DNA of 64,000 nucleotides. Origin: Cladochytrium replicatum. Taxonomy: Eukaryota; Chytridiomycota; Chytridiomycetes; Cladochytriales; Cladochytriaceae. A model generated the notes under the pieces. It was not told where the DNA came from, did not search any database, and saw only the letters and a program-made list of their open reading frames with translations. A program made the position numbers and the translations under genes. Each line of letters starts with the position of its first letter. Position 1 is the stretch's first letter. The stretch spans positions 186,001 to 250,000 of the forward strand of contig JAHLKD010000054.1 in assembly GCA_025526935.1 (NCBI GenBank), given 5' to 3'. Positions 1 through 64,000 of this stretch are shown piece by piece.

Positions 1-1610
1 GTAAATGGTGAAATCAATGCAGCAGTTGCTGTTGATTTGGTCCCTCCAGATGAAGGTATTGCCAGTGCTCCTCACTCTTGTTTTCTTTTGGATAATGGAT
101 TCACTTTCTTAACAAGGATCTACATTTGCCAAATCTGAAACAACAAAAGAACACAATTGAGAGAGGAAGCAGTTCAGTCAGTTGCAGCTGATATACCAAA
201 CCTTCAGTTTGCTGCAGATAGCCTTGTTCAAACTTCGGCCAACAAGAAAGTTGACGATTCAGTCATGGCGGTGAACAGTTTGACACAACCAGCTTTAGTT
301 GCCATATCGGCAACAGAAGTTGCACAAACTACTCAAGAATTGGACCTTTGTTTGCCTGATGGGTGATCCAGATCTCTACCTTGATGATTTTCCTGTCATG
401 AAGCTCCAAAAGCTGGAAGGTTCTGATTCAAGGCCAAATTTCCATTTGACATTTGGCGATTTTCTGCTCATGTCCAATCGAAAGGAAGCCACCAACTTGT
501 TCAACCTGAATCCGACAATTCAAGGTGGTTGGTGGCAGCCATCATATTCCCACGACAAAGCGCTCATGTGAAACCAAAAGACTTGCTCTTTTCAAGCAAG
601 TTAACAAAAAGCATACTTGTTCTGCGCCAGCATCTGACCCAATTTGGATACATTTCAAAAACACCTACTACAGGTCCAGCGTCAGAGTTGCCAGCTCTGT
701 GCAACACTGCTTCCAAAGTTCCTGTTTCTTCCAGGATATTGGCTCGAACATGAAAGAACGCTACCGCTGAGGAACCATTCTTCAGTTCTGCTGATCGTGA
801 TCATCAAACAGGTTATTTTACAAATGTCACTAGTTCTCTCACATATGCTAGCCAGGCTTTCTCGAAAAGCCTTGCTTACAAGACATTTCGGAAAAAGGAT
901 CTAGTCACTCAGAAGGCGAGCTTCAATTAGTTTGTGAAAAGCTTACCCAACTTGAGGAAGTGATCAGCCAACTAAAGGAACTAAGGAAGCATAGGAAGAG
1001 AAAATATCCCAGAATCTGATGATGAAGGAGGAGCTTGCATTAGTGGAGAGGCTGAGACTGCAAGAAGAAGATGGCACATCACGACTTAAGTAATGACTGG
1101 CTGCGCTTTCAATGAAGACAACAGAATGCAAAGTTTCTTAAAAGAGATGGGGGATCAAGAGAACATAAATCGTGGGGTGTGCAAAAATATTCAGAGCTTT
1201 CCTATTCGCTTTTTTGATTGCTGAAACCAGTTTCAATGAGAGAATGAGAAATTGGTGACGCACGTTAAAGAACTTAAGGCAGACCAGCACAATCAAAAAG
1301 TATCTGCATTCAGGGCTCAAATTTCGGAAATATAAGAAGGGATTTGGTTTGGCAAAACTGCAAGAGCAGCTCCAACCGGTGCAAGCTGAACTTGATCGAA
1401 CCAGAAATGATGCATTGGCCAGCTCAGAATCCAGTAGCGGTGTACTCCAGAAGCTGCAAGCCCAGTTGACAGAATCACAAAGAGTTGTGTCTCAGTTGCA
1501 GGAATCAAATCCTGAAAACTTTCAAAAGCAGATAGATGAAATAATGCAGAGAACAAGAAGCACCAGAGTTATATTCTTGAATTGGAGCATCTGGTGGAAT
1601 GGTACGCGTC
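1..1610 (+). pseudogene. decayed reading frame with coiled-coil remnants
   Basis: No intact gene is present, but broken reading frames run along the plus strand. The clearest pieces are a 5' piece at about 157-366 and a Gln/Glu/Leu-rich stretch at about 1340-1600 with heptad-like spacing (LQEQLQ, LQKLQAQLTESQ, VSQLQES), which reads as a coiled coil. A shorter coiled-coil-like piece (LTQLEEVISQLKELRKHRK) lies near 940-1000 in another frame. Frames change every 100-300 bases and are cut by stops. I do not recognise the parent protein. It sits directly against the inverted retroelement duplication that begins at about 1611, so it may be a host gene broken by insertion or the gag-side region of the same element. 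The left edge is cut by the window. Confidence 0.3.
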
Positions 1611-2270
1611 GCCTGGCCTATGCACAATTACAGCGCGATCTGCATATTCCATAAACTTCAAACATATTCGTGCATATTTTCTGTTGGAACCTTGGTAATT
1701 CTTCAACCACAGCAAAGCTTCATGGTCTACAACAATTGAGAAAGGAAATCCCCATACAGGAAACCGGCTCTTTCAGCACTTTCCAGTCCCGTAATTAATC
1801 CCCAAACTTCAAGCTCCGTAGCCCACAGCTTCATCTCTGTTGGGCCTTAGACCTTGCTGTAAAAAGCAACTGGTTTTGTTGTCATATCTGGTTGCGTTTG
1901 CATGATTGTTCAATTTGTTCCAATATAGCAGGTATCAAAATGCAGTGACATTAGATATTCATACAGAGGTAGCACTACAGCTATGACTCTTTCACTGCAC
2001 AGTTCTTGCTTTAATCTCTGTCTCCTTAGATCCTCTGCGATGCCATCTGAGACACAGTGAGACACTTTCTTCTTTGGACCTGTTGCATGATAAAGCTTGA
2101 CAGCCTCAATGATTATATTGGATAAAATTCGGTAGTCTGTCTGCAAGCCAGGAATCGCTTCCCAATAAAACCTGGCTAGACCCAAAACATCCAAAGTTCG
2201 GCAACTTTTCGTGGTGGCAATAAATTCTTGACTGATCTTAACTTGATTGGATCAGGCCTCCTGCCTTTTT
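1611..2270 (-). repeat. left arm of ~660-bp inverted repeat
   Basis: This stretch is the reverse complement of 2845-3504 with few differences, checked by eye along its length: GCCTGGCCTA at 1611-1620 pairs with TAGGCCAGGC near 3495-3504, and the inner ends pair near 2255-2270 and 2845-2860. Similarity stops abruptly outside these limits. The arms are separated by about 575 bp that carries the unduplicated RT piece of the minus copy. Both arms hold the same stop-containing RT/RNase H sequence, so decay had begun before the duplication, or the arms have exchanged sequence since. Confidence 0.85.
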
Positions 2271-2800
2271 GATCAGACACAAATCCAAGTGCATTGAGCA
2301 TTACAACCAAAAAGGATGACTTTGGCGTCTTCAAAGTTCCAAACTGAACAGTTCGTCATAACCAATAGATAACTCCATCAATCATGCTCGAATGCAGTTG
2401 TTTGTGACAGGTTCTGATCATCAGCATATTTCACCATTATCTTCCAAACAAGTCCTATGTATGAAAAAATCTGAGCATTTTTCTAAGTGAGCGTTCTTTG
2501 GACCCTGTGGCATATGCGATGGAGCAATCACTTGCCCTGATCCAGGCATTCGTATTGCTAAGCAATAAACGCTTCGCTCTCTCTGTGCACACAGTTTGAT
2601 GGAAAGCCTTATTTTGATCATCTCCTGATGCAACAGCAAATGAAGAATTTTTGTAACCACCGTAGAACCAAGTGCATCTATATCGAAAGGAAATTCCTTG
2701 AACTCTCCCAAATCATTTTTAGGATATGAGAAAGCCTTATGAAATTTGCATACAACCATCAAGGTCACTTTGACCAACACTCTTGGATGTCAAGATTGAA
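1611..2800 (-). mobile_element. degenerate Ty3/gypsy pol fragment, minus-strand copy
   Basis: Read on the minus strand from about 2780 to 1611, this is the end of a reverse transcriptase followed by the RT-RNase H connection and RNase H. Visible pieces are a MPQGPKNA motif (family: MP(F/Q)GLKNAPA) near 2500, then an FGT...RPDPIKL segment near 2240-2340 (family: FLGHVIS..GI..DP.K), then LGLARFYWEAIPG (family: FLGLASYYRRFI) near 2150, and RNase H sequence down to 1611. Stops and frameshifts interrupt every domain, so it cannot be functional. Its distal ~660 bp (1611-2270) is the left arm of an inverted duplication whose other arm is 2845-3504. Confidence 0.75.
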
Positions 2801-2844
2801 TCTTCCATCAGAAAGCAATACTTTCAGGAATGCATCTGAAACTT

Positions 2845-3504
2845 AGAAAGGCAGGAGGTCTGATCCAATCAAGTTAAGATCAGTCAAGAATTTATTGCCA
2901 CTACAAACAGTTGCCGAACTTTGAATGTTTTGGGTCTAGCCAGTTTTTATCATGAATTGATTCCTGGCTTGCAGACAGACTACCGAATTTTATCCAATAT
3001 AATCATTGAGGCTGTCAAGCTTTATCATGCAACAGGTCCAAAGAAGAAAGTGTCTCACTGTGTCTCAGATGGCATCGCAGAGGATCTAAGGAGACAGAGA
3101 TTAAAGCAAGAACTGTGCAGTGAAAGAGTCATAGCTGTAGTGCTACCTCTGTATGAATATCTAATGTCACTGCATTTTGATACCTGCTATGTTGGAACAA
3201 ATTGAACAATCATGCAAACGCAACCAGATATGGCAACAAAACCAGTTGCTTTTTACAGCAAGGCCTGAGATCCAACAGAGATGAAGCTGTGGGCTACGGA
3301 GCTTGAAGTTTGGGGATTAATTACGGGACTGGAAAGTGCTGAAAGAGCCGGCTTCCTGTATGGGGATTTCCTTTCTCAATTGTTGTAGACCATGAAGCTT
3401 TGCTGTGGTTGAAGAATTACCAAGGTTCCAACAGAAAATTTGCATGAATGTGGTTGAAGTTTATGGAATATGCAGATCGTGCTGTAATTGTGCATAGGCC
3501 AGGC
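2845..3504 (+). repeat. right arm of ~660-bp inverted repeat
   Basis: Partner of the arm at 1611-2270. The two arms encode the same 94-residue open stretch (start LGLA(S/R)FY, end CY(V/I)GTN) with only a few substitutions, mostly near the start of the stretch. Transcripts crossing both arms could fold into a long duplex. Confidence 0.85.
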
Positions 3505-3790
3505 AACCTGCATTTGTTCCAGATGCTTTGTCACAGTTGCCTCGTACTGAGGACTCTTGGTCAGTAACACGTTCCGCTTTGTATGCAATAGATGGTCCCA
3601 TTACTGGATCTAGTTGGATGCTGCATTGCTGTCAAAACTCCAAGCAGGAGATTTATGAGACGAATGCGGGAACTGTAGAACCCCATACCTTGATAGAATT
3701 GTTAAAGAATGAACTGCAAAAACCTCAGTATGAACCAGCACAGCGTTATAATATTGCCAGCATGTACACCATGAGTTGTATTCTGTAAGT
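2845..3790 (+). mobile_element. degenerate Ty3/gypsy RT-RNase H fragment, plus-strand copy
   Basis: On the plus strand this repeats the RT/RNase H region of the minus-strand copy. LGLASFYHELIPG is at about 2930-2970 and the RNase H core follows: VAFYSKA near 3240, then VDHEALLWLKNYQGS near 3385-3430 and HRPGNLH near 3490-3515, with LSQLPRTED near 3530-3555. These match the order seen in Ty3/gypsy RNase H, which ends in an ADALSR-type motif. In-frame stops (3203-3205 and around 3268) and frame changes show decay. Coding-like sequence goes on to about 3788. The first 660 bp is near-identical, inverted, to 1611-2270. Confidence 0.78.
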
Positions 3791-6200
3791 TTGCCTTTGA
3801 CGACTAAATTGCCGCCCAAATACAAACGATAAGAATCATTAATCCGACTGTAGAAATAGCTATTCCTGAGTGACTCACTTTGGTTGAAGGACATAACAGA
3901 ACCTTGGAAAGCCTATGAGGTCCCAGCGCTAAATTCTTCACCAAAGCTCAAACGTAGCATGGTGTCGTTTCCAACTCGCGCTCCTCGGAAGAGAATGCTC
4001 TCATAGTCAGAATTTTAGAATCATGATTCTGAAATCACCACCGGAAGCAAATCCATTGAACAGGCTGGCGTCTCTGGAAAGCTGGAAGAGGTAGAGGATC
4101 ATCATTATATACATGTTGAACATTGTGGTGGATAGTCGTTGTGGGAGTACGGTATACTCCTTCGAAAGGAGCGTCCTAAGACTTGTTGGGACAGCTTAGC
4201 GATAACTGGAAGGAGGTAAATGACCACCATTAAATGAGCATACTCAGGTCAACTCATTTCTAATTCCAAATTCGTAGCATTTGAGAAGTGCTACAACTAC
4301 AGTGCCGAGGTTGAGTAGAATCGATGCTGAGACTCATACATGCCATTCAACCATCGAGCATATCCCTTCAAGATATGGCTTTAATAATTCATTGTTCCCA
4401 ATAAGTTAATATTGCTGTTGATTACTAAATAGTTGCTTCAATCACTTGGACTTGTGCATGCGTGTTGTAAGTAATTACTATATGTGGTAACATCATACAA
4501 GACATATAAGTACACGTTCTCACCATCATAAATACATGTTACTCTTCCATAAATTATAACCGACAGGTCTCTCTGCAATCACTTGGACTTGTAAGTAATT
4601 ACCATATGTGGTAACACATAAGTACACGTTCTCACCATCATAAATACATGTTACTCTTCCATAGTAAATGATTGCTATCAGCTCAAAAATTATAACCGAC
4701 AGGTCTCTCTGCATCCCATCTGCTTGACGTCTCCAGTCCATCTGTTATGTCGTAGTGTGTTATTGTATGGTTGTTATGTGAATGGTTGTTAAAGTGATTG
4801 TAGTAATAGAGTCCTTTAATGTTAATAATCCAACAATACACAACTGGTTCTTCAACTATGACAAGGCATGATTCAAGTTTGGTTCCAACAATCTCCAGCT
4901 TTCCACCAGCATCACAATGTGCGCTGCTTCTCTGCTATGAGATCCCCAAAATGAACGCACGTCCTATCCGAATCAAGAGCAGCAGCGCAAAATTCGAAGT
5001 TCTGCCTAGGACCGTTCCAGTGAACTTTGGTCACCGCCGACCCCAATTTCCAGTTCAAAGAAACGTTTTGAGGAGAATGCATGACGCGGAAGTGCGTTTG
5101 GTTTAATCTGAACTCTTAACGCTTCACGAGAAGCATTGCACAAAAGGGCCATATGGGACACATTTTGAGATCAGTCTTGTTTTGAGCATGTCATAACCAA
5201 CCTCTCAAATTCATTTCCTGTCGATTTGCTACAACAATAACTGTTATTTATCATGCCATAATGAATCCCACATCATGAACAACATCTGTTAAGAGCAACA
5301 GCTCTGTGGCAGTGTTGTTCTAGTTTATTGTAAGAAATGTCCAAGCCTCTAAGGACTAAGACCTCCTCTACTTACACAATGGTCGGATCAGACGAACACC
5401 CCCAGATGCATTCCCAGGCTTCGTGTTCACAGTGCAAACCGAAGATGACAAAGAGCAAAAACAGCGACAAATTCATACGGATCAACGCTCTGTGATTCCA
5501 GTTCCACGGATCTGCCGGATTCTCCTGAATCAACTGATCATGATCATTTTGCTACCGACGATAAGTCCTCTGATAAAGTCCCTGTCACTGGATTAGGACT
5601 TCTTAAGCCTGAACTCACCACACTGCACCGACATATCAATGCTTCCCTTAGCTTTGAAAAAGATGAGAATGGTTCCATCACATCAAAGGCAGAACAATTC
5701 TTCTGAAGCTAAACCAAATAAATATAATGGAATTCCTCTGGGAGACACCGCAATTGCCAGATTGCTTGCTGAATTGGACTTCACTATGAGATGGGAATAA
5801 AGGAAACGATTGACTTGAAACGCTCCAACAGTTTAACAAAGAGCCTTGTCAGATTGCCGCCAAACTTTGGCTCATACGGAAAACGCTGACCGAAGTGACA
5901 GGGAGAAGGGTTTGTTATTTGAATCATACACTACTGTTTTCTTTTTATTTTTTGGTTTTGAAATGCTTTGGGAGTCTTTAGTGTTTCGAAGGAAAGAGGT
6001 TTATATCTGGCGTGTTTAATATTGGGTCTTGCCTTGTGACTGTAGCGACTCTTTGATAGACAAAAGGGCCCATTATTTACACGGGAGTTAACAGAATCCA
6101 CAAGGCAAATAGGTACTACTCACCTCGAAGCATGAGAGTGTCGCACTGAGCTTTGCGGAAGCTTGAGAAATACAGTCCCAGATGCTGTACGTGGATTCTT
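3790..6200. other. gene-free stretch with retroelement debris
   Basis: Apart from the LTR at 4468-4820 I see no intact gene. Short coding-like scraps occur at about 4819-5106 and at about 5490-5720 on the plus strand, where one frame reads as an acidic, Ser/Asp-rich stretch before stops. Near 5820-5910 another frame reads FNKEPCQIAAKLWLIRKTLTE, which could be gag-derived but is not diagnostic. Confidence 0.4.
4468..4820 (-). mobile_element. solo LTR plus partial tandem copy
   Basis: On the minus strand, 4820 to about 4589 matches the LTR at 40203-40424 along its length: shared blocks include GGACTCTATTA, CACTTTAACAACCAT, ACACACTACGACATAACAGA, GATGCAGAGAGACCTGTC and ACCACATATGGTAAT. A second, shorter copy of its 3' half lies directly next to it at 4468-4588, so the segment reading TGGTAACA...ACCGACAGGTCTCTCTGCA occurs twice in a row (about 4483-4576 and 4609-4713). 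I found no convincing gag or pol of the same element on either side. The terminal TG expected at 4820 reads CA on this strand, which fits decay. Confidence 0.7.
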
Positions 6201-6352
6201 CACACCCGTCTTCAACTAAGGCATGGGGAAAATCTTAGAAATAATGCGGTATGATATAATCACACTTTGGCTTACCTTGATGAAGTGCACAGTCGGTTTT
6301 GAATTATCAAAAAAAGGCTGGGTTGACCAAATTTTTGGCTCAATAAGAAGGA

Positions 6353-7969
6353 ATGGAACAACCTTTCGGAACACGACCTTCCCTGCATGCTTCCGTGCCG
6401 TTAGTCTCGACTGGCATTGCTTCACTCGATGATATCCGCTCCCAATTGCCCATCGGAGCCTTCTTCTCCTCGTTGCTAAATCCTTGACTTTGATTGCACT
6501 TCACAGGTCTTAGGAGGCGGTCTTCCTCTGGGAAACGTTTTACTGATCAAAGAAGACCGAATTACTGGATATTCAAGTCTTCTCCTCAAATATTTTATCG
6601 CGCAAGGGATTACGCTTGACGGATTGCCAAACACACATGGAGGACACCATATGCTTGTAGCTTCCTCTGACAACGATCCAAATGAGCTGCTGGAAGGTCT
6701 TATGGGTCTGGCGTCTGATCAGTATCCGAGCTCGAAGATGGAAAAAGGAACGACGGGAGGAGCGAAGGCTCAGGATGAGGAGGACGATGTTATCGATGAT
6801 GGACTGCTTTCGCGGCCGTTTGGTGCTCCGACTCCTCGTGCACTCGGTGTGGTGAGGGCACGGGGAGTGGTTGGTGAACAGCGAGGCTCTGAAGACGAAA
6901 GGATGAAGATTGCTTGGCGCTATAATAACATGCCGCAATTTTCGAGCGAGGTTGGTAAAACTAGTGGTTCTCGCGCAATGACGAGCAGTTTCAAGCGGCG
7001 TATGTTTTCTTTCGAATTTCTTTGAAGCTGCTTTGACTGATCTTATGACAGATGTCCCGCAAGGTGTCAACTCGAACCAAAATACTGCAGTGTCTCTTAT
7101 CTACGCGCACACTTTTGATCTTACCAAATCGATGCCAGCTGCATTGCTGGAATCAGCTCGAACTTCCGGACGATTAACAGCACTTCATTTACACTCTGGC
7201 ACTGAAAAGTACGGCAGAGTTTTGGAGGAGGTTTCGCGAATAGTTGGTGAACAGCGGTTTGAAACGTATGATAGCTGAAATTTTTACTGGAACAATGTTT
7301 CTCACGTCGCTTCTCTCTAGTGAAGGTAAAGAGAACAAGGCTCGCTCAAACAATGGTGTTTTGAGGATCGCAATACAATCAATTGGATCGCCTTGCTGGA
7401 GTCCATCTAGCATAGCCAAACATTGCCAGGTACAACCACTGTCGGGATCACACTATATTGAGGCTAATGGTGCTTGTTACAATAGGAAGTATTCTCATTT
7501 CTTGTGGCTCTACAAATCATGATTCGAGATATTCCTGCAGCATGTGTTGTGACATTGCCTGCATATATGTATGGCGACTGTGCGCAACTGCACGTCAGTC
7601 CTTTTGTTCGGCGCATTGAGCATGCGGCCGACGCAGTTATTGAGTTGGAGTCGTTTGCGGGTAAACCTAATAGGGTCTTTCCATCTTATCATCCACAATG
7701 TTTATGTTTAATTAGGCTCGAAGAAGCCGGTCCACCCTGCATACGCTGAGCTTGACTACCACGGATTGGTTCACATCCATAAGCTTCCACGATTACAGTC
7801 TTTGCGAAGCCCGGTTGGGCTCAAAAACGGAGGAGACTCGTTAAGAACTACGCTTGCATTCAAATGCCGGCGTAAGCGGTTTCAGATGGAGACAATTCAT
7901 TTGCCCCCGGAAATTGAAAGTGATTCGGACAAACAAAACTCTAAGGAGGAGCAGAAAATGTCTTGGTGA
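6353..7969 (+). CDS. ELP4: Elongator complex protein 4 (ELP4/PAXNEB family)
   Basis: ELP4 is a RecA-like subunit of the Elp4-Elp5-Elp6 ring of Elongator, needed for modification of wobble uridine in tRNA. Six exons: 6353-6431, 6505-6999, 7052-7265, 7321-7429, 7486-7660, 7716-7969; they sum to 442 codons (441 aa), normal for the family. Seen in the protein: GTRPS then STGIASLDE, the glycine-rich LGGGLPLGNVLLI (degenerate Walker A), MKIAWRY, THTFDLTKS-like motif at exon 3, the LRIAIQSIGSP strand, DYHGLVHIHKLPRL, and the C-terminal LAFKCRRKRFQMETIHLPPE typical of ELP4. The first intron appears to be a U12-type AT-AC intron (separate entry). The ATG at 6353 gives a short leader; an upstream exon cannot be excluded. 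Confidence 0.93.
6432..6504 (+). other. putative U12-type AT-AC intron (ELP4 intron 1)
   Basis: This 73-nt interval must be removed to join STGIASLD to VLGGG. No GT-AG pair gives an open frame: the only nearby GT (6471) would leave a 35-nt intron and a frameshift to a stop. Boundaries ATATCCGC...CAC fit the minor-spliceosome donor ATATCCTT at 6 of 8 positions, and TCCTTGAC at 6481-6488 fits the U12 branch consensus TTCCTTRAC about 17 nt before the 3' end. Splicing GATG|AG yields SLDEVLGGG in phase 1, which is what the family alignment requires and what makes all six exons sum to whole codons. Confidence 0.72.
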
Positions 7970-8064
7970 GCCAGAACCCCCACCAATACAATTTGGACAA
8001 AACTTAAGCGGGAAGGAAAAGAAAAGCTAGTGGGCTGATTTCGATCGAGTGTGTGTCCCAAAGC

Positions 8065-11000
8065 TCAAATCCCACCAAAACCGAAAGCCCAGAACGACAG
8101 AGTCACAACTATAAAAAGAATCGCTAGAATCCAAGGCCAGAACGTCATGAGTCCACTCCACTCCAACTTCTTTGATGCCGGGACACCAATTGTAATCCAG
8201 TGCACAACCTCCTTTGAAGAGGCATCCCTGCAGTTCACGTCGCACCACCAAGTGAGCGTCTGGTTCTCTGGTTTGTAAGACCAACGCCCATCCGAACGTT
8301 TCACCACGAGCTCCTTCACGTCCCCATAATGGAAGTTAGGAACAAATATCTCGGTTGCAAAGCGATCCTCTGCGCCAGGCCTTCCAGTGATTGGTAAAGT
8401 TTTGAACTCCAGTCGATATTCGAGCTTTCGTAAGTCGAATCTCGAAATCAACGGCACTCCCGCAACCTTGGCGGCGTAAGGCCGGACGATTGCATCCAGT
8501 GCACGACCACCAATATGATGGTGATGATCAGGATGTCCTTCGAAGCATGCCGCTGTAATCTCGAAAGGTGTTGTTGGTGACGGTAGCGATTGCCCAGCTT
8601 TTGTGGCGGAGGACGTCTGGAGTCTGGACACGGGATCGGGCATTCTTTTCTCGCGGGATTGCACGGGCGCATGCTTTTTTTCCAGCGGCTGTGATTGATC
8701 TGCTGTTCCCGGCAGCAACTTGCGCTTTGGTTTGGGGGAGTAAATTGAAAAGTCCTCTGCGTTCCAATGATCCCTGAAAAAAAAGATTGGCATCCAGTAC
8801 AAATGCTCCGTTCAGAGGCATACCCAAAATCATTATCGTTGGCCGCATTGTAATTCCATAGCGTGAAGCTCACCAGGTTGGCCTTTGTAACCAGTTTGTC
8901 ATTAATTCACGTCAAGCCATCAAACTTGTACCTCCATTGCATTGATAACCGCATCCAGGAAGTTCGTGTGATGCGTATAATCTCCACTCTCGAATGCCTG
9001 ATTCTTAGTGTTAATCTAAACAATGTTAGTACCAGAAGGTTCAACCCACCTGCTTCTCATTGATATCCTAAATATATAGAACAAAGCGGTGAGAAAGTTT
9101 CTTTATTCAGCTGCCATCTTGGGCTCGTACATAAGGAATTCCGCATTCTCCAACTACCACTGGCATTTGACCGACTCGGTCCAACCCAGACCTTACGATG
9201 TTCCGAACTTGACCCGTGTAGTTTTCGATTGCACCGGCAAGTCCAAAGTAGGTTGCGCTGATCACATTTTTTGTACCCTACAACAAGAAAGGATCTCTAA
9301 GCTCGAGAAGAATACGGTCAGGCTGAGGCCTACACTCGAAAGACCCTGAACATCGTGCGTGACAATGCCGTCGAAAGTCTTTACAATTTGTGTTCGTCAA
9401 TCCGTGTTGCCAATCATGCGAAATCCTACCTTAGTGAATAGAGATTTGAGGTCATACCAATGTGGGGCATAAACGAAATGTTTCACATTCTGTTCTCTGA
9501 GAATTGGAGGTTGCTCATTTGGGATTGGCTCAAAGAAAATCATTGCTTCCGGAACTACTTCTTGAAGCGCCTTCGCAAACTTCAAAATGAACGGCCCATA
9601 GCAGTGCCTTGAAAAATCTACAGGGCTTCCGTCCTTTGGGTGAGTCGTGAAGTAGTTTGGCCTCAACACCACAGGCTTTCCGCTTTCATCCAGACCCCAA
9701 ACACCATGTCGTTTCCTGTTGCAGAGGTAAGTATCCAAAAACTCGACTGTTTTACATCGCCAAAAGTACCAGATGCACTCCTCCCCATTGATCCAAACTG
9801 ATTGTTTCTCACTATTGATAACCTTCTTTCCCACCTTTCTTGTGGGCCAGGGCCAGCTCTTAGCCCAAACTTCGACTTCCTAATAGAAGGTTGGATACGA
9901 AGGGAATTTCCCGATGTAACTTACAGTGGGAATTCCGTGGCCAATTGCGAACGATTGGAGAGCATTCGGTGATTCGCCAAACATTAGATTTTTGACAGGA
10001 TCCCACTTGTAGAGCGACTCCAGCCCAATGTAGCCGAAGTGAGGTTCATTGATAACTTCGTAGCCACAAACGGCCTCAAGGTCCTTTATTCGCCTGATTT
10101 GGTATTAAGAGATCGCACGATGTACCGAAGGGAAGTGCAGTACCTCGCTAGGTGCTGAAAGCAGCGAAGAAAGTGACCTTGCAGAAAGTCTTGCACAGTT
10201 TCTCCTTTGTAGAGCGCTTTTGGTGCAAAGATATTTCCTGTGAAAAGATGCTTCAGATGAAGCTCGCCTATGCTCTCAAAGGAATACCTCCGAAAAACAG
10301 CGCAAACATTGTAGCAGACGCTAGTTTCGTGTAGTTCGTTGGCCAATACGCGGAAGTTCGCAAGTTTGCTCCAGACTCTCCTTCGAGTTGCTGGAGAAAA
10401 GCGGCCCCAGTTTGCTTAAACTTTGTGATGTCCAGACCTGCTACTTCAAATGTCCAACCAGGTGCACCGGAGCCTCCGCTGTATCGACTCCACTGTGGAA
10501 TGTTATCAATGTTACCATTGACAGTAAGTCGACTATACCGTATCTTGGTGCGGATCGACAAAGCATTTGATCCCATAGCGCGGTGCTTTCTTCAAAATTT
10601 CTCGCAAATGGTCAATAAACTCTTCATCGTAAATTCCAGGTCCACCATGTTCTGAAACCAACGAGCTTAACAGTTAATAATAGCACTCCATGTATCGTGA
10701 GACTCACCAAGTGCCTCCCATGGAACCAAGAATCGAACAAATGTTAGTCCCCAAGCACGCAGCCTGTCGTATGAGATAGATCAGGAAACTGTATGAGAAG
10801 ACCTGGCCCGACTCTAACCTCGCAAAGTGCTCGTCAGCTTGATGAACAGGAAAGGGACGACCAACAAAAGTGACATCCCGATGGTTGTAAAATCCATCAC
10901 AGAGATGGCTAGAATGGTCGTAAGCATTCAAATCACATCTGTTGATAACATCAACTCACGTAGATCCGGGCGGATTCGAAGGAAGTTTCAGGAAGATGTT

Positions 11001-11165
11001 GACGCCCCTGACCATGCAGACTCTCCCAGAGTCATCCTTGAACCACCTGCCCTCCACATGCAGCTTTTCCCACTGGTGTGCCATTGGCAGTTGCTTAATT
11101 GCTGGTGTTGTGTTGGTGGCTTGGATGTCCCAGGGTGATAGTAAAACAAGAGGATTCATATCCAA
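8065..11165 (-). CDS. GH5_12 glucosylceramidase / sterol glucosidase, membrane-anchored
   Basis: Multi-exon minus-strand gene for a glycoside hydrolase family 5 subfamily 12 enzyme, which in fungi removes glucose from glucosylceramide or ergosteryl glucoside. Joined exons give, in order: DDSGRVCMVRGVN, PPGSTHLCDGFYNHRDVTFV, GRPFPVHQADEHFARL, RAWGLTFVRFLVPWEAL, DPHQDT|WSRYSGGSGAPGW, the acid/base motif VINEPHFGYIGLESLYKWDP near 9990-10050, HFVYAPHWYDL near 9440-9480, and the nucleophile motif VVVGECGIPY near 9120-9150, so both catalytic glutamates are present. The C-terminus ends in one hydrophobic helix (WPWILAILFIVVTLSFWAF), suggesting tail anchoring. Clear introns lie near 10920-10969, 10785-10840 and 10640-10708; the rest were not traced base by base. 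Start taken at the 11165 ATG; 11084 is an alternative. Confidence 0.85.
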
Positions 11166-11499
11166 TGGCAGCTGAAAATCGCGCAGAACAATGGAAGGTG
11201 AATGTGCCCGAAGTTATTTCTCAATAGAATTAATTAGACTGATCTACTCATCCAGGAGTAATATTTCGCTTATTTACCCATTTCATGCCTTCGGATGACA
11301 TAACTGTTTACCGACCGAGTGAATATTTTCTTGCCATAAGAGTTTATGAGGGGGGTGATCGCTTCTTGATGGCAGCCATGCATTGCTTCCAACACTTTTA
11401 TTTAGGGTTCAAGTCGCTCATTTGATCGTGGTGGATCTTCTGGATAAGAATCAGAGAAGAATATCATGAATACGAACGCAGATATATATACTGCAATCG

Positions 11500-11600
11500 A
11501 CGCATGGGATCAGCTCCTTCCACGAAAACACAGTATGTAAGAATTGCGTTGCCGACGCGCTGTCTCGATTTTGCCTTTAAAGGAAACTCAAACTGGAGTT
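11500..11600 (+). mobile_element. RNase H terminal fragment of a Ty3/gypsy element
   Basis: About 100 bases encode VKNCVADALSRFAFKGN, matching the conserved (V/A)ADALSR motif that closes Ty3/gypsy RNase H. Nothing upstream or downstream is intact, so this is a relic. Confidence 0.55.
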
Positions 11601-12183
11601 GGGTAAGTTGGCGTTAAACAAAGATCAGCAGTTTGTCTCTGGTACTAACCTGATGGGAACAGCAGGATGTCTATGTCTTCTGGATTTCAATTTACTTATT
11701 TTGTGCTCCGCAGGATGGTGGAGCTTAGAGGAAGTAACGGTAGTCAGTAATGATTCGGGAGCCAAGAGAAATTCCTTTGTGTTGAGAGAGCGGATCAGTG
11801 CCAAGCGGGAGGGCAAAATGCCTGACTGGTGCCGAAGAAGGCTCCATCTGTGGTGGGAGTGAACGTGGAAGAAGCTGCAAATGCCACAGATTTATGTTGA
11901 GAATGATGGACAACAAATTGTCACCCCGAATGAAGTAAAGCTCGTCAAAGATGACTCCCGAACACCCTCTTCGATGGCGTCAAGGTTGAGAACAGCAGTT
12001 CAACTTGGATAACTTTGTGTATAAAGCATTACGCAAAGGAGTGACAACTCCAACTGTAATGTCCTACTCTCCCAAGCTAATGATTTACACCAATGACTGA
12101 AAGCTCAAGTTCAGGTCTAAAGATCGACTTATGATGAATCGAAGAACTTTTCTAAAGCTTTCTCAAGTGACCCCTTGTCATAC

Positions 12184-12275
12184 TTGAAGAACTTTTCCGG
12201 GTTCTTCGAGAACTCAATTGCTTTTGCTGTTGAAGAACTTTTCCGGGTTCTTCGAGAACTCAATTGCTTTTGCTG
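12184..12275 (+). repeat. 46-bp direct tandem duplication
   Basis: Two exact adjacent copies, 12184-12229 and 12230-12275, each starting TTGAAGAACTTTTCCGG and including GTTCTTCGAGAAC. No coding role is visible. Confidence 0.9.
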
Positions 12276-13433
12276 TTGACAATGCCTTGCAGCAGCACAC
12301 ACAGTTCAACGTACTTGTAGTGAAACCTCGGAATTAAGACGGACTTAACATCCTTGATAATCTCCGCCCGTAATTCAGAATCAGGAATTGTGTATATTCT
12401 TTGAACCTTTAAAGGCTTGTCAAAGTCGTTATTGAGAGTCTAATGAGGATCAGTTCATTTACAAGCCAATATATCAAATAAAATACCTTGAACTTGTCCT
12501 TAATCAATTATATTTCTTTTGCGTGCATGGTTTGGTTTTTTGGTCCATATTTCTTTTGGTTGGCTCTGTGCTCTTGGCCGGGGTTCTTTTCACCCTTGAC
12601 CTTTCAGTCTCCACTTTCTCACGATCGAGAAAGAAGCCGAACAAGGGCAGATCCCAGTGGCGAGCTGGTCCGTCGCTTGTCCCTCGTATCTCAACCGCGA
12701 CCACGATCACCCAACATACTGACACCATTTTTCCCCTTTATGTTTCACTCATCCCTATTTTGAAGTTATCCCAACTCAACTGCCCCCCGACTTGATCCGT
12801 TGACTTTCTTTTTAAAGCTCTTCATCAATTCATGTTAATCCTGACCAAACTCATGTTTAGCAAAGTGATTTTTGTTGTGGCGGTTGGTTTGGATTTACCC
12901 TCTTCTATTTGCGCCGTCGCGTTTGCTCATGGTGTTTTCACAAAGCTTACCACCAAATAGCCACACGTTTCCAAATGCGGAAGAAGTCCAAGATGCTTAT
13001 TTTTCTTGCTTGCGCAGGGTTGAAATTGGCTCTCTAGTTTCGTCGCTGGTCGAAATCAATTATTAGTTGCCAATCCGTGAGGACACTTTCGGCGAGTCCC
13101 TCCATCTCAGTCTGGACTGAACCACCAAAGTTTGTATTTTCCTTACAATTCAAAAGTTCCATACATTGGGGCTTGGCATACACGTCGGGAAATCGGGTTG
13201 AAATCCAAATTTATTTTGAAAGCACATCATCAGCTGGGCTGGTCGTTTCTGTTTTTGGAACGCAACGTCTGACGAGCTGCGTGGACTTTCTTTCGAGTAA
13301 TAGCGCGTGCCAGTTGCCGCGGCGATTCGACCGCAAAGCCCTACCGTCCCGCACTCGTCCTCTGCACAAGTTTGAATAAGATATCGCTGCCTTGTGTGGT
13401 AAGATATCAGTGCGTTGTTTGTGTCCGTTCAAT

Positions 13434-15267
13434 ATGTCCAGTACGTAATAGTTTGGGGCCGCCTTTTCTTTCTGGTGTACTCACCATTTAATGCACAGAG
13501 AAGAAAGGAACTATGAAGGAGCAACCACTTAATCCAACGGCTGCGAAAGCGAAATCTCCTGCTGAGCAACCAATAAATACAAATCCGACCAAATCACTTC
13601 CTGAAGAGCAGGAAGTTTCAATTCCCGAGAAGGTCGATGCAAGAAGAAGAGAGTTACAGAAGCTTCGAAGCACAACCCGGTTTTATACAAAGCCATTGAC
13701 AATCCTGTTCTACTTCTTCCGGACTATGTTGAGAAACCTCCTAACGGCCCTGCTGAGCTTGAGAAAACGCGTTACACTCGTCACAAGTTTAGTTGCTGTT
13801 TTGGCCGCTGGTGTCTCTGCATATCGGACTGATGGAAAGCACCAAGCTGTAAGTAGATCATCGTTTCATTTGCTAGGCCTGTTGTTCTTGCGCATAGCTT
13901 TTCAGGCGGTTCCTTGGTGACAGGGCTAACCTGTGCGTCTCTACAGGTATTTCGATCAATCGAAACGGAGCTTTTTTGGTATGGATGGTGGGTGATGCTA
14001 GGTATTGCTTCCTCGATAGGACTTGGAACGGGGCTGCACACATTTGTGCTGTTTCTGGGACCACATATTGCCCATGTCACGGTAGCAGCATATCGATGCC
14101 GGTCCCTTGGCTTTGAAGTTAGAGGAACCGATAGGTACGCATGACTCCATTCTCTGATGTACTTGATGGAGATTTCTGACAGATTCGCAACATTAGTTAC
14201 ACGTGTTTTCCCGATGAGGACGCCTTCAGCAGCTTTGGTGACGTCACAGTATGGAGTATATTCCGCAAAGTCCGGCTCGAATCCATTTTGTGGGGTTTGG
14301 GGACTGCACTTGGAGAACTGCCGCCGTACTTCGTTGCTCGCGCAGGTATTTTTTTGTTGTCATTTACATAACCCACTCTGTTTACCGATATCGTTGAAAA
14401 GCTGCGGCTACGGGTAGCGATGAAGAGGAGATTTCGAGTATGGAATCAATTCTCGCGCTCGATCCCAAGGATCGGACGCTAGGGCAGCGAATTCAAGTGG
14501 TCATGTACTATGTGATGAAGCGGATGGGCTTTTTTGGAATCCTTTTGTTGGCATCAGTATGTGTCACTTCAAATACTCTCTCGCATAGATGGTTAACTCT
14601 GCGTTAGATACCAAATCCATTGTTTGACCTGGCGGGGATTATTGCTGGACACTTTGGTGTTCCATTTACGACGTACTTCACTGCAACAGTCATCGGGAAA
14701 GCTGTGTTTAAGGCCAATCTACAGGTTAGTGAGTCGGTTGTTGCGATGCATCATAACTAATCTCTTTGAGTAAAGTCACTTGCGATTATTGTCGTCTTCT
14801 CAGAAGACACGTTAAGCCTGATTCTCGCGGAGCTTAAGCAACATCTTCCATTTGCTTACGACTTGGCCAACTCAGTTCTCAATGATCAAGTCGCAAAACT
14901 GAAGCGCGACCCAAGTGAGAGCTCACCTCCCCCACCTTCAAAAGTGAGCCAACATATCCCCAAACTCAAAAAAAGTGACAAGCTAATGCATTCTCTTGCA
15001 CTTCAGCCAGCAAACTTGTTATCTTATTTATGGAACTCATTTTTGTTTTCGATGATATTTTACTTTGTGCTGTCAATAATCGAATCATTGGCTCTGTCAG
15101 AACTTCGGCGGGAACACGACGCAGAGGTGTCTCGTTTCCAGGAGGTGAGCTTTTTCATTGCGTGCCCTGTGAGTTGAACCTGATTGAAAAGTTTGGAATT
15201 CCCCAGAGCCTTGTTTCTTCTTTGGCAGCAAATTCCTCCCCAGCCGAGAAGTCAACATAACGAGTGA
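13434..15267 (+). CDS. VMP1: vacuole membrane protein 1 (VMP1) family, ER scramblase
   Basis: VMP1 is a multi-pass ER protein of the DedA/SNARE-associated superfamily; in animals and Dictyostelium it acts in autophagosome formation, lipid scrambling and ER contact sites. Eight exons: 13434-13440, 13499-13848, 13947-14134, 14197-14345, 14402-14556, 14608-14724, 14776-15144, 15229-15267; 458 codons. The first exon is only 7 nt (ATGTCCA) and splices to give MSKKKGTMKE. Diagnostic blocks: [69 protein letters not shown] and [11 protein letters not shown], then a hydrophobic C-terminal helix ([17 protein letters not shown]). The N-terminal cytosolic part is Lys/Pro-rich. Yeasts lack this gene. The last exon ([12 protein letters not shown]) is inferred from splice signals only. 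Confidence 0.92.
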
Positions 15268-15551
15268 TCCTTTTTGAAATGCCCGCCCCTGAAAATCAAA
15301 TCCAAATCTTTGCTTTTGTTATCTCATCCTTCTTGCATGGCCAATGTAGTTCATTGTGATTTTGTGTTGAGAATTGTTGAGTTTGAGATGACCTCTGGTA
15401 GAGTGAGAAGATTATCAAACCTCGTAGCTGGAACGTGGATGCATGTTATATTTTTCTAAATAGAAATCGGCCACCATTGATTGCCCTGACGTCACACTTC
15501 GCATCAAAGGCCATCTACGACACGTGGGTTGTTTAGCCTTCCAATATTAAA

Positions 15552-17929
15552 ATGTCTCTCGCGAACTACTCCCGCGCTGACGTCGCTCTACACAATAAGG
15601 ACGGCGACGCTTGGATCATGTATGCCTTTGCAGTTGTCGCTACCAATCAATGTGCTAACCATGAACCACCACTAGCATCGATTCATTCGTGTACAATGTT
15701 TCTGACTTCGCCGGCCTCCACCCTGGTGGCGAGAAGGAGTTATTAAAGTTTGCCGGGAAAGATGCCACAGGTATTGTGCGAGCAATTGATTGTTGAGAAA
15801 AAGCTTCACATCTTTCCAGACGTTTTCTACAGCCTCCACCGACAAGAAGTTCTCCGCAAGTTCTCCAAGTTACGCATTGGACAGATCGCCGGCGAGAAGC
15901 CCGCGATCGTTCAAGCGGAGATCGGCACAATGTCCAAAGTCCCCTGGGCAGAAAACCCGGCATGGATGGGCTTCCGTTCGCAATATTACAAGGAATCTCA
16001 CTTCCGTTTGCGAGAGTACATGCGAAAGTATGTCGAAGAGAAGGTGATTCCCGAGGCTCTCATTTGCGAGGAAACCGGCCGTCGGGTGTCTGACGAACTG
16101 TGGAAAGATATGGCGAAGGTAACTGATCCATTGATCTCAATCAAAAACGGAGATCTGCAGTCAATGAATTGGAACTAACGGTTTGCTTAACAGAACAACA
16201 TCCATCCTATGCGTCTTGGCCCTGGCCCATGGCTTAAGGTGTGCTACGGTACAAAATCGAAAAATCAATTGCTCATCATACGCAGGGGTTGAAACTCCCG
16301 GGAGATGTAAAACCTGAAGAGTTTGACTACTTCCATGAAGCTGTGATTCACGAAGAATATGCTCGCGCCGCATGCCGTGGTTTTGCTGACGGAGTAGGAG
16401 GTAGGGATCATACCTCATCCCCGAATGATGCTCAAATTACAATCAGGTGGCTTCGTTATTGGTCTGCCGCCTGTGCTCCGATTCGGCCAACCGGCTCTTC
16501 AGCAACGCGTCGCACCGGCTGTCCTTGCGGGTGATAAGTTCATTGCTTTGGCTATTTCTGAGCCGTACGCAGGTGAGGCATGGCGAGCACGAAATATTCT
16601 GAAGAATTAACCCGGTCAAAGGTTCTGATGTTGCTGGTATCCAGTGCCGTGCTGAAAAGCGCGGCGACCACTACGTCGTAAATGGCGTGAAGAAGTGGTG
16701 TGTTCCTACTGAGAGACTTTAATTGCAAAACTAAGCGTGGCTCTCAAATAGGATCACGAACGGCACTTTCGCTGACTACTTCAGCACCGCGGTCCTCACC
16801 GACAAGGGCATGACTATGTTGTTGATCGAAAGGGGAGAGGGGGTTACGACGAAACCTATCAAGACCAGCTACTCGCCCACTGCTGGAACTGCCCTCGTTT
16901 TCTTTGAGGACGTCAAAGTTCCTGTCGCTAATGTGCTCGGAAAGGAGAACCAAGGTTTCCAAGTGGTATGCTGATGGGGTTTGTTTTTTGCCAGCTTGAA
17001 CCTAATAAACATCACATTTACAGGTGGTACGTTCACAAAGTATATTTGATTTTTTGATTTCAGCTCAATACAATCTACTGTTCCGGTATTTTAATATTTG
17101 TAGATGGTAAGCTTGAAGACGGACGGACATATGTACCGGAGGAAAGTCCGACCATTTTTATCCCGTGTAGTACAACTTCAACCACGAACGTTGGGTCATG
17201 GCAGTCGCGTCTCTCCGTGGCACTCGCCTGGTTCTCGAAGAATGCTTCAAATGGGCTGCTCAACGACGGTGAGATATCCATGCTTCTTTCAATATGAAGC
17301 TAATTTCAATTCACAGTGTGTTTGGGAAAGCCCTCACCGAGCAACCCGTTATTCGTCAAAAGTTGGTCTTGATGTCAGTGCATGAGATCTTCGGACTAAT
17401 TTTCTTCATCAAGACTCGCCAGCATGGTCGCTCAAATCGAAACTACCCAACAGTACCTTGACTTCCTTACTTTCCAAATGTCGTCTATGGATTACTCTGA
17501 AGCGTCGAAGAAGCTTGGGGTTCCCCTAGCACTCTTGAAATACCAGTGCACACGTGTTGCCCACCATGTGGCAGACGAGGCAGTTCAGGTGCGTTCCAGT
17601 TTTTACTGTAGCACAACTGCCCTCATCCGTTTTCGGTTCACAGATCTTTGGTGGTCGCGCACTTACTAAGACTGGCATGGGTCGCATCATCGAAGGCTTC
17701 CAGGTAACACTTCTTGCGGGAAAGTTCGCGGTAGAAATCAAACTGATCACGACACTTCTTTCACTTTCGTAGCGCACTTACAAGTTCGACGCTATTTTGG
17801 GAGGATCTGAAGAGATACTCGCTGATCTTGCAGTTCGTCAGGCGTTGGTGAGTTGATCATTTAGAATGACAATTGGGCACCCTCCTAAAGTTGTTCGGAC
17901 AGAAAACTTTCCCAAACGCAAGGCTCTAA
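15552..17929 (+). CDS. cytochrome b5-acyl-CoA dehydrogenase fusion
   Basis: An FAD acyl-CoA dehydrogenase with an N-terminal cytochrome b5 domain, expected to oxidise fatty acyl-CoA (peroxisomal or mitochondrial; no clear targeting signal seen). Sixteen exons sum to 508 codons: 15552-15619, 15676-15770, 15820-16118, 16194-16238, 16286-16400, 16447-16572, 16622-16697, 16752-16965, 17024-17026, 17104-17106, 17171-17268, 17317-17361, 17414-17588, 17644-17703, 17773-17847, 17903-17929. The b5 part has the haem motif LHPGG and a second axial-His candidate in YSLHRQ. The dehydrogenase part has [15 protein letters not shown] (signature 1), [26 protein letters not shown] and [16 protein letters not shown] (signature 2 with the likely catalytic Glu). 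Exons 9 and 10 are 3 nt each, an unusual structure described separately. Confidence 0.93.
17024..17026 (+). other. 3-nt microexon (Val) in the acyl-CoA dehydrogenase gene
   Basis: The trinucleotide GTG is preceded by TTTACAG and followed by GTACGT, both strong splice signals. It supplies the second Val of [14 protein letters not shown]. In the family this position is Ile or Val (GF.V(I/V)M.NFNHERW), so leaving it out would delete a conserved residue. Flanking introns: 16966-17023 and 17027-17103. Confidence 0.7.
17104..17106 (+). other. 3-nt microexon (Met) in the acyl-CoA dehydrogenase gene
   Basis: The trinucleotide ATG is preceded by ATTTGTAG and followed by GTAAGC. It supplies the conserved Met of V(I/V)M.NFNHERW. 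Flanking introns: 17027-17103 and 17107-17170. Skipping it keeps frame but removes the conserved residue. Confidence 0.72.
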
Positions 17930-18988
17930 ATTTGTTTCATAATGCATCATCGATTGTTCCCGCAAAAGAAAGAAATACCACACGGCATGACTCAGCTGGC
18001 GCTTGCGGCCTTTGCATACCAAACCAATTGCAAAGTATATAGAATTTTCAAATGTGGAGGCTTTCCCTCTGCATCGGAGATGGGGATGCAGCAATCTACC
18101 ATGTCTGGTCCCAAAAAAGCTGAAGCTGTACCCGTAAAGCAGCAGCAGAGTGGAGCGGACCAGTTGGGTCCGAGATAAATGCAAATTCATCTCTGAATTC
18201 AGAAAATGGTCTAGAGAACACCTGAACATGCCATTCATCGAAGCTGACCCACTTACATCGATCAATGTACAGACGAACATTTACTTACCCTGATCATTTC
18301 AGTCATCGCCGGATAACATACCTGTAAAAGTAGAAGTACTCAGACCTTTGTCACCGTCTTTGCCGTCAAACATCTAAAATCTTGTTTGGAAGCGGGATCT
18401 GGTTGGCTGAAATGGACCACTATTTTCCAAATAGCATCTGCTTCTGATGACCGCCATGTGAAGAATCGTTTGTCGATGATGCGAGACTCGACGGCTCGGA
18501 AAGTAGTCCATTTGTCGGCCCATGGTGGTAAAGGACTCCCTTCATTGCGTCCTCAATGGTCATGTCAGGGTTGACTTTGGCTTCATCTTGCGTTTTCCCC
18601 GGCTACGTAGCCTTTGTAACATACGAGAAAACATCGATCCACCGGTTGAAGTTTCCCGCATCGCATGCGTCGTTTCGCTGGTTGTTCAACCATCAGACGT
18701 GCCGCCCGCCCAAAATGGAAATATTGTGACTGCGCCAGGGAGAGGTGTGGGAAAACCGGGATCAAAGACATTCGACCCTTTAAGAACGGGCATTCAAAGC
18801 GTACAGTCTAGATTAATTTGTAAGCTCAGGCCGTTTAACATTCGCATAAAGTTAAGTGTACATAATTTAAAGGACCCAGAAAAAGGATTTAAACGTCCAA
18901 CACGGGGGGATTCTCTTTCACTCAAAGGGTTTTTCAAATCGACACCAATCGCAGCTCAACCATCCAACCAAGTTCTTTCAAAACAAAT
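17930..18988. other. intergenic stretch between convergent genes
   Basis: About 1.06 kb between the acyl-CoA dehydrogenase stop and the F-box stop. Open stretches occur on both strands (for example plus 18522-19088) but have low-complexity, non-domain translations and no neighbouring splice logic. I see no gene here. Confidence 0.5.
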
Positions 18989-21418
18989 CTATAGCTCTGT
19001 CTCCATCAAAAGTCTCTGCATCTCAAACACGCTCTCCACAAAACACACCGACAACCTCCGCCTACGATGCGACGCCTCATGCTTGTGATTCGACACATTC
19101 CCTTTCCCCAGCCCAGCACCGTGCGCACCATGCACACCCCCCTTCTTCCCCACAGCCGCCGCTGCTCCCCTCTTCTTCACCCCACAACAGCACCAGAGGC
19201 ACCGACATCCAGCCTGCGAACTCATAAACTGGCCTTCCCCGCACGACCTCAGCGCCTCCGCCTCATGCTGCCAATCCACCATCCCATTCGCCTCACGGAC
19301 TCCACAGCTCATATCCTCAATGTCCGCGCGATTGATCCCGTCCACGCACACCACAAGGAACTCCAAGCCATTGCACCTCGTCACTATATCCTCAAACTCC
19401 AATCCCGAGTAGTAGTCCGGAAACACGCCCAGAGCGCGCAGGTTCGGCAAGCGCGTCGCGCGCTCCGTCTCAAGCAGCTCGCGAAGGCCAGCGGTCCAGT
19501 ACTGGAAATCCGTCATGAACCGTTCGAGCCCGTTGAACTCGTGCAGGACCTCGGGGAGCACGCCGCGGTCCGTATCGCTCCAGCCGCGAAGGTCGAGGAC
19601 GCGGAGGAGTCGTTTGCGCGGCACGGAGCGGAGCCAGTCGACGAGGTGCACGTCAAGGCCGCTGTCATTCCAAAGCGCGAGGGTTTCGAGGCGTCGGAAG
19701 TACGCGAGGCTCCCGGAGAGGCTGTAGAAACGCTCTACTCGGAGGGTTGTGAGGTGCGGGGCTTGGAGCGCGAGCCGGTCGGTGTCGAGCATCGAGTATG
19801 GGGCGTTCGCGGCGTCCATGTGCAGGAGTCTGAGACGCGGGTTTGGTGGGAGAGTGTGACTTGCGCTGTAAGTCCGGGTTCGCATCTTTCGCCGAGGTGC
19901 GGGAGGAGACCGTATATTGTTGGGCGGTTCGATCAGCCGGACACGGCCTGGAGATGTGAGGTTCCTTTCAAGAACGGTTGAGTCGAAGAACACCAGCGGA
20001 GGTTGTTGCTGGCGTGCAGGCGAAGAAGTAAGGCTGGAGCATGCCGATGACGGGGTGGAAGAAGAGGGTGAGAGTGCATTGCAGAAGGAGGACAAGAGGG
20101 AGGCGTGGACTGGGGGTAGGGGTGGTGGCGGAGCTCGAAACGGGAGAGAAACAGCGTTAACAAAGTTCGAATACGGATCTTTGATCCCTCGTGCCGCCAT
20201 TGCAGCAACGTATGGTTTTCTGAATTGTTCGTAATCGTCATATGGAGAGAGTAGCGAATTGTTCCTTCGCAGTTGATGCGGAGGCTGGACGACTGACTGG
20301 ATGGGATGATTCGACTCATCTGAGACTGATACCACAACTTGTACGTCGCTTTCAAACCCAGCCGAATGGCGTCGTTGATGAGATTTTCCGCGCACAATGG
20401 CGTGGTTGTGAAAATCTGGTTCTGCAGCCAATGCTAAGTCTTCCTCTTCATCTGACATTGTGCCAGAGTACGTCCATGTGACTCTCAGCTCTTCCAAACT
20501 CAAGCAAGCTTTGGCGAACTGGTCCAACAGACGATGTGCATCCCATGTTTTCCCAAGACCATGAATTGTCACTCGCATTACTGAAGGGAACGATGGCAAA
20601 AGAGCTTCGATGAGTCGGCCGTCCAATGTCGACTGGGAAACGAGGTCACCGCGTTGTCGATGAGCCTGTCGTTGATATCCAGGTTTTATAACCTGAGGAT
20701 GAGAGTTAGAACGGTTATGCGCACCCGGTGGTATAGTGACTGTGGATGCGAAAAAGAACGAGGAGTACGAAGAATCGTCTGACAAACTCCCAGAGTGGGG
20801 CTGCCCAATGTGGAGCTCTTCGATCTGATGTTTGCTTGGGATTGACTCAAATAGTAAACGAAGCGGAACACTCTGGCTTCGCGCCCTTCTCCTTCCCTGA
20901 ACAGGATTATGATATCTTGAAGCCGCTGCGACGTGCTCTTCGATACCGCATTGCCCAATCATGATGTGCCATTCCTCCAGTGGCGAAGTCTGCAGCAACG
21001 TAGTTGATACTGGCATTTCAACAACGCTGCCTAGCTTTCCGATGGAAATCGCGGCTATTCCCAACGTTAGCGACAGATCATTTCGAGCAAGCTCTTCCAA
21101 GAAAATTCGGCGGACCTTCTCCGTTCTTCTACGGTCCCAAAGCAGATACGACTCTCGGGGATGAGCAGGGAAGTTGCGCCAGAGCGGAAGGTCAAATACT
21201 GCATCGCGCCATGAATGGCACACCGCGGCACTCGAAAGCAGGCTGAACTCGATCAAGGCCACTACATCTGGGTGAGGATGTTCTGGAGTTGCTGAAGGAG
21301 AGGAATGCTGAGAGCTGAGATCAGTCTGCAAGGCATCGGCCGGATCCAGCAGGTGATGGAAAATCTCGGTGAGGATTTCGGACGGTAACCACATCTCCGA
21401 CGACTTGGCGAAGAGCAA
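18989..21418 (-). CDS. F-box protein, likely LRR-type substrate adaptor
   Basis: Single-exon, 809-residue protein. Residues about 10-70 read as an F-box: WLPSEILTEIFHHLLDP, a Ser/Thr spacer, then SSAAVCHSWRDAVFDLPLWR, matching the LP.E.L..IF..L......AA.VC..W......LW pattern that binds Skp1. The middle is Ser/Arg/Pro-rich and disordered. Residues about 570-700 contain Leu-spaced blocks (LRLLHMD, LTTLRVERFYSL, RRLETLALW, LLRVLDLRGWSD, LRALGVFPDYYSG, LEFLVVCVDG) consistent with irregular LRRs. The tail has a CRCLWCCC cluster. Role: probable SCF ubiquitin-ligase adaptor; substrate unknown. Start codons of this gene and the coiled-coil gene to the right are about 270 bp apart and divergent. Confidence 0.8.
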   Translation of the reverse strand: MLFAKSSEMWLPSEILTEIFHHLLDPADALQTDLSSQHSSPSATPEHPHPDVVALIEFSLLSSAAVCHSWRDAVFDLPLWRNFPAHPRESYLLWDRRRTEKVRRIFLEELARNDLSLTLGIAAISIGKLGSVVEMPVSTTLLQTSPLEEWHIMIGQCGIEEHVAAASRYHNPVQGRRRARSQSVPLRLLFESIPSKHQIEELHIGQPHSGSLSDDSSYSSFFFASTVTIPPGAHNRSNSHPQVIKPGYQRQAHRQRGDLVSQSTLDGRLIEALLPSFPSVMRVTIHGLGKTWDAHRLLDQFAKACLSLEELRVTWTYSGTMSDEEEDLALAAEPDFHNHAIVRGKSHQRRHSAGFESDVQVVVSVSDESNHPIQSVVQPPHQLRRNNSLLSPYDDYEQFRKPYVAAMAARGIKDPYSNFVNAVSLPFRAPPPPLPPVHASLLSSFCNALSPSSSTPSSACSSLTSSPARQQQPPLVFFDSTVLERNLTSPGRVRLIEPPNNIRSPPAPRRKMRTRTYSASHTLPPNPRLRLLHMDAANAPYSMLDTDRLALQAPHLTTLRVERFYSLSGSLAYFRRLETLALWNDSGLDVHLVDWLRSVPRKRLLRVLDLRGWSDTDRGVLPEVLHEFNGLERFMTDFQYWTAGLRELLETERATRLPNLRALGVFPDYYSGLEFEDIVTRCNGLEFLVVCVDGINRADIEDMSCGVREANGMVDWQHEAEALRSCGEGQFMSSQAGCRCLWCCCGVKKRGAAAAVGKKGGVHGAHGAGLGKGNVSNHKHEASHRRRRLSVCFVESVFEMQRLLMETEL

Positions 21419-21690
21419 TTGTGCGCGGCGTTACCGCTCTATGCAGCGAAACGGCTCACTTCCTCTGTTCCGGTGTGGTTGCACAGGTGCAAGTCCGCGA
21501 TGCAGACCAACGACAAACTCACGGTAGCTCGGGGTTGTGGTGCGGCAGAGGCTGGTGGAGCGGTGCGCCACGTAACATTAGCGTGGCTGGAGACCAATGC
21601 GTGGCTGGTGTCCGTCATTGACACTTGACGCGTTGGGCAGGTCGACAGGTGCCATCGAATCACAGCTCGTTGTTGTTGTGCAGTGCGAAA

Positions 21691-23201
21691 ATGTCGGTGT
21701 GCAGCATCGTTGACTATGACCCTCTGGACCGCTCGATCCCTGTCATTCAAATCTACTCGGGATCAGTCACCCTCAACAATAACGACCAATGTCGTTACTC
21801 GGCAACTCTGTTTTCAAACGCTGTGCTCACCATTTCGCTTCTCTCTCAAGTCCATAATGACAATACCCAAACGCCCCTGCATGCTTTCAGACGCATCTTT
21901 CGTCGGCCATCTTCCGCCTCAATCAAGTCCGTTGCCTCACATTCAACACTTGATATCGCTTCGCGTTCGCACAGACGAGAATCACAGTCTAGTCGTATGG
22001 AACCTTCCTCAACAGATTCTTATTCTGTGGAAGTTGTTTCGGCTACAGTTGCCGATCCATCGTCTCCCACCATCACTCTATCTGTTCGAATCTCCTCGAC
22101 GGCTCAGCAGTCGCAGCTTCTCATGTGTCCGGTTCTGAGTACAGCCTCAGCGTCATTGCCAAGATTTACTTCTGCTGCCACTCAACGACAGCGCAATTCG
22201 CCACAACCACACGAGAAAACAGCATCAGAAGCGGACCAAGCGTCGAGCACGCGTTGGGTCGAGGCGCTTCGATATGTGATGACTGTAAGGTCACGTCTGG
22301 CGTCTGCGAAAATCATTCAGGACGCTAGCCTTGTCCGCGATAAGTCGAACGACTCGCAATTCTCGATGCGCACGCTTCTACAGCAAGAGGAACAGAGAAA
22401 CGATGCAGAGGAGAAACTTCGAAGAAAATATGCACGACTTAAAGAACGCTTCGATCGCGCCGTCCGGGACATGTATCACGTTGATGAAGTCCACGAAATC
22501 ATAGAGGTTTGGATAACGGCTCTGTGGACCATCGACTGTTTCACTCACAATGGATCTTCTTTTCTTGTTTATAGAAGGCAGACAGAGCAACCGCAGCTGA
22601 AGCTGAGAAGGTTGCCAAGCTCAAGGAAGAGAATACATCGCTCAAGAAGCAACTTCACTCCATCAAGAGGGAGTCCGAAGTTCGCGATTCCGAGCATGCT
22701 GAGTACACATCCATACAGTTACGACATGCAGAACTCTCAATTCGATACGACGAGCTACGCCTCAACAACCTAATTTTGAACGCTAATCTCGAAAAGGAAA
22801 GTACGGGACGTAAACGTCTCTCTCGGCTAGCCGAAAGTCAACAGCGCGAACTCTTTGAGCTCCGTCGATCCCTTGTCGAAATGGAGTCGAACTTTGTTGG
22901 ATCTTTTAGGGACGCGCTTGAAGAGATCGAACAATCGACGCTGGAAAGCGACATCAGCGACAGAAACGGAGAAGATCTGAGACTGCGAATACGCCTTCTT
23001 GCAAAGGCAGGGATTGAAAAGATTGATACTGCAGGCTATGACAGCTCGAACGAGGGGGACACAACCGAAGCGCCAGAACCGGAGTTGTTCCAAAACCGAA
23101 GGCGGGTTATGTCAGCTAAAGCATTGATTCAGCGCAGCAGCAAAATGGCGAATCGGGCAAGCGATTTTGTCAAACGCCATATTTCACAAACGTCGAACTA
23201 A
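21691..23201 (+). CDS. coiled-coil protein of unknown function
   Basis: Two exons (21691-22506 and 22575-23201; intron 22507-22574, GTTTGG...TTTATAG) give 480 residues. The splice joins HEIIE to KADRATAAEAEK and keeps the heptads in register, which supports it. Residues 1-90 hold short beta-like segments (IPVIQIYSGSVTL) and could be a small folded domain; 90-230 are Ser-rich; about 255-390 form a long coiled coil (QQEEQRNDAEEKLRRKYARL, then VAKLKEENTSLKKQL). The C-terminus is Arg/Lys-rich. I do not recognise a family. An upstream in-frame ATG (21625) would add 22 residues. Confidence 0.72.
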
Positions 23202-24380
23202 GAGCAGCCATCTTTTCATGCGTCGTTTGATAATACTTAATGCTTAATACTTAGACAATCCCAATCTGATTCCCCTGATTGCACTGAACGATTTCTCTGA
23301 TCGACATATTATCGAACACCCAGCGGTTCGAAACACAATCCATTCCCATCCTGCCAACGGATTGTGGTATCACAAATCCATTAATTAACCAATTGGGCAG
23401 CACCACCAGTTAGTTGCTACTCCCTTTGGTAATTTTATTGCCATCGGTTGTTCTGTTGGGAATCAGTCAGGGTCGGTCCGTCAATCGCGTTTCCTCACAC
23501 CTATCTTTGGCGGGAGAAGCGACTTTGTCGCTCTATCCGCCTGGAGGTTGCAGCCAATTTCAGCAATCGGCAGTTCTCCTCCCACAACAATGTAAGTTGC
23601 TGAACTGTTGCTGAACTTAACACCATTGTTTGCCAACCAGTACCTGGGTTTGTTTGAACGAACGTCTCCCAGAACAAAGTCTCCTCCGTGATTCCCTCCA
23701 GAAACCCACTGGTAATACGCTCTCGAACCGCTCTTGATCAACCCGCACATCTCAAACAAAGTCCCAAACTCCCATGTCTCCTGTATCCCAGCAAACCACC
23801 AACACCCAGGCCAACGGTTCCTCCTCCCCTGCAACGGCCTCCGCCCCGTTTGTCCATGTTGATTCTCCCCACGGTCGCTATACTGGGGTTGTTTTGGGGG
23901 TTCTTGTGTCTGCGACGGAGTTCCATGACTTTTTCGCATTTCGATTGCCGATTTTCGTAGCTCTGGTTCGCACACAAGGTTCATGATCTTGTAACTCTCT
24001 CTCTTTTTTAGTTTGATGTCTGGTGCCTGGTTTTCGTGGTCTATGGACTAAGGAGAATATGCAATTGCAGACTACTTTTTTGTGAGGGATTTATGAGACA
24101 TCGTTGCAAAATAATTGATCGGGACCGGCATGGAGCTGGTTCGCTTTGGTTGGATATGAACATTGGGTGCTAGTTTGCCAAAGCCGTGAGCTTCGTTTCG
24201 CTACAACTTCTGTAGACCATCGCCTACATTCGACCCAGAACATCTGACTGGATGATTTTCATAATCTACACCATGTTGTGAAAGAGAGGGAAAAACTGTC
24301 CGTTCATTCTGATCCATACCAACGTCGTTATAAAAAAGGATGGGGGCGGATCATTCTATTCGCCAGACGGTTTAGACATG
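23202..24380. other. intergenic stretch, nothing identified
   Basis: Open stretches around 23414-23990 overlap on both strands but are Pro/Gly-rich without domains. I see no supported gene; it may carry 3' UTR of the coiled-coil gene and the promoter of the secreted-protein candidate to the right. Confidence 0.4.
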
Positions 24381-25530
24381 TAAGTGTCGCGATGCTCAAG
24401 ACTTCTCTTTCCTTCCTAATCTGGAGCTGCTCTTAGGCTTCTTCATTCAGCTGCCATACTGCTGATAGGTGCGTTGGTCTCAGTATGTCGAGCAGACGAC
24501 GATCTGTACGTCTTTACTCTAGTTTGTGATATGGACACTATATCGGCTCCTGCGGGCTACAGCGGTCTTCAGTACCAGCACTGCTACTTACGTTCCCGCA
24601 CTCACCCGGTTTCAGCAGCCGACGCCTCAGGATGTGGATAAGGGCATCGGTGGGTATACTGTCGGAATCTACGTGCGGTATGAGCTCCTTTCGATTGGCG
24701 CGCGCTCAAGACCTCTCCATTGGCGCCGTCGTTTTTCGGCCGCAGTCGTTTGAATCGACAATCGGGTCTTCGCACACGGATAAGTTGTGGGTCAGTGTGA
24801 CAGCGGCAAACAGAATCATCCCGAGCGGTCCGGGTTGGGTCATCTTCGCTCTGCCCGAGCGGCTACGCACCTGCAACATAACGGTGCACACTTACTGCCA
24901 GAACGAAGGGTGTGTGCGTGCCTAAGCGTGGGACTGTGTATCCGAAAAGAAGCAGATATCTCCCAGATGACCAGAAGCGAGCTAAACGTGCAAAGAGCGT
25001 TGTTGCGCTTTCTAAGTGACCAGCAAAGAGGTGAAAATCAGCGGAAACCTGGACGAGACTGGACTGTGGGTAATTTGGACGTCCGTCGTCTTTGCGGGGA
25101 TGGCTACACGTTCAAGCTGGTCGTCATGCTCCGACGCGTGCTTCAGGACACTTCGACAGACTTTCTCCATAAGCGAACCAGAAAGCGGAAGCTCTTCGCT
25201 GACTATGCCGCGATGATATACCTCCACGTCGGTGGGCACCCGGGATAGGTCCTTCGTTCCATGGCACCTACGATCGAGTTCCGAGGGTTCGAAGAATTCA
25301 CTGGGTCGTCCGACCCTAAGTTCCGGGTACCGTGAGAAAAGTGCATGTGAGCGACGATGGGGAGTACGGTTCTTCGTTCCACGGCCAGAAGCAGGACAAT
25401 GTAGGTGGATCTGATCTACTTTGCGTCCTACCCATGCAACCGCGGACAAGAGCAAACCGTAGCGAACGTAACTTTCGGGAAATCACGAGGCTGGGAACAC
25501 GTCACTGTGGCGACTTGTAGATGGGGTGTT
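24376..25530 (+). pseudogene. putative secreted-protein gene, unresolved and possibly broken
   Basis: A candidate start is formed by splicing: AT at 24378-24379, an intron starting GTAAGTGT and ending CTCTTAG at about 24437, then G, giving MLLHSAAILLIGALVSVCRA followed by DDDLY, a textbook signal peptide and cleavage site. After that, plausible coding pieces occur in changing frames: QYQHCYL, then TPQDVDKGIGGYTVGIYVR, then QDLSIGAVVFRPQSFES through WVIFALPERLRTCNITVHTYCQNEG (to about 24910), and less certain pieces to about 25500. I could not connect them with introns of normal length, so this is either a gene with missed introns or a frameshifted pseudogene. No family recognised. Confidence 0.3.
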
Positions 25531-26654
25531 GCTGCTAGGTGAGGACTTTAGTGGATCAATTTTTGATCGGCCCGAACTTGAACGTTAATGCGTTCTGTAG
25601 AGCTTACGTCCCTCACCACTGCGGTAAGTTTTCAGACCTTGACGATTCGAACGATTGCCTGACACGCTCGCTCTCCGTGTAGGCCAGTACAGGGTTGCTA
25701 ACGGCACCGTGGCTGTTTCTCTGGACTCTTTTCGCGTCGTCGCCTTTCTCCGCAAAGTGCTCCCACCGATTGCCGCAAACTTACCTACGAAGACGTGGTC
25801 GTGATCGCTAAATGACAATACCCAAAGGGATTTCGTTGGGAGACCTGGAGGAACATGGTAGCTTTCGAGTAGAGCAGCTCGAACGGAGACGCCTTCGTCG
25901 CGCTCCCAGCGCATAGAGATTTCACTTCGTTGCCTCAGTGGGCTGCGCTCCGGATCGGGTGACGCCGGCAGGACTGGTAGTAGCGGCTTCGATGGACCAT
26001 CCATCGCTATGGCGACGTCGTTCAGATTGGGTGTGTCGCTGGTAGGTGTAACGTAGAGACTGGACCAACACGTCCGAAGGACGTAGAGATCTTTGGTGGT
26101 TCCGAGGATCGAGAGTTCTAGATTCCCGATCTCTCTGTTGCATCTAATCGCTTACATTCCAAGTTATTGTCACTTGTAGATTCCATGATAAAGCAGTCTC
26201 CGCCTCTGCTACAAAGTTGCACTCTGCTTATCATGGAATGGTCAAGTCTGTCAGATTCTGTAAAACGTCAATCTCAGGATCTCGCAGGATATGATCACCT
26301 CGAGCTCCTGCTCACAATCCAAGATCACGGTTAAGGTCATTATGAATGTTGTGCACTTTTTATTCAACCTGAGCAAACTGAAAGGAAGAGATACATTTGG
26401 TAATAAAGAACAATCTGCCAAATCGCAAATTCAATAGACCAAAATGTAATAACCAGGGTTCAAAAAAAGAAGAATAAGCAGACTATTTCCATGAAGATCC
26501 AGGTGACCCAAAAACTCGAATGAAAGAAGAAAAGACGGAAGAGGGGGAAAAGTCCTTTCAATATTATCCGCAAAAAGAATAGAAATGAAGGGCGAAACAT
26601 TCCCAAGATAAAGGCAACCGCACCACAGAGACAAAACCCCCACAGAAAACCAAT
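25530..26654. other. intergenic stretch with one hairpin
   Basis: No gene is supported; open stretches near 25585-26004 (minus) have no domain. The right half is A-rich towards the end of the neighbouring minus-strand transcription factor. An imperfect palindrome lies at 26181-26238. Confidence 0.4.
26181..26238. repeat. imperfect inverted repeat, 15-bp arms
   Basis: TTCCATGATAAAGCAG (26181-26196) and CTGCTTATCATGGAA (26224-26238) are inverted copies with one extra A, separated by 27 nt. They would form a stable stem; function unknown. Confidence 0.8.
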
Positions 26655-29600
26655 TTACGCATACCCAGATCCCGCCCTAACGTTCACGAATCCGTACCCT
26701 GCACCTGCATTCCCCTGCCCTATCCCACCGTACGCCTGGCCCTGACTCTGCTGTCCGTACTCAAACTGCATCGGCGTCATCGAGAACGTCTGCTGCGAAG
26801 ACGACGACGCCATCGTGTTCTGTACTGGTGGCGGAAGCCCAAAGTTCATCGGAACGTCCTGCATGCGCGATCCGCGCGTGGTGTTTAGTGAGAAGAGCAT
26901 GGCGTCCTCGATCCGGTGCGAGAACTGCGCGAATGCTGGAACATCGGTGTGCGTGGTCTGCGGTTGCGGTTGCTGTTGTTGCTGCTGTTGCTGTTGATTC
27001 ATTGTGACTGGTGGGCGTATGCTTGGGTACCCTGGATCCTGCGTCGCACTAGCGGTAAGCACTCCCTGTGGGGTTCCGGTCCCATATGTGCGTGGGACAG
27101 CGTACGATCCGCCGGCAACGTTCATGGCCGCGACGCCGGTCACAGGCGACAGTCCTACGCCCAAAAGCACGTTCTGCGGGATCCCCGAAGTCGTCACGGC
27201 GCCGAAATCGTGGCCGCCAGGACCAAGCGCCGCCGCAGCCGCGAGACTCGTCTCGAATATCGTGGGCTCGCCGGGAACTTTCATCGCCTCCATTTTCCGC
27301 TGTGCGCGCTGGTGCTCGGCGCACATCACCCCCCCGTTGCGCGCTACGCATTCCTCGACGGTGTGGTCGAATGCGAGCTGGTAGAGTTTCTTACTTGTTG
27401 CAACTGCTGGCTCCGCGTACGAGTTTGCAGAGACAGACGCGGCGAGTTGTGATTGGGGCTTGTCTGGGTGAGAAGTTGACGATGGGTACGATTGAGCTGC
27501 GTTCTTGCGGTCCTCAGGGAGGGAGGAGTAGACCCATAAATTTAGACCAGCAACTTGGAGTAGATTCCTCATGGTGAGAAGCAGCTCTGAGGCTGGTTCC
27601 CAGTGCGCGGCCATCCCTTGCAGTGCTTGGAGATGCACCTGAAGCGCACCGATCGCCATCCGCCTCAGCAACGACTGCATTTTCGAGTTCTGTTCGCCTG
27701 GATTACCGGGAGCCTCCCCATTTGCCGGAAACACACTCACTGAAGCGTTCGCCTGGATGTTTACATCTTGAACAGAGCTGAGATGGAAAATAGTGTCGGG
27801 GAATGGGCCAGCTCCGTCAGCTAGCCTGTCTCCCACCACTTCTGCGAGCTGGGCAGTGAGCAAGTGCACGAGTGCCCCCTGGAAGACGCAAAACATGGTG
27901 AAGGGGTGGAGGTGGTGCAAAGGTGCGTTGACGGGAAGCACAGCAGTGGCAAGGAGGTTGGCCATGGAGAAGGCAGCGTCGGCGCATTCGAGCCAGTGTT
28001 CGTTGAGACGAGCGACATGGGGGCAGTCGCGCATTGCGACCATCATCGCAGGACGGTGGAGTAGGATTCGTGCGACTTGGTAGATAAGGTGCATGAACGC
28101 GACGTACCATGAAGGTGGGCACCATGATCCAAGCTCTGGTGCGAACACGAGTCCAGGTTGGCGCATCCACGTTGGGAGGGCGCTGTACCACGCCTTGAGC
28201 TCCAGATTGAATGCCTCAAGTTCGCAAAAGTATAGCGCGCGAGCCTCATTGTACGCTGGCGGTAACTCCGTTTCATCACGGAGATGTTTGAAGAATGTGG
28301 TTGCAGACCAGATCTTGGAGACTATGTCAAGAAGGAGGATAGTAGCGCGGACAGGGTCATTTTGGATCCCTGCTAGTCCCATCTGCAACGTGAAAGGTGG
28401 GGCGGCTTCCTCCGTCGTAGGCGGCAAATCTTTCCTCATGAAATCCCAGATCCGTTCAGGCACTGGGAGTTTAGTTGTGAAACTTCCACACTTGATGATT
28501 CTTGCCCGATCAACGAAAATGGAAACAAGGCTGAAGAACGTTCAGCATTTTTGGCTTAAGTGCATCGACCCACTCACTCACCAGTCCGTAATGTAACAAG
28601 ACCACCACGTTCGTCTCCTAGTCTCCTTCTCCAGCATGGTCATTGGCTCCGGAAGTTCGTCCGGATCAACGTTCAGTTTTAAAACATATGCCGATAGATG
28701 AGCCATGTTGAAGTACATCCAAGCGGCTGATGCTCTTCCAGACTCCATCGCGTGCGACTAGCAAACAACAGTCAATCAACAAATCTGAAAATTCTCTGGT
28801 ATTCCTTTCTTTACCGCTACGCACAGCAATCCTTGTACTGTGACCAATGTTGGGTTGTCGACCTGTGCCATTAGCTTTTTCCTCGCTCTATTGTACAGCA
28901 AATCGCCTAGAAGGTACTTTGGCGTATCTCCCTTGTTGAGGAAGGTAGGGTGCACGGAATACTTTGCAGCGCAACAGCAAACTGCTTCGAGGAGTGCACG
29001 AGGATGCTGATCCAATGGAGTGCGAACAAACAATCCTCGTTTGAGGAAGAAGAGAGGTTGTAAGTGGTAGTGGCAAGCAAAGAAGAGCTACAGAAAGAAA
29101 GTAGTGATGAGTGTGATGCCACTTACTGCGCTAAGCAAGTGTTCCAACAATCCCAAACCCCAAGTCATTAAGGTTTCCCAACTATAACTCTCTAACTATA
29201 CCCTCTTTTTACACAAAACATACCATAATGAGCTCCTCGTATACTTCAGGAGAATAATCAAAGTCTTCAGATGACTCGTCTGTTGTCGCTGTCGACGAAG
29301 AAGACTCTCTGCTCCCGCTCTTTTCCCTATTTCCAAGCCTTTCTTCCATCGGAAACTTCATCGACCCGGTGAGGAAGGCATCTATGGCGTTCCTGTCGCT
29401 CGGGCGTACGCGGTCCTCGATACGGGTGTTGAAAGGCGGTGGAGGCAAGAATACTCCATTTTGTGCTCCGTCGTGCGAAGGGAGAGCGGCTCCCGGTTGA
29501 CCAGACGCACCCGCGGCGACGAGAGCCTCCAGCTCCTTCAGACGCTTCCTAAGGCTGTCGACATACTGTGCCCGGGGGCCCTTCGGTTTCTCGGGAACGG

Positions 29601-29967
29601 CGGCTTGTTGTTCCTGCGAAGGACGCGGGGTCCATGTGCATTCCAAGCTCGATTTTGCGCAGGTTGTGCAGATGGGACGCACTCCGTCGCACTTGTACTT
29701 TCGTCTGCAAGAGTGTGAGGGTTAAACCAAAGCGTTCAAATGCATGTGGTATGGGCGCACAAGTTGATGTGCGAGCCTCCCCGGGCCGGGCTATTTGTGT
29801 AAGGGCAGATAAGATTTTTACCTCCGGCAGGCGTCACAGGCTTGCGATACACGCTTCTTCTTTTCAGGTTGGCTGTTACCAGGAGGTGCGGGCAGTTGGC
29901 TGTTGTTGTTGGTGTCGTAGAGATCGAGGTTTGCCAGGTTCAGGATATTTTGGTTAGCCGAAGCCAT
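26655..29967 (-). CDS. Zn2Cys6 transcription factor with fungal TF domain
   Basis: Fungal-specific binuclear zinc cluster regulator, nuclear. The first exon (from 29967) gives MASANQNILNLANL...KKKRVSQACDACRR, and after an intron (donor GTAAAAAT near 29824) the next gives KYKCDGVRPICTTC then SSLECTW, completing CX2CX6CX5-8CX2CX6C. A dimerisation-like coiled coil (SLRKRLKELEALV) follows. Later exons encode the fungal transcription-factor domain: PRALLEAVCCCAAKYS near 28960, VTVQGLLCVAV near 28840, ASAAWMYFNMAHLSAYVLKLN near 28690-28740 and RRRTWWSCYITDW near 28590-28630, and a 3' exon of about 600 codons to 26655. The C-terminus has a nine-residue Gln run (CAG/CAA repeat near 26972-26996) and a Gln/Gly-rich tail. 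Target genes unknown. Not every intron was placed. Confidence 0.85.
26968..27000 (-). repeat. CAG/CAA microsatellite coding for polyGln
   Basis: A TTG/CTG triplet run on the plus strand (Gln codons on the minus strand) inside the Zn2Cys6 factor gives nine consecutive Gln. Likely length-polymorphic. Confidence 0.85.
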
Positions 29968-30553
29968 GGGAGACCAGCACAGGGGTTGAGTTTCGATTAC
30001 AAAGAGTGAGATTCAAGTTTGAGTGGCGGACGGGGCAATTTGTAACACACCGGAGAATATTTGAAAAATATAATGTACTGATATGATTAATGTGCTGTTT
30101 GCTGTAATATAATAATAGCAATTGCAATGGTATTATTATTAAGCGTAATTAGCAGCACGGGACGACATGCCAAATATTCTGGACCCCATTGAAGATCAGA
30201 TGCTGCGCCTTCGTGTGTTCGGATGGTTTTGGGAAGTTCAATGCCCGCGCGCTAGACTTTTGTCCATTGTGCATCCTCAGCAACCAACCGTCTTCTGACT
30301 TTCAGCTTTAGTGTTTGCATTTTGCATTTCATTCAAAGTAGCTTCCAAACACTGACGAAGGGAGAAAGTGACAATAAAACCAATGTTGGAACCACAAAAC
30401 AACCACCCACCCCAAATAAAGTTAGACGGAAGAAATCATGTTTATAAAAAACCCCACCCCCGACCTCTCTGGACAACAATCCAACCTCATTAACGATACA
30501 ATCACATGCAAATCAAATTAGTTTCCCATCTCGAGACTCACCATCTTCGTTCC
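29968..30553. other. AT-rich intergenic stretch
   Basis: Promoter side of the Zn2Cys6 gene and 3' side of the three-finger factor; 30060-30150 is markedly AT-rich with ATAATA runs. No gene seen. Confidence 0.5.
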
Positions 30554-32643
30554 TCACCCAAGCGCCTGCATCCCAACGCCCACAACCTGCCCTCGTCCCT
30601 CCTCAACCTCCTCCTCATCTTCTTCCTCTCCTCCATCGTCCTCCCCGCCTCCATAATGCACCTGCTGTGTCATCTGTTGCTGCTGCTGCTGCTGCTGCAT
30701 CGCCGCAGCCTGCAACATAACCTGCAGCAACGTCTCGGTCTGGAACCCACCACCGCCTTCCCGCCCTTCCTCCCGATGATGCCGCTCCACATACTCTCTG
30801 TCCCCTCCCCCGTCCCTCTCGTACCCGCCCCGCTCTTCCACGCCCTCCTCGTCCCCACGGCTCGACATCATCGAGATCCGCGCCTGCATCGCAGCAGCTT
30901 GCTGGAACGCGGCGTACACGGCTTGCGGGTCGTACACGACGCCCAGGTTAGGTTCGCCGGGTTGTTGCTGCCCGGGTACGGCGGAGTTGGACCGGCTACC
31001 CCCGTTCGCATAGGCCATGTCGGAGGAGTCGGCACGGTGCGGGGTGCCGTTTCCGCCGTCGGAGTCGCCGTTGTGCGCGTTCATGAGACCGGGGATGCAG
31101 TGTATCTTTTTGCCTTCGGCGTCCATGCGCTCGTGTCGTCGGAGAGCATCGCGACTGCAAAAAGAAAAAGATCAGCGTACGAAAGAAATCTTGATTTAGG
31201 TGATCAGAGACATACCGAGCGAATTGCCGCCCGCAGTGTTTGCACACGTGTGGTTTGGCTTTTGAGTGTGTTTTCATGTGTCGGTTCAAATCGTGGTTAC
31301 TGTGAGTAAATCTAGGTCAGTTATCATACCACAAATCAATTTGCAGGTGAATACGAACCGAGTAAACTTTAAACTGCACTCGCTGCATTCAAACGGTCGG
31401 TGGTTCTGGTGTGTTCTAATGTGGGACTTGAGGTTGTATTGCCTGCTGAATCCTAGGGGGATAAAGGGGGATTTAGAATGTGCTCAAACACTTCCAGTGG
31501 CAGAACACCATTCTCCCGCCCTCTCCACAACAACTCCCACACCTAATTCATTCTTTCTACATTACCACGATTGCAGGTTGGACAGACGTATTTTCCCTCC
31601 TTGTTTGGTGTAAACGTTTGGCTCATGATGTTGATATCGGAAACGGATCCCATGCCCGCGGCGACGGCAGCCGCAGCAGCAGCAGCAGCCACAGCGGCCG
31701 GAATTCCTGTGTGATGCGTGGGTCTCCTCTCTCCATAGGCATCATTAGGATCCGCAGCGCCGTCTTCATGGTGGTTCAAGTAGCGCTGTGACGGGTGAGG
31801 AAAGTGTAGCGGAGGGGTTCCGGCAACAGACGACTGGTCGGGAGTGTGGTGGAACTCATGGGGCGGGTAATCGTGCCTTGCGACCGCGGCTGCCGCCGAC
31901 GCAACGTCGTTGAGTCTATGATGCAAGTCCTGGGAACTCGCGTCCCCATCTTCACCGTTCTCACTCCTTCGGTTGTTCCGCTTCGGACGGGAAGCACGCA
32001 GCCTCTCGCCCGACTCGTCACCGTCGTTGTAGTCCGGATCATTCCCATCTTCGTCGTTCTCGCCTTCCCCGTCATCGCCTTCGCGATCGTTGCCGTCGGG
32101 GTTTTCCTGCTCCTGCCTAGCCTGCTGCTCTGCGGTTGCGGCGTAGACGAGGCTGGCAAAGTTTGAAAAGATGGGGTGGAGCGGGGTGAGTGCCGCGAGC
32201 TGGTAGAGGGACTGTTGAGCAGCGGCGGCGTTGGCGTACATCTGGTGGAAGTTGTTGAGGTTCATGTCAGCGCCGGCAGCAGAGGGGGGGGCGGGGGGTT
32301 GAGCGGGGTCCGGGGTTGGAGGAGCGGCAGCCGATTCCTGAGCAGCAAGGGCATTGTTGTCGTTGTCATTTTCGTCATTGTTGTCGTCCTTGTTGAGATC
32401 GATAGGGTTTGGAGCGTGGTTCGCGAGCAACAGCATGTTGTCGATGTGGTCCGAGCGATCTGGCCCATTGGCGGAGTCGTTCTTGTCAAGCAGCATGTTC
32501 TTTGCAGACTCCTTAGCGTTACCATAAGCAGTAAGAGCGAGTTGTTCACTGCGCCGTATCTTCGCCACCGCTCGCCACTGGCAAGCAGAACGAAGGGATG
32601 GAGAGCTGGAGGGAAGGGGGGGCGAGGTGGTGCGCACAGCCAC
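30554..32643 (-). CDS. three-finger C2H2 transcription factor (Azf1-like layout)
   Basis: Four exons (31566-32643, 31359-31452, 31216-31299, 30554-31154) sum to 619 codons. The finger block spans all four: [21 protein letters not shown], then [21 protein letters not shown], then [17 protein letters not shown] with a terminal Cys (KKIHC) instead of a second His, a C2HC end often seen in fungal proteins with CKHCGR.FARRDALRRH fingers. Each intron falls inside the finger region. The N-terminal 350 residues are Asn/Asp-rich and disordered with an Ala run (31655-31700); the C-terminal exon has a Gln run and a Glu-rich tail, typical activation-type regions. Start chosen at 32643; a downstream Met ([11 protein letters not shown]) is possible. 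Confidence 0.85.
30674..30705 (-). repeat. CAG repeat coding for polyGln
   Basis: CTG repeats on the plus strand encode a run of eight to nine Gln in the tail of the three-finger factor. Confidence 0.85.
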
Positions 32644-32812
32644 CGCGCACGGGAAAGGAAGTACTGCAGCACAGCCACCGTGTCCTTATTAATCAATGAT
32701 TCATTCATTCTTGACATCACTGTGTCATCATACAAGTACCATACCATTGAAGTATTTAACAATAATAAACATTGAATCTCAATCTCTTGCTCGGCCCATT
32801 CGTTGTGTCTCT

Positions 32813-34636
32813 TCACTTCTTCTTCCGTTCCTCCAATTGCATTCTCCCTGCTCGTCCCTCAACGCTCCCCATCCCAACAACAACTTCCTCCTCCTCCATA
32901 ACCACATCCTCACCCACCCCATCCTCGTCCCCTTCCACATACGCCAATCTAATCAAATGCATCGACCCGCCCGACGAGCTCGACACAGTCGACCCGGACC
33001 GCCTGTGCTCCTTTTGCACCTTGACCGTCAATGACATCATCGCCTCACCCGTTTCCGTTTCCGCGAGCGAAAGCTGCTCCATCGATGCCTCGGGCGTCAT
33101 GCCTTCCTTGCTCGGCTGTTGTCCCGAGCACGACGGCGACGGCGACACCGAAGGCGTAAACACCTGGCTCCCGTTCGACGCTTGCGCCCCGATGCTGCTG
33201 CTGTTGTTGCTTGGGCCAGCGGATAGTTTGCGCTGGTGGCTGCGCCAGTGCTGCAGCATGTTGTCGTGCCTGTTGAACCGAGACGTGCAGTTCTCGATTG
33301 GACACACGAACGGTTTCGCGCCAGTGTGAAGCCTGCGATGTCGCGCAAGGTGCCCGCTCGTGCTAAAGTCTAACAACAACCAAAAAAGTTTAAGAAATTT
33401 GGAGTTCTGTCGAATTGCGCACATACTCTTGCCGCATCCTTCGAACTGGCACAGGTATCTCCGCTTTCCAAACTGGTCCTCCACAGTCAACGTCCCCGCC
33501 GACGTCGCCCCGCTTCCAGTAACGTTTGTCGCGCCCAGAACATCGTCAAGTGTCCCCGCCGAGCTCGCACTGTGCGTCCTCCGATGCCGCGATACCCGCT
33601 TGGACCCTCCTGGCGGCACCGAATCGACCGCCGGCGGCGCAAGGAGCTGGGGATTCGATTGCTGTGGCACCGCGTTCGTGTAAGTTGCTCCCTCGCTCAT
33701 TTGTCCGTTCACAGCTATCGTAGCGACAGAACCGTTCCCAACCATAGTCGGACGAGGTGCACCGTTTTCACCATACTGCAGGTGTTCGTTCGGACCCCAC
33801 ACTTCGCCTTGCAGCACACGTATGCTGGGCAGACTCTCGTGGCGCGTGTGGCCATAGTGTCTTCTCTGTCTCGCGAACGCGGGGGCCGGCCCGCGCGCAA
33901 GACGCTGCAGGGGAGGATGCGGACTGGCTTCGTCTGCGGAGGTCATGGGACTCGGAGGCGGAGCCGGGGGTGTGCTGCTGGGTTTGATTTGTGTAGTGCT
34001 AGTGGTTGGGTTGCCCGCCGGAACCGCGAAACCTGGCTTCATATGTGCTGAGCCAGTGTCCGCCTCCAGAGTCACGGGAGGGGGTAGATAAGGCTGGTGC
34101 GGGGAAGAAGAGTCCCTTGGGTTCAAAATCATCTCGATGGCGCTGTTGCGCCTTCCTGAGAGCAACAATGGAATAGTTGGTGCGTCGAGATCCATGCTGG
34201 TGTTGTTGCTAAAGATGTTGCTGGTGTGGGAAGGGTGAAGACTCGGGATATCTGTCGGAGTGGTTGTGGAGCTGCTAGGCACAGCGAACGAGAACAAGGG
34301 TGTAGAGTAGGGAGATGGTGTAGCGCGAGGTGGGGTGTTGGGTGACAGAGAGCGCACAAAGTGACTTGCGGGTTGGAGTCCGGAGGTCGCGAATGGAGAG
34401 CGGCGCGCGGCGTGAAGATGGTAGTTTTCTTGCTGCTGATTGTGCTGGGTTGATTGCGGTGGTGAGGACGGGGCAGCGAGAGGGGAGGACCTGGGTTGGG
34501 GGTCCAACATCATCTGAGTATGGTGGGAAAGAATGGTGGTCGAAGACTGGGCGATCACCGGCTGAGGGCTGTCGAGGTCGGGGTGGGGCACTTTTGGGCC
34601 GACGCCATCATTGAGGAGACTTGAAATCTTCATCAT
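32813..34636 (-). CDS. Nrg1-like two-finger C2H2 repressor
   Basis: Two exons, 33427-34636 and 32813-33369 (intron 33370-33426, GTATGTGC...TTGTTAG), give 588 residues. Splicing restores the first finger as YLCQFEGCGKNFSTSGHLARHRRLH, followed by FVCPIENCTSRFNRHDNMLQHWRSH. TSGHLARH and RFNRHDNMLQHWRSH are characteristic of the Nrg1/Nrg2 family, DNA-binding repressors of glucose-, pH- and stress-regulated genes in yeasts. The rest is Ser/Pro/Thr-rich and disordered. I chose the Met-Met at 34636; the frame stays open 5' to 34894 but that part is not conserved-looking. It ends about 170 bp from the start of the three-finger factor, same strand. Confidence 0.87.
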   Translation of the reverse strand: MMKISSLLNDGVGPKVPHPDLDSPQPVIAQSSTTILSHHTQMMLDPQPRSSPLAAPSSPPQSTQHNQQQENYHLHAARRSPFATSGLQPASHFVRSLSPNTPPRATPSPYSTPLFSFAVPSSSTTTPTDIPSLHPSHTSNIFSNNTSMDLDAPTIPLLLSGRRNSAIEMILNPRDSSSPHQPYLPPPVTLEADTGSAHMKPGFAVPAGNPTTSTTQIKPSSTPPAPPPSPMTSADEASPHPPLQRLARGPAPAFARQRRHYGHTRHESLPSIRVLQGEVWGPNEHLQYGENGAPRPTMVGNGSVATIAVNGQMSEGATYTNAVPQQSNPQLLAPPAVDSVPPGGSKRVSRHRRTHSASSAGTLDDVLGATNVTGSGATSAGTLTVEDQFGKRRYLCQFEGCGKSMCAIRQNSKFLKLFWLLLDFSTSGHLARHRRLHTGAKPFVCPIENCTSRFNRHDNMLQHWRSHQRKLSAGPSNNSSSIGAQASNGSQVFTPSVSPSPSCSGQQPSKEGMTPEASMEQLSLAETETGEAMMSLTVKVQKEHRRSGSTVSSSSGGSMHLIRLAYVEGDEDGVGEDVVMEEEEVVVGMGSVEGRAGRMQLEERKKK

Positions 34637-35686
34637 GATCGACAAAAGATTGGGGCCAGGGTCCAAGAACGGTCCTGGCAAATATCTTTCGATGCAGTAG
34701 CTGGGGAGAGATGCAAGAGGAAGGCTGAGCGGTGATCTTCTTGCGCGACAGACTGTCCAAGTCGACCGAAAGAGTGGCCGCTCACAGAGAGCGATGTGGG
34801 TTTGACCGCAACTTTCGAAGGGTTGATGTTTCGAGGGTCGCAGGGTCGGAAGTGGCAGTGTACGCGGGCCGACCAATGGGAAAGTGTGTGGCACATGTAT
34901 AGGCTAGCGTCATGTACTGGTTGGGCATGTTTGTGTTGCAGAATCAGATGATGGTGATCTCTATTAGAACGCACTCAATGCAACGGCACATCCGCGGCGT
35001 ATCCTCAAATGAAACCCGACGAGGCAATCACGATGGGAATGATAACGAAATCGTAAACCACGCTGTCCTCGCCATCCAGAGAATGTAAACGGTACACACA
35101 TTTGCCATTTAAGCATCACCGAAGCGGGCGCATCCTTTTTAAGTTACAAAGGTAACAAGGCTCGACAGGTGAACAAGCAAGGCTAATGCTGGGATTGCTT
35201 ACGATGAGATAGTAGCTGTTGCGAACAGAGGAATTGATTGGACCCTTCTTAATCTGGGACCATCAACAAGGACGCAGATGAGATGCTCTAGGCACGTTGG
35301 AAAGTTTATGTTGCTCATTTAGTTTGGGATCAAGTTTGAACCTTGCAGGAACGGTTCGCGAGGACTCCATTGCCAAGGAAACAAGAGCAGATGCTGGCTG
35401 CTCCGGTGGAGGAAGACGCAAACAAAGGAAAAGAGAAACCAGCCGGGAAAGATAAGGAATGGAAATGAGAGGTGAGAATGCGAGTCTGTGCAAATTGAGG
35501 TGGTGTTGGTTGATCACGCACCACACTCCCCATTTATCATTCACTCCTTGCATTCAGATTACTCAAATGTATGCGTAAAACACTAAAACAGTACAGTCAC
35601 AGCGAGAAATCCATAATACCTCCCTGCATCATTTTCAGGGTCTTTACCGAAAATTCGCAAACCACAAAAAACCAAGCTGCAAACGA
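34637..35686. other. intergenic stretch upstream of the NLR gene
   Basis: Promoter space shared by the minus-strand Nrg1-like gene and the plus-strand NLR gene. No ORF with a recognisable domain; no repeat seen. Confidence 0.5.
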
Positions 35687-38647
35687 ATGACCACTACAAA
35701 CACCAACGTGTGGAGCTGCTCGAAGCACCGCTCTGCTCATCATGCCGTTTTCGTCTCCTACAGACAGAATGGCAGTGACTCTTTGCTCGCAGAGCTTTTC
35801 TGTGCAGAAATGGAAGCCGATTTGACCAAGCGTTACCACCCCGCCTCTCTCCCCGTCTTTCTGGATAAGCGCTGCCTTCCCATCGGTGGAGACTGGTCCG
35901 AAGGATTCATCAACGGTTTGCAGAAGAGCAGAGTTATCGTCTACCTTTTGAGCAAGGAGTCGATCAGAACCATGTTGTCAAAATTGGAAAAGGGGCAGGT
36001 AAGCACGTATATGTCCTGCGATTCTCAATACGAGCTCATTTGTGCCGAAATCATTGCAGCGCGATAATGTTTTGGTTGAGATCGAGGAAGGGCTTCAACT
36101 AAAATCCATTGCGGATCGTGCAACCACACTGATTCCAGTCCTTATCGGAAATTACCACCATTCACACGCAAACCAGATGGAAAAGCTGGTTCCGTTCGCC
36201 GAATTTGATGAGTCGACTTTGGAACATTCGAAATCCGGCTTGAAAGTGAAAGAAACCATGGCGAATCTCTTTAAGTTTCAAGGCTTGCACCTGGATCCGA
36301 AGAATGTCGCAGCATCCGTTAATGTCATCATCGAAGAGTTGGGTCGAATCGAAGGTATTTAAAATTTTGTTCGACGCCGTGAGATTAACACCAACTCGCT
36401 GTGATTCTTCCAGTTCCCCAATCATTTTGTTCTTGGGCAACGCCTACGCAAACACAAACTGCCCTCGGTTCGCAGCATCAGTTGCATTCCCGCCCAAACC
36501 CAACGATTTACATCAACCGTGACGACATTCTTTCGCAGATTGACACAACCCTTCGATCCAATGCATCTACTTCATCCACCGCGGTATTAAAAGGCGTTGG
36601 CGGTTCCGGAAAGACATTTATTGCCACGAAATATGGGTACCAATGTGTCGATCGTGGATATCAGGTTGCATGGCTGAAAGCGGACTCGGAAGAAGCAGTC
36701 AAGGAGTCATACATTGCATTCGCACAGTGGATTCTTCGTGACTACACTATCTCCCAGCTCGCTTGCTTCACACTCTCAAATGTAATGACCATGGTCGAGA
36801 GTACTTCCGCAAAGTACCCAACTACCAAAAAACTAATGATCTTTGACAACATTGAAGATTACCAGCATATTCAAGAGATCATTCGTGCTCACCCAAATGC
36901 GCAGTTTTTATTGACCACGCGAAATCCTTTGTACCGTGATGGTTTGCTGATGCCATTCATCAAAGTTGACCTACCAGACAGTTCACGAGCAGAGCAGTTT
37001 GTGGTCCAGTCTATTCCAACACTTGACTTGGTTCATGCTACAACTATTGTTCAGCAATGTGAGCAGCTGCCTCTGAGGCTAGAGATCACAGTGAAATATC
37101 TGCAGCAGATTTTTAACAATGTCAATAACTATTCAGTAAGGAAAAGAAAAGCAGGACCAGAAGTAGCGATCACAGCAACTGCAGTGATAGCTGGAAAAGC
37201 AAACAAAGAACATAGCCAGGAATCAATAGATTATCAGAAACCTATAGATTATTCTAAATTTGTAACAAAGATCATCAATGACTACACAAGTGATGTTCAG
37301 AATGCTAAAGTAGCATGTAATGAGGATAGTCATCCAGAAATTGTGGTTTCGCTGAACTACTTAATGGATCAAAACAAGAATGCATTTGAGATGTTTCAGC
37401 TCTGCGCTTATCTTGACCCTGATGCTGTCTCCTTAGATATTATTGTGGACTTCCAGAAACGTCAATCAGCACAGTTTTGGGCACCTATACTCCATAATTT
37501 CTCCAAGAAAGTTCAGAAAAATTTAAGTGAAAGCGTCCCACTCCTCAAAGAGCTTGGACTGGTAAAAGAGCTTGGTACTGTTAGCAATTCAGTTATAGTG
37601 TGTATCCACAGATGTGTTCAAGCTCAGCTTAAGGCCTCGATTAAAGATGAAAATTCAAAATCAATGCTAGCAAAAGAGTTTTATGCTCAAAAGATGAGCC
37701 AAGTAAGGCATGCTGCCATGCAGTACGAACTTGGTATTCAAAACTTCATGAAAGCAAGGCTGGCAGAACGAGATGGCACACCAGGAACAGTATCATATCA
37801 GTCTGCCTTACAATACTTTCAAAAAGCTGCTGATATTGGCCATACACAGAGCTGTCTTGCATTATATATAATTTTTGAGTTTGGATTTGGAGTGGGAGTT
37901 GATAAAGCCATAAGCAGTCACTGGTGCTCCAAGGCTGGCTTATCCAAAGCAGAAGTAAATTGTGTAAAATTTGATGGTAAAAGCTTGGAGCTTCTTGGAA
38001 AGAAAACAAGTAAACTCAACTCTTTAGTCAATTTCAGTGCAAGAGTTTTTGATAAGGTCGATTCAAGTGCTGATTCATCCGAGTGGACATATGTTTCTTC
38101 TGCACTTTCGCAAGGTTCAATTATTCGAAATCTTGACTTGCGTGGAATAAGTGTTGGGATAAGCGGTGCAAAAGTTATTGCAAAATATTTAGATGATACT
38201 TCTACTCTTCAATGTCTCTATATGGAGCTTAAAAATATTGGAGATGAAGGTGCACGTATGCTCGCCACTGCTCTCAGGCGAAACTCTACACTGCAGTTCC
38301 TAACTCTTTCAAACAACTACTTTATCGGAATTGAAGGCGGAAGGGCACTTGCAAACGCTCTTGCACACAACACTACTCTCAAACATTTCAACCTCTTGAA
38401 CAGCAATATTGCAGATAAAGGAGCTTGTGCACTTGCCGCAGCTCTTGATCAGAACTGTACTCTTCAACACCTCAATCTCTGGAAAAACAATATTGGAGAT
38501 GTTGGTGCAATTGCACTTGCAACAGCTCTCGAGCGCAACTCAATGCTTCAATATCTCAATCTTGAAAGCAACAATATTGGAATTGAAGGTAGACAGACAA
38601 TTGAGTGGTTGCGCCAGAAGCGACCATTACTTGACGTTGTGTTATGA
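35687..38647 (+). CDS. TIR / NB-ARC / Sel1-like / LRR protein (TNL-type NLR)
   Basis: Exons 35687-35998, 36060-36354 and 36414-38647 (introns GTAAGC...TTGCAG and GTATTT...TTCCAG) sum to 947 codons. Residues about 19-160 are a TIR domain: HHAVFVSYRQNG (first strand), PVFLDKRCLPIGGDW (BB-loop region), VIVYLLSKES, and, after splicing, DNVLVEIEEGL carrying the likely catalytic Glu (about residue 111), then LIPVLIG. Residues about 235-450 are NB-ARC-like: P-loop GVGGSGKT (263-270), Walker B LMIFDNI (about 343), sensor LLTTRNP (about 370). About 655-715 resembles a Sel1/TPR repeat (ALQYFQKAADIGHTQSCLAL). About 770-940 are five to six RI-type LRRs of 28 residues (NIGD.GA.ALA.AL..N..L..L.L). Expected role: intracellular sensor in which LRR ligand binding drives NB-ARC oligomerisation and TIR NAD+ cleavage; that is inference from plant, animal and bacterial relatives. 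Confidence 0.9.
38180..38625 (+). repeat. 84-bp LRR-coding tandem repeats
   Basis: The LRR part of the NLR is built from diverged 84-bp units (28 codons), with recurring blocks such as AACAATATTGGAGATGTTGG, GCACTTGC(A)AC(A/C)GCTCT and TCTTCAA(C/T)A(C/T)CTCAATCT. The last three units are the most alike at DNA level, which suggests recent unit duplication or exchange. Confidence 0.8.
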
Positions 38648-39780
38648 TGAAAGTTAATTCTCAGAGCCAAATTTGGTGTTGACCAGCTATGACCTCAATA
38701 CAAAATATCATGTGTAGAGCATTTCACTTTAAGTTTGATAGCCACAATAATGTTAAAGAATAAACCACCTATCTCCTGCAAGAAGGCCTGAGCTTCTAAC
38801 CCGCTGGTTAACAGACATTGCCAATTGCGCCATGCGGGATGTGGTTGGACCTCATAGTTGCTCAGTCGGTTCGAACACAACTTTTCGAAGCAAAACTCTT
38901 TGGTTCGAATCCTATAGGGGACTGGATTCGAATTTCCTACAAAACCTATCGCAATATTGTGTCACGTGCAAGTATAGTGCCACTCCTTTGAATTTCTCAA
39001 CCCTTCACTCCACTTTCCGACAGCTCGTACGGCTCCCCAAGTACTGCAGATTCCATGTCTTGGTTGAAGTACACGTGGTTGACATGTACTGGTTAAAGCA
39101 TTATCAATACATGTTATAAAATTCAAAAAAACCCCAAATGCTGAGCCCACAACACATTACCAACGTGCCTGCCACCATCACCCAATAAACCCAGAAAAAT
39201 AAGTCTAAAGAATAAACCAGACACTCTCACTCAGAAAAGCCTTAATGAATAATGGCCCCACCAATCCACACACGCCCACAAAGGGATGAAATAACAAAAT
39301 ATAGCCACAACTCCCACGACAGCACTCCTTCACACCTTCTACTCCACCCCTCTACCCACAACATCACACATCTTCACACCCTTCTACTCCACCCACAACA
39401 TCACGCATACACAATTCATACCGCCTAACCCCCAGCACCAAGACTTGGGATCTTCTCCATCAATGGAAATGGTCCATTAGCTTCAATGCAAGCGCATGGA
39501 TCTGAGCAGCTGTCTTGCTCTATGTTCCACACCAGTAGACATGATCAGCATTGTCTGTGGCAGCCAGCCGCAGCCTCACACCATGGTCATTGTGCGTCCT
39601 CGTACAAATCTTGGTGACTCCTGTTGAGCTGACTGAGGGTGGGGAGCCCAGTTGTGGGATTGCGTCATCTTTGTCACACAAATCCTAGAGTCACCCATCC
39701 CCTTGTCATTCTCCAGTGACTACCCATCAGGTTTCTGCGTCATCAATGGCAAACTGGGGATTCTGAGCGGCAAAATTACC
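38648..39780. other. gene-free stretch after the NLR
   Basis: No supported gene. Two GGTTCGAA-type boxes (38870-38920) recall tRNA T-loops but no full cloverleaf can be drawn. At about 39325-39415 a segment reading CACACC(C)TTCTACTCCACCC...ACAACATCAC(A/G)CAT occurs twice in tandem. This stretch leads into the retroelement junction. Confidence 0.4.
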
Positions 39781-40202
39781 TGATATGAATAGCGATAATG
39801 ACAATACTACAGATTCAGATTCTGGTGATAATCCTAAAACCTCATCTGATGAGGGGTTGGATCCCAATCAATGATTTTATTCTCACAAATGCATGTTACT
39901 CCTATTGCCCAACATAATTCAAATGTTGATGACAAGCTTGTCACCACCTACGAGCTTAACCATTCATTAAACATCAATGATGACACTACTATACCACTTT
40001 CTGTACAACCTGGTCAAGAACAAAGTGAAGATAGTTCCCAATTGATTTGGAAGATTTGCAATGGATTGGTGAGGATGATGACAATCTGTTGAGACGCAAT
40101 ATCCCCAATGTTAACGTAAATGAGAAAGCAAAATCGAGAACACCAGACGTTCCTATACTTCAAGGGGACTTGAGAAGTATTCCCAAACTGTCGGATTATG
40201 AA
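39780..40202 (+). mobile_element. 3' end of a retroelement polyprotein (relic)
   Basis: An acidic reading frame starting near 39785 (DNDNTTDSDSGDNP) shifts frame several times and ends in PILQGDLRSIPKLSDYEC at about 40205, exactly where the LTR begins. A purine-rich stretch (AAGGGGACTTGAGAAG, about 40160-40175) lies just upstream as expected of a polypurine tract. Element family not determined from this part. Confidence 0.5.
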
Positions 40203-40424
40203 TGTTAAGGACTCTATTATTACAGTCACTTTAACAACCATATACATAACACACTACGACATAACAGATAGACTGGAGACGTCGGGGAGTTCTCAATGCG
40301 GGATGCAGAGAGACCTGTCAATTATAATTGATTAGTCGGTAACAATCGTTTACTCAGGATGACTAATACGTATTTATGCGTGCTTACGTGTCGTCTATGT
40401 TTTACCACATATGGTAATATTACA
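40203..40424 (+). mobile_element. long terminal repeat (222 bp)
   Basis: Starts TGTTAAGGACTC and ends TATTACA, i.e. TG...CA. It matches the minus-strand LTR at 4589-4820 in several long blocks. Upstream is the end of a polyprotein frame and downstream is a gag-like frame, so this one LTR sits between the 3' end of one copy and the 5' end of another. Confidence 0.7.
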
Positions 40425-40590
40425 TATACTGCGCTACTTCAAAACCCAAGGGAATTCTTTGTTCCCATATGAGTCGATTGTCTGATGGAAGCACTTGTTA
40501 GTAATCACCAGTAACAGTCATCGGGGATCTAACAACAACCACCTTCTTGACATCACTCAATCATTTTCTCGGCTGAGTATCAATTCGTCA

Positions 40591-41105
40591 ATGTCATCAT
40601 ACACAACATCAACAAAACCAAAACGTTTCGGGGGAGCCTCTCTCCATGAGTTTGAGGTTTACCTCAAAGACGTCAAGGCTATTGCTGAATCGAAGGGGTG
40701 CTTTCGAGTCCTCTACCGGAACACGATGGCGGAATCCCAACTTGCTTTGCGTCAGTTACCTTAAATTCAGCTCCGGTGCAAGCTACTTTTGCAGGAGCTG
40801 ATCAACCGGCAATTGATACCTTCCAGCGGCAAGTCACGGCATTCAATGCGGAGATGCAAGTGTACAACACAATCGCATCTGAAAATGGACGAATTCAGCA
40901 GCATATAGACAGCTTGGCGAGCAGATCATCTGATGTGGTGCATCGTCCACCTCAAACGAGTACCTTGGTGGACTGCTCAAAGTTGGTTCTCGTGCAGCGC
41001 CGTAACTGGGAGGAGGCTCACTCGCAGCGCTGTCGTTTTGAGCGGTCATCATCGGTGGAGTGGTGCCAAACAAGGTCGTGTTCTCACGAAATTTTTCGCA
41101 GATAA
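40591..41105 (+). pseudogene. frameshifted gag-like retroelement ORF
   Basis: The frame opens about 165 bp after the LTR with MSSYTTSTKPKRFGGASLHEFEV, through AIAESKGCFRVL, then shifts frame near 40715 and goes on as EHDGGIPTCFASVTL through FQRQVTAFNAEMQVYNTIA to a stop at about 41105. The GG.SLHEFE...AK.L..VL layout resembles the gag polypeptide of Ty1/copia-type elements. It is truncated: no protease or pol follows before the WrbA-like gene. Confidence 0.55.
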
Positions 41106-41277
41106 AATGCCTTTCAGCAAATTTCCGTTTAACATAATTTTTGAAAAATGACTTTAACGTGCGAAGTAACATTCATCAAAATGAAGGTTATTGGGTAGCA
41201 TAATTATATATTCATAATAATAAAAAAGATCAATAATAGATCATTCTCATGGTTCTCTGAGGAAATTGGTGGCTCCT

Positions 41278-41998
41278 CTAAAAGTTGACTTTAAGAAGGG
41301 TCTTTGCAAAGCTAGTTCCTTGGTGGGTGGCAATTGCGAGCTCTTTCTCAGAGGGTTGGCGAGAGCCGTCGCTGTTAGCGATCGTGCCTGCTCCCCATGG
41401 ACCACCGCCGACCACTTCCGAGTTGTCGAAGAGATTGTTGTGAGTATAACCAAGCGGCACAAAGATGATGCCGTGGTGAGCAAAGTGGGGAAGGAAAGTG
41501 AGGACAGTAGTCTCCTGGCCGCCGTGTTGAGTTGCAGTTGAGGTGAACTATGAAGTATTGGAAGCATAAGTTAATATTGCGGGATTTTAAGGCGTTCGCG
41601 TTGTTACTCACAACTCCAGCGTATTTTCCGACAAGAGCCTTGGAAGCCCAAAGACCACCGGTAGCATCGAAGAAGGTCTTGATCTGGGCCGGAGCAGTTC
41701 CGTAACGAGTTGGCAGACCGAAGAGGAATCCGTCGTAGCTGGGGAGATCTTCAACCTTGATGACCGGAATGTCATCGAAGTTGCCAGAGTACATCTTCTG
41801 AAGGACTTCAGTAGGGAGGGTCTCGGGCACGCGAAGCAGAGTTGCCTCAACACCTGTAAAAGTACGTCAAATTCATCGTCTTAATGGCAGAGTTCGATAA
41901 TCTGCCTCACCTTCCTCCTTGAGACCCTTGAGGATAGCCTCACCAAGCTTCCTGATGTGGCCCCAGTTCGAGTGGATTATGACAGCGACTTTAACCAT
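41278..41998 (-). CDS. WrbA-like NAD(P)H:quinone oxidoreductase (flavodoxin fold)
   Basis: Three exons (41911-41998, 41612-41853, 41278-41547) sum to 200 codons (199 aa), the usual size of WrbA/Pst2/Ycp4 proteins. They use FMN to reduce quinones by two electrons and protect against redox stress; fungal members are often at the plasma membrane. Seen: MVKVAVIIHS (flavodoxin strand 1 and FMN-phosphate loop, slightly degenerate), PSYDGFLFGLPTRYG, KTFFDATGGLW, GKYAGVFTSTATQHGGQETT (FMN-binding loop), FVPLGY, VGGGPWGAGTIA, and GTSFAKTLLK at the C-terminus. Intron junctions (GTGAGG...TTACAG; GTGAGT...TTCATAG) keep frame. The gene is divergent from the secreted subtilisin with about 430 bp between starts. 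Confidence 0.92.
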
Positions 41999-42430
41999 TG
42001 TGGGAAGAGATCAGATGCACTAGAAGTTGAGACGGGATGGGGATTGGGGAAGGGGCAGCGAGCTTTTTTAATAGCAGCACGGATCAGGAAGAACAACGTT
42101 CGTTTTGATAATCCGGACCGTCTCGGGTTCAGTACGGACGAATAGATTTTCTTGTAGAGTCGCCGGACACGCGGCTGGGTCGGCAGAACGTGATGCAAGT
42201 GAACGCTTCAGTCGGTGGCGTGATTGTGATTATGTGAATGAGTGAGTGGCTCAGAGAAGTGAGTGGCTCACTAATATTATTTTTTGGGGTGGCATTGCAC
42301 ACGTGACTTGAATGTACCCATATCAGGATGTGCCACTGGGAAATCGTGTTTGCTAAACCACCACAAAAACTCTGTAACATCCCTGGAATTTCGTATCGTT
42401 GCAGCATTCTTGGTTCAATCGCTTTCCAAA

Positions 42431-44778
42431 ATGCTGATCAGACTCGTACTTATTGTCGCGGCCGTCTCGTTTGTTGCTGCTCGTCCCTTAGCATCACCAT
42501 CAAAGCTCCAAAGAAGACAAGGTACTCGAGGTCAATTTGTCGTGCTTCTGAAAGACGGAACAGTTGCATCTGCAGCCGCTGAAGGTAATTTTGTCCAGCG
42601 ATCAATCAGATTCTGCTAATGCATTCCTTTTAGACGACCAGCAAATTGTTGGTTTGTCGGAACATCTCGACTGGGTTAAGAAACAGGTTGCCGTGATCGA
42701 GCCCGAATCAACTTGGTCGAATGCACCTGGACCGGAGAGTATTGGTTGTGCAGACGATGCAGACAATTGCGTGCTACATCGATACGATAATGTTCAGGGA
42801 TACACAGCACAGCTTCCAGACAGCTTGATTCCCGACTTGGAGAGCCGAGCAGAAGTTTCTGCTGTTTTTGAAGACGTCGTCGCGGAATTTGTTGCTACTA
42901 GCGTTCAAGATATCGCATCGTCTGTGGATAAGTTCGGCTTGCATGGTTTAAAGGTAGATTGCTTGAAGATTAGTATTCAAGTGCTTATCTCAACCATCCT
43001 CGTCAAATTTGTGAACATGATATTAGCGAATTGCAGCAAAAACATTCAATGCAGCAAAGGCAGCTAAGCAGTACACTTTCCCCTCATCTGCTGGCGAAGG
43101 AGTTACGGTTTTTGTCGTTGATGACGGAATGCGGATCGATCACGTAGAATTTGAAGTGAGTTTGAAGAAAATCAATATTTTCTATTCAATCCTGATGATT
43201 CTACCGTAAGGGTCGAGCGAGCAACGGAGACGATTTCACCGGAACGAACCCTAAGTTCGCAAATTCGGGCGAGTATGTCGCGTGCTACAGTTTCATAAAG
43301 CATTTCTGACCTTCTTTGTCCTTTAATTGAAGACACGGAACCCATGTGGCCGGGACTGTGGGATCGAAAACATTCGGTGTTGCCAAGAAAGTCAAATTGG
43401 TCAACGTTCGCGTTCTCCCGGGGACCGGGGGATCTGTAATTGCAGGATTGGACTTTGTTTTGAAACAAGTTGCACAGAAAAACTTGGCGATGAAAGCAGT
43501 AATCAACATGTCTCTGAGTACTCCATCGTTCCCGCCGCTCGACGAAGCTATCCGCAGAGTGACCGATGCTGGCATTGCTGTCGCGGTTGCTGCCGGAAAT
43601 CAGAACCAGGATGCATGTCTTCGATCACCAGCTCGGTATGCGTTGACACCCCTCAATTGAGATGATGACATTGACGTTTTTGACAGAGCACCTGAAGCTC
43701 TTACTGTCGCAGCCGCTGATGAGTAAGTCAATTATCCGTTTTCATGTGACACTTATTGATCAACGACTTAACGATTTTGCGCGATTCAGAAATGATGGCG
43801 AGGCAGGCTTCAGGTAACTACATCCGCCACATTCAGCTTACTGTCTGACATTGTTTATCACAGCAATTTCGGTTCGTGCACAGATATTTTTGGTCCTGGA
43901 ACCCAAATCACTTCCTTGGCACATGATTCAACTACCGGAACAGCAGTTAAAGCGGGCACCTCCATGGCATCACCGCATGTTGCGGTACGTTTTGGCCAAA
44001 CGAGTTGCTCTAAACCTAAAACATATCGATTCAAAGGGAGTACTTGCATTGGCGCTTTCTTCTAACCCTGACAAATTTGACAACATCCAAGATGTTCACG
44101 AGTTTGTTCTGTCCCGTGCAGTTCCGAACGTGCTCAAAAACGTGAAAGAGAAGACGGCAAACCTGATGGTGTTCAATGGAGTCGAGAGCGAAGAACAAAC
44201 GACCACAACAACCACCACAACTAGAACCACTACTACAACTACCAAGAAGACCACAACGACAACTACAACTACCACCACAGCGACGACTCGCGGGGGGGAG
44301 ACAACCACAACCACCACGACCGCTATCGCAGCACCAACGTTCTCTGATGTTCCTGCTATTCCTGAAGGTTTCACAGCAAACTTTCAAGGCAAGCAAGTGG
44401 TAACAAAATCTCGAATGATCTGTGATCTTCTGTGTTTGCTCACTATATTGTGTCGAAAAAAGGACTTTGACTCAAACAGAATCTGTGAGAACTTGGACGA
44501 AGAAACAGATGGCGACTCTCTCACTATCACTGGTAAGGACAGAGCTTGGCAGTATAGTAAAGGGTCGGTGCGATACGAATTATTTTCCAGGTCCTGGATC
44601 ATTCTTCTGCATCAACTTGTTCTCACAACAGGATTGTGAAGGTGAACTCCGACAGTTCTGCGCTTCTTGTGGTGAAGAGAAACTTGACGAGAACGGAAAG
44701 TGTACGGCGAACAACCTTCCTGTCGACGACGTTACCATTCTATCCATGCAAGTGTGCCGGGACTGCGATTTGAACTAG
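42431..44778 (+). CDS. secreted subtilisin-like serine protease (S8A) with Thr linker and Cys-rich tail
   Basis: Signal peptide MLIRLVLIVAAVSFVAA, then an inhibitor I9 propeptide (GQFVVLLKDG to VFEDVVAEF), then a proteinase K-type catalytic domain: Asp motif VFVVDDGMRIDH, His motif HGTHVAGT (near 43330-43360), oxyanion region VAVAAGNQNQDA, and Ser motif GTSMASPHVAG, whose last Gly is restored by removing an intron at about 43982-44035. So D, H, N and S are all present. After the catalytic domain a run of about 40 mostly Thr residues (44199-44331) links to a C-terminal domain with many Cys (CINLFSQQDC, CASCGEE, CRDCDLN). The many exons were traced by motif, not all by base. Likely extracellular protein digestion. 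Confidence 0.88.
44199..44332 (+). repeat. ACN-repeat coding for poly-Thr linker
   Basis: Runs of ACA/ACC/ACT/ACG codons, interrupted by a few AGA/AAG codons and CGCGGGGGGGAG, form the linker of the subtilisin. Such Thr-rich spacers are usually O-glycosylated. Confidence 0.88.
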
Positions 44779-45256
44779 AATTGGGGCGCCCCCAACTACG
44801 TTGATTGGCTGTGATGTGATACACAATCTATTGGGATCTTCTTTTTGGAGCGGTATCTTCTTTTGCGCAATTCCAAGACCGATAAACCTTCACGTTCTAC
44901 GACTGCACACCTTCTTTTATTGGATTGAGCTTTGCAACCTTTTTTGGAATGTGTTATAATCAAATACAGCTGTTATTATGAATGGGTTCCGATGTGGAAA
45001 TTGATGATCGAATGCACCCAAAGACTAGCCGATCGAGACCATTCTCCGAAAATACACTTACATCTGTTTTTGGAACAAACATGCTACGTGCTTGATGCCA
45101 CAGTCGCGAGGCGCACTTGTGGGAAGCTCACAAGTCCACTTTAAAAGGACGATCCGTACACCTATTACCAATGCATTGAAACTCGTGAAACAAATCTTCG
45201 CCCAACCCCACAAAGTAAACCAAAGAGCACAGCATTGTTTACAATCCAAAGAACCA
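44779..45256. other. short intergenic stretch
   Basis: No gene seen; open frame on the plus strand continues upstream of the small ORF at 45257 but its translation is not convincing. Confidence 0.4.
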
Positions 45257-45571
45257 ATGAGCGCCATCGCCACCCTTCGAATTCCCGCGCTCCGTCACTC
45301 CGATGGCGATCGTGGGACGTACTCCGACCTCACCAGCGAGGCGCCGGGGGGATTCTTGTCGTCGTCATCCGCGGCTGTAAAAGTGAAGATGTCGGACCAA
45401 GTTGTGGCGAAATCGGGAAACAGTGCGAACTTCCAACCGTCGGAAGCAGCCGTGCGACCGGAACCTCCGAAACGTAAGGCTTCGCTTGGAATTGTTGATT
45501 TGCCGGGAAGTGGACCGCAGACACGTAACCGTACGATGGGACTGTACGGGGTTCATGCCAGTGCCTATTAG
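45257..45571 (+). CDS. small hypothetical protein, 104 aa
   Basis: The ATG at 45257 opens a 104-residue Ser/Ala/Pro-rich protein (MSAIATLRIPAL..., ending NRTMGLYGVHASAY) with no membrane segment or motif I recognise. Support is only the open frame, the GC-rich codon-like composition that stands out against AT-rich flanks, and its position between two genes. The same frame is open back to 45092. Confidence 0.4.
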   Translation: MSAIATLRIPALRHSDGDRGTYSDLTSEAPGGFLSSSSAAVKVKMSDQVVAKSGNSANFQPSEAAVRPEPPKRKASLGIVDLPGSGPQTRNRTMGLYGVHASAY

Positions 45572-45992
45572 CCGTTCGTATGTTTTTTCCAGACTTTTAA
45601 ATACCTAAAACATGTGGATCTATTTGTTGCACTCCACAACGCCCAACCGCCTACATTCTGTGCATGATCATGTTGTTTAAACAAGATGCAACAACTGTCT
45701 TCGTGGTGCCTTTCTTGGAAATTTAAGCCAACGAAATCCTGTTCAGATATGGTCGGGGGACTGTTCAGTCACTGAAGGTTACGACCCGGTTCAGATCAGC
45801 ATTGACTCAACTCGGATGCAGGCAATAAAGGACTGGGAAAAGACAAAGCACTGACGAAAACACCAAGTAAACGCGAGCGGGCAAATACTGAACTTGATGC
45901 TCTTAACAACACCAGACAAGCAAAAGCGAGTGGCAAACACTAAACTTTGCATATGCTCTTAAACAACATCAAACAAGCAAAAACCTGCATCA

Positions 45993-47298
45993 TCATTGCT
46001 TTTCCTTCTTGTCCAGCATCGTTCCAAAAATGGGAATCAGCTGCTGTGCGATTGTGAAGCTGAAAATCAACTTTGGGCCGACAACTGGAACGGATGATTA
46101 TTAGCGACACAGTCTCTCTTTTTACCCTCGTGCAGCGAGTTACCTAGAATTTTGGGGAGAAGACCCTTGAAGAATGCTCCGAAACCTTCTTGTCTAACCA
46201 TTTTCATAACGATTGCCGTCCCGCTTTCTACTTGATCCTTTGCCTTCGCCTGTATTCTAGTTTTCACAACATCCAGCTTTGAAACATCATTAATGAGGCG
46301 AGTTGAAAATCTCGAAAAATTTGGCATTTCATCCATACCGGAGCAGCCACAGTGATACTAGCGACCGAGCCAGCGATCGAAGCGCAAAAGTTTTGGAAGA
46401 AAGTGGCCTTGCCATAGTCTTCCAGTTTAAAAATGTACTCTTTCGTGAAAGCCGACCCTCCGAAAAGCGCAAAAGATCCGGGGGCGTTACGGGCTGCTGT
46501 CCAAGTGGCACCTCTAAATCCGACAATGAATGACCGCCAATCGAACAGAACACCACGATCTATCCGAACTAATACCTGTACAGTCCGAACCCTTCCTGGT
46601 AAATAATCTGGAAGAGATTCTTCCCCGCAAGAGATTGAGGGTTGGTCTGCTTCTTAATTTTAAGCACGTCCATGGGCAGCAGAACAATCTCTCCAATTCC
46701 AATGAAGCTAAGAAGGAGCATTATGATCAAAGAAATGTTCCAACGAAATCGAGGCCATGGAAATCACCTTCCTGCTGTTGCCTGCATCATCGGCTTTGCG
46801 CGACGTTCACCAAACGCCTGCTTGAATGTATCGCTGTGCTCTGCCTTAAGGTATTCATTGACAAAGGGTTGTCCTCCAAACTTATAGACTCGCTGTGCAA
46901 CTTTGTATCCGGCAGCAAAACCAAGCCCGGGGAAGAGAGAAAAGTATTTCGCAAGGTTCCCTTTGTTTGCTGCGTCCTGTAATTTTTTGTCAGCTGTAAA
47001 CTGTCCTGAATGCATTGACTTGGTGTGATCCATACCTTGAACACGACTGTGTTCAACACCGACATGCCCTCGTTGAAAGAGTTTCCGCCGCCAAACATCT
47101 TCTGCTGGTTGTACATCAGCCGCTAAACCGAATCACATAGGATCAGACTCGATGTTGTTTAAATGTGGATTATGTAAGAAGCACCTTTGCAACTGTGTCG
47201 ATGGGGTGGAATACGATCAACTCAAGAATGCCCGACGAAGCTGAGCCTAGCACGAGTGCTGGTCCCGATGCTCTTTCTCTTCCAGCGATGGGTGCCAT
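45993..47298 (-). CDS. GGC1: mitochondrial GTP/GDP carrier
   Basis: Mitochondrial carrier family protein of the Ggc1 group, which exchanges GTP for GDP across the inner membrane and affects mitochondrial iron. Reassembled exons give MAPIAGRERASGP, then LVLGSASSGILELIVFHPID, then TVAK|RLMYNQQKM, the block FPGLGFAAGYKVAQRVYKFGGQPFVNEYL, SLIGIGEIVLLPMDVLKIK, then WTAARNAPGSFALFGG and SIAGSVASITVAAP|LDVVKTRIQ, and LPKIL|VVGPKLIFSFTIAQQLIPIFG, ending LDKKEKQ. The three P.D..K/R signatures (HPIDTVAK, LPMDVLKIK, APLDVVKTR) are all there; the third is split by an intron exactly after its Pro. FPGLGFA.YKV.QRVYK.GGQPF is specific to this carrier type. Confidence 0.93.
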
Positions 47299-47457
47299 GT
47301 CAGCGAGTCTCGGTTTGTTGCTGTCGGCAAAAAGAAGTCGAGCTGATTTGCTGATTTGCTGATTTCCACTTCACTGACACGTGTTCTGTGATGCTGTGGC
47401 TTGATAGCAACTCGTTGCTAGAAATCTTTGATATCTCTATTGTTATTTCTATAATCC

Positions 47458-50400
47458 TCATCCAATCGTTTTCCTCCTCCCCTTCGGTGTTTTCTTCTTC
47501 ACCGAGGCCGGATCTCCTGACGACTTTCGGCAGCTCGCGATTGGCGTTGGCCCATCTACTGAACTCCGCTTCCGCTTCAGTGATTTCCGTGGCGTCTCCT
47601 CATAATCTCCTGATTGCACCTCGTCAGTCGCGATCGCGATTTCCGTAGGACTCGCAAGAACTTGCTCGTCCTCAAGCTCCCATCCTTCCGCCGATCCATC
47701 TGCCATTGTTAGTTCCTGGAACTATGCTCAAGTTTATTTTTGTCCAGGTTTATGTTGTAACTACTCCTAATACCTTGATGCATTGAGCACGAAATCCGTC
47801 CTCTGACGTTGCTCCAAAGTAAAGTTGTTCCCAAGAGATCACAACGTTCACTCCCGAGGCCCGAACGGCAGGCTTCTCGCCCGATCGGGAGCTGGAATCA
47901 CTGGGCACATATGATGAGCAGCGCCTGTTCGAATTAGTCGTTATTTTCTGATTTCCTGGATATCCATCGACGTTGACTTACTGTTCGGACAGACCATACA
48001 ATGTTCTCAGATGTGCCTTGAGTAAAAGCAGCATAGACATACACATGGCAGTTTGTCCCGCATTCACCCATGTTGCTTCATCTTGTCCTACAAGCCAAAA
48101 GCGATTAGTATAAAAATAGAAGTACCAAACATTCCTGACATACCCGAGAGCGCATCAATTTGTTGCAAGCACGTTTCCCCAGTGACTGAAAGTATTCTCA
48201 AACAGTGGTGAATGATAAACAAGACTTCTTCCTGACTCTTGTAGTTGAAAGTCGCCAAATTCTCTGCAACAAATCGTGCAAAATCGACGTTGACCTCACT
48301 CTGGTGTTTCCCATTTTCGGGCAAATCTGCATCCAATACTTTAAGCAGTCCCAGCAGAAGCTCATTCCGGCGCATTCTTTTGGTTTGCACTAAAGAGTGC
48401 AGGTACGAAAGCAAGGCATCGGGATAGGTTGTGACCGTTCCGTCTTCCATGGTTTCAGATGTAAATCGATAACCTAAGCAAACGATGAGTCTAAGGGATT
48501 CCAACATTAACCCTCTGCGCGTCACCTAATATCGGTGTCGACTCCGGTTCCGCGTATCGCATCTGAACTTGAAATTGATAAGAAAGACGGACACTCTCGG
48601 CATTCTTCATGTGAATGAAACTCGAGTGTTTATCAGCCAATTTCTTGTGTGCTTGGGATGCTCGATCCCGCAACTTGCGGTCTGTACAGGTTTCCATCGC
48701 GACGAGAGCTGGAACGCACTATATCCAAGTTCCAGACTTAATAAATTATATATAAAACGAATGTTTTGCTAGCTGACCTCGACGGGGTGAACGAGACTTT
48801 GGTCGAGAATAAGAAGCATTGCTTCGAACGCCATTTGACGGAGCTGGGCATCCGGATGTAGCACGCACCGCAAAATATCACCGAGGTATTGGTTCACTAG
48901 CGCCGGTGTAACCGCCGCATCCTTCATCTCTTCCGCGTTCCCGATGAGCACCTTCAAGTCGATTGTTCTTCCATTGCTATTCTCCTCAGATCCACTCTTT
49001 CCACCCTTCATTCCATTCACTTCTTGAGCAGCTTTGCCTTCCGTCTGTCTCATAAGAAGTTGATCCCTCTGCAAGAATTCGAGGATCACTTTGATCATAT
49101 CGACTTTCAACTGCAACGAGTCGCCAGTGAAAACAGCCGACATGAGATGGCGGGATCGTTCTTCAATCAGAAGGCGGGGATAAGCAACGAAAAGGTGGCC
49201 AAGTGATGACAACGCTATCGGTTTGATCTCCTTGTACGACTTCTCGCCCGAAAAGAACAACCCCAAACTCCAAAGTAGCTTCAAAATCGGACCAATATCC
49301 TTGGCAGCTCTACTTTCACGGAACGAAGGAGAAATCATGGCCAGTTGATCTACAACAAAGCCGAGCTCGGATGTATTCTGCTGGTCGAGATGGTTTCGGA
49401 TTTTGTCAAAGTCGATATACCTCCCGATCAGCGAGATAATCATCAGACACCGACCCGTTCGAACAATCGCTACGGTAGGCACGTTTTCCCCTTTCGAAAC
49501 TGCCACCTCCGTTCGCAAAACATAATCGATGCACGATTTGAAGCTTTTGACGACCCTTGTGAAGCGGTTTGTCGCGAGAGCGATCGTGCACAGGCACTCC
49601 ACGGAAGCGGTGACTGCCGGAAGCGGCGCACTGGAGAAAACCTTCACGAGATCTGTTTCCAGCTCGTCAAACAATTTAGCGTGCGGGTTCTGAAGAAGTG
49701 GGACCAGTCGGCGAATGATCGTTGCGGAGTGGACCAGAATCTTAATATCCAATGCAACAAGTCGAGATTCTTCTTGCGTTGCATTGGCTGCTGCCTGACA
49801 AATCTGCACGTACGGTTGCAGAAAGACGAGCTGATGGATAAAAAGTCCTGGGAGACACCGACTGATGTGCGCCAGAACAGAAATGTAGTCGTGGACCAAT
49901 GAGCGTGCCGAAACCGAGTCTCCAGCATCCTCGAGAGTAAACACCTCTTCGACCAACGCTTGAACTAGCAACCCGCACACTTTGATCAAAGCGGAACGCT
50001 GGAATTTCGTGGCTATCTCAACACATCTTTGCAGAACATCACCCAGAAGTTCGGGTGTTGCTTTTGCTTTTGCGTTTGCAACAGCAAAGAGAATAGCTCG
50101 AGTGCGAACTTCTGCCTGGGCTACAACACTGAGCTGCGACCAAGATGCTTCGGTAGGCGCAGCGGCTTTCGCTTGCTCATTAATCGGTGAATCGGCGGTC
50201 GCGGATAATCCAGATATGTGGCGGAAGGTGCCGAACCACAATTCCATAATTGATTTGGTTGCAAGGTCCTATCAGCAAATTTACTCTTAGACAGTTTTCA
50301 AGAATGCATGCGAGAAATCATACCTTCACAGTGGTTTCATCATCAGTCGTTCTTACCAGAATTCTCCACGCAATGTCGCCCAACTTCTCTCGAACCTTTG

Positions 50401-53400
50401 ACCCCTCCGCAAGGATCTCATTCGTGCTCGATGACCACAGTAAAGTTAAATAAATATCCTTCAATAACTTAATTATTCTCTTCCTAACACTCGTTCCGAC
50501 ATCCTGCACGTTGGTTTCGATTAGCCAAACGTAATGTGATACGAATCTCACATACCAAAACACGTTCAACGAGCGACCCGTAATACTCCTCAAGCAACTC
50601 CATCCCACCGTTAACCACGTACTTTCCAATCAGTTCGATCGCGGCATCGCGAACTGTTGTGCTTGGATCAAGCATTCTCTCTCCGATAACCTTCCGTACA
50701 TGCAACGCGCGCAAAAACACTTCCCGGTTCGGATCTACTACGACAACCTCTTGAAGTGCTTTCAAAGCTTTTGTTCGAAGTGAGACAACGTCGGAAGAAA
50801 GACTGGACAAGATTTTGCTGACGAATGCGTCGCAAGAAGCAAAGAGCGCTCCCTGCCTTCGGCTCAGCGTTTCTGCGCAGCGGCTGATTGTTGGTCGAAA
50901 GTCTAACGCGGTAGCAGCAGTCGGGAGATCAAAAGAAGTACCCGATTCCAAACTTGACCTGTGCCATAATCAGCTTGTGTATTCCGTAATCAACAGAAAA
51001 CAACATTACCGGCTCTCCGGGGTCACAAGAATCCACTCGCAGCAGTTCATCAGTATATCTCTGAGGGGTTGTTGGAGATCATTCTCGCTGGACGCGGCAA
51101 ATGCCGTCATGTACGTCGCAAACTTAATGACCCATTCACTCAAGTAAAACAGACGAGCATTCTGATTAAAGAGGGAATGATAAGGCTCTGGAGAAACACG
51201 ATGAATCAGACCGACTCACGTCATTGGCACAATCTTCTTCCCGTCCGACGTCCAACCAGTGAGCAATTGTGCGCTGAATCATCCAGATATCCTCGAACTG
51301 AGCTGGAGAGGATTGGCTGTTCGGCTCGTTGATGTGAGAAAGTTCGGGAGGAAGATAAGTAGACTGTGGCCGTGAAGCTTTGAATGGTTGTCGCATTTTC
51401 GAGCAAATTTGCCCCAGCCATTCAAGTGCCATCCCTCGACTGCTGTTATCTCTTTTTGAATCTTCAAGGTATTGGATCTGGGAACAGTTTAATGAGAAAA
51501 GTGTCGCAAAGTTTATCGATAATTAGTTGTTCCCTACCATGACGCGGGAGTATATCAAGCATATCACTTCCGCGGCGGGCCACTCAGGCTCATTAAGAAC
51601 CAGAAGTACGTCATCCAAAAATTGGTCAAGAACCGCTCTGTATTCCAGCTCTGTCGTGGCGCCCTGTCCACGCTTTCTTGAGTTCACTTTTGAACTTGGA
51701 TCGCTGGTACATTTGCTCAGCAGATATTGCAAAACATATCCCGCAGACCCGGCTGCAGAATCTGCAACGCTTTTGCACGCCTGTACAAACTGGAGAACGC
51801 TCAAGTATTGAACATAACTCTTTGGCCGGGACGTACTGTTTCTATAGCTTTTGAGTCGGCCAATTTTTGTGGACTTGACTCCCCCGATCTTGAAGCCTCT
51901 CTTTCAATGGTAACGTCTCCAGGATCCTGTTCCGAGGAATTGAGATGCATCTTAACATCTCGAGCAGCTGACAGCAATGATTTGGATGACGAAACTGACT
52001 GGACGAGCTGCAGTATAAGGGCAGTGACCATCTGAATTGACCTGCCGTCAACCAGCCTGAACAGCGACGCCATAAGAAATTTGAAAATGTGAAGATAAGA
52101 AAGTCAAAATACCTGTAGTACTTCTTATTCCGCTTGTTTGTGGGAAGCTTTATCAAGCTGGTCAAGATCTCGTCAAGAATGAAGTTTCGATGGTTCGAAT
52201 GCCGGCAGAATATCTTAATACAGTGATTAGGACAATTAAGATCTGCGATATTTCTTACTTACTAGCCGGAGGAGATTCATACAGCGGTACTGGATTTTGC
52301 TGATGCCCATAGTTTCAGCCAATGGTGGCATTTCAACAAAGAATGTTGACAAGGCAAGATATGAGACCTACAAATATTGATGAGAGCCAGAAATCCACGA
52401 GCGTGTCTACTTACAGAGATCACATTGTCTTCTGTGAGCTTCTCCGCATCTAACCAGATGTACAGTTTTCCAAACACCTGGCAGAGTAGATCGGAAAGAT
52501 GTTGAAGCTGTTTCTTCGTTGAAATCGAGCTCAGAAAATCCTTCTTCGTTTGTAATGTTGGATCTTCGGTATCTAGATGCGTGGGCTTTCAGCAAGCTGC
52601 TTTCGAGATTCTTGATGTCCTCACCTTCGTCGCTTGCCGCAATTTCTATCGAAGCCAAGATAAACCGGTCCAGAACGCATTTCGCGGAATCAATGCAGCT
52701 TAAAGTCATACTCTCGGTATGTACCTTGAAAATGTAACGTCAGTCGCCTTTACCTTTTTATATGTAGAAATTAAGGCACACCTTTGCAGATGTCGAATCG
52801 GACTTATCTCTCATGGTCAGTTGACTAGTTGTAATAATCAGACCGAGAGCCAACTCGCAAGCTTCCATGCCAGCAACGGCTCGATTAATGGCTACATCAA
52901 AACGAGTCTGGAGCTCTGCTTTCGAGTGATGGTCTTCGTTATCGGGAACCTCGTTGTTATCATCGGCCTCTTGTCGCCGCTTCTGCTTCGAAATCCCAGC
53001 ATCCAACGCGACACACGCCTGCACCGGTTGCTCGCAAAGCTTCACGACTCGGCGGAGCGTCGCGAATGCTACCTCCCAGGTTGAGGCTTGTTGATCATCT
53101 TCGTCTTCCACAAGGGCATCCAGCACTGCGTGCCAACTATCATTCGGCACTCGGCCCACAAGTTTGTTCAACTTCTTAAGGGTATCGATCGACAACATTC
53201 TTGAAGTAACGTCCGAAAAGAATTTTGTCCCAGATTCTTCACCATCGTCGATCGTGTTATCGCAATGGATCAACTCCTGGACAAAATGGGCGAGCTTCGC
53301 CGAGGCTAAATAGGACTGTTGATATATAAAAAAAAATATGATCTGTAATTGTCCCACACCTTCGTTGACAGCCCGAGCTGCAGGCTTCACTCGCTTTATA

Positions 53401-54892
53401 TATCCGGTGGTTGATAAAATCTCCAGCTTCCTCAACGAAGGCGATTCTGTCGTGTGTAGTGGAGTAGTTGGCACCATCTTTTCGGTAGCAGGTGTTGATC
53501 TTTTGCGTTTCGCAGAAGTTGGCTGGTCTGTTTTAAATGATTAGCTCATGTGCATCCACTTAATTCTCTAGTACCAGTGAGATCTTTTTGCATGTTTGAC
53601 TCCTCAGGAACGGTTGTCGTCGAGAACTGTTCGACAGATCCATCCAGGTCGACCCGCTTCCTTTTCTCACAAGGGGTCGACAAAGTCCCTTCCACCATTC
53701 CAGGAGAAGCTGCCATCCTCGGCTCATTTACTCCGCGAAGGTTCGCACTCGCTGTGCTTAAAATAGGTTGACCTAAGTAATCATGAGCAATGGTTCACTT
53801 CTAGGGGAGGTTAGTATCAACCTTTCACATCAGGTCCCGGAGTGACCAACAGGAAGCAAGGATTTTTCGCCTGGATGTCTTCAAGGACCAGCTCCGAGAG
53901 TCTGCCGTCTGCGACGCAGGAAATGCCATTCGTAGCGCTACCGTTCCCGCCAAGTTCACTCACTGGGCTCTTGAACCGGCTGCATTCAAGCTCAATCAAA
54001 CTCGTTCGTTTCGGGGCAATAAATGAACTTACAGGTACGAAGTATCCACCTCGCGCAATAAACCACTGATATGAGAGAAAACTTCTTTAGCAACAACCTC
54101 ATTGTTTGGATCGGAGTCCTCCCCGCTGATCAACTTTGATAACCAATCTTCCATCCCACTTTCATCTGTCGGATCAACATTGGGCTCTTCATTTGACATC
54201 TGAGGAAGAAGAATCTCCACTAAAACGAGCCTAAAGTCAGCACTGATGATTTTCCATGGTATAATCACCCCACCATCAGAAATCGGAGCAAGTGACGCGA
54301 AAGCGGTCGTTTCAATGATAGAGAATAATTCAGCGGTTCCAAACATTTGTTTTTCTGTGACATTGCCTCCATTGTTTGGTGGGTTGTTGTATTTCGGGCA
54401 TGACTGCATGCGTTGGTTGTCATCTGATGTCTTCGCTTCAGTTCCAGTCGTCATGGTCTGGCCAAATGACGTTACAGACAATTGAAGAAGTGCATGATCT
54501 GTTGCACCGCCAGCAAGACTCGGAGTTCGGAACGACGGCGACATGTTGTTCGGTGCTCTTTGATGCGGCGTGGCAAATAAAGTGCTGGAGCCTTGTGTTA
54601 TTGGTGAAGCAGAAGCCATGCCAGAGATAGGCGTGACAGGTAAACCGTATGGGTACGCTGCGGGTTGCGGACCCGGAATGTTAAACACAGAGTCGTTGAC
54701 AGGCGGGGAGAAATGCATAAAGCCGGCACCAGTGGTGTGGTGGTCAAAGTTCGACACTTGATATTGACTAGAATGGATCGGCCGGTGCAGCGGAGATTGC
54801 ATGGCTGACCACTGTTGAGACTTGTTTCCAGCACTGAGCTGAGACTGCACTGGGGTCATTGTAAAATCAAGTGGAAGTACGAACGCCGTCAA
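47458..54892 (-). CDS. SCC2: sister-chromatid cohesion protein 2, cohesin loader (SCC2/NIPBL/Mis4)
   Basis: Long multi-exon HEAT-repeat protein that with Scc4 loads cohesin on chromosomes. The N-terminal exon (54892 to about 54030) is Ser/Pro/Gln-rich and disordered, with SGEDSDPNNEVVAKEVF near its end. The identifying part is the HEAT core: VSLRTKALKALQEVV...DP then LDPSTTVRDAAIELIGKYV near 50590-50760, followed by DVGTSVRKRIIKLLKDIYL (50450-50510) and DLATKSIMELWFGTF (50215-50260), matching NIPBL blocks VR..A..L.G and SVRKRVIKILRDIC...SLWF. A nearly 500-codon exon covers 48769-50247. The C-terminus is basic (KSLKRKRS, KKKTPKGRRKT) and stops at 47458. Introns between 50.9 and 54.0 kb were inferred from frame changes. 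The gene begins about 500 bp from the GH3 stop. Confidence 0.85.
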
Positions 54893-55065
54893 GAGATAGA
54901 TGGTCTGGCTGACAGAGAGCAGGCACGAGCAGGATGGGGTCAGACGTTGAATTGAATTGATTGGGTCTGGACAATCAACTTCCTAAACGAGCAGATGAAA
55001 TTTTGACAGGACACCATAAATTTAAAATCAGTGTTTTAGCAACACTCGTTGTAGACCATCATCAT

Positions 55066-57403
55066 TTAGCCGCTCGCATACTTGTTAGTGCGATAATCTA
55101 CAATCCGACCACCCCAGTTCAACCCGAATCCAAAGTCATACACGTGTCCTGTGTCATCCAAGTGCGGTTTCATATCACGGGGAACATCCTCCATCTGCTC
55201 CTCCACGCTCTCCATATTTGCCGGCATCTGTAGTGGAAGCAATCCAGATGGCTCGCTAACTCCGCATAAGGTATCCCAGATCGCCTGCTCTTGAACTCCA
55301 AAATGAACCAAGATCGCATCAGCCGCAGACTCGAATTCTGCAACGACTGTTGGATTGCTAAGCTTGAAGGTCACAATAACTGGGCGCGTTCCCATCTTCG
55401 ATCTAGTCTCCAAAACCGCATCAAGATCCGACTCGTTAATGACGGATACTGTCTTTCCCAAATAAGTGCGATTGAAGACGTCTTTACTGCGTGGATCACC
55501 CGCCATCGACTTTGATCGGCCCTTAACTGCAGTATACGGACGGTACTGCAAGCTGATGGGGATGTATCCAGTTCCTCCTGAAATAACATCATACTCGCTG
55601 TATCCGTACGTGGTCATCGGACTCTCAATGCAAACCAGAGCAAAGTCGGCATCCTCGGGTGTTGTGACAAGCTCCAGATTGTACTTTGTGATTATCTCCC
55701 CACTCATCGGGAGTTTTCGACTTTCTGGAACAGGTTCCCCAATCCAGCTATTGTGCGCAGGACGATATCGTTCAGGGATATAAACCTTCTTTCCCTTTTG
55801 AGATGTTGAGATCGGAAGCAAGTTGTTGCGATTCTTGAGGAGCACAATAGACTTGAGCTGGGCTTTATAGCCCTCCTCCATGTATTCCGCACATCCGACA
55901 AGCTCTTGAGATTTGATAGGATCGAGATACGGATTTTCGAACAGCCCCAGCCGGAACATGCCGCGAAGCAATCGTACAGCTGACGTTTCGAATTTCTTTC
56001 GCATGTATTCTTCGCCGTGTCTATTTACGCCAATCTGGTAAGCTTCCATCACCGGTCCTACAATACATGTTCAATTGAAGCCCCACATGCAATCACAAAT
56101 CATTCGTACCTGCTTGATTGTTCCCGCCAAATTGATCCACTCCAGCCGAAATTATCATGTAGTGTCTCTCAGCAACAGAAAATCCTTCTTCAACTCCCCA
56201 GCAACGGCCACCAGGGCCAAGCTTTGTAATATCATCGGGCTCATCATCTGTAATCGCCCAATCCGTGCACACCACGCCGTCGTAGCCGAACTCTCCTCGC
56301 AGAAGATCTTGAATAATGTAGGTCGAGTAACTGTTCGCAACGTTTTTATGGTTTTTGGTGTCTTGATCGAACGAGATTGTGTAGTAGGGCATGATTGCCC
56401 CCGAACACCCGGTCGGACCGCTCAATTTGAACGCACCTTCGGTGAAAGGCAAGAGATGCTGCCTGAAACGATCCCCAGGGTAAACTGCATACTTTCCAAA
56501 TCCGAAATGAGCATCTCTGCCTGCTTCCCCAGACCCACCACCTGGCCAATGTTTCGCCATTGCGACAACACTGTCATAACCCCATCCTTCTGCCGTTTGG
56601 CGATCTTTATCTAAGGTCGTTTGAAACCCATCAATAACAGCACGCGCGAGGTCCGTTGCAAGAGCAGTGTCCTCGCCGAATGTCCCTTCAAATCGCATCC
56701 ATCTGGGATCGGTGCTGAGATCGATTTGAGGCGACAATGAAGTCGCGATACCCAGCGCCCGATACTCTTTTGCAGCGATAGACCCGTACTTTCCCGCGAC
56801 TGTTGGATCAAATGTTGCAGCAATTCCCAGCGTTTCTGGCCACATTGAAATATCTCCACCAGATCCAACGGAGTATTCTTTGGTTGATTCTGCTGTATGT
56901 CTGGGATCTGTGCTGATGTTGACAGGAATACCCATTCGAGACTTTTCCGCAAGGCCCTGCAGCTTGTTGTTCCATTCCGCTGAAATCGCGCTCGTCTCCA
57001 CACGAACCACCAGCACGTGTCGAAGGTGGTCTTTTGATAGGAATTCCACTTGCTGATCAGTCAGGTCGCTCGGCTCTGCCTGCCCAGCTTTGCGAGCTTC
57101 TTCGTAGGGAAGACCTTTGTATGTCGAAGGCGCCCAGCCCAGAGGTGCCGGGACCGCCTGGTGGTTGCTATAAAGCATCAAACCAGCGATTTCCTCAACC
57201 GAAAGGCGACTGGCCAGGTCCACTGCACGATCCTGGGCAGAAAGTCTCCAGTCCTCGTATGGCAGCAATTCCCCAGCTTTGCTCAAATTCTTGAACAGCT
57301 TTCCATCAAGCTCAATCAGCGTAACTCCACTTTCCGCTGTGTATCCCAGGACAGGACCGTTCCCATCTGGTTGCTTCATGTATTGAATCGCCGGCCCACC
57401 CAT
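55066..57403 (-). CDS. GH3 family beta-glycosidase, bacterial-like
   Basis: Glycoside hydrolase family 3 protein, 761 residues from two exons (56110-57403 and 55066-56057; intron GTACGAATG...ATTGTAG). Seen: PYEDWRLSAQDRAVDLASRLS, EIAGLMLYS, GIPVNISTDPRH, GIATSLSPQIDLSTDPRW, FEGTFGEDTAL, WGYDSVVAMAKHWPGGG, GYDGVVCTDWAITDD with the nucleophile Asp, then the GH3 C-terminal domain (SIVLLKNRNNLLPI, DADFALVCIESP) and a closing FGFGLNWGG. The KHWPGGG...EAGRD and YAVYPGD blocks resemble enzymes of Firmicutes/Bacteroidetes more than the secreted fungal beta-glucosidases. No signal peptide (starts MGGPAIQYMK), so probably intracellular. Substrate (beta-glucoside or xyloside) not decidable here. Confidence 0.88.
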
Positions 57404-57482
57404 GTTTTGTTTGAAAATTTATCGCTGCAGATCTGCAACTTTTAGGGGGACAGATTGCGCCACAGACTTGCGGACTTCAGAC
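57404..57482. promoter_or_regulatory. 79-bp divergent promoter between GH3 and helicase genes
   Basis: The GH3 start (57403, minus) and the helicase start (57483, plus) are separated by 79 bp, so both promoters and 5' UTRs must share or overlap this stretch and neighbouring coding sequence. No TATA box is visible. Confidence 0.6.
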
Positions 57483-60400
57483 ATGGCCAAACGAAGAGGA
57501 GGAGGCACCAGGAAGGGAAGCGGCAGGAGAAACACGAACGGAAAGCCAGAGCAAGGCGGAGGCTCAAGGGGTCGCGGTCGTGGAAGAGGCGGACGATCGC
57601 ATGCAGACATCTCAGCAAGTCGTGGTGCTAATGCACTCGAGCGACTAGTTACCCTTGGTCTCAACGATCAGATGACCATCAATATCAAGTCTGGAAGAAA
57701 TTCAAAGAAGCATGGCGGAAAACAGAGTGGCAAACAGAAACGCAAGGAGAAGGGTATTGGCAAGAAGCACGACCCGAGCATCCCGAGGTGATAATAACCC
57801 CATCAACAAAAGCGATAACCCCATCTCAATACTTACATTGAAACATGCAGATTGCACCTCTCTCAACCGACGTTGGCAAGACTCAGAAGTGCCATTGCAG
57901 ATTACGCAGCCGCAAAGCTCATGCTTGCGGGATTGCGCGAGTCCGACAGCTCTAGTTCTAGCTCCGATTCGGAATCTGACGAGCCCTCAATTAGGCGATC
58001 CAACTTTAGCCGGAAAGGTGCGAGGGTAGACGACTCGGGCGATGAACTGTTCGAAGAGGACCAGGACGATTACTACGATTCTGAAAACTCAGAAGGCGAC
58101 ATCGGATCGGATGTAGAAGATAATTATTCTGAGGGAGAAGAAGATATAGAGGATTGGGACGATGGGCTTGATGATGAAGCTGATGATATCGAGTATGACA
58201 CGGAGGAAGAAGAAGAAGAAGATGATGATGATGATGATGATGATGATGGTGACGAGGATTACGATGGAGAGAGCGATCAGGTTGATCAATCTGATGGATA
58301 TCCGTCAAATGTCCGAAAGGAGAGTGGCAACTCCGAACTTAAGCTTTTGACATGTTTTGGTATTCCCGCTCAATTGGCATCTCGTATGCTCAGTGGCTCG
58401 GGTTCACAGGCAGGTGCTTTCCCCGAATATGTGTTTGCATTGCGCACTTTATTTGGTCTTCTCTCTCCAGTCCTCGTCACATCACCACCACCTCGAGCTG
58501 ATCCGCTTTGGGATGAAAGGATCTTGAGCTTGTACCATGTTACGGCTGAAGAAGCACAGCAACTCGCGTTTCTTGAATTTTCGAGCCTACGCGATTCGAT
58601 TGCAGGATGTAGTGGGGAGATCGAGGACGCGGACGGATGCGGATCCTACTGTTGCATCGAAGTTCCGTCGGAGAATGTCCAGTGGATGAAAGATATACTT
58701 CCGGCAATGTTGACAGAAGATTCATTTTCTGAAGACCTCGAAGTGGTTTTTTGGTTTCGGTCGGGAAGTTTGTACCCGTTTGAGTCGCCCATCTGCGCCA
58801 TAAGATCTGAAAAAGCTTCTCCAGCAATTCTGGCGGTTTCGGTAATTCTGCAAGAGATCGCGGAAAGCTATGTCGGTGCCAGCGGACTCATCTCAAAGAC
58901 AATGGACTCACTCAGGAATGCCGATGACGTCGTTAGTCTAGTTATGACTCGATTTCCAGACGGGATCCGCTCAGCTCTTGCTGGAACGGAGAATGCAATG
59001 TTTCAGAATGATGGACCAAGTGCCCGCGTGCTGAGATTGGTTGGAACGACTGAACCAAAGAGCAAAAGCACAAACGCTGTGAAACCACAAGCTCGACCAT
59101 CTGAGGATGGAATCACCAATTATGACTGGCGCTCAATTCGTCCAGGCTCGCGCGTAGATGTTATTCAAAAGCAGGATCAACGAACAGGGAGAATGGTTCA
59201 GGGTATTGTTGAACAAAGTAAGGCGTTTAGATTTTCAAAATGCGTTTACGTTGCTTATGGTACTTTAGTTTTGACAAGAGGCGCACATCATCGCGGTATT
59301 AAAGTTCGCTTAGTGGATGGACGGGTTGGGCGAGTGCAGAGATTGTTTCCCAACCCGGCCAAGGCGGCGACAATATCAGATTCGCCAGTTACCCAGAAGT
59401 CTAACAATCCAGGCAAGACGGGGGCATCATCAGACACTCCAGTCATCCAGAAGTCTGACAATCGGGCCAAGATTGCGCCAACATCAAATTCGCTTACCCA
59501 CAAGTCACAACGAATTGAAGAGTTGGCAGCTTCACTACGCACTTCTGAAAAAGATACATCGTCGACGTCAAATACTGCACTACCACAACGTTCAAATCCC
59601 GCTGATGATCGAGCCTCTTTTTCCGAGCATAAGACTGAGAAACTTCGTGAGAATAACGTAATGGGAAAGAATATCCATCCTTTGATTAGGCTCGACACAG
59701 ATGTACTGGACGAACTGAGTGCCCAGGAAACGGCCATCGAACCTCCAGAACTGGTTCAAACTGCTGCTTTGGACGTGAAACCAAATCTTGCGGACAAGAA
59801 GGAGAAGGGTACAAAAGCAAATAATGGGTCACCAGCAAAGGACTCAGCTCGTGCGAGCAAAGAGCTACTTGACGCTTTCCGAGTCCAACAGCGCACTGGG
59901 AGGTATCAATCCATGCAGGCATCGAGGAAGGCGCTTCCCTCATGGCAGAAGCGCGATGAACTTATCTCTGCGCTGAAAGCTCGGCATCGAGTCATTGTGA
60001 TTTCTGGTGAAACCGGATGTGGAAAGGTAATACCATACGATTGATTTGCAAACCGCTCAACATGTTGCTTCAGACCACGCAAGTTCCGCAATATATCTTA
60101 GACCACTTTGTTGAGACATCGCGCGGTGCCGAGTGCAAGATTCTCTGTACACAGCCCAGGCGTATCTCTGCAATTGGCGTTTCAGAGAGAGTAGCGAAGG
60201 AACGTGGAGAAAATCTTGCACAGACTGTTGGTTACCAGATTCGACTTGAATCAAAAATGTCGGAAAAGACCAGGATTCTGTTCTGCACTACCGGAATCTT
60301 GCTGCGACGGTTGGAAGGCGGGTTTGCAGCTGCAGTGGATTCTAATTCTGATGAAGTGGGAATTGATGAATTCTCCCACATTATTATTGATGAGGTTTGT

Positions 60401-63241
60401 TGGAGTTTCTCAATCTCCTTTATCTTAACGATTTGTTGAAGGTCCACGAAAGAAGTCTGGAAAGCGACTTTTTGCTCATGGTTCTCAAAGACCTGCTGCA
60501 GATTAGGTACCTTTAGAAGTCACTTTAGTAGTTCATAAACTGACCAGTCGATGCAACAGGAAAGATCTTACTGTCGTCCTTATGTCAGCAACCCTCAACG
60601 CGAACCTCTTCCGTGAGTACTTCTCGAATTCTGCAAACGATGTTCCACACATCCATATGGAGGGTCGAACGTTCCCCGTCAACTCCATATTCCTTGAGGA
60701 TGTGCTCCGCGATACACGCTACGCTCCTCCTCCCGGTTCCGAACTTGCACGCCGAAGTTTTGCCACTAGGCCGCAAAAGCCCGCTGGCTGGGGGAACATG
60801 AATATCGAGGACCGACCCGCGGATGATTTGCCCGATGACAAGTTAACACTTCAAGAGTTTGAGCAGCGATACGCTTCGCTTGGGCAGGATGTCGTCCGAT
60901 GTTTAGGCGCAATCGACACCGAAAAGATTCAGTACCCACTGATTGAAATGGTGATCGAAGAGAAGATTCGGGAGCTTCTTGGATTTGAGCCATCGTGTAA
61001 CAATGCCCAGCCATCTTCATCAAATAACCGAGGAGAATCTCGCGGGAGAGGTCGTCGCGGAAAGCGTAGGGCCGGTCGAGGAGAATCACATGGCAGCGAC
61101 CGTGGTGGTAAACAAGGCGGGCCTTCATCCGAACACGGGAGCGGATTCAAAAGCATTCCTGGTGACTTCGAAGGCTCGTCAACTAGTTACAGTAAGGTGT
61201 CAGAGGAGAAAGAGAGCCGTGGAATCCTAGTATTCCTTCCAGGATATGCAGAGATACAGAAACTGATGGAAACATTGATGGCGAATCGCTTCATTCGCGA
61301 GTCGACAACGTTCACTGGTACACGGCGTGGCAATATTGGAACAGGGCGAAGTTGGATATTCCCACTTCATTCGACCCTGTCGTCTGAAGAGCAGATTCGT
61401 GTCTTTGAATGGCCAGATCCTGGATGTGTCAAGGTAGTCATTTCAACTAATGTCGCTGAAACGTCGATCACCGTGGATGATGTTGTGTTTGTTGTCGATT
61501 CTGGAAAGATGAAGGAAACACGATTCGATCCATCAAAAGGAATGGCTAGCTTGGAAGAAGTGTGGGTGTCTCGAGCTAGTGCTCTCCAGCGCCGGGGCCG
61601 TGCAGGACGTGTGAGCGAGGGAGACTGCATTCATATGTTCACTCGATGGACGTTCGATAATGTTCTAGCGCCTCAGCAAATACCTGAGATCCAGCGAACA
61701 GCTCTTGAGCAACTCTGCCTAAGAATCAAGGTCCTGCCTTTCCTAACGGGGAAGATCCAATGGGTACGAAGACAGGTAGAGATTTATTTCCAAATCCTAA
61801 TTTTCAAATACTAGGTGCTGTCAAAAGTAATTGAGCCTCCGTCGATGGATGCAGTAAAAGCTGCAATTCAGACGCTTCAAACACTTCGGGTAAGAAAACT
61901 TGCGTGCCGTCAAGCTCGGACTTATTTCGCCCCGGTAGGCGCTAACACAGGACGAATCATTGACTCCGCTCGGTTTTCATTTGGGACGACTTCCAGTTGA
62001 CGTTCGGGTGTGTTGACTTGTATCTATTTCAAGTGCCTTACTCAATCACTGTATTTATTTAAAGATCGGCAAGATGATTTTGTTCGGGGCAATATTCAAG
62101 TGTCTTGATCCCATATTGACGATTGCCTCAACGCTTTCCATTAAATCACCGTTCGTACGTCCCTTTGACAAAAGGCAGCTAGCCGATGAAAAATTCAAGG
62201 TTAACTCATTGAAGCTTCTGACTCTTTCTGTTTGCTAACATTTTTGGTCAGGCATTTTCAACAGGGATGTCGGATCATCTCACGCATTTGACTGCATATA
62301 ATGAATGGCTTGCCGCTCGAGCCAAAGGGATGAGAGCAGAGCGCGAATTTTGCTTTGCAAACTTCCTTTCGTCCAAAACGCTTAGTGAGTTTGGCGTATC
62401 GGTAGCATTTGCGGTACTGACGCTGAGATTTAAGCACAAATTGCGGGTACGAAGCGTCAGCTTGCTGAGCTGCTTTCGGAGATTGGATTCGTGAAGAATA
62501 AAATTCGAGCCCGCGAGATGGAACGACTTGGTGGCTGGAAATCCGACGGAGTTGCGCTTGCAATCAATGAGAGTTGGAAAGACGACGGATCTGGTGGTGC
62601 TTCTAGAACTGGGCAACAACGTCGCGAGCCGCAAACTGTTGCTGTGGACGATTGGGAACTCATCAAGGCTGTAATGGTTGCTGGATTGTATCCCAATGGT
62701 ATGGAGAGTCTATTTACTACCTTTCTAGCTGCTGTCTCATCGTTCGCTTTAGTTGCAAAAGTGGCCGGTGAAAACGTTAATGTTATTCAGTTGGATGGCA
62801 GTGAACAAGTGTTTGTTCACCCATCCTCGGTGGTATGTAGTTTCATGTCAATTCGTTTAAATTTCCTGAACTTTTCTCTAGAATTGGGGTGTTACACGTT
62901 TCCCGTCACCATTCCTGATATTCAACGAGAAGATGAAGACATCAAAGGTATACTTGCGAGATTCAGCTCCAGTCAGTCCTGTAGCACTCGCTTTCTTTGG
63001 AGGGAAGCTCGTTTTCGACAAATCGAAGAAGCTGCTGAAGATGGGAACAGGACATATATCCTTCCATACCTCACAGAAGGTGGCAGGAGTGGTCGAGAGT
63101 GCTCGGACTGCATTGGATGAGGTTCTTGCCGCCAAGATCGCTGACCCTTTGCTGGACGTTTCTGAATCAAGGATCATGGGTGTCATTGTGGATGTGGTAA
63201 CGGACGGAAGGCATAGCGGAGCTACCAATTATGGCAAATAA
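57483..63241 (+). CDS. DEVH-box RNA helicase, DHX57/DHX29-like, with RWD-like and RGG regions
   Basis: Large DEAH/RHA-type helicase. The N-terminus is RGG-rich ([14 protein letters not shown]), followed by an acidic run of Asp/Glu (58200-58260) and an RWD-like domain (about 58580-58900: [29 protein letters not shown]). Helicase motifs: [15 protein letters not shown] (I), [16 protein letters not shown] (Ia), [24 protein letters not shown] (II, intron inside the motif), LMSATLN (III), [21 protein letters not shown] (V), QRRGRAGR (VI). HA2 and OB-fold domains follow ([27 protein letters not shown]). A second RGG block (about 61030-61130) sits between the two RecA lobes. Many short introns in the 3' half were followed by motif only. 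Relatives act in translation initiation or RNA surveillance. Confidence 0.87.
58200..58262 (+). repeat. GAA/GAT repeat coding for acidic run
   Basis: Consecutive GAAGAAGAA and GATGATGAT codons encode an uninterrupted Glu/Asp tract in the helicase N-terminus. Likely polymorphic in length. Confidence 0.85.
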
Positions 63242-63308
63242 TCTGTTGTGGTTTGTGATTCCAATATAATAATAAGTTCCAGAGGCAAAAACAGGCGTAG
63301 GACACCAT

Positions 63309-64000
63309 TTAGACCGATGATTCAAGCACAATCTGTCGAAGGCTCGCCGAGTATTCGTTAAGCGAGTGTTTCAAGAGGCTCATGTAAGGGATCAAGGCAG
63401 GAACCAGTTCTACACCAAAAAGCAACTTCTCGCTTTCACCTTGAACCACCGACTTGGCCGCCGCCGCCGCGGCCTTTGCTGCGCTGGCTAGGGCAGCAGG
63501 GTTTCGTGTCTGCAAGGTGGTCGGTTGAGAGTCGAATGAGTCTCGGTTTTCGCCGGGCATGAATACAGGGCTCGCACCGAGCTTTGGCGCGCTGGAGTCT
63601 TCGTCATCAATATGCAAAAACGGATCTTCTTCGTCCCACGCAACCGCTGTCCTTGTTGTGCTCAGGCTGACGTTACGTCCAACATCGCCGAGAGTAGAGA
63701 AAGGATCACTGTCTTCAAGAGAGCATGTGCCTACAAGCTCCACAATCTCATCCATGATAGTTGCGAAGACTTGGATGTGGCGGCCGGGAGGTCCCAAAGC
63801 GTCTGATTCTGACCCGATTGTGCGACTTGCCTCCGAATCATCCGCATACTGGGCAAGGTCGACCAGCACTTTCACCTTCTCCATTTGTGAACCGTATTTT
63901 GTGTCCAGCTCAGAAACGAATGGAGAAAACTCAGCTTCTCGTCGTAGGCCATCTGCTTTTATTTTCACATCGTCGTACAAGAGCTTCATATCTGCTCATA
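63309..64000 (-). CDS. 3' end of an unidentified gene
   Basis: The minus-strand frame is open from the right edge region (63989 at least) to a stop at 63309, giving 226 residues. It begins in a charged, helical stretch (KLLYDDVKIKADGLRREAEF), has an acidic middle (AWDEEDPFLHIDDED), an Ala run (ALASAAKAAAAAAKSV) and a helical end (LIPYMSLLKHSLNEYSASLRQIVL). The Met at 63989 may be internal; the 5' part is outside the window. I do not recognise the family. It converges on the helicase gene with only 67 bp between stops. Confidence 0.6.

Follow-up and report, generated by a model that had tools for sequence, protein, structure and literature searches.

Animal NLRs are built around a NACHT ATPase and mostly carry CARD or PYD effectors. 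In plant TNLs such as RPP1, ROQ1 and WRR4A, a TIR domain, an NB part and leucine-rich repeats (LRRs) follow one another in one polypeptide. Fungal NLRs have been described as devoid of LRRs. As far as the accessible portions of these sources go, Soanes and Talbot (2010) looked without success for a fungal protein combining NB-ARC with LRR (PMC2939053), Dyrka (2014) reported 5,616 candidates in 198 genomes, none with LRR, and chytrids without NLR (PMC4986451), a 2017 review depicts LRRs as missing from fungal NLRs (PMC5658179), and a 2025 review repeats their absence (PMC12881547). Chytridiomycota NLRs with TIR were mentioned in 2022 (PMC9815663, accessible part). A 2025 scan of 122 proteomes counts LRR as a canonical C-terminal domain and records NLRs in Chytridiomycota species; its accessible text names no LRR case, and its supplementary tables may list one (PMC12258605). 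A paper on a fungal TIR-NB-LRR protein was not found in the literature searched, the scope of which excluded most subscription papers and preprints.

The gene studied here lies in a 64,000-nt stretch of the genome of the chytrid Cladochytrium replicatum, an early-diverging fungus as the preliminary description had surmised (contig C54, positions 186001-250000; hereafter the window) within an assembly of 50.5 Mb in 198 contigs. It has an N-terminal effector, a STAND NTPase and C-terminal superstructure-forming repeats, as in the broad definition of NLRs, and departs from the described fungal pattern (HET, HeLo, PNP and others combined with ANK, WD or TPR, without LRR) in having an LRR_6 array. 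The preliminary description had set the pairing of TIR and LRR against the effectors and sensors usual in fungi. It is the LRR that contradicts the accessible literature; TIR in Chytridiomycota NLRs was already in print (PMC9815663).

The gene shares with plant TNLs the order TIR-NB-LRR in one polypeptide. It differs from them in its ribonuclease-inhibitor (RI) type LRRs, in the Sel1-like spacer before the LRRs, which had already been pointed out as unlike TNLs, and in an NB that falls below the Pfam NB-ARC cut-off. The C-JID domain was not found among the 16 Pfam families matched in the window protein, and a genome search for EDS1_EP gave 0 matches, the control genomes being equally silent. 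With animal NLRs (NOD2, NLRX1, NLRP) the likeness is in the 28-residue RI-type repeats, and the difference in the NB-ARC-like ATPase and TIR that stand here in place of NACHT and, mostly, CARD/PYD. The Podospora HNWD proteins (HET-NACHT-WD40) resemble it in having a TIR-related effector, a STAND switch and within-gene repeat likeness, and differ in having WD40 and not LRR, NACHT and not an NB-ARC-like part, and HET and not TIR (PMC12881547, accessible part). Chytrid TIR-NB-ARC-TPR proteins are represented by P0004-P0010 of C. replicatum, several of them known from short records that stop ahead of the TPRs, P0013 of Polychytrium aggregatum and P0012 (partial) of Quaeritorhiza haematococci. They are alike in TIR identity, in the NB profile match and in a DUF7779 match below cut-off, and differ in their canonical NB-ARC above the Pfam cut-off and their TPR sensors. 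The special plant-likeness first proposed for the gene is not upheld, as its LRRs are of the ribonuclease-inhibitor type, its NB is below the NB-ARC cut-off and its TIR is kin to chytrid proteins. The most suitable reading is that of a protein assembled independently in a fungus, and not that of a TNL. As a separate observation, P0004-P0008 of C. replicatum carry about 110 additional amino acids N-terminal to the TIR, which look ubiquitin-like or Crinkler-like by eye.

The features of the gene are collected in Table 1. Joined, the three exons amount to 2841 nt, or 947 codons, with the sole stop at the end. GT..AG introns are present at homologous places in three paralogs, B, D and E. The two ordinary introns and the closed 947-codon frame of the preliminary description were confirmed, as was the occurrence of TIR, NB and LRR in a single fungal gene. 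Eight loci, A to H, were read. TIR, NB, Sel1 and LRR are all in open frames in A (the window copy), B and E; D has a frame break inside the NB, F has many stops, and G and H are fragments. Loci B to G are clustered in some 100 kb of contig C3, in either orientation, with B at C3:175.1-179.3 kb and E at C3:106.3-109.8 kb; H lies on C42. A genome search with the public protein P0002 yielded 50 matches at exon level, some of them to the LRR alone; eight is a lower bound for the family size, with a fragment on C92 and further genomic TIR-exon matches outside these loci.

Table 1. Features of the TIR-NB-Sel1-LRR gene (positions in the window)
Feature	Position	Strand	Basis or remark
Whole gene, start to stop codon	35687..38647	+	3 exons, 946 aa; homologous introns in paralogs B, D, E
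Exon 1, initial portion of TIR domain	35687..35998	+	spliced reading frame
TIR domain, residues 21-135	35747..36152	+	split by intron 1
Intron 1	35999..36059	+	61 nt, GT..AG, phase 0
Exon 2, remainder of TIR and TIR-NB linker	36060..36354	+	spliced reading frame
Glu111, candidate TIR NADase catalytic glutamate	36078..36080	+	alignments A1, A5
Intron 2	36355..36413	+	59 nt, GT..AG
Exon 3: NB, winged-helix region, Sel1-like, LRR	36414..38647	+	reading frame
NB-ARC-type STAND ATPase, residues about 236-440	36512..37126	+	motif alignment, predicted model, superposition
Walker A / P-loop GVGGSGKT	36593..36616	+	G268, K269 invariant in alignment A5
Walker B LMIFDNI	36833..36853	+	aligns with LLILDNV of canonical NB-ARC
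DUF7779 / winged-helix-like region, MHD-like His601 (CIHRCVQ)	37373..37651	+	DUF7779 below cut-off; His column by eye
Sel1-like helical repeat stretch	37727..37951	+	Pfam and PDB profile matches
Stretch spliced out in public model P0001, most likely coding	37977..38037	+	three paralogs read through; corresponding positions without GT or AG
Six RI-type leucine-rich repeats, 28-29 residues each (counted by eye)	38123..38644	+	LRR_6, periodicity, PDB

The Pfam model TIR_2 scored 30.4 bits on the TIR part alone (cut-off 28) and 27.5 bits, just under the cut-off, on the full protein, in agreement with the initial assignment of the N-terminus. Glu111, a candidate counterpart of the catalytic Glu in SARM1 and in the TIRs of plants, is invariant in all six TIRs of alignment A1 and conserved in at least 90% of alignment A5, and falls inside helix 107-119 of the predicted model. 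The window gene, with its intron-split TIR, was absent from the matches that PF01582, PF13676 and PF00931 gave at exon level in the genome. Used as a profile against the PDB, the TIR alignment matched nothing convincingly by sequence, an unrelated ribosomal protein (E 0.2) preceding TIR proteins (E 0.7 and 0.89).

The assignment of the central part as an NB-ARC-type ATPase holds at the level of motifs and fold and not at that of the Pfam score. The motif columns of alignment A5 and the fold give the parts of a STAND NTPase (P-loop, Walker B, TTR/sensor Arg, GLPL-like and winged-helix). The Pfam NB-ARC model gave 12 and 13.8 bits on the window protein, under its cut-off of 23.5; the best E among three family members was 6.3e-4, and of the 14 NB-ARC matches in the genome none fell within the LRR family. 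NACHT matched weakly (E 0.098) in one of three family members, the window copy being without a match. The structure prediction proposed in the preliminary description bore out the assignment. The predicted model superposes on the NB-ARC structures of NRC, Apaf-1 and CED-4 as well as on RPP1 and a MAL TIR, the comparisons covering mainly residues 208-551 and hardly the C-terminal part; in the model, the TIR and NB parts resemble known TIR and NB-ARC folds. The winged-helix part is mostly at pLDDT < 50, and DUF7779 matches the window protein at E 0.0057 and 0.0024, below cut-off, as it also does in the TPR group. A single-sequence prediction of the public protein P0001 was discarded (mean pLDDT 32.5). 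The Sel1-like segment noticed at the outset is weak in the window copy (E 0.012 and 0.0028) and clearer in family members (best 6.8e-6), and a Sel1 profile of three of them matched PDB Sel1 proteins at 8.1e-14.

Whether the LRRs belong to the protein depends on the stretch 37977-38037. The public protein P0001 (760 aa) is identical to the product of the window gene through residue 723, after which a third intron is modelled and the LRRs are missing. If this annotation were right for the window copy, the product would be a TIR-NB-Sel1 protein and the LRR stretch a relic. The GT..AG ends of the stretch and its length of 61 nt, resembling introns 1 and 2, would agree with this. At its counterpart in paralogs B, D and E on contig C3, however, the sequence is coding in one frame, with no GT or AG by eye. 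Over residues 724-745, 7-9 of 20 aligned positions are shared with these paralogs, with pN 0.32-0.44 against pS 0.77-0.95. B, the gene of the public protein P0002, has an uninterrupted frame from the NB through the end of the LRRs, and model P0002 likewise omits short stretches that this frame reads through. Downstream, the LRR frame of the window copy stays open for about 200 codons with the repeat consensus kept. When A was compared region by region with B, D and E, pN (0.15-0.40) was below pS (0.48-0.86) in all 22 comparisons, the LRR part having pN 0.30-0.32 and pS 0.59-0.67. A spliced stretch with a relic LRR is thus distinctly unlikely. Because three paralogs read through and pN is below pS, the LRRs are taken as part of the window gene's protein, to which they most likely belong by these comparisons; a truncated isoform without LRRs alongside the full-length protein is a possibility.

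On the window protein, LRR_6 gave E 3.1e-16, and the DNA has an 84-nt periodicity. Among the LRR models only LRR_6 exceeded its cut-off; LRR_8 scored 13.9 where 27 was required. NOD2 (7e-28) and LRRC34 lead the PDB matches of the LRR part, ribonuclease inhibitor and NLRX1 are in the best 20, and a plant NLR is absent among the best 60 of 116. The repeats are therefore of the RI type, as originally described. The repeats recognised by a pattern search numbered 4 in A, where 6 were counted by eye, 18 in each of B and C, 12 in D and 11 in E. Mean DNA identity among repeats is 83-90% within B, D or E, and 67% for the 2 counted in A. Variation was examined by column in repeats with a successor at exactly 28 residues (52 in five genes, 37 without the near-copy C); A contributes 2, and repeats at spacings of 29, 45 or 57 and array-final repeats were left out. 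Across the set of 37, pN was 0.64 and pS 0.35 at columns 7 and 8 of the 28-residue unit (ratio 1.83, bootstrap 1.24-3.11), the column set 5, 7, 8 and 10 had pN/pS 1.35 (0.94-2.47), and the remaining 24 columns 0.56 (0.46-0.71). In RI-type repeats, these positions come after the LxxLxL strand, on the side turned towards the ligand. The data are suggestive of hypervariability at these two positions, and of nothing firmer, as the columns were chosen after their entropies had been viewed and the repeats are non-independent.

The state of the paralogs raises the question of whether the family is decaying without current function, the window copy being among the last open ones: all parts are open in three of the eight loci read, and C, D, F, G and H are broken or partial. 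We consider this very unlikely. A compared with B and E has pN below pS in every region, and the LRR columns differ from one another in behaviour. NLR clusters undergo birth and death, in which numerous dead copies are normal. One of the partial loci, paralog C (C3:151210-153736), shares 97-98% identity with P0002 in its TIR exons, which are almost directly joined to an LRR frame, the NB being lost; the locus may encode a TIR-LRR protein or may be a pseudogene.

The TIR of the family is 35-38% identical to those of the C. replicatum TIR-NB-ARC-TPR proteins over 192-200 residues (E 1e-33 to 1e-36) and 32% identical over 125 residues to that of the Polychytrium aggregatum protein (E 5e-12). Of five other TIR loci of the genome, two matched the family TIR at E 0.03 and 0.18 and three were unreported. 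In the TIR tree the fork uniting the LRR and TPR groups has an SH-aLRT of 88, the interior being open. The NB-ARC phylogeny proposed in the preliminary description was computed and did not place the LRR group, one branch being 3.69 changes per column long (tree without plant or animal NB-ARC; P0011 and P0029 left out by the P-loop pattern, P0022 and P0028 cut at a looser match). It was set aside as proof of NB ancestry, and descent of the NB from the NB-ARC of the TPR group is without tree support because of this branch. The TIR intron is also weakened as an argument for common descent; its position in the TPR type agrees to within a few bases, but the phase is 2 there and 0 here. RI-type LRR stretches of 37-39% identity occur elsewhere in the genome (C103, C1, C7, C124). 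In a database of 5.8 billion proteins, with about 8,000 word-sharing candidates scored per search, the TIR-NB-LRR kind was not found outside C. replicatum; the matches were P0001, P0002 and a marginal NB-ARC-TPR protein, P0003 (E 0.026). The TIR-NB-ARC of copy I, a TPR-type gene, matched 36 proteins at E 10 or better, with C. replicatum, Quaeritorhiza and Polychytrium first; its weaker NB-ARC-TPR matches included Actinomadura and Penicillium, and two had TIR_2.

Third-position GC in the window gene is 0.58 in TIR and linker, 0.38 in NB/Sel1 and 0.32 in the LRR, and B and E are alike (range 0.58-0.65 for TIR, 0.30-0.32 for LRR). It declines less along gene I (0.41, 0.39, 0.35, 0.32), and since a weaker fall occurs there too, the drop from TIR to NB/LRR gives no more than a hint of a mosaic origin. 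The disparity between TIR and LRR parts would also suit a gene acquired whole from a plant, animal or bacterium, or a contamination, as would the TNL-like order and the LRRs resembling those of animal NLRs. Such a source is nevertheless extremely improbable in view of the spliceosomal-type introns, the paralogs on other contigs, a TIR nearest to chytrid proteins among those compared, and the failure to find the TIR-NB-LRR kind in another organism among the candidates scored. The neighbours are likewise ordinary. Eight of 10 neighbouring frames scanned match common families (F-box, Zn2-Cys6, FMN reductase, Nipped-B, GH3, helicase, DUF2196 and, below cut-off, a C2H2-type finger); Rfam at gathering thresholds matched nothing anywhere in the window.

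These comparisons are most simply read as assembly within a fungus out of parts already present, and domain shuffling, one of the origins first suggested, is likely. We lean slightly towards a third independent origin of NB-LRR proteins, in which RI-type LRRs would have been joined to a TIR-STAND part of the chytrid TIR-NB-ARC-TPR kind and the family would behave as plant resistance-gene clusters do, with copies arising and dying and an LRR recognition face that diversifies. LRR-bearing chytrid TIR receptors would offer a further lineage for testing repeated NB-LRR assembly from ready-made parts. Surveys that use annotated proteins and Pfam cut-offs could miss the family, because the automated gene models drop LRRs and none of the genome's NB-ARC matches falls within it.

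The family probably encodes a small set of NLR-type (STAND) receptors of the order TIR, NB-ARC-like, winged helix, Sel1-like and RI-type LRR. Beyond domain identity, the steps are proposed from the way in which TNLs and further STAND receptors act. The LRR array would be the sensor, and contact with a putative ligand would release the ADP-bound NB switch; binding of ATP would lead to oligomerisation into a ring, in which the clustered TIR domains may cleave NAD+ via Glu111 or serve as a scaffold effector. The cleavage of NAD+ would lead to defensive or incompatibility cell death. Expression of the gene and an immune or allorecognition role are presumed. Some STAND ATPases serve as transcriptional and developmental regulators, and the proteins might accordingly act in development, signalling or metabolism and not as defence sensors. 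This is unlikely in the light of the TIR effector, the suggested hypervariable LRR positions and the clustered multicopy organisation, and of a genome rich in TIR, HET, NACHT and NB-ARC matches. At E <= 0.001 the exon-level matches comprise 71 TIR_2 (62 over cut-off), 14 NB-ARC, 19 HET and 10 NACHT (8 over cut-off), the NACHT search having also matched in 11 of 14 control genomes, over cut-off in 3. By these counts, a defence receptor would be one member of a large defence-type repertoire. With this TIR-NB-LRR family, chytrid immunity would become directly testable.

Many of the TIR_2 matches are distant from NB-ARC loci (C61, C62, C63, C80, C99). At one locus (L036; C80:11501-20000, minus strand) a 2327-aa frame, with a long N run inside, has TIR, NACHT and a long near-identical array that is WD40 by eye; this TIR-NACHT-WD40 order is like that of Podospora HNWD, but with TIR replacing HET. 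A second TIR-NACHT-WD40-like locus (L037; C63:35001-40000) has TIR_2 and NACHT matches near each other, and in its frame of 910 aa the repeats look WD40-like by eye.
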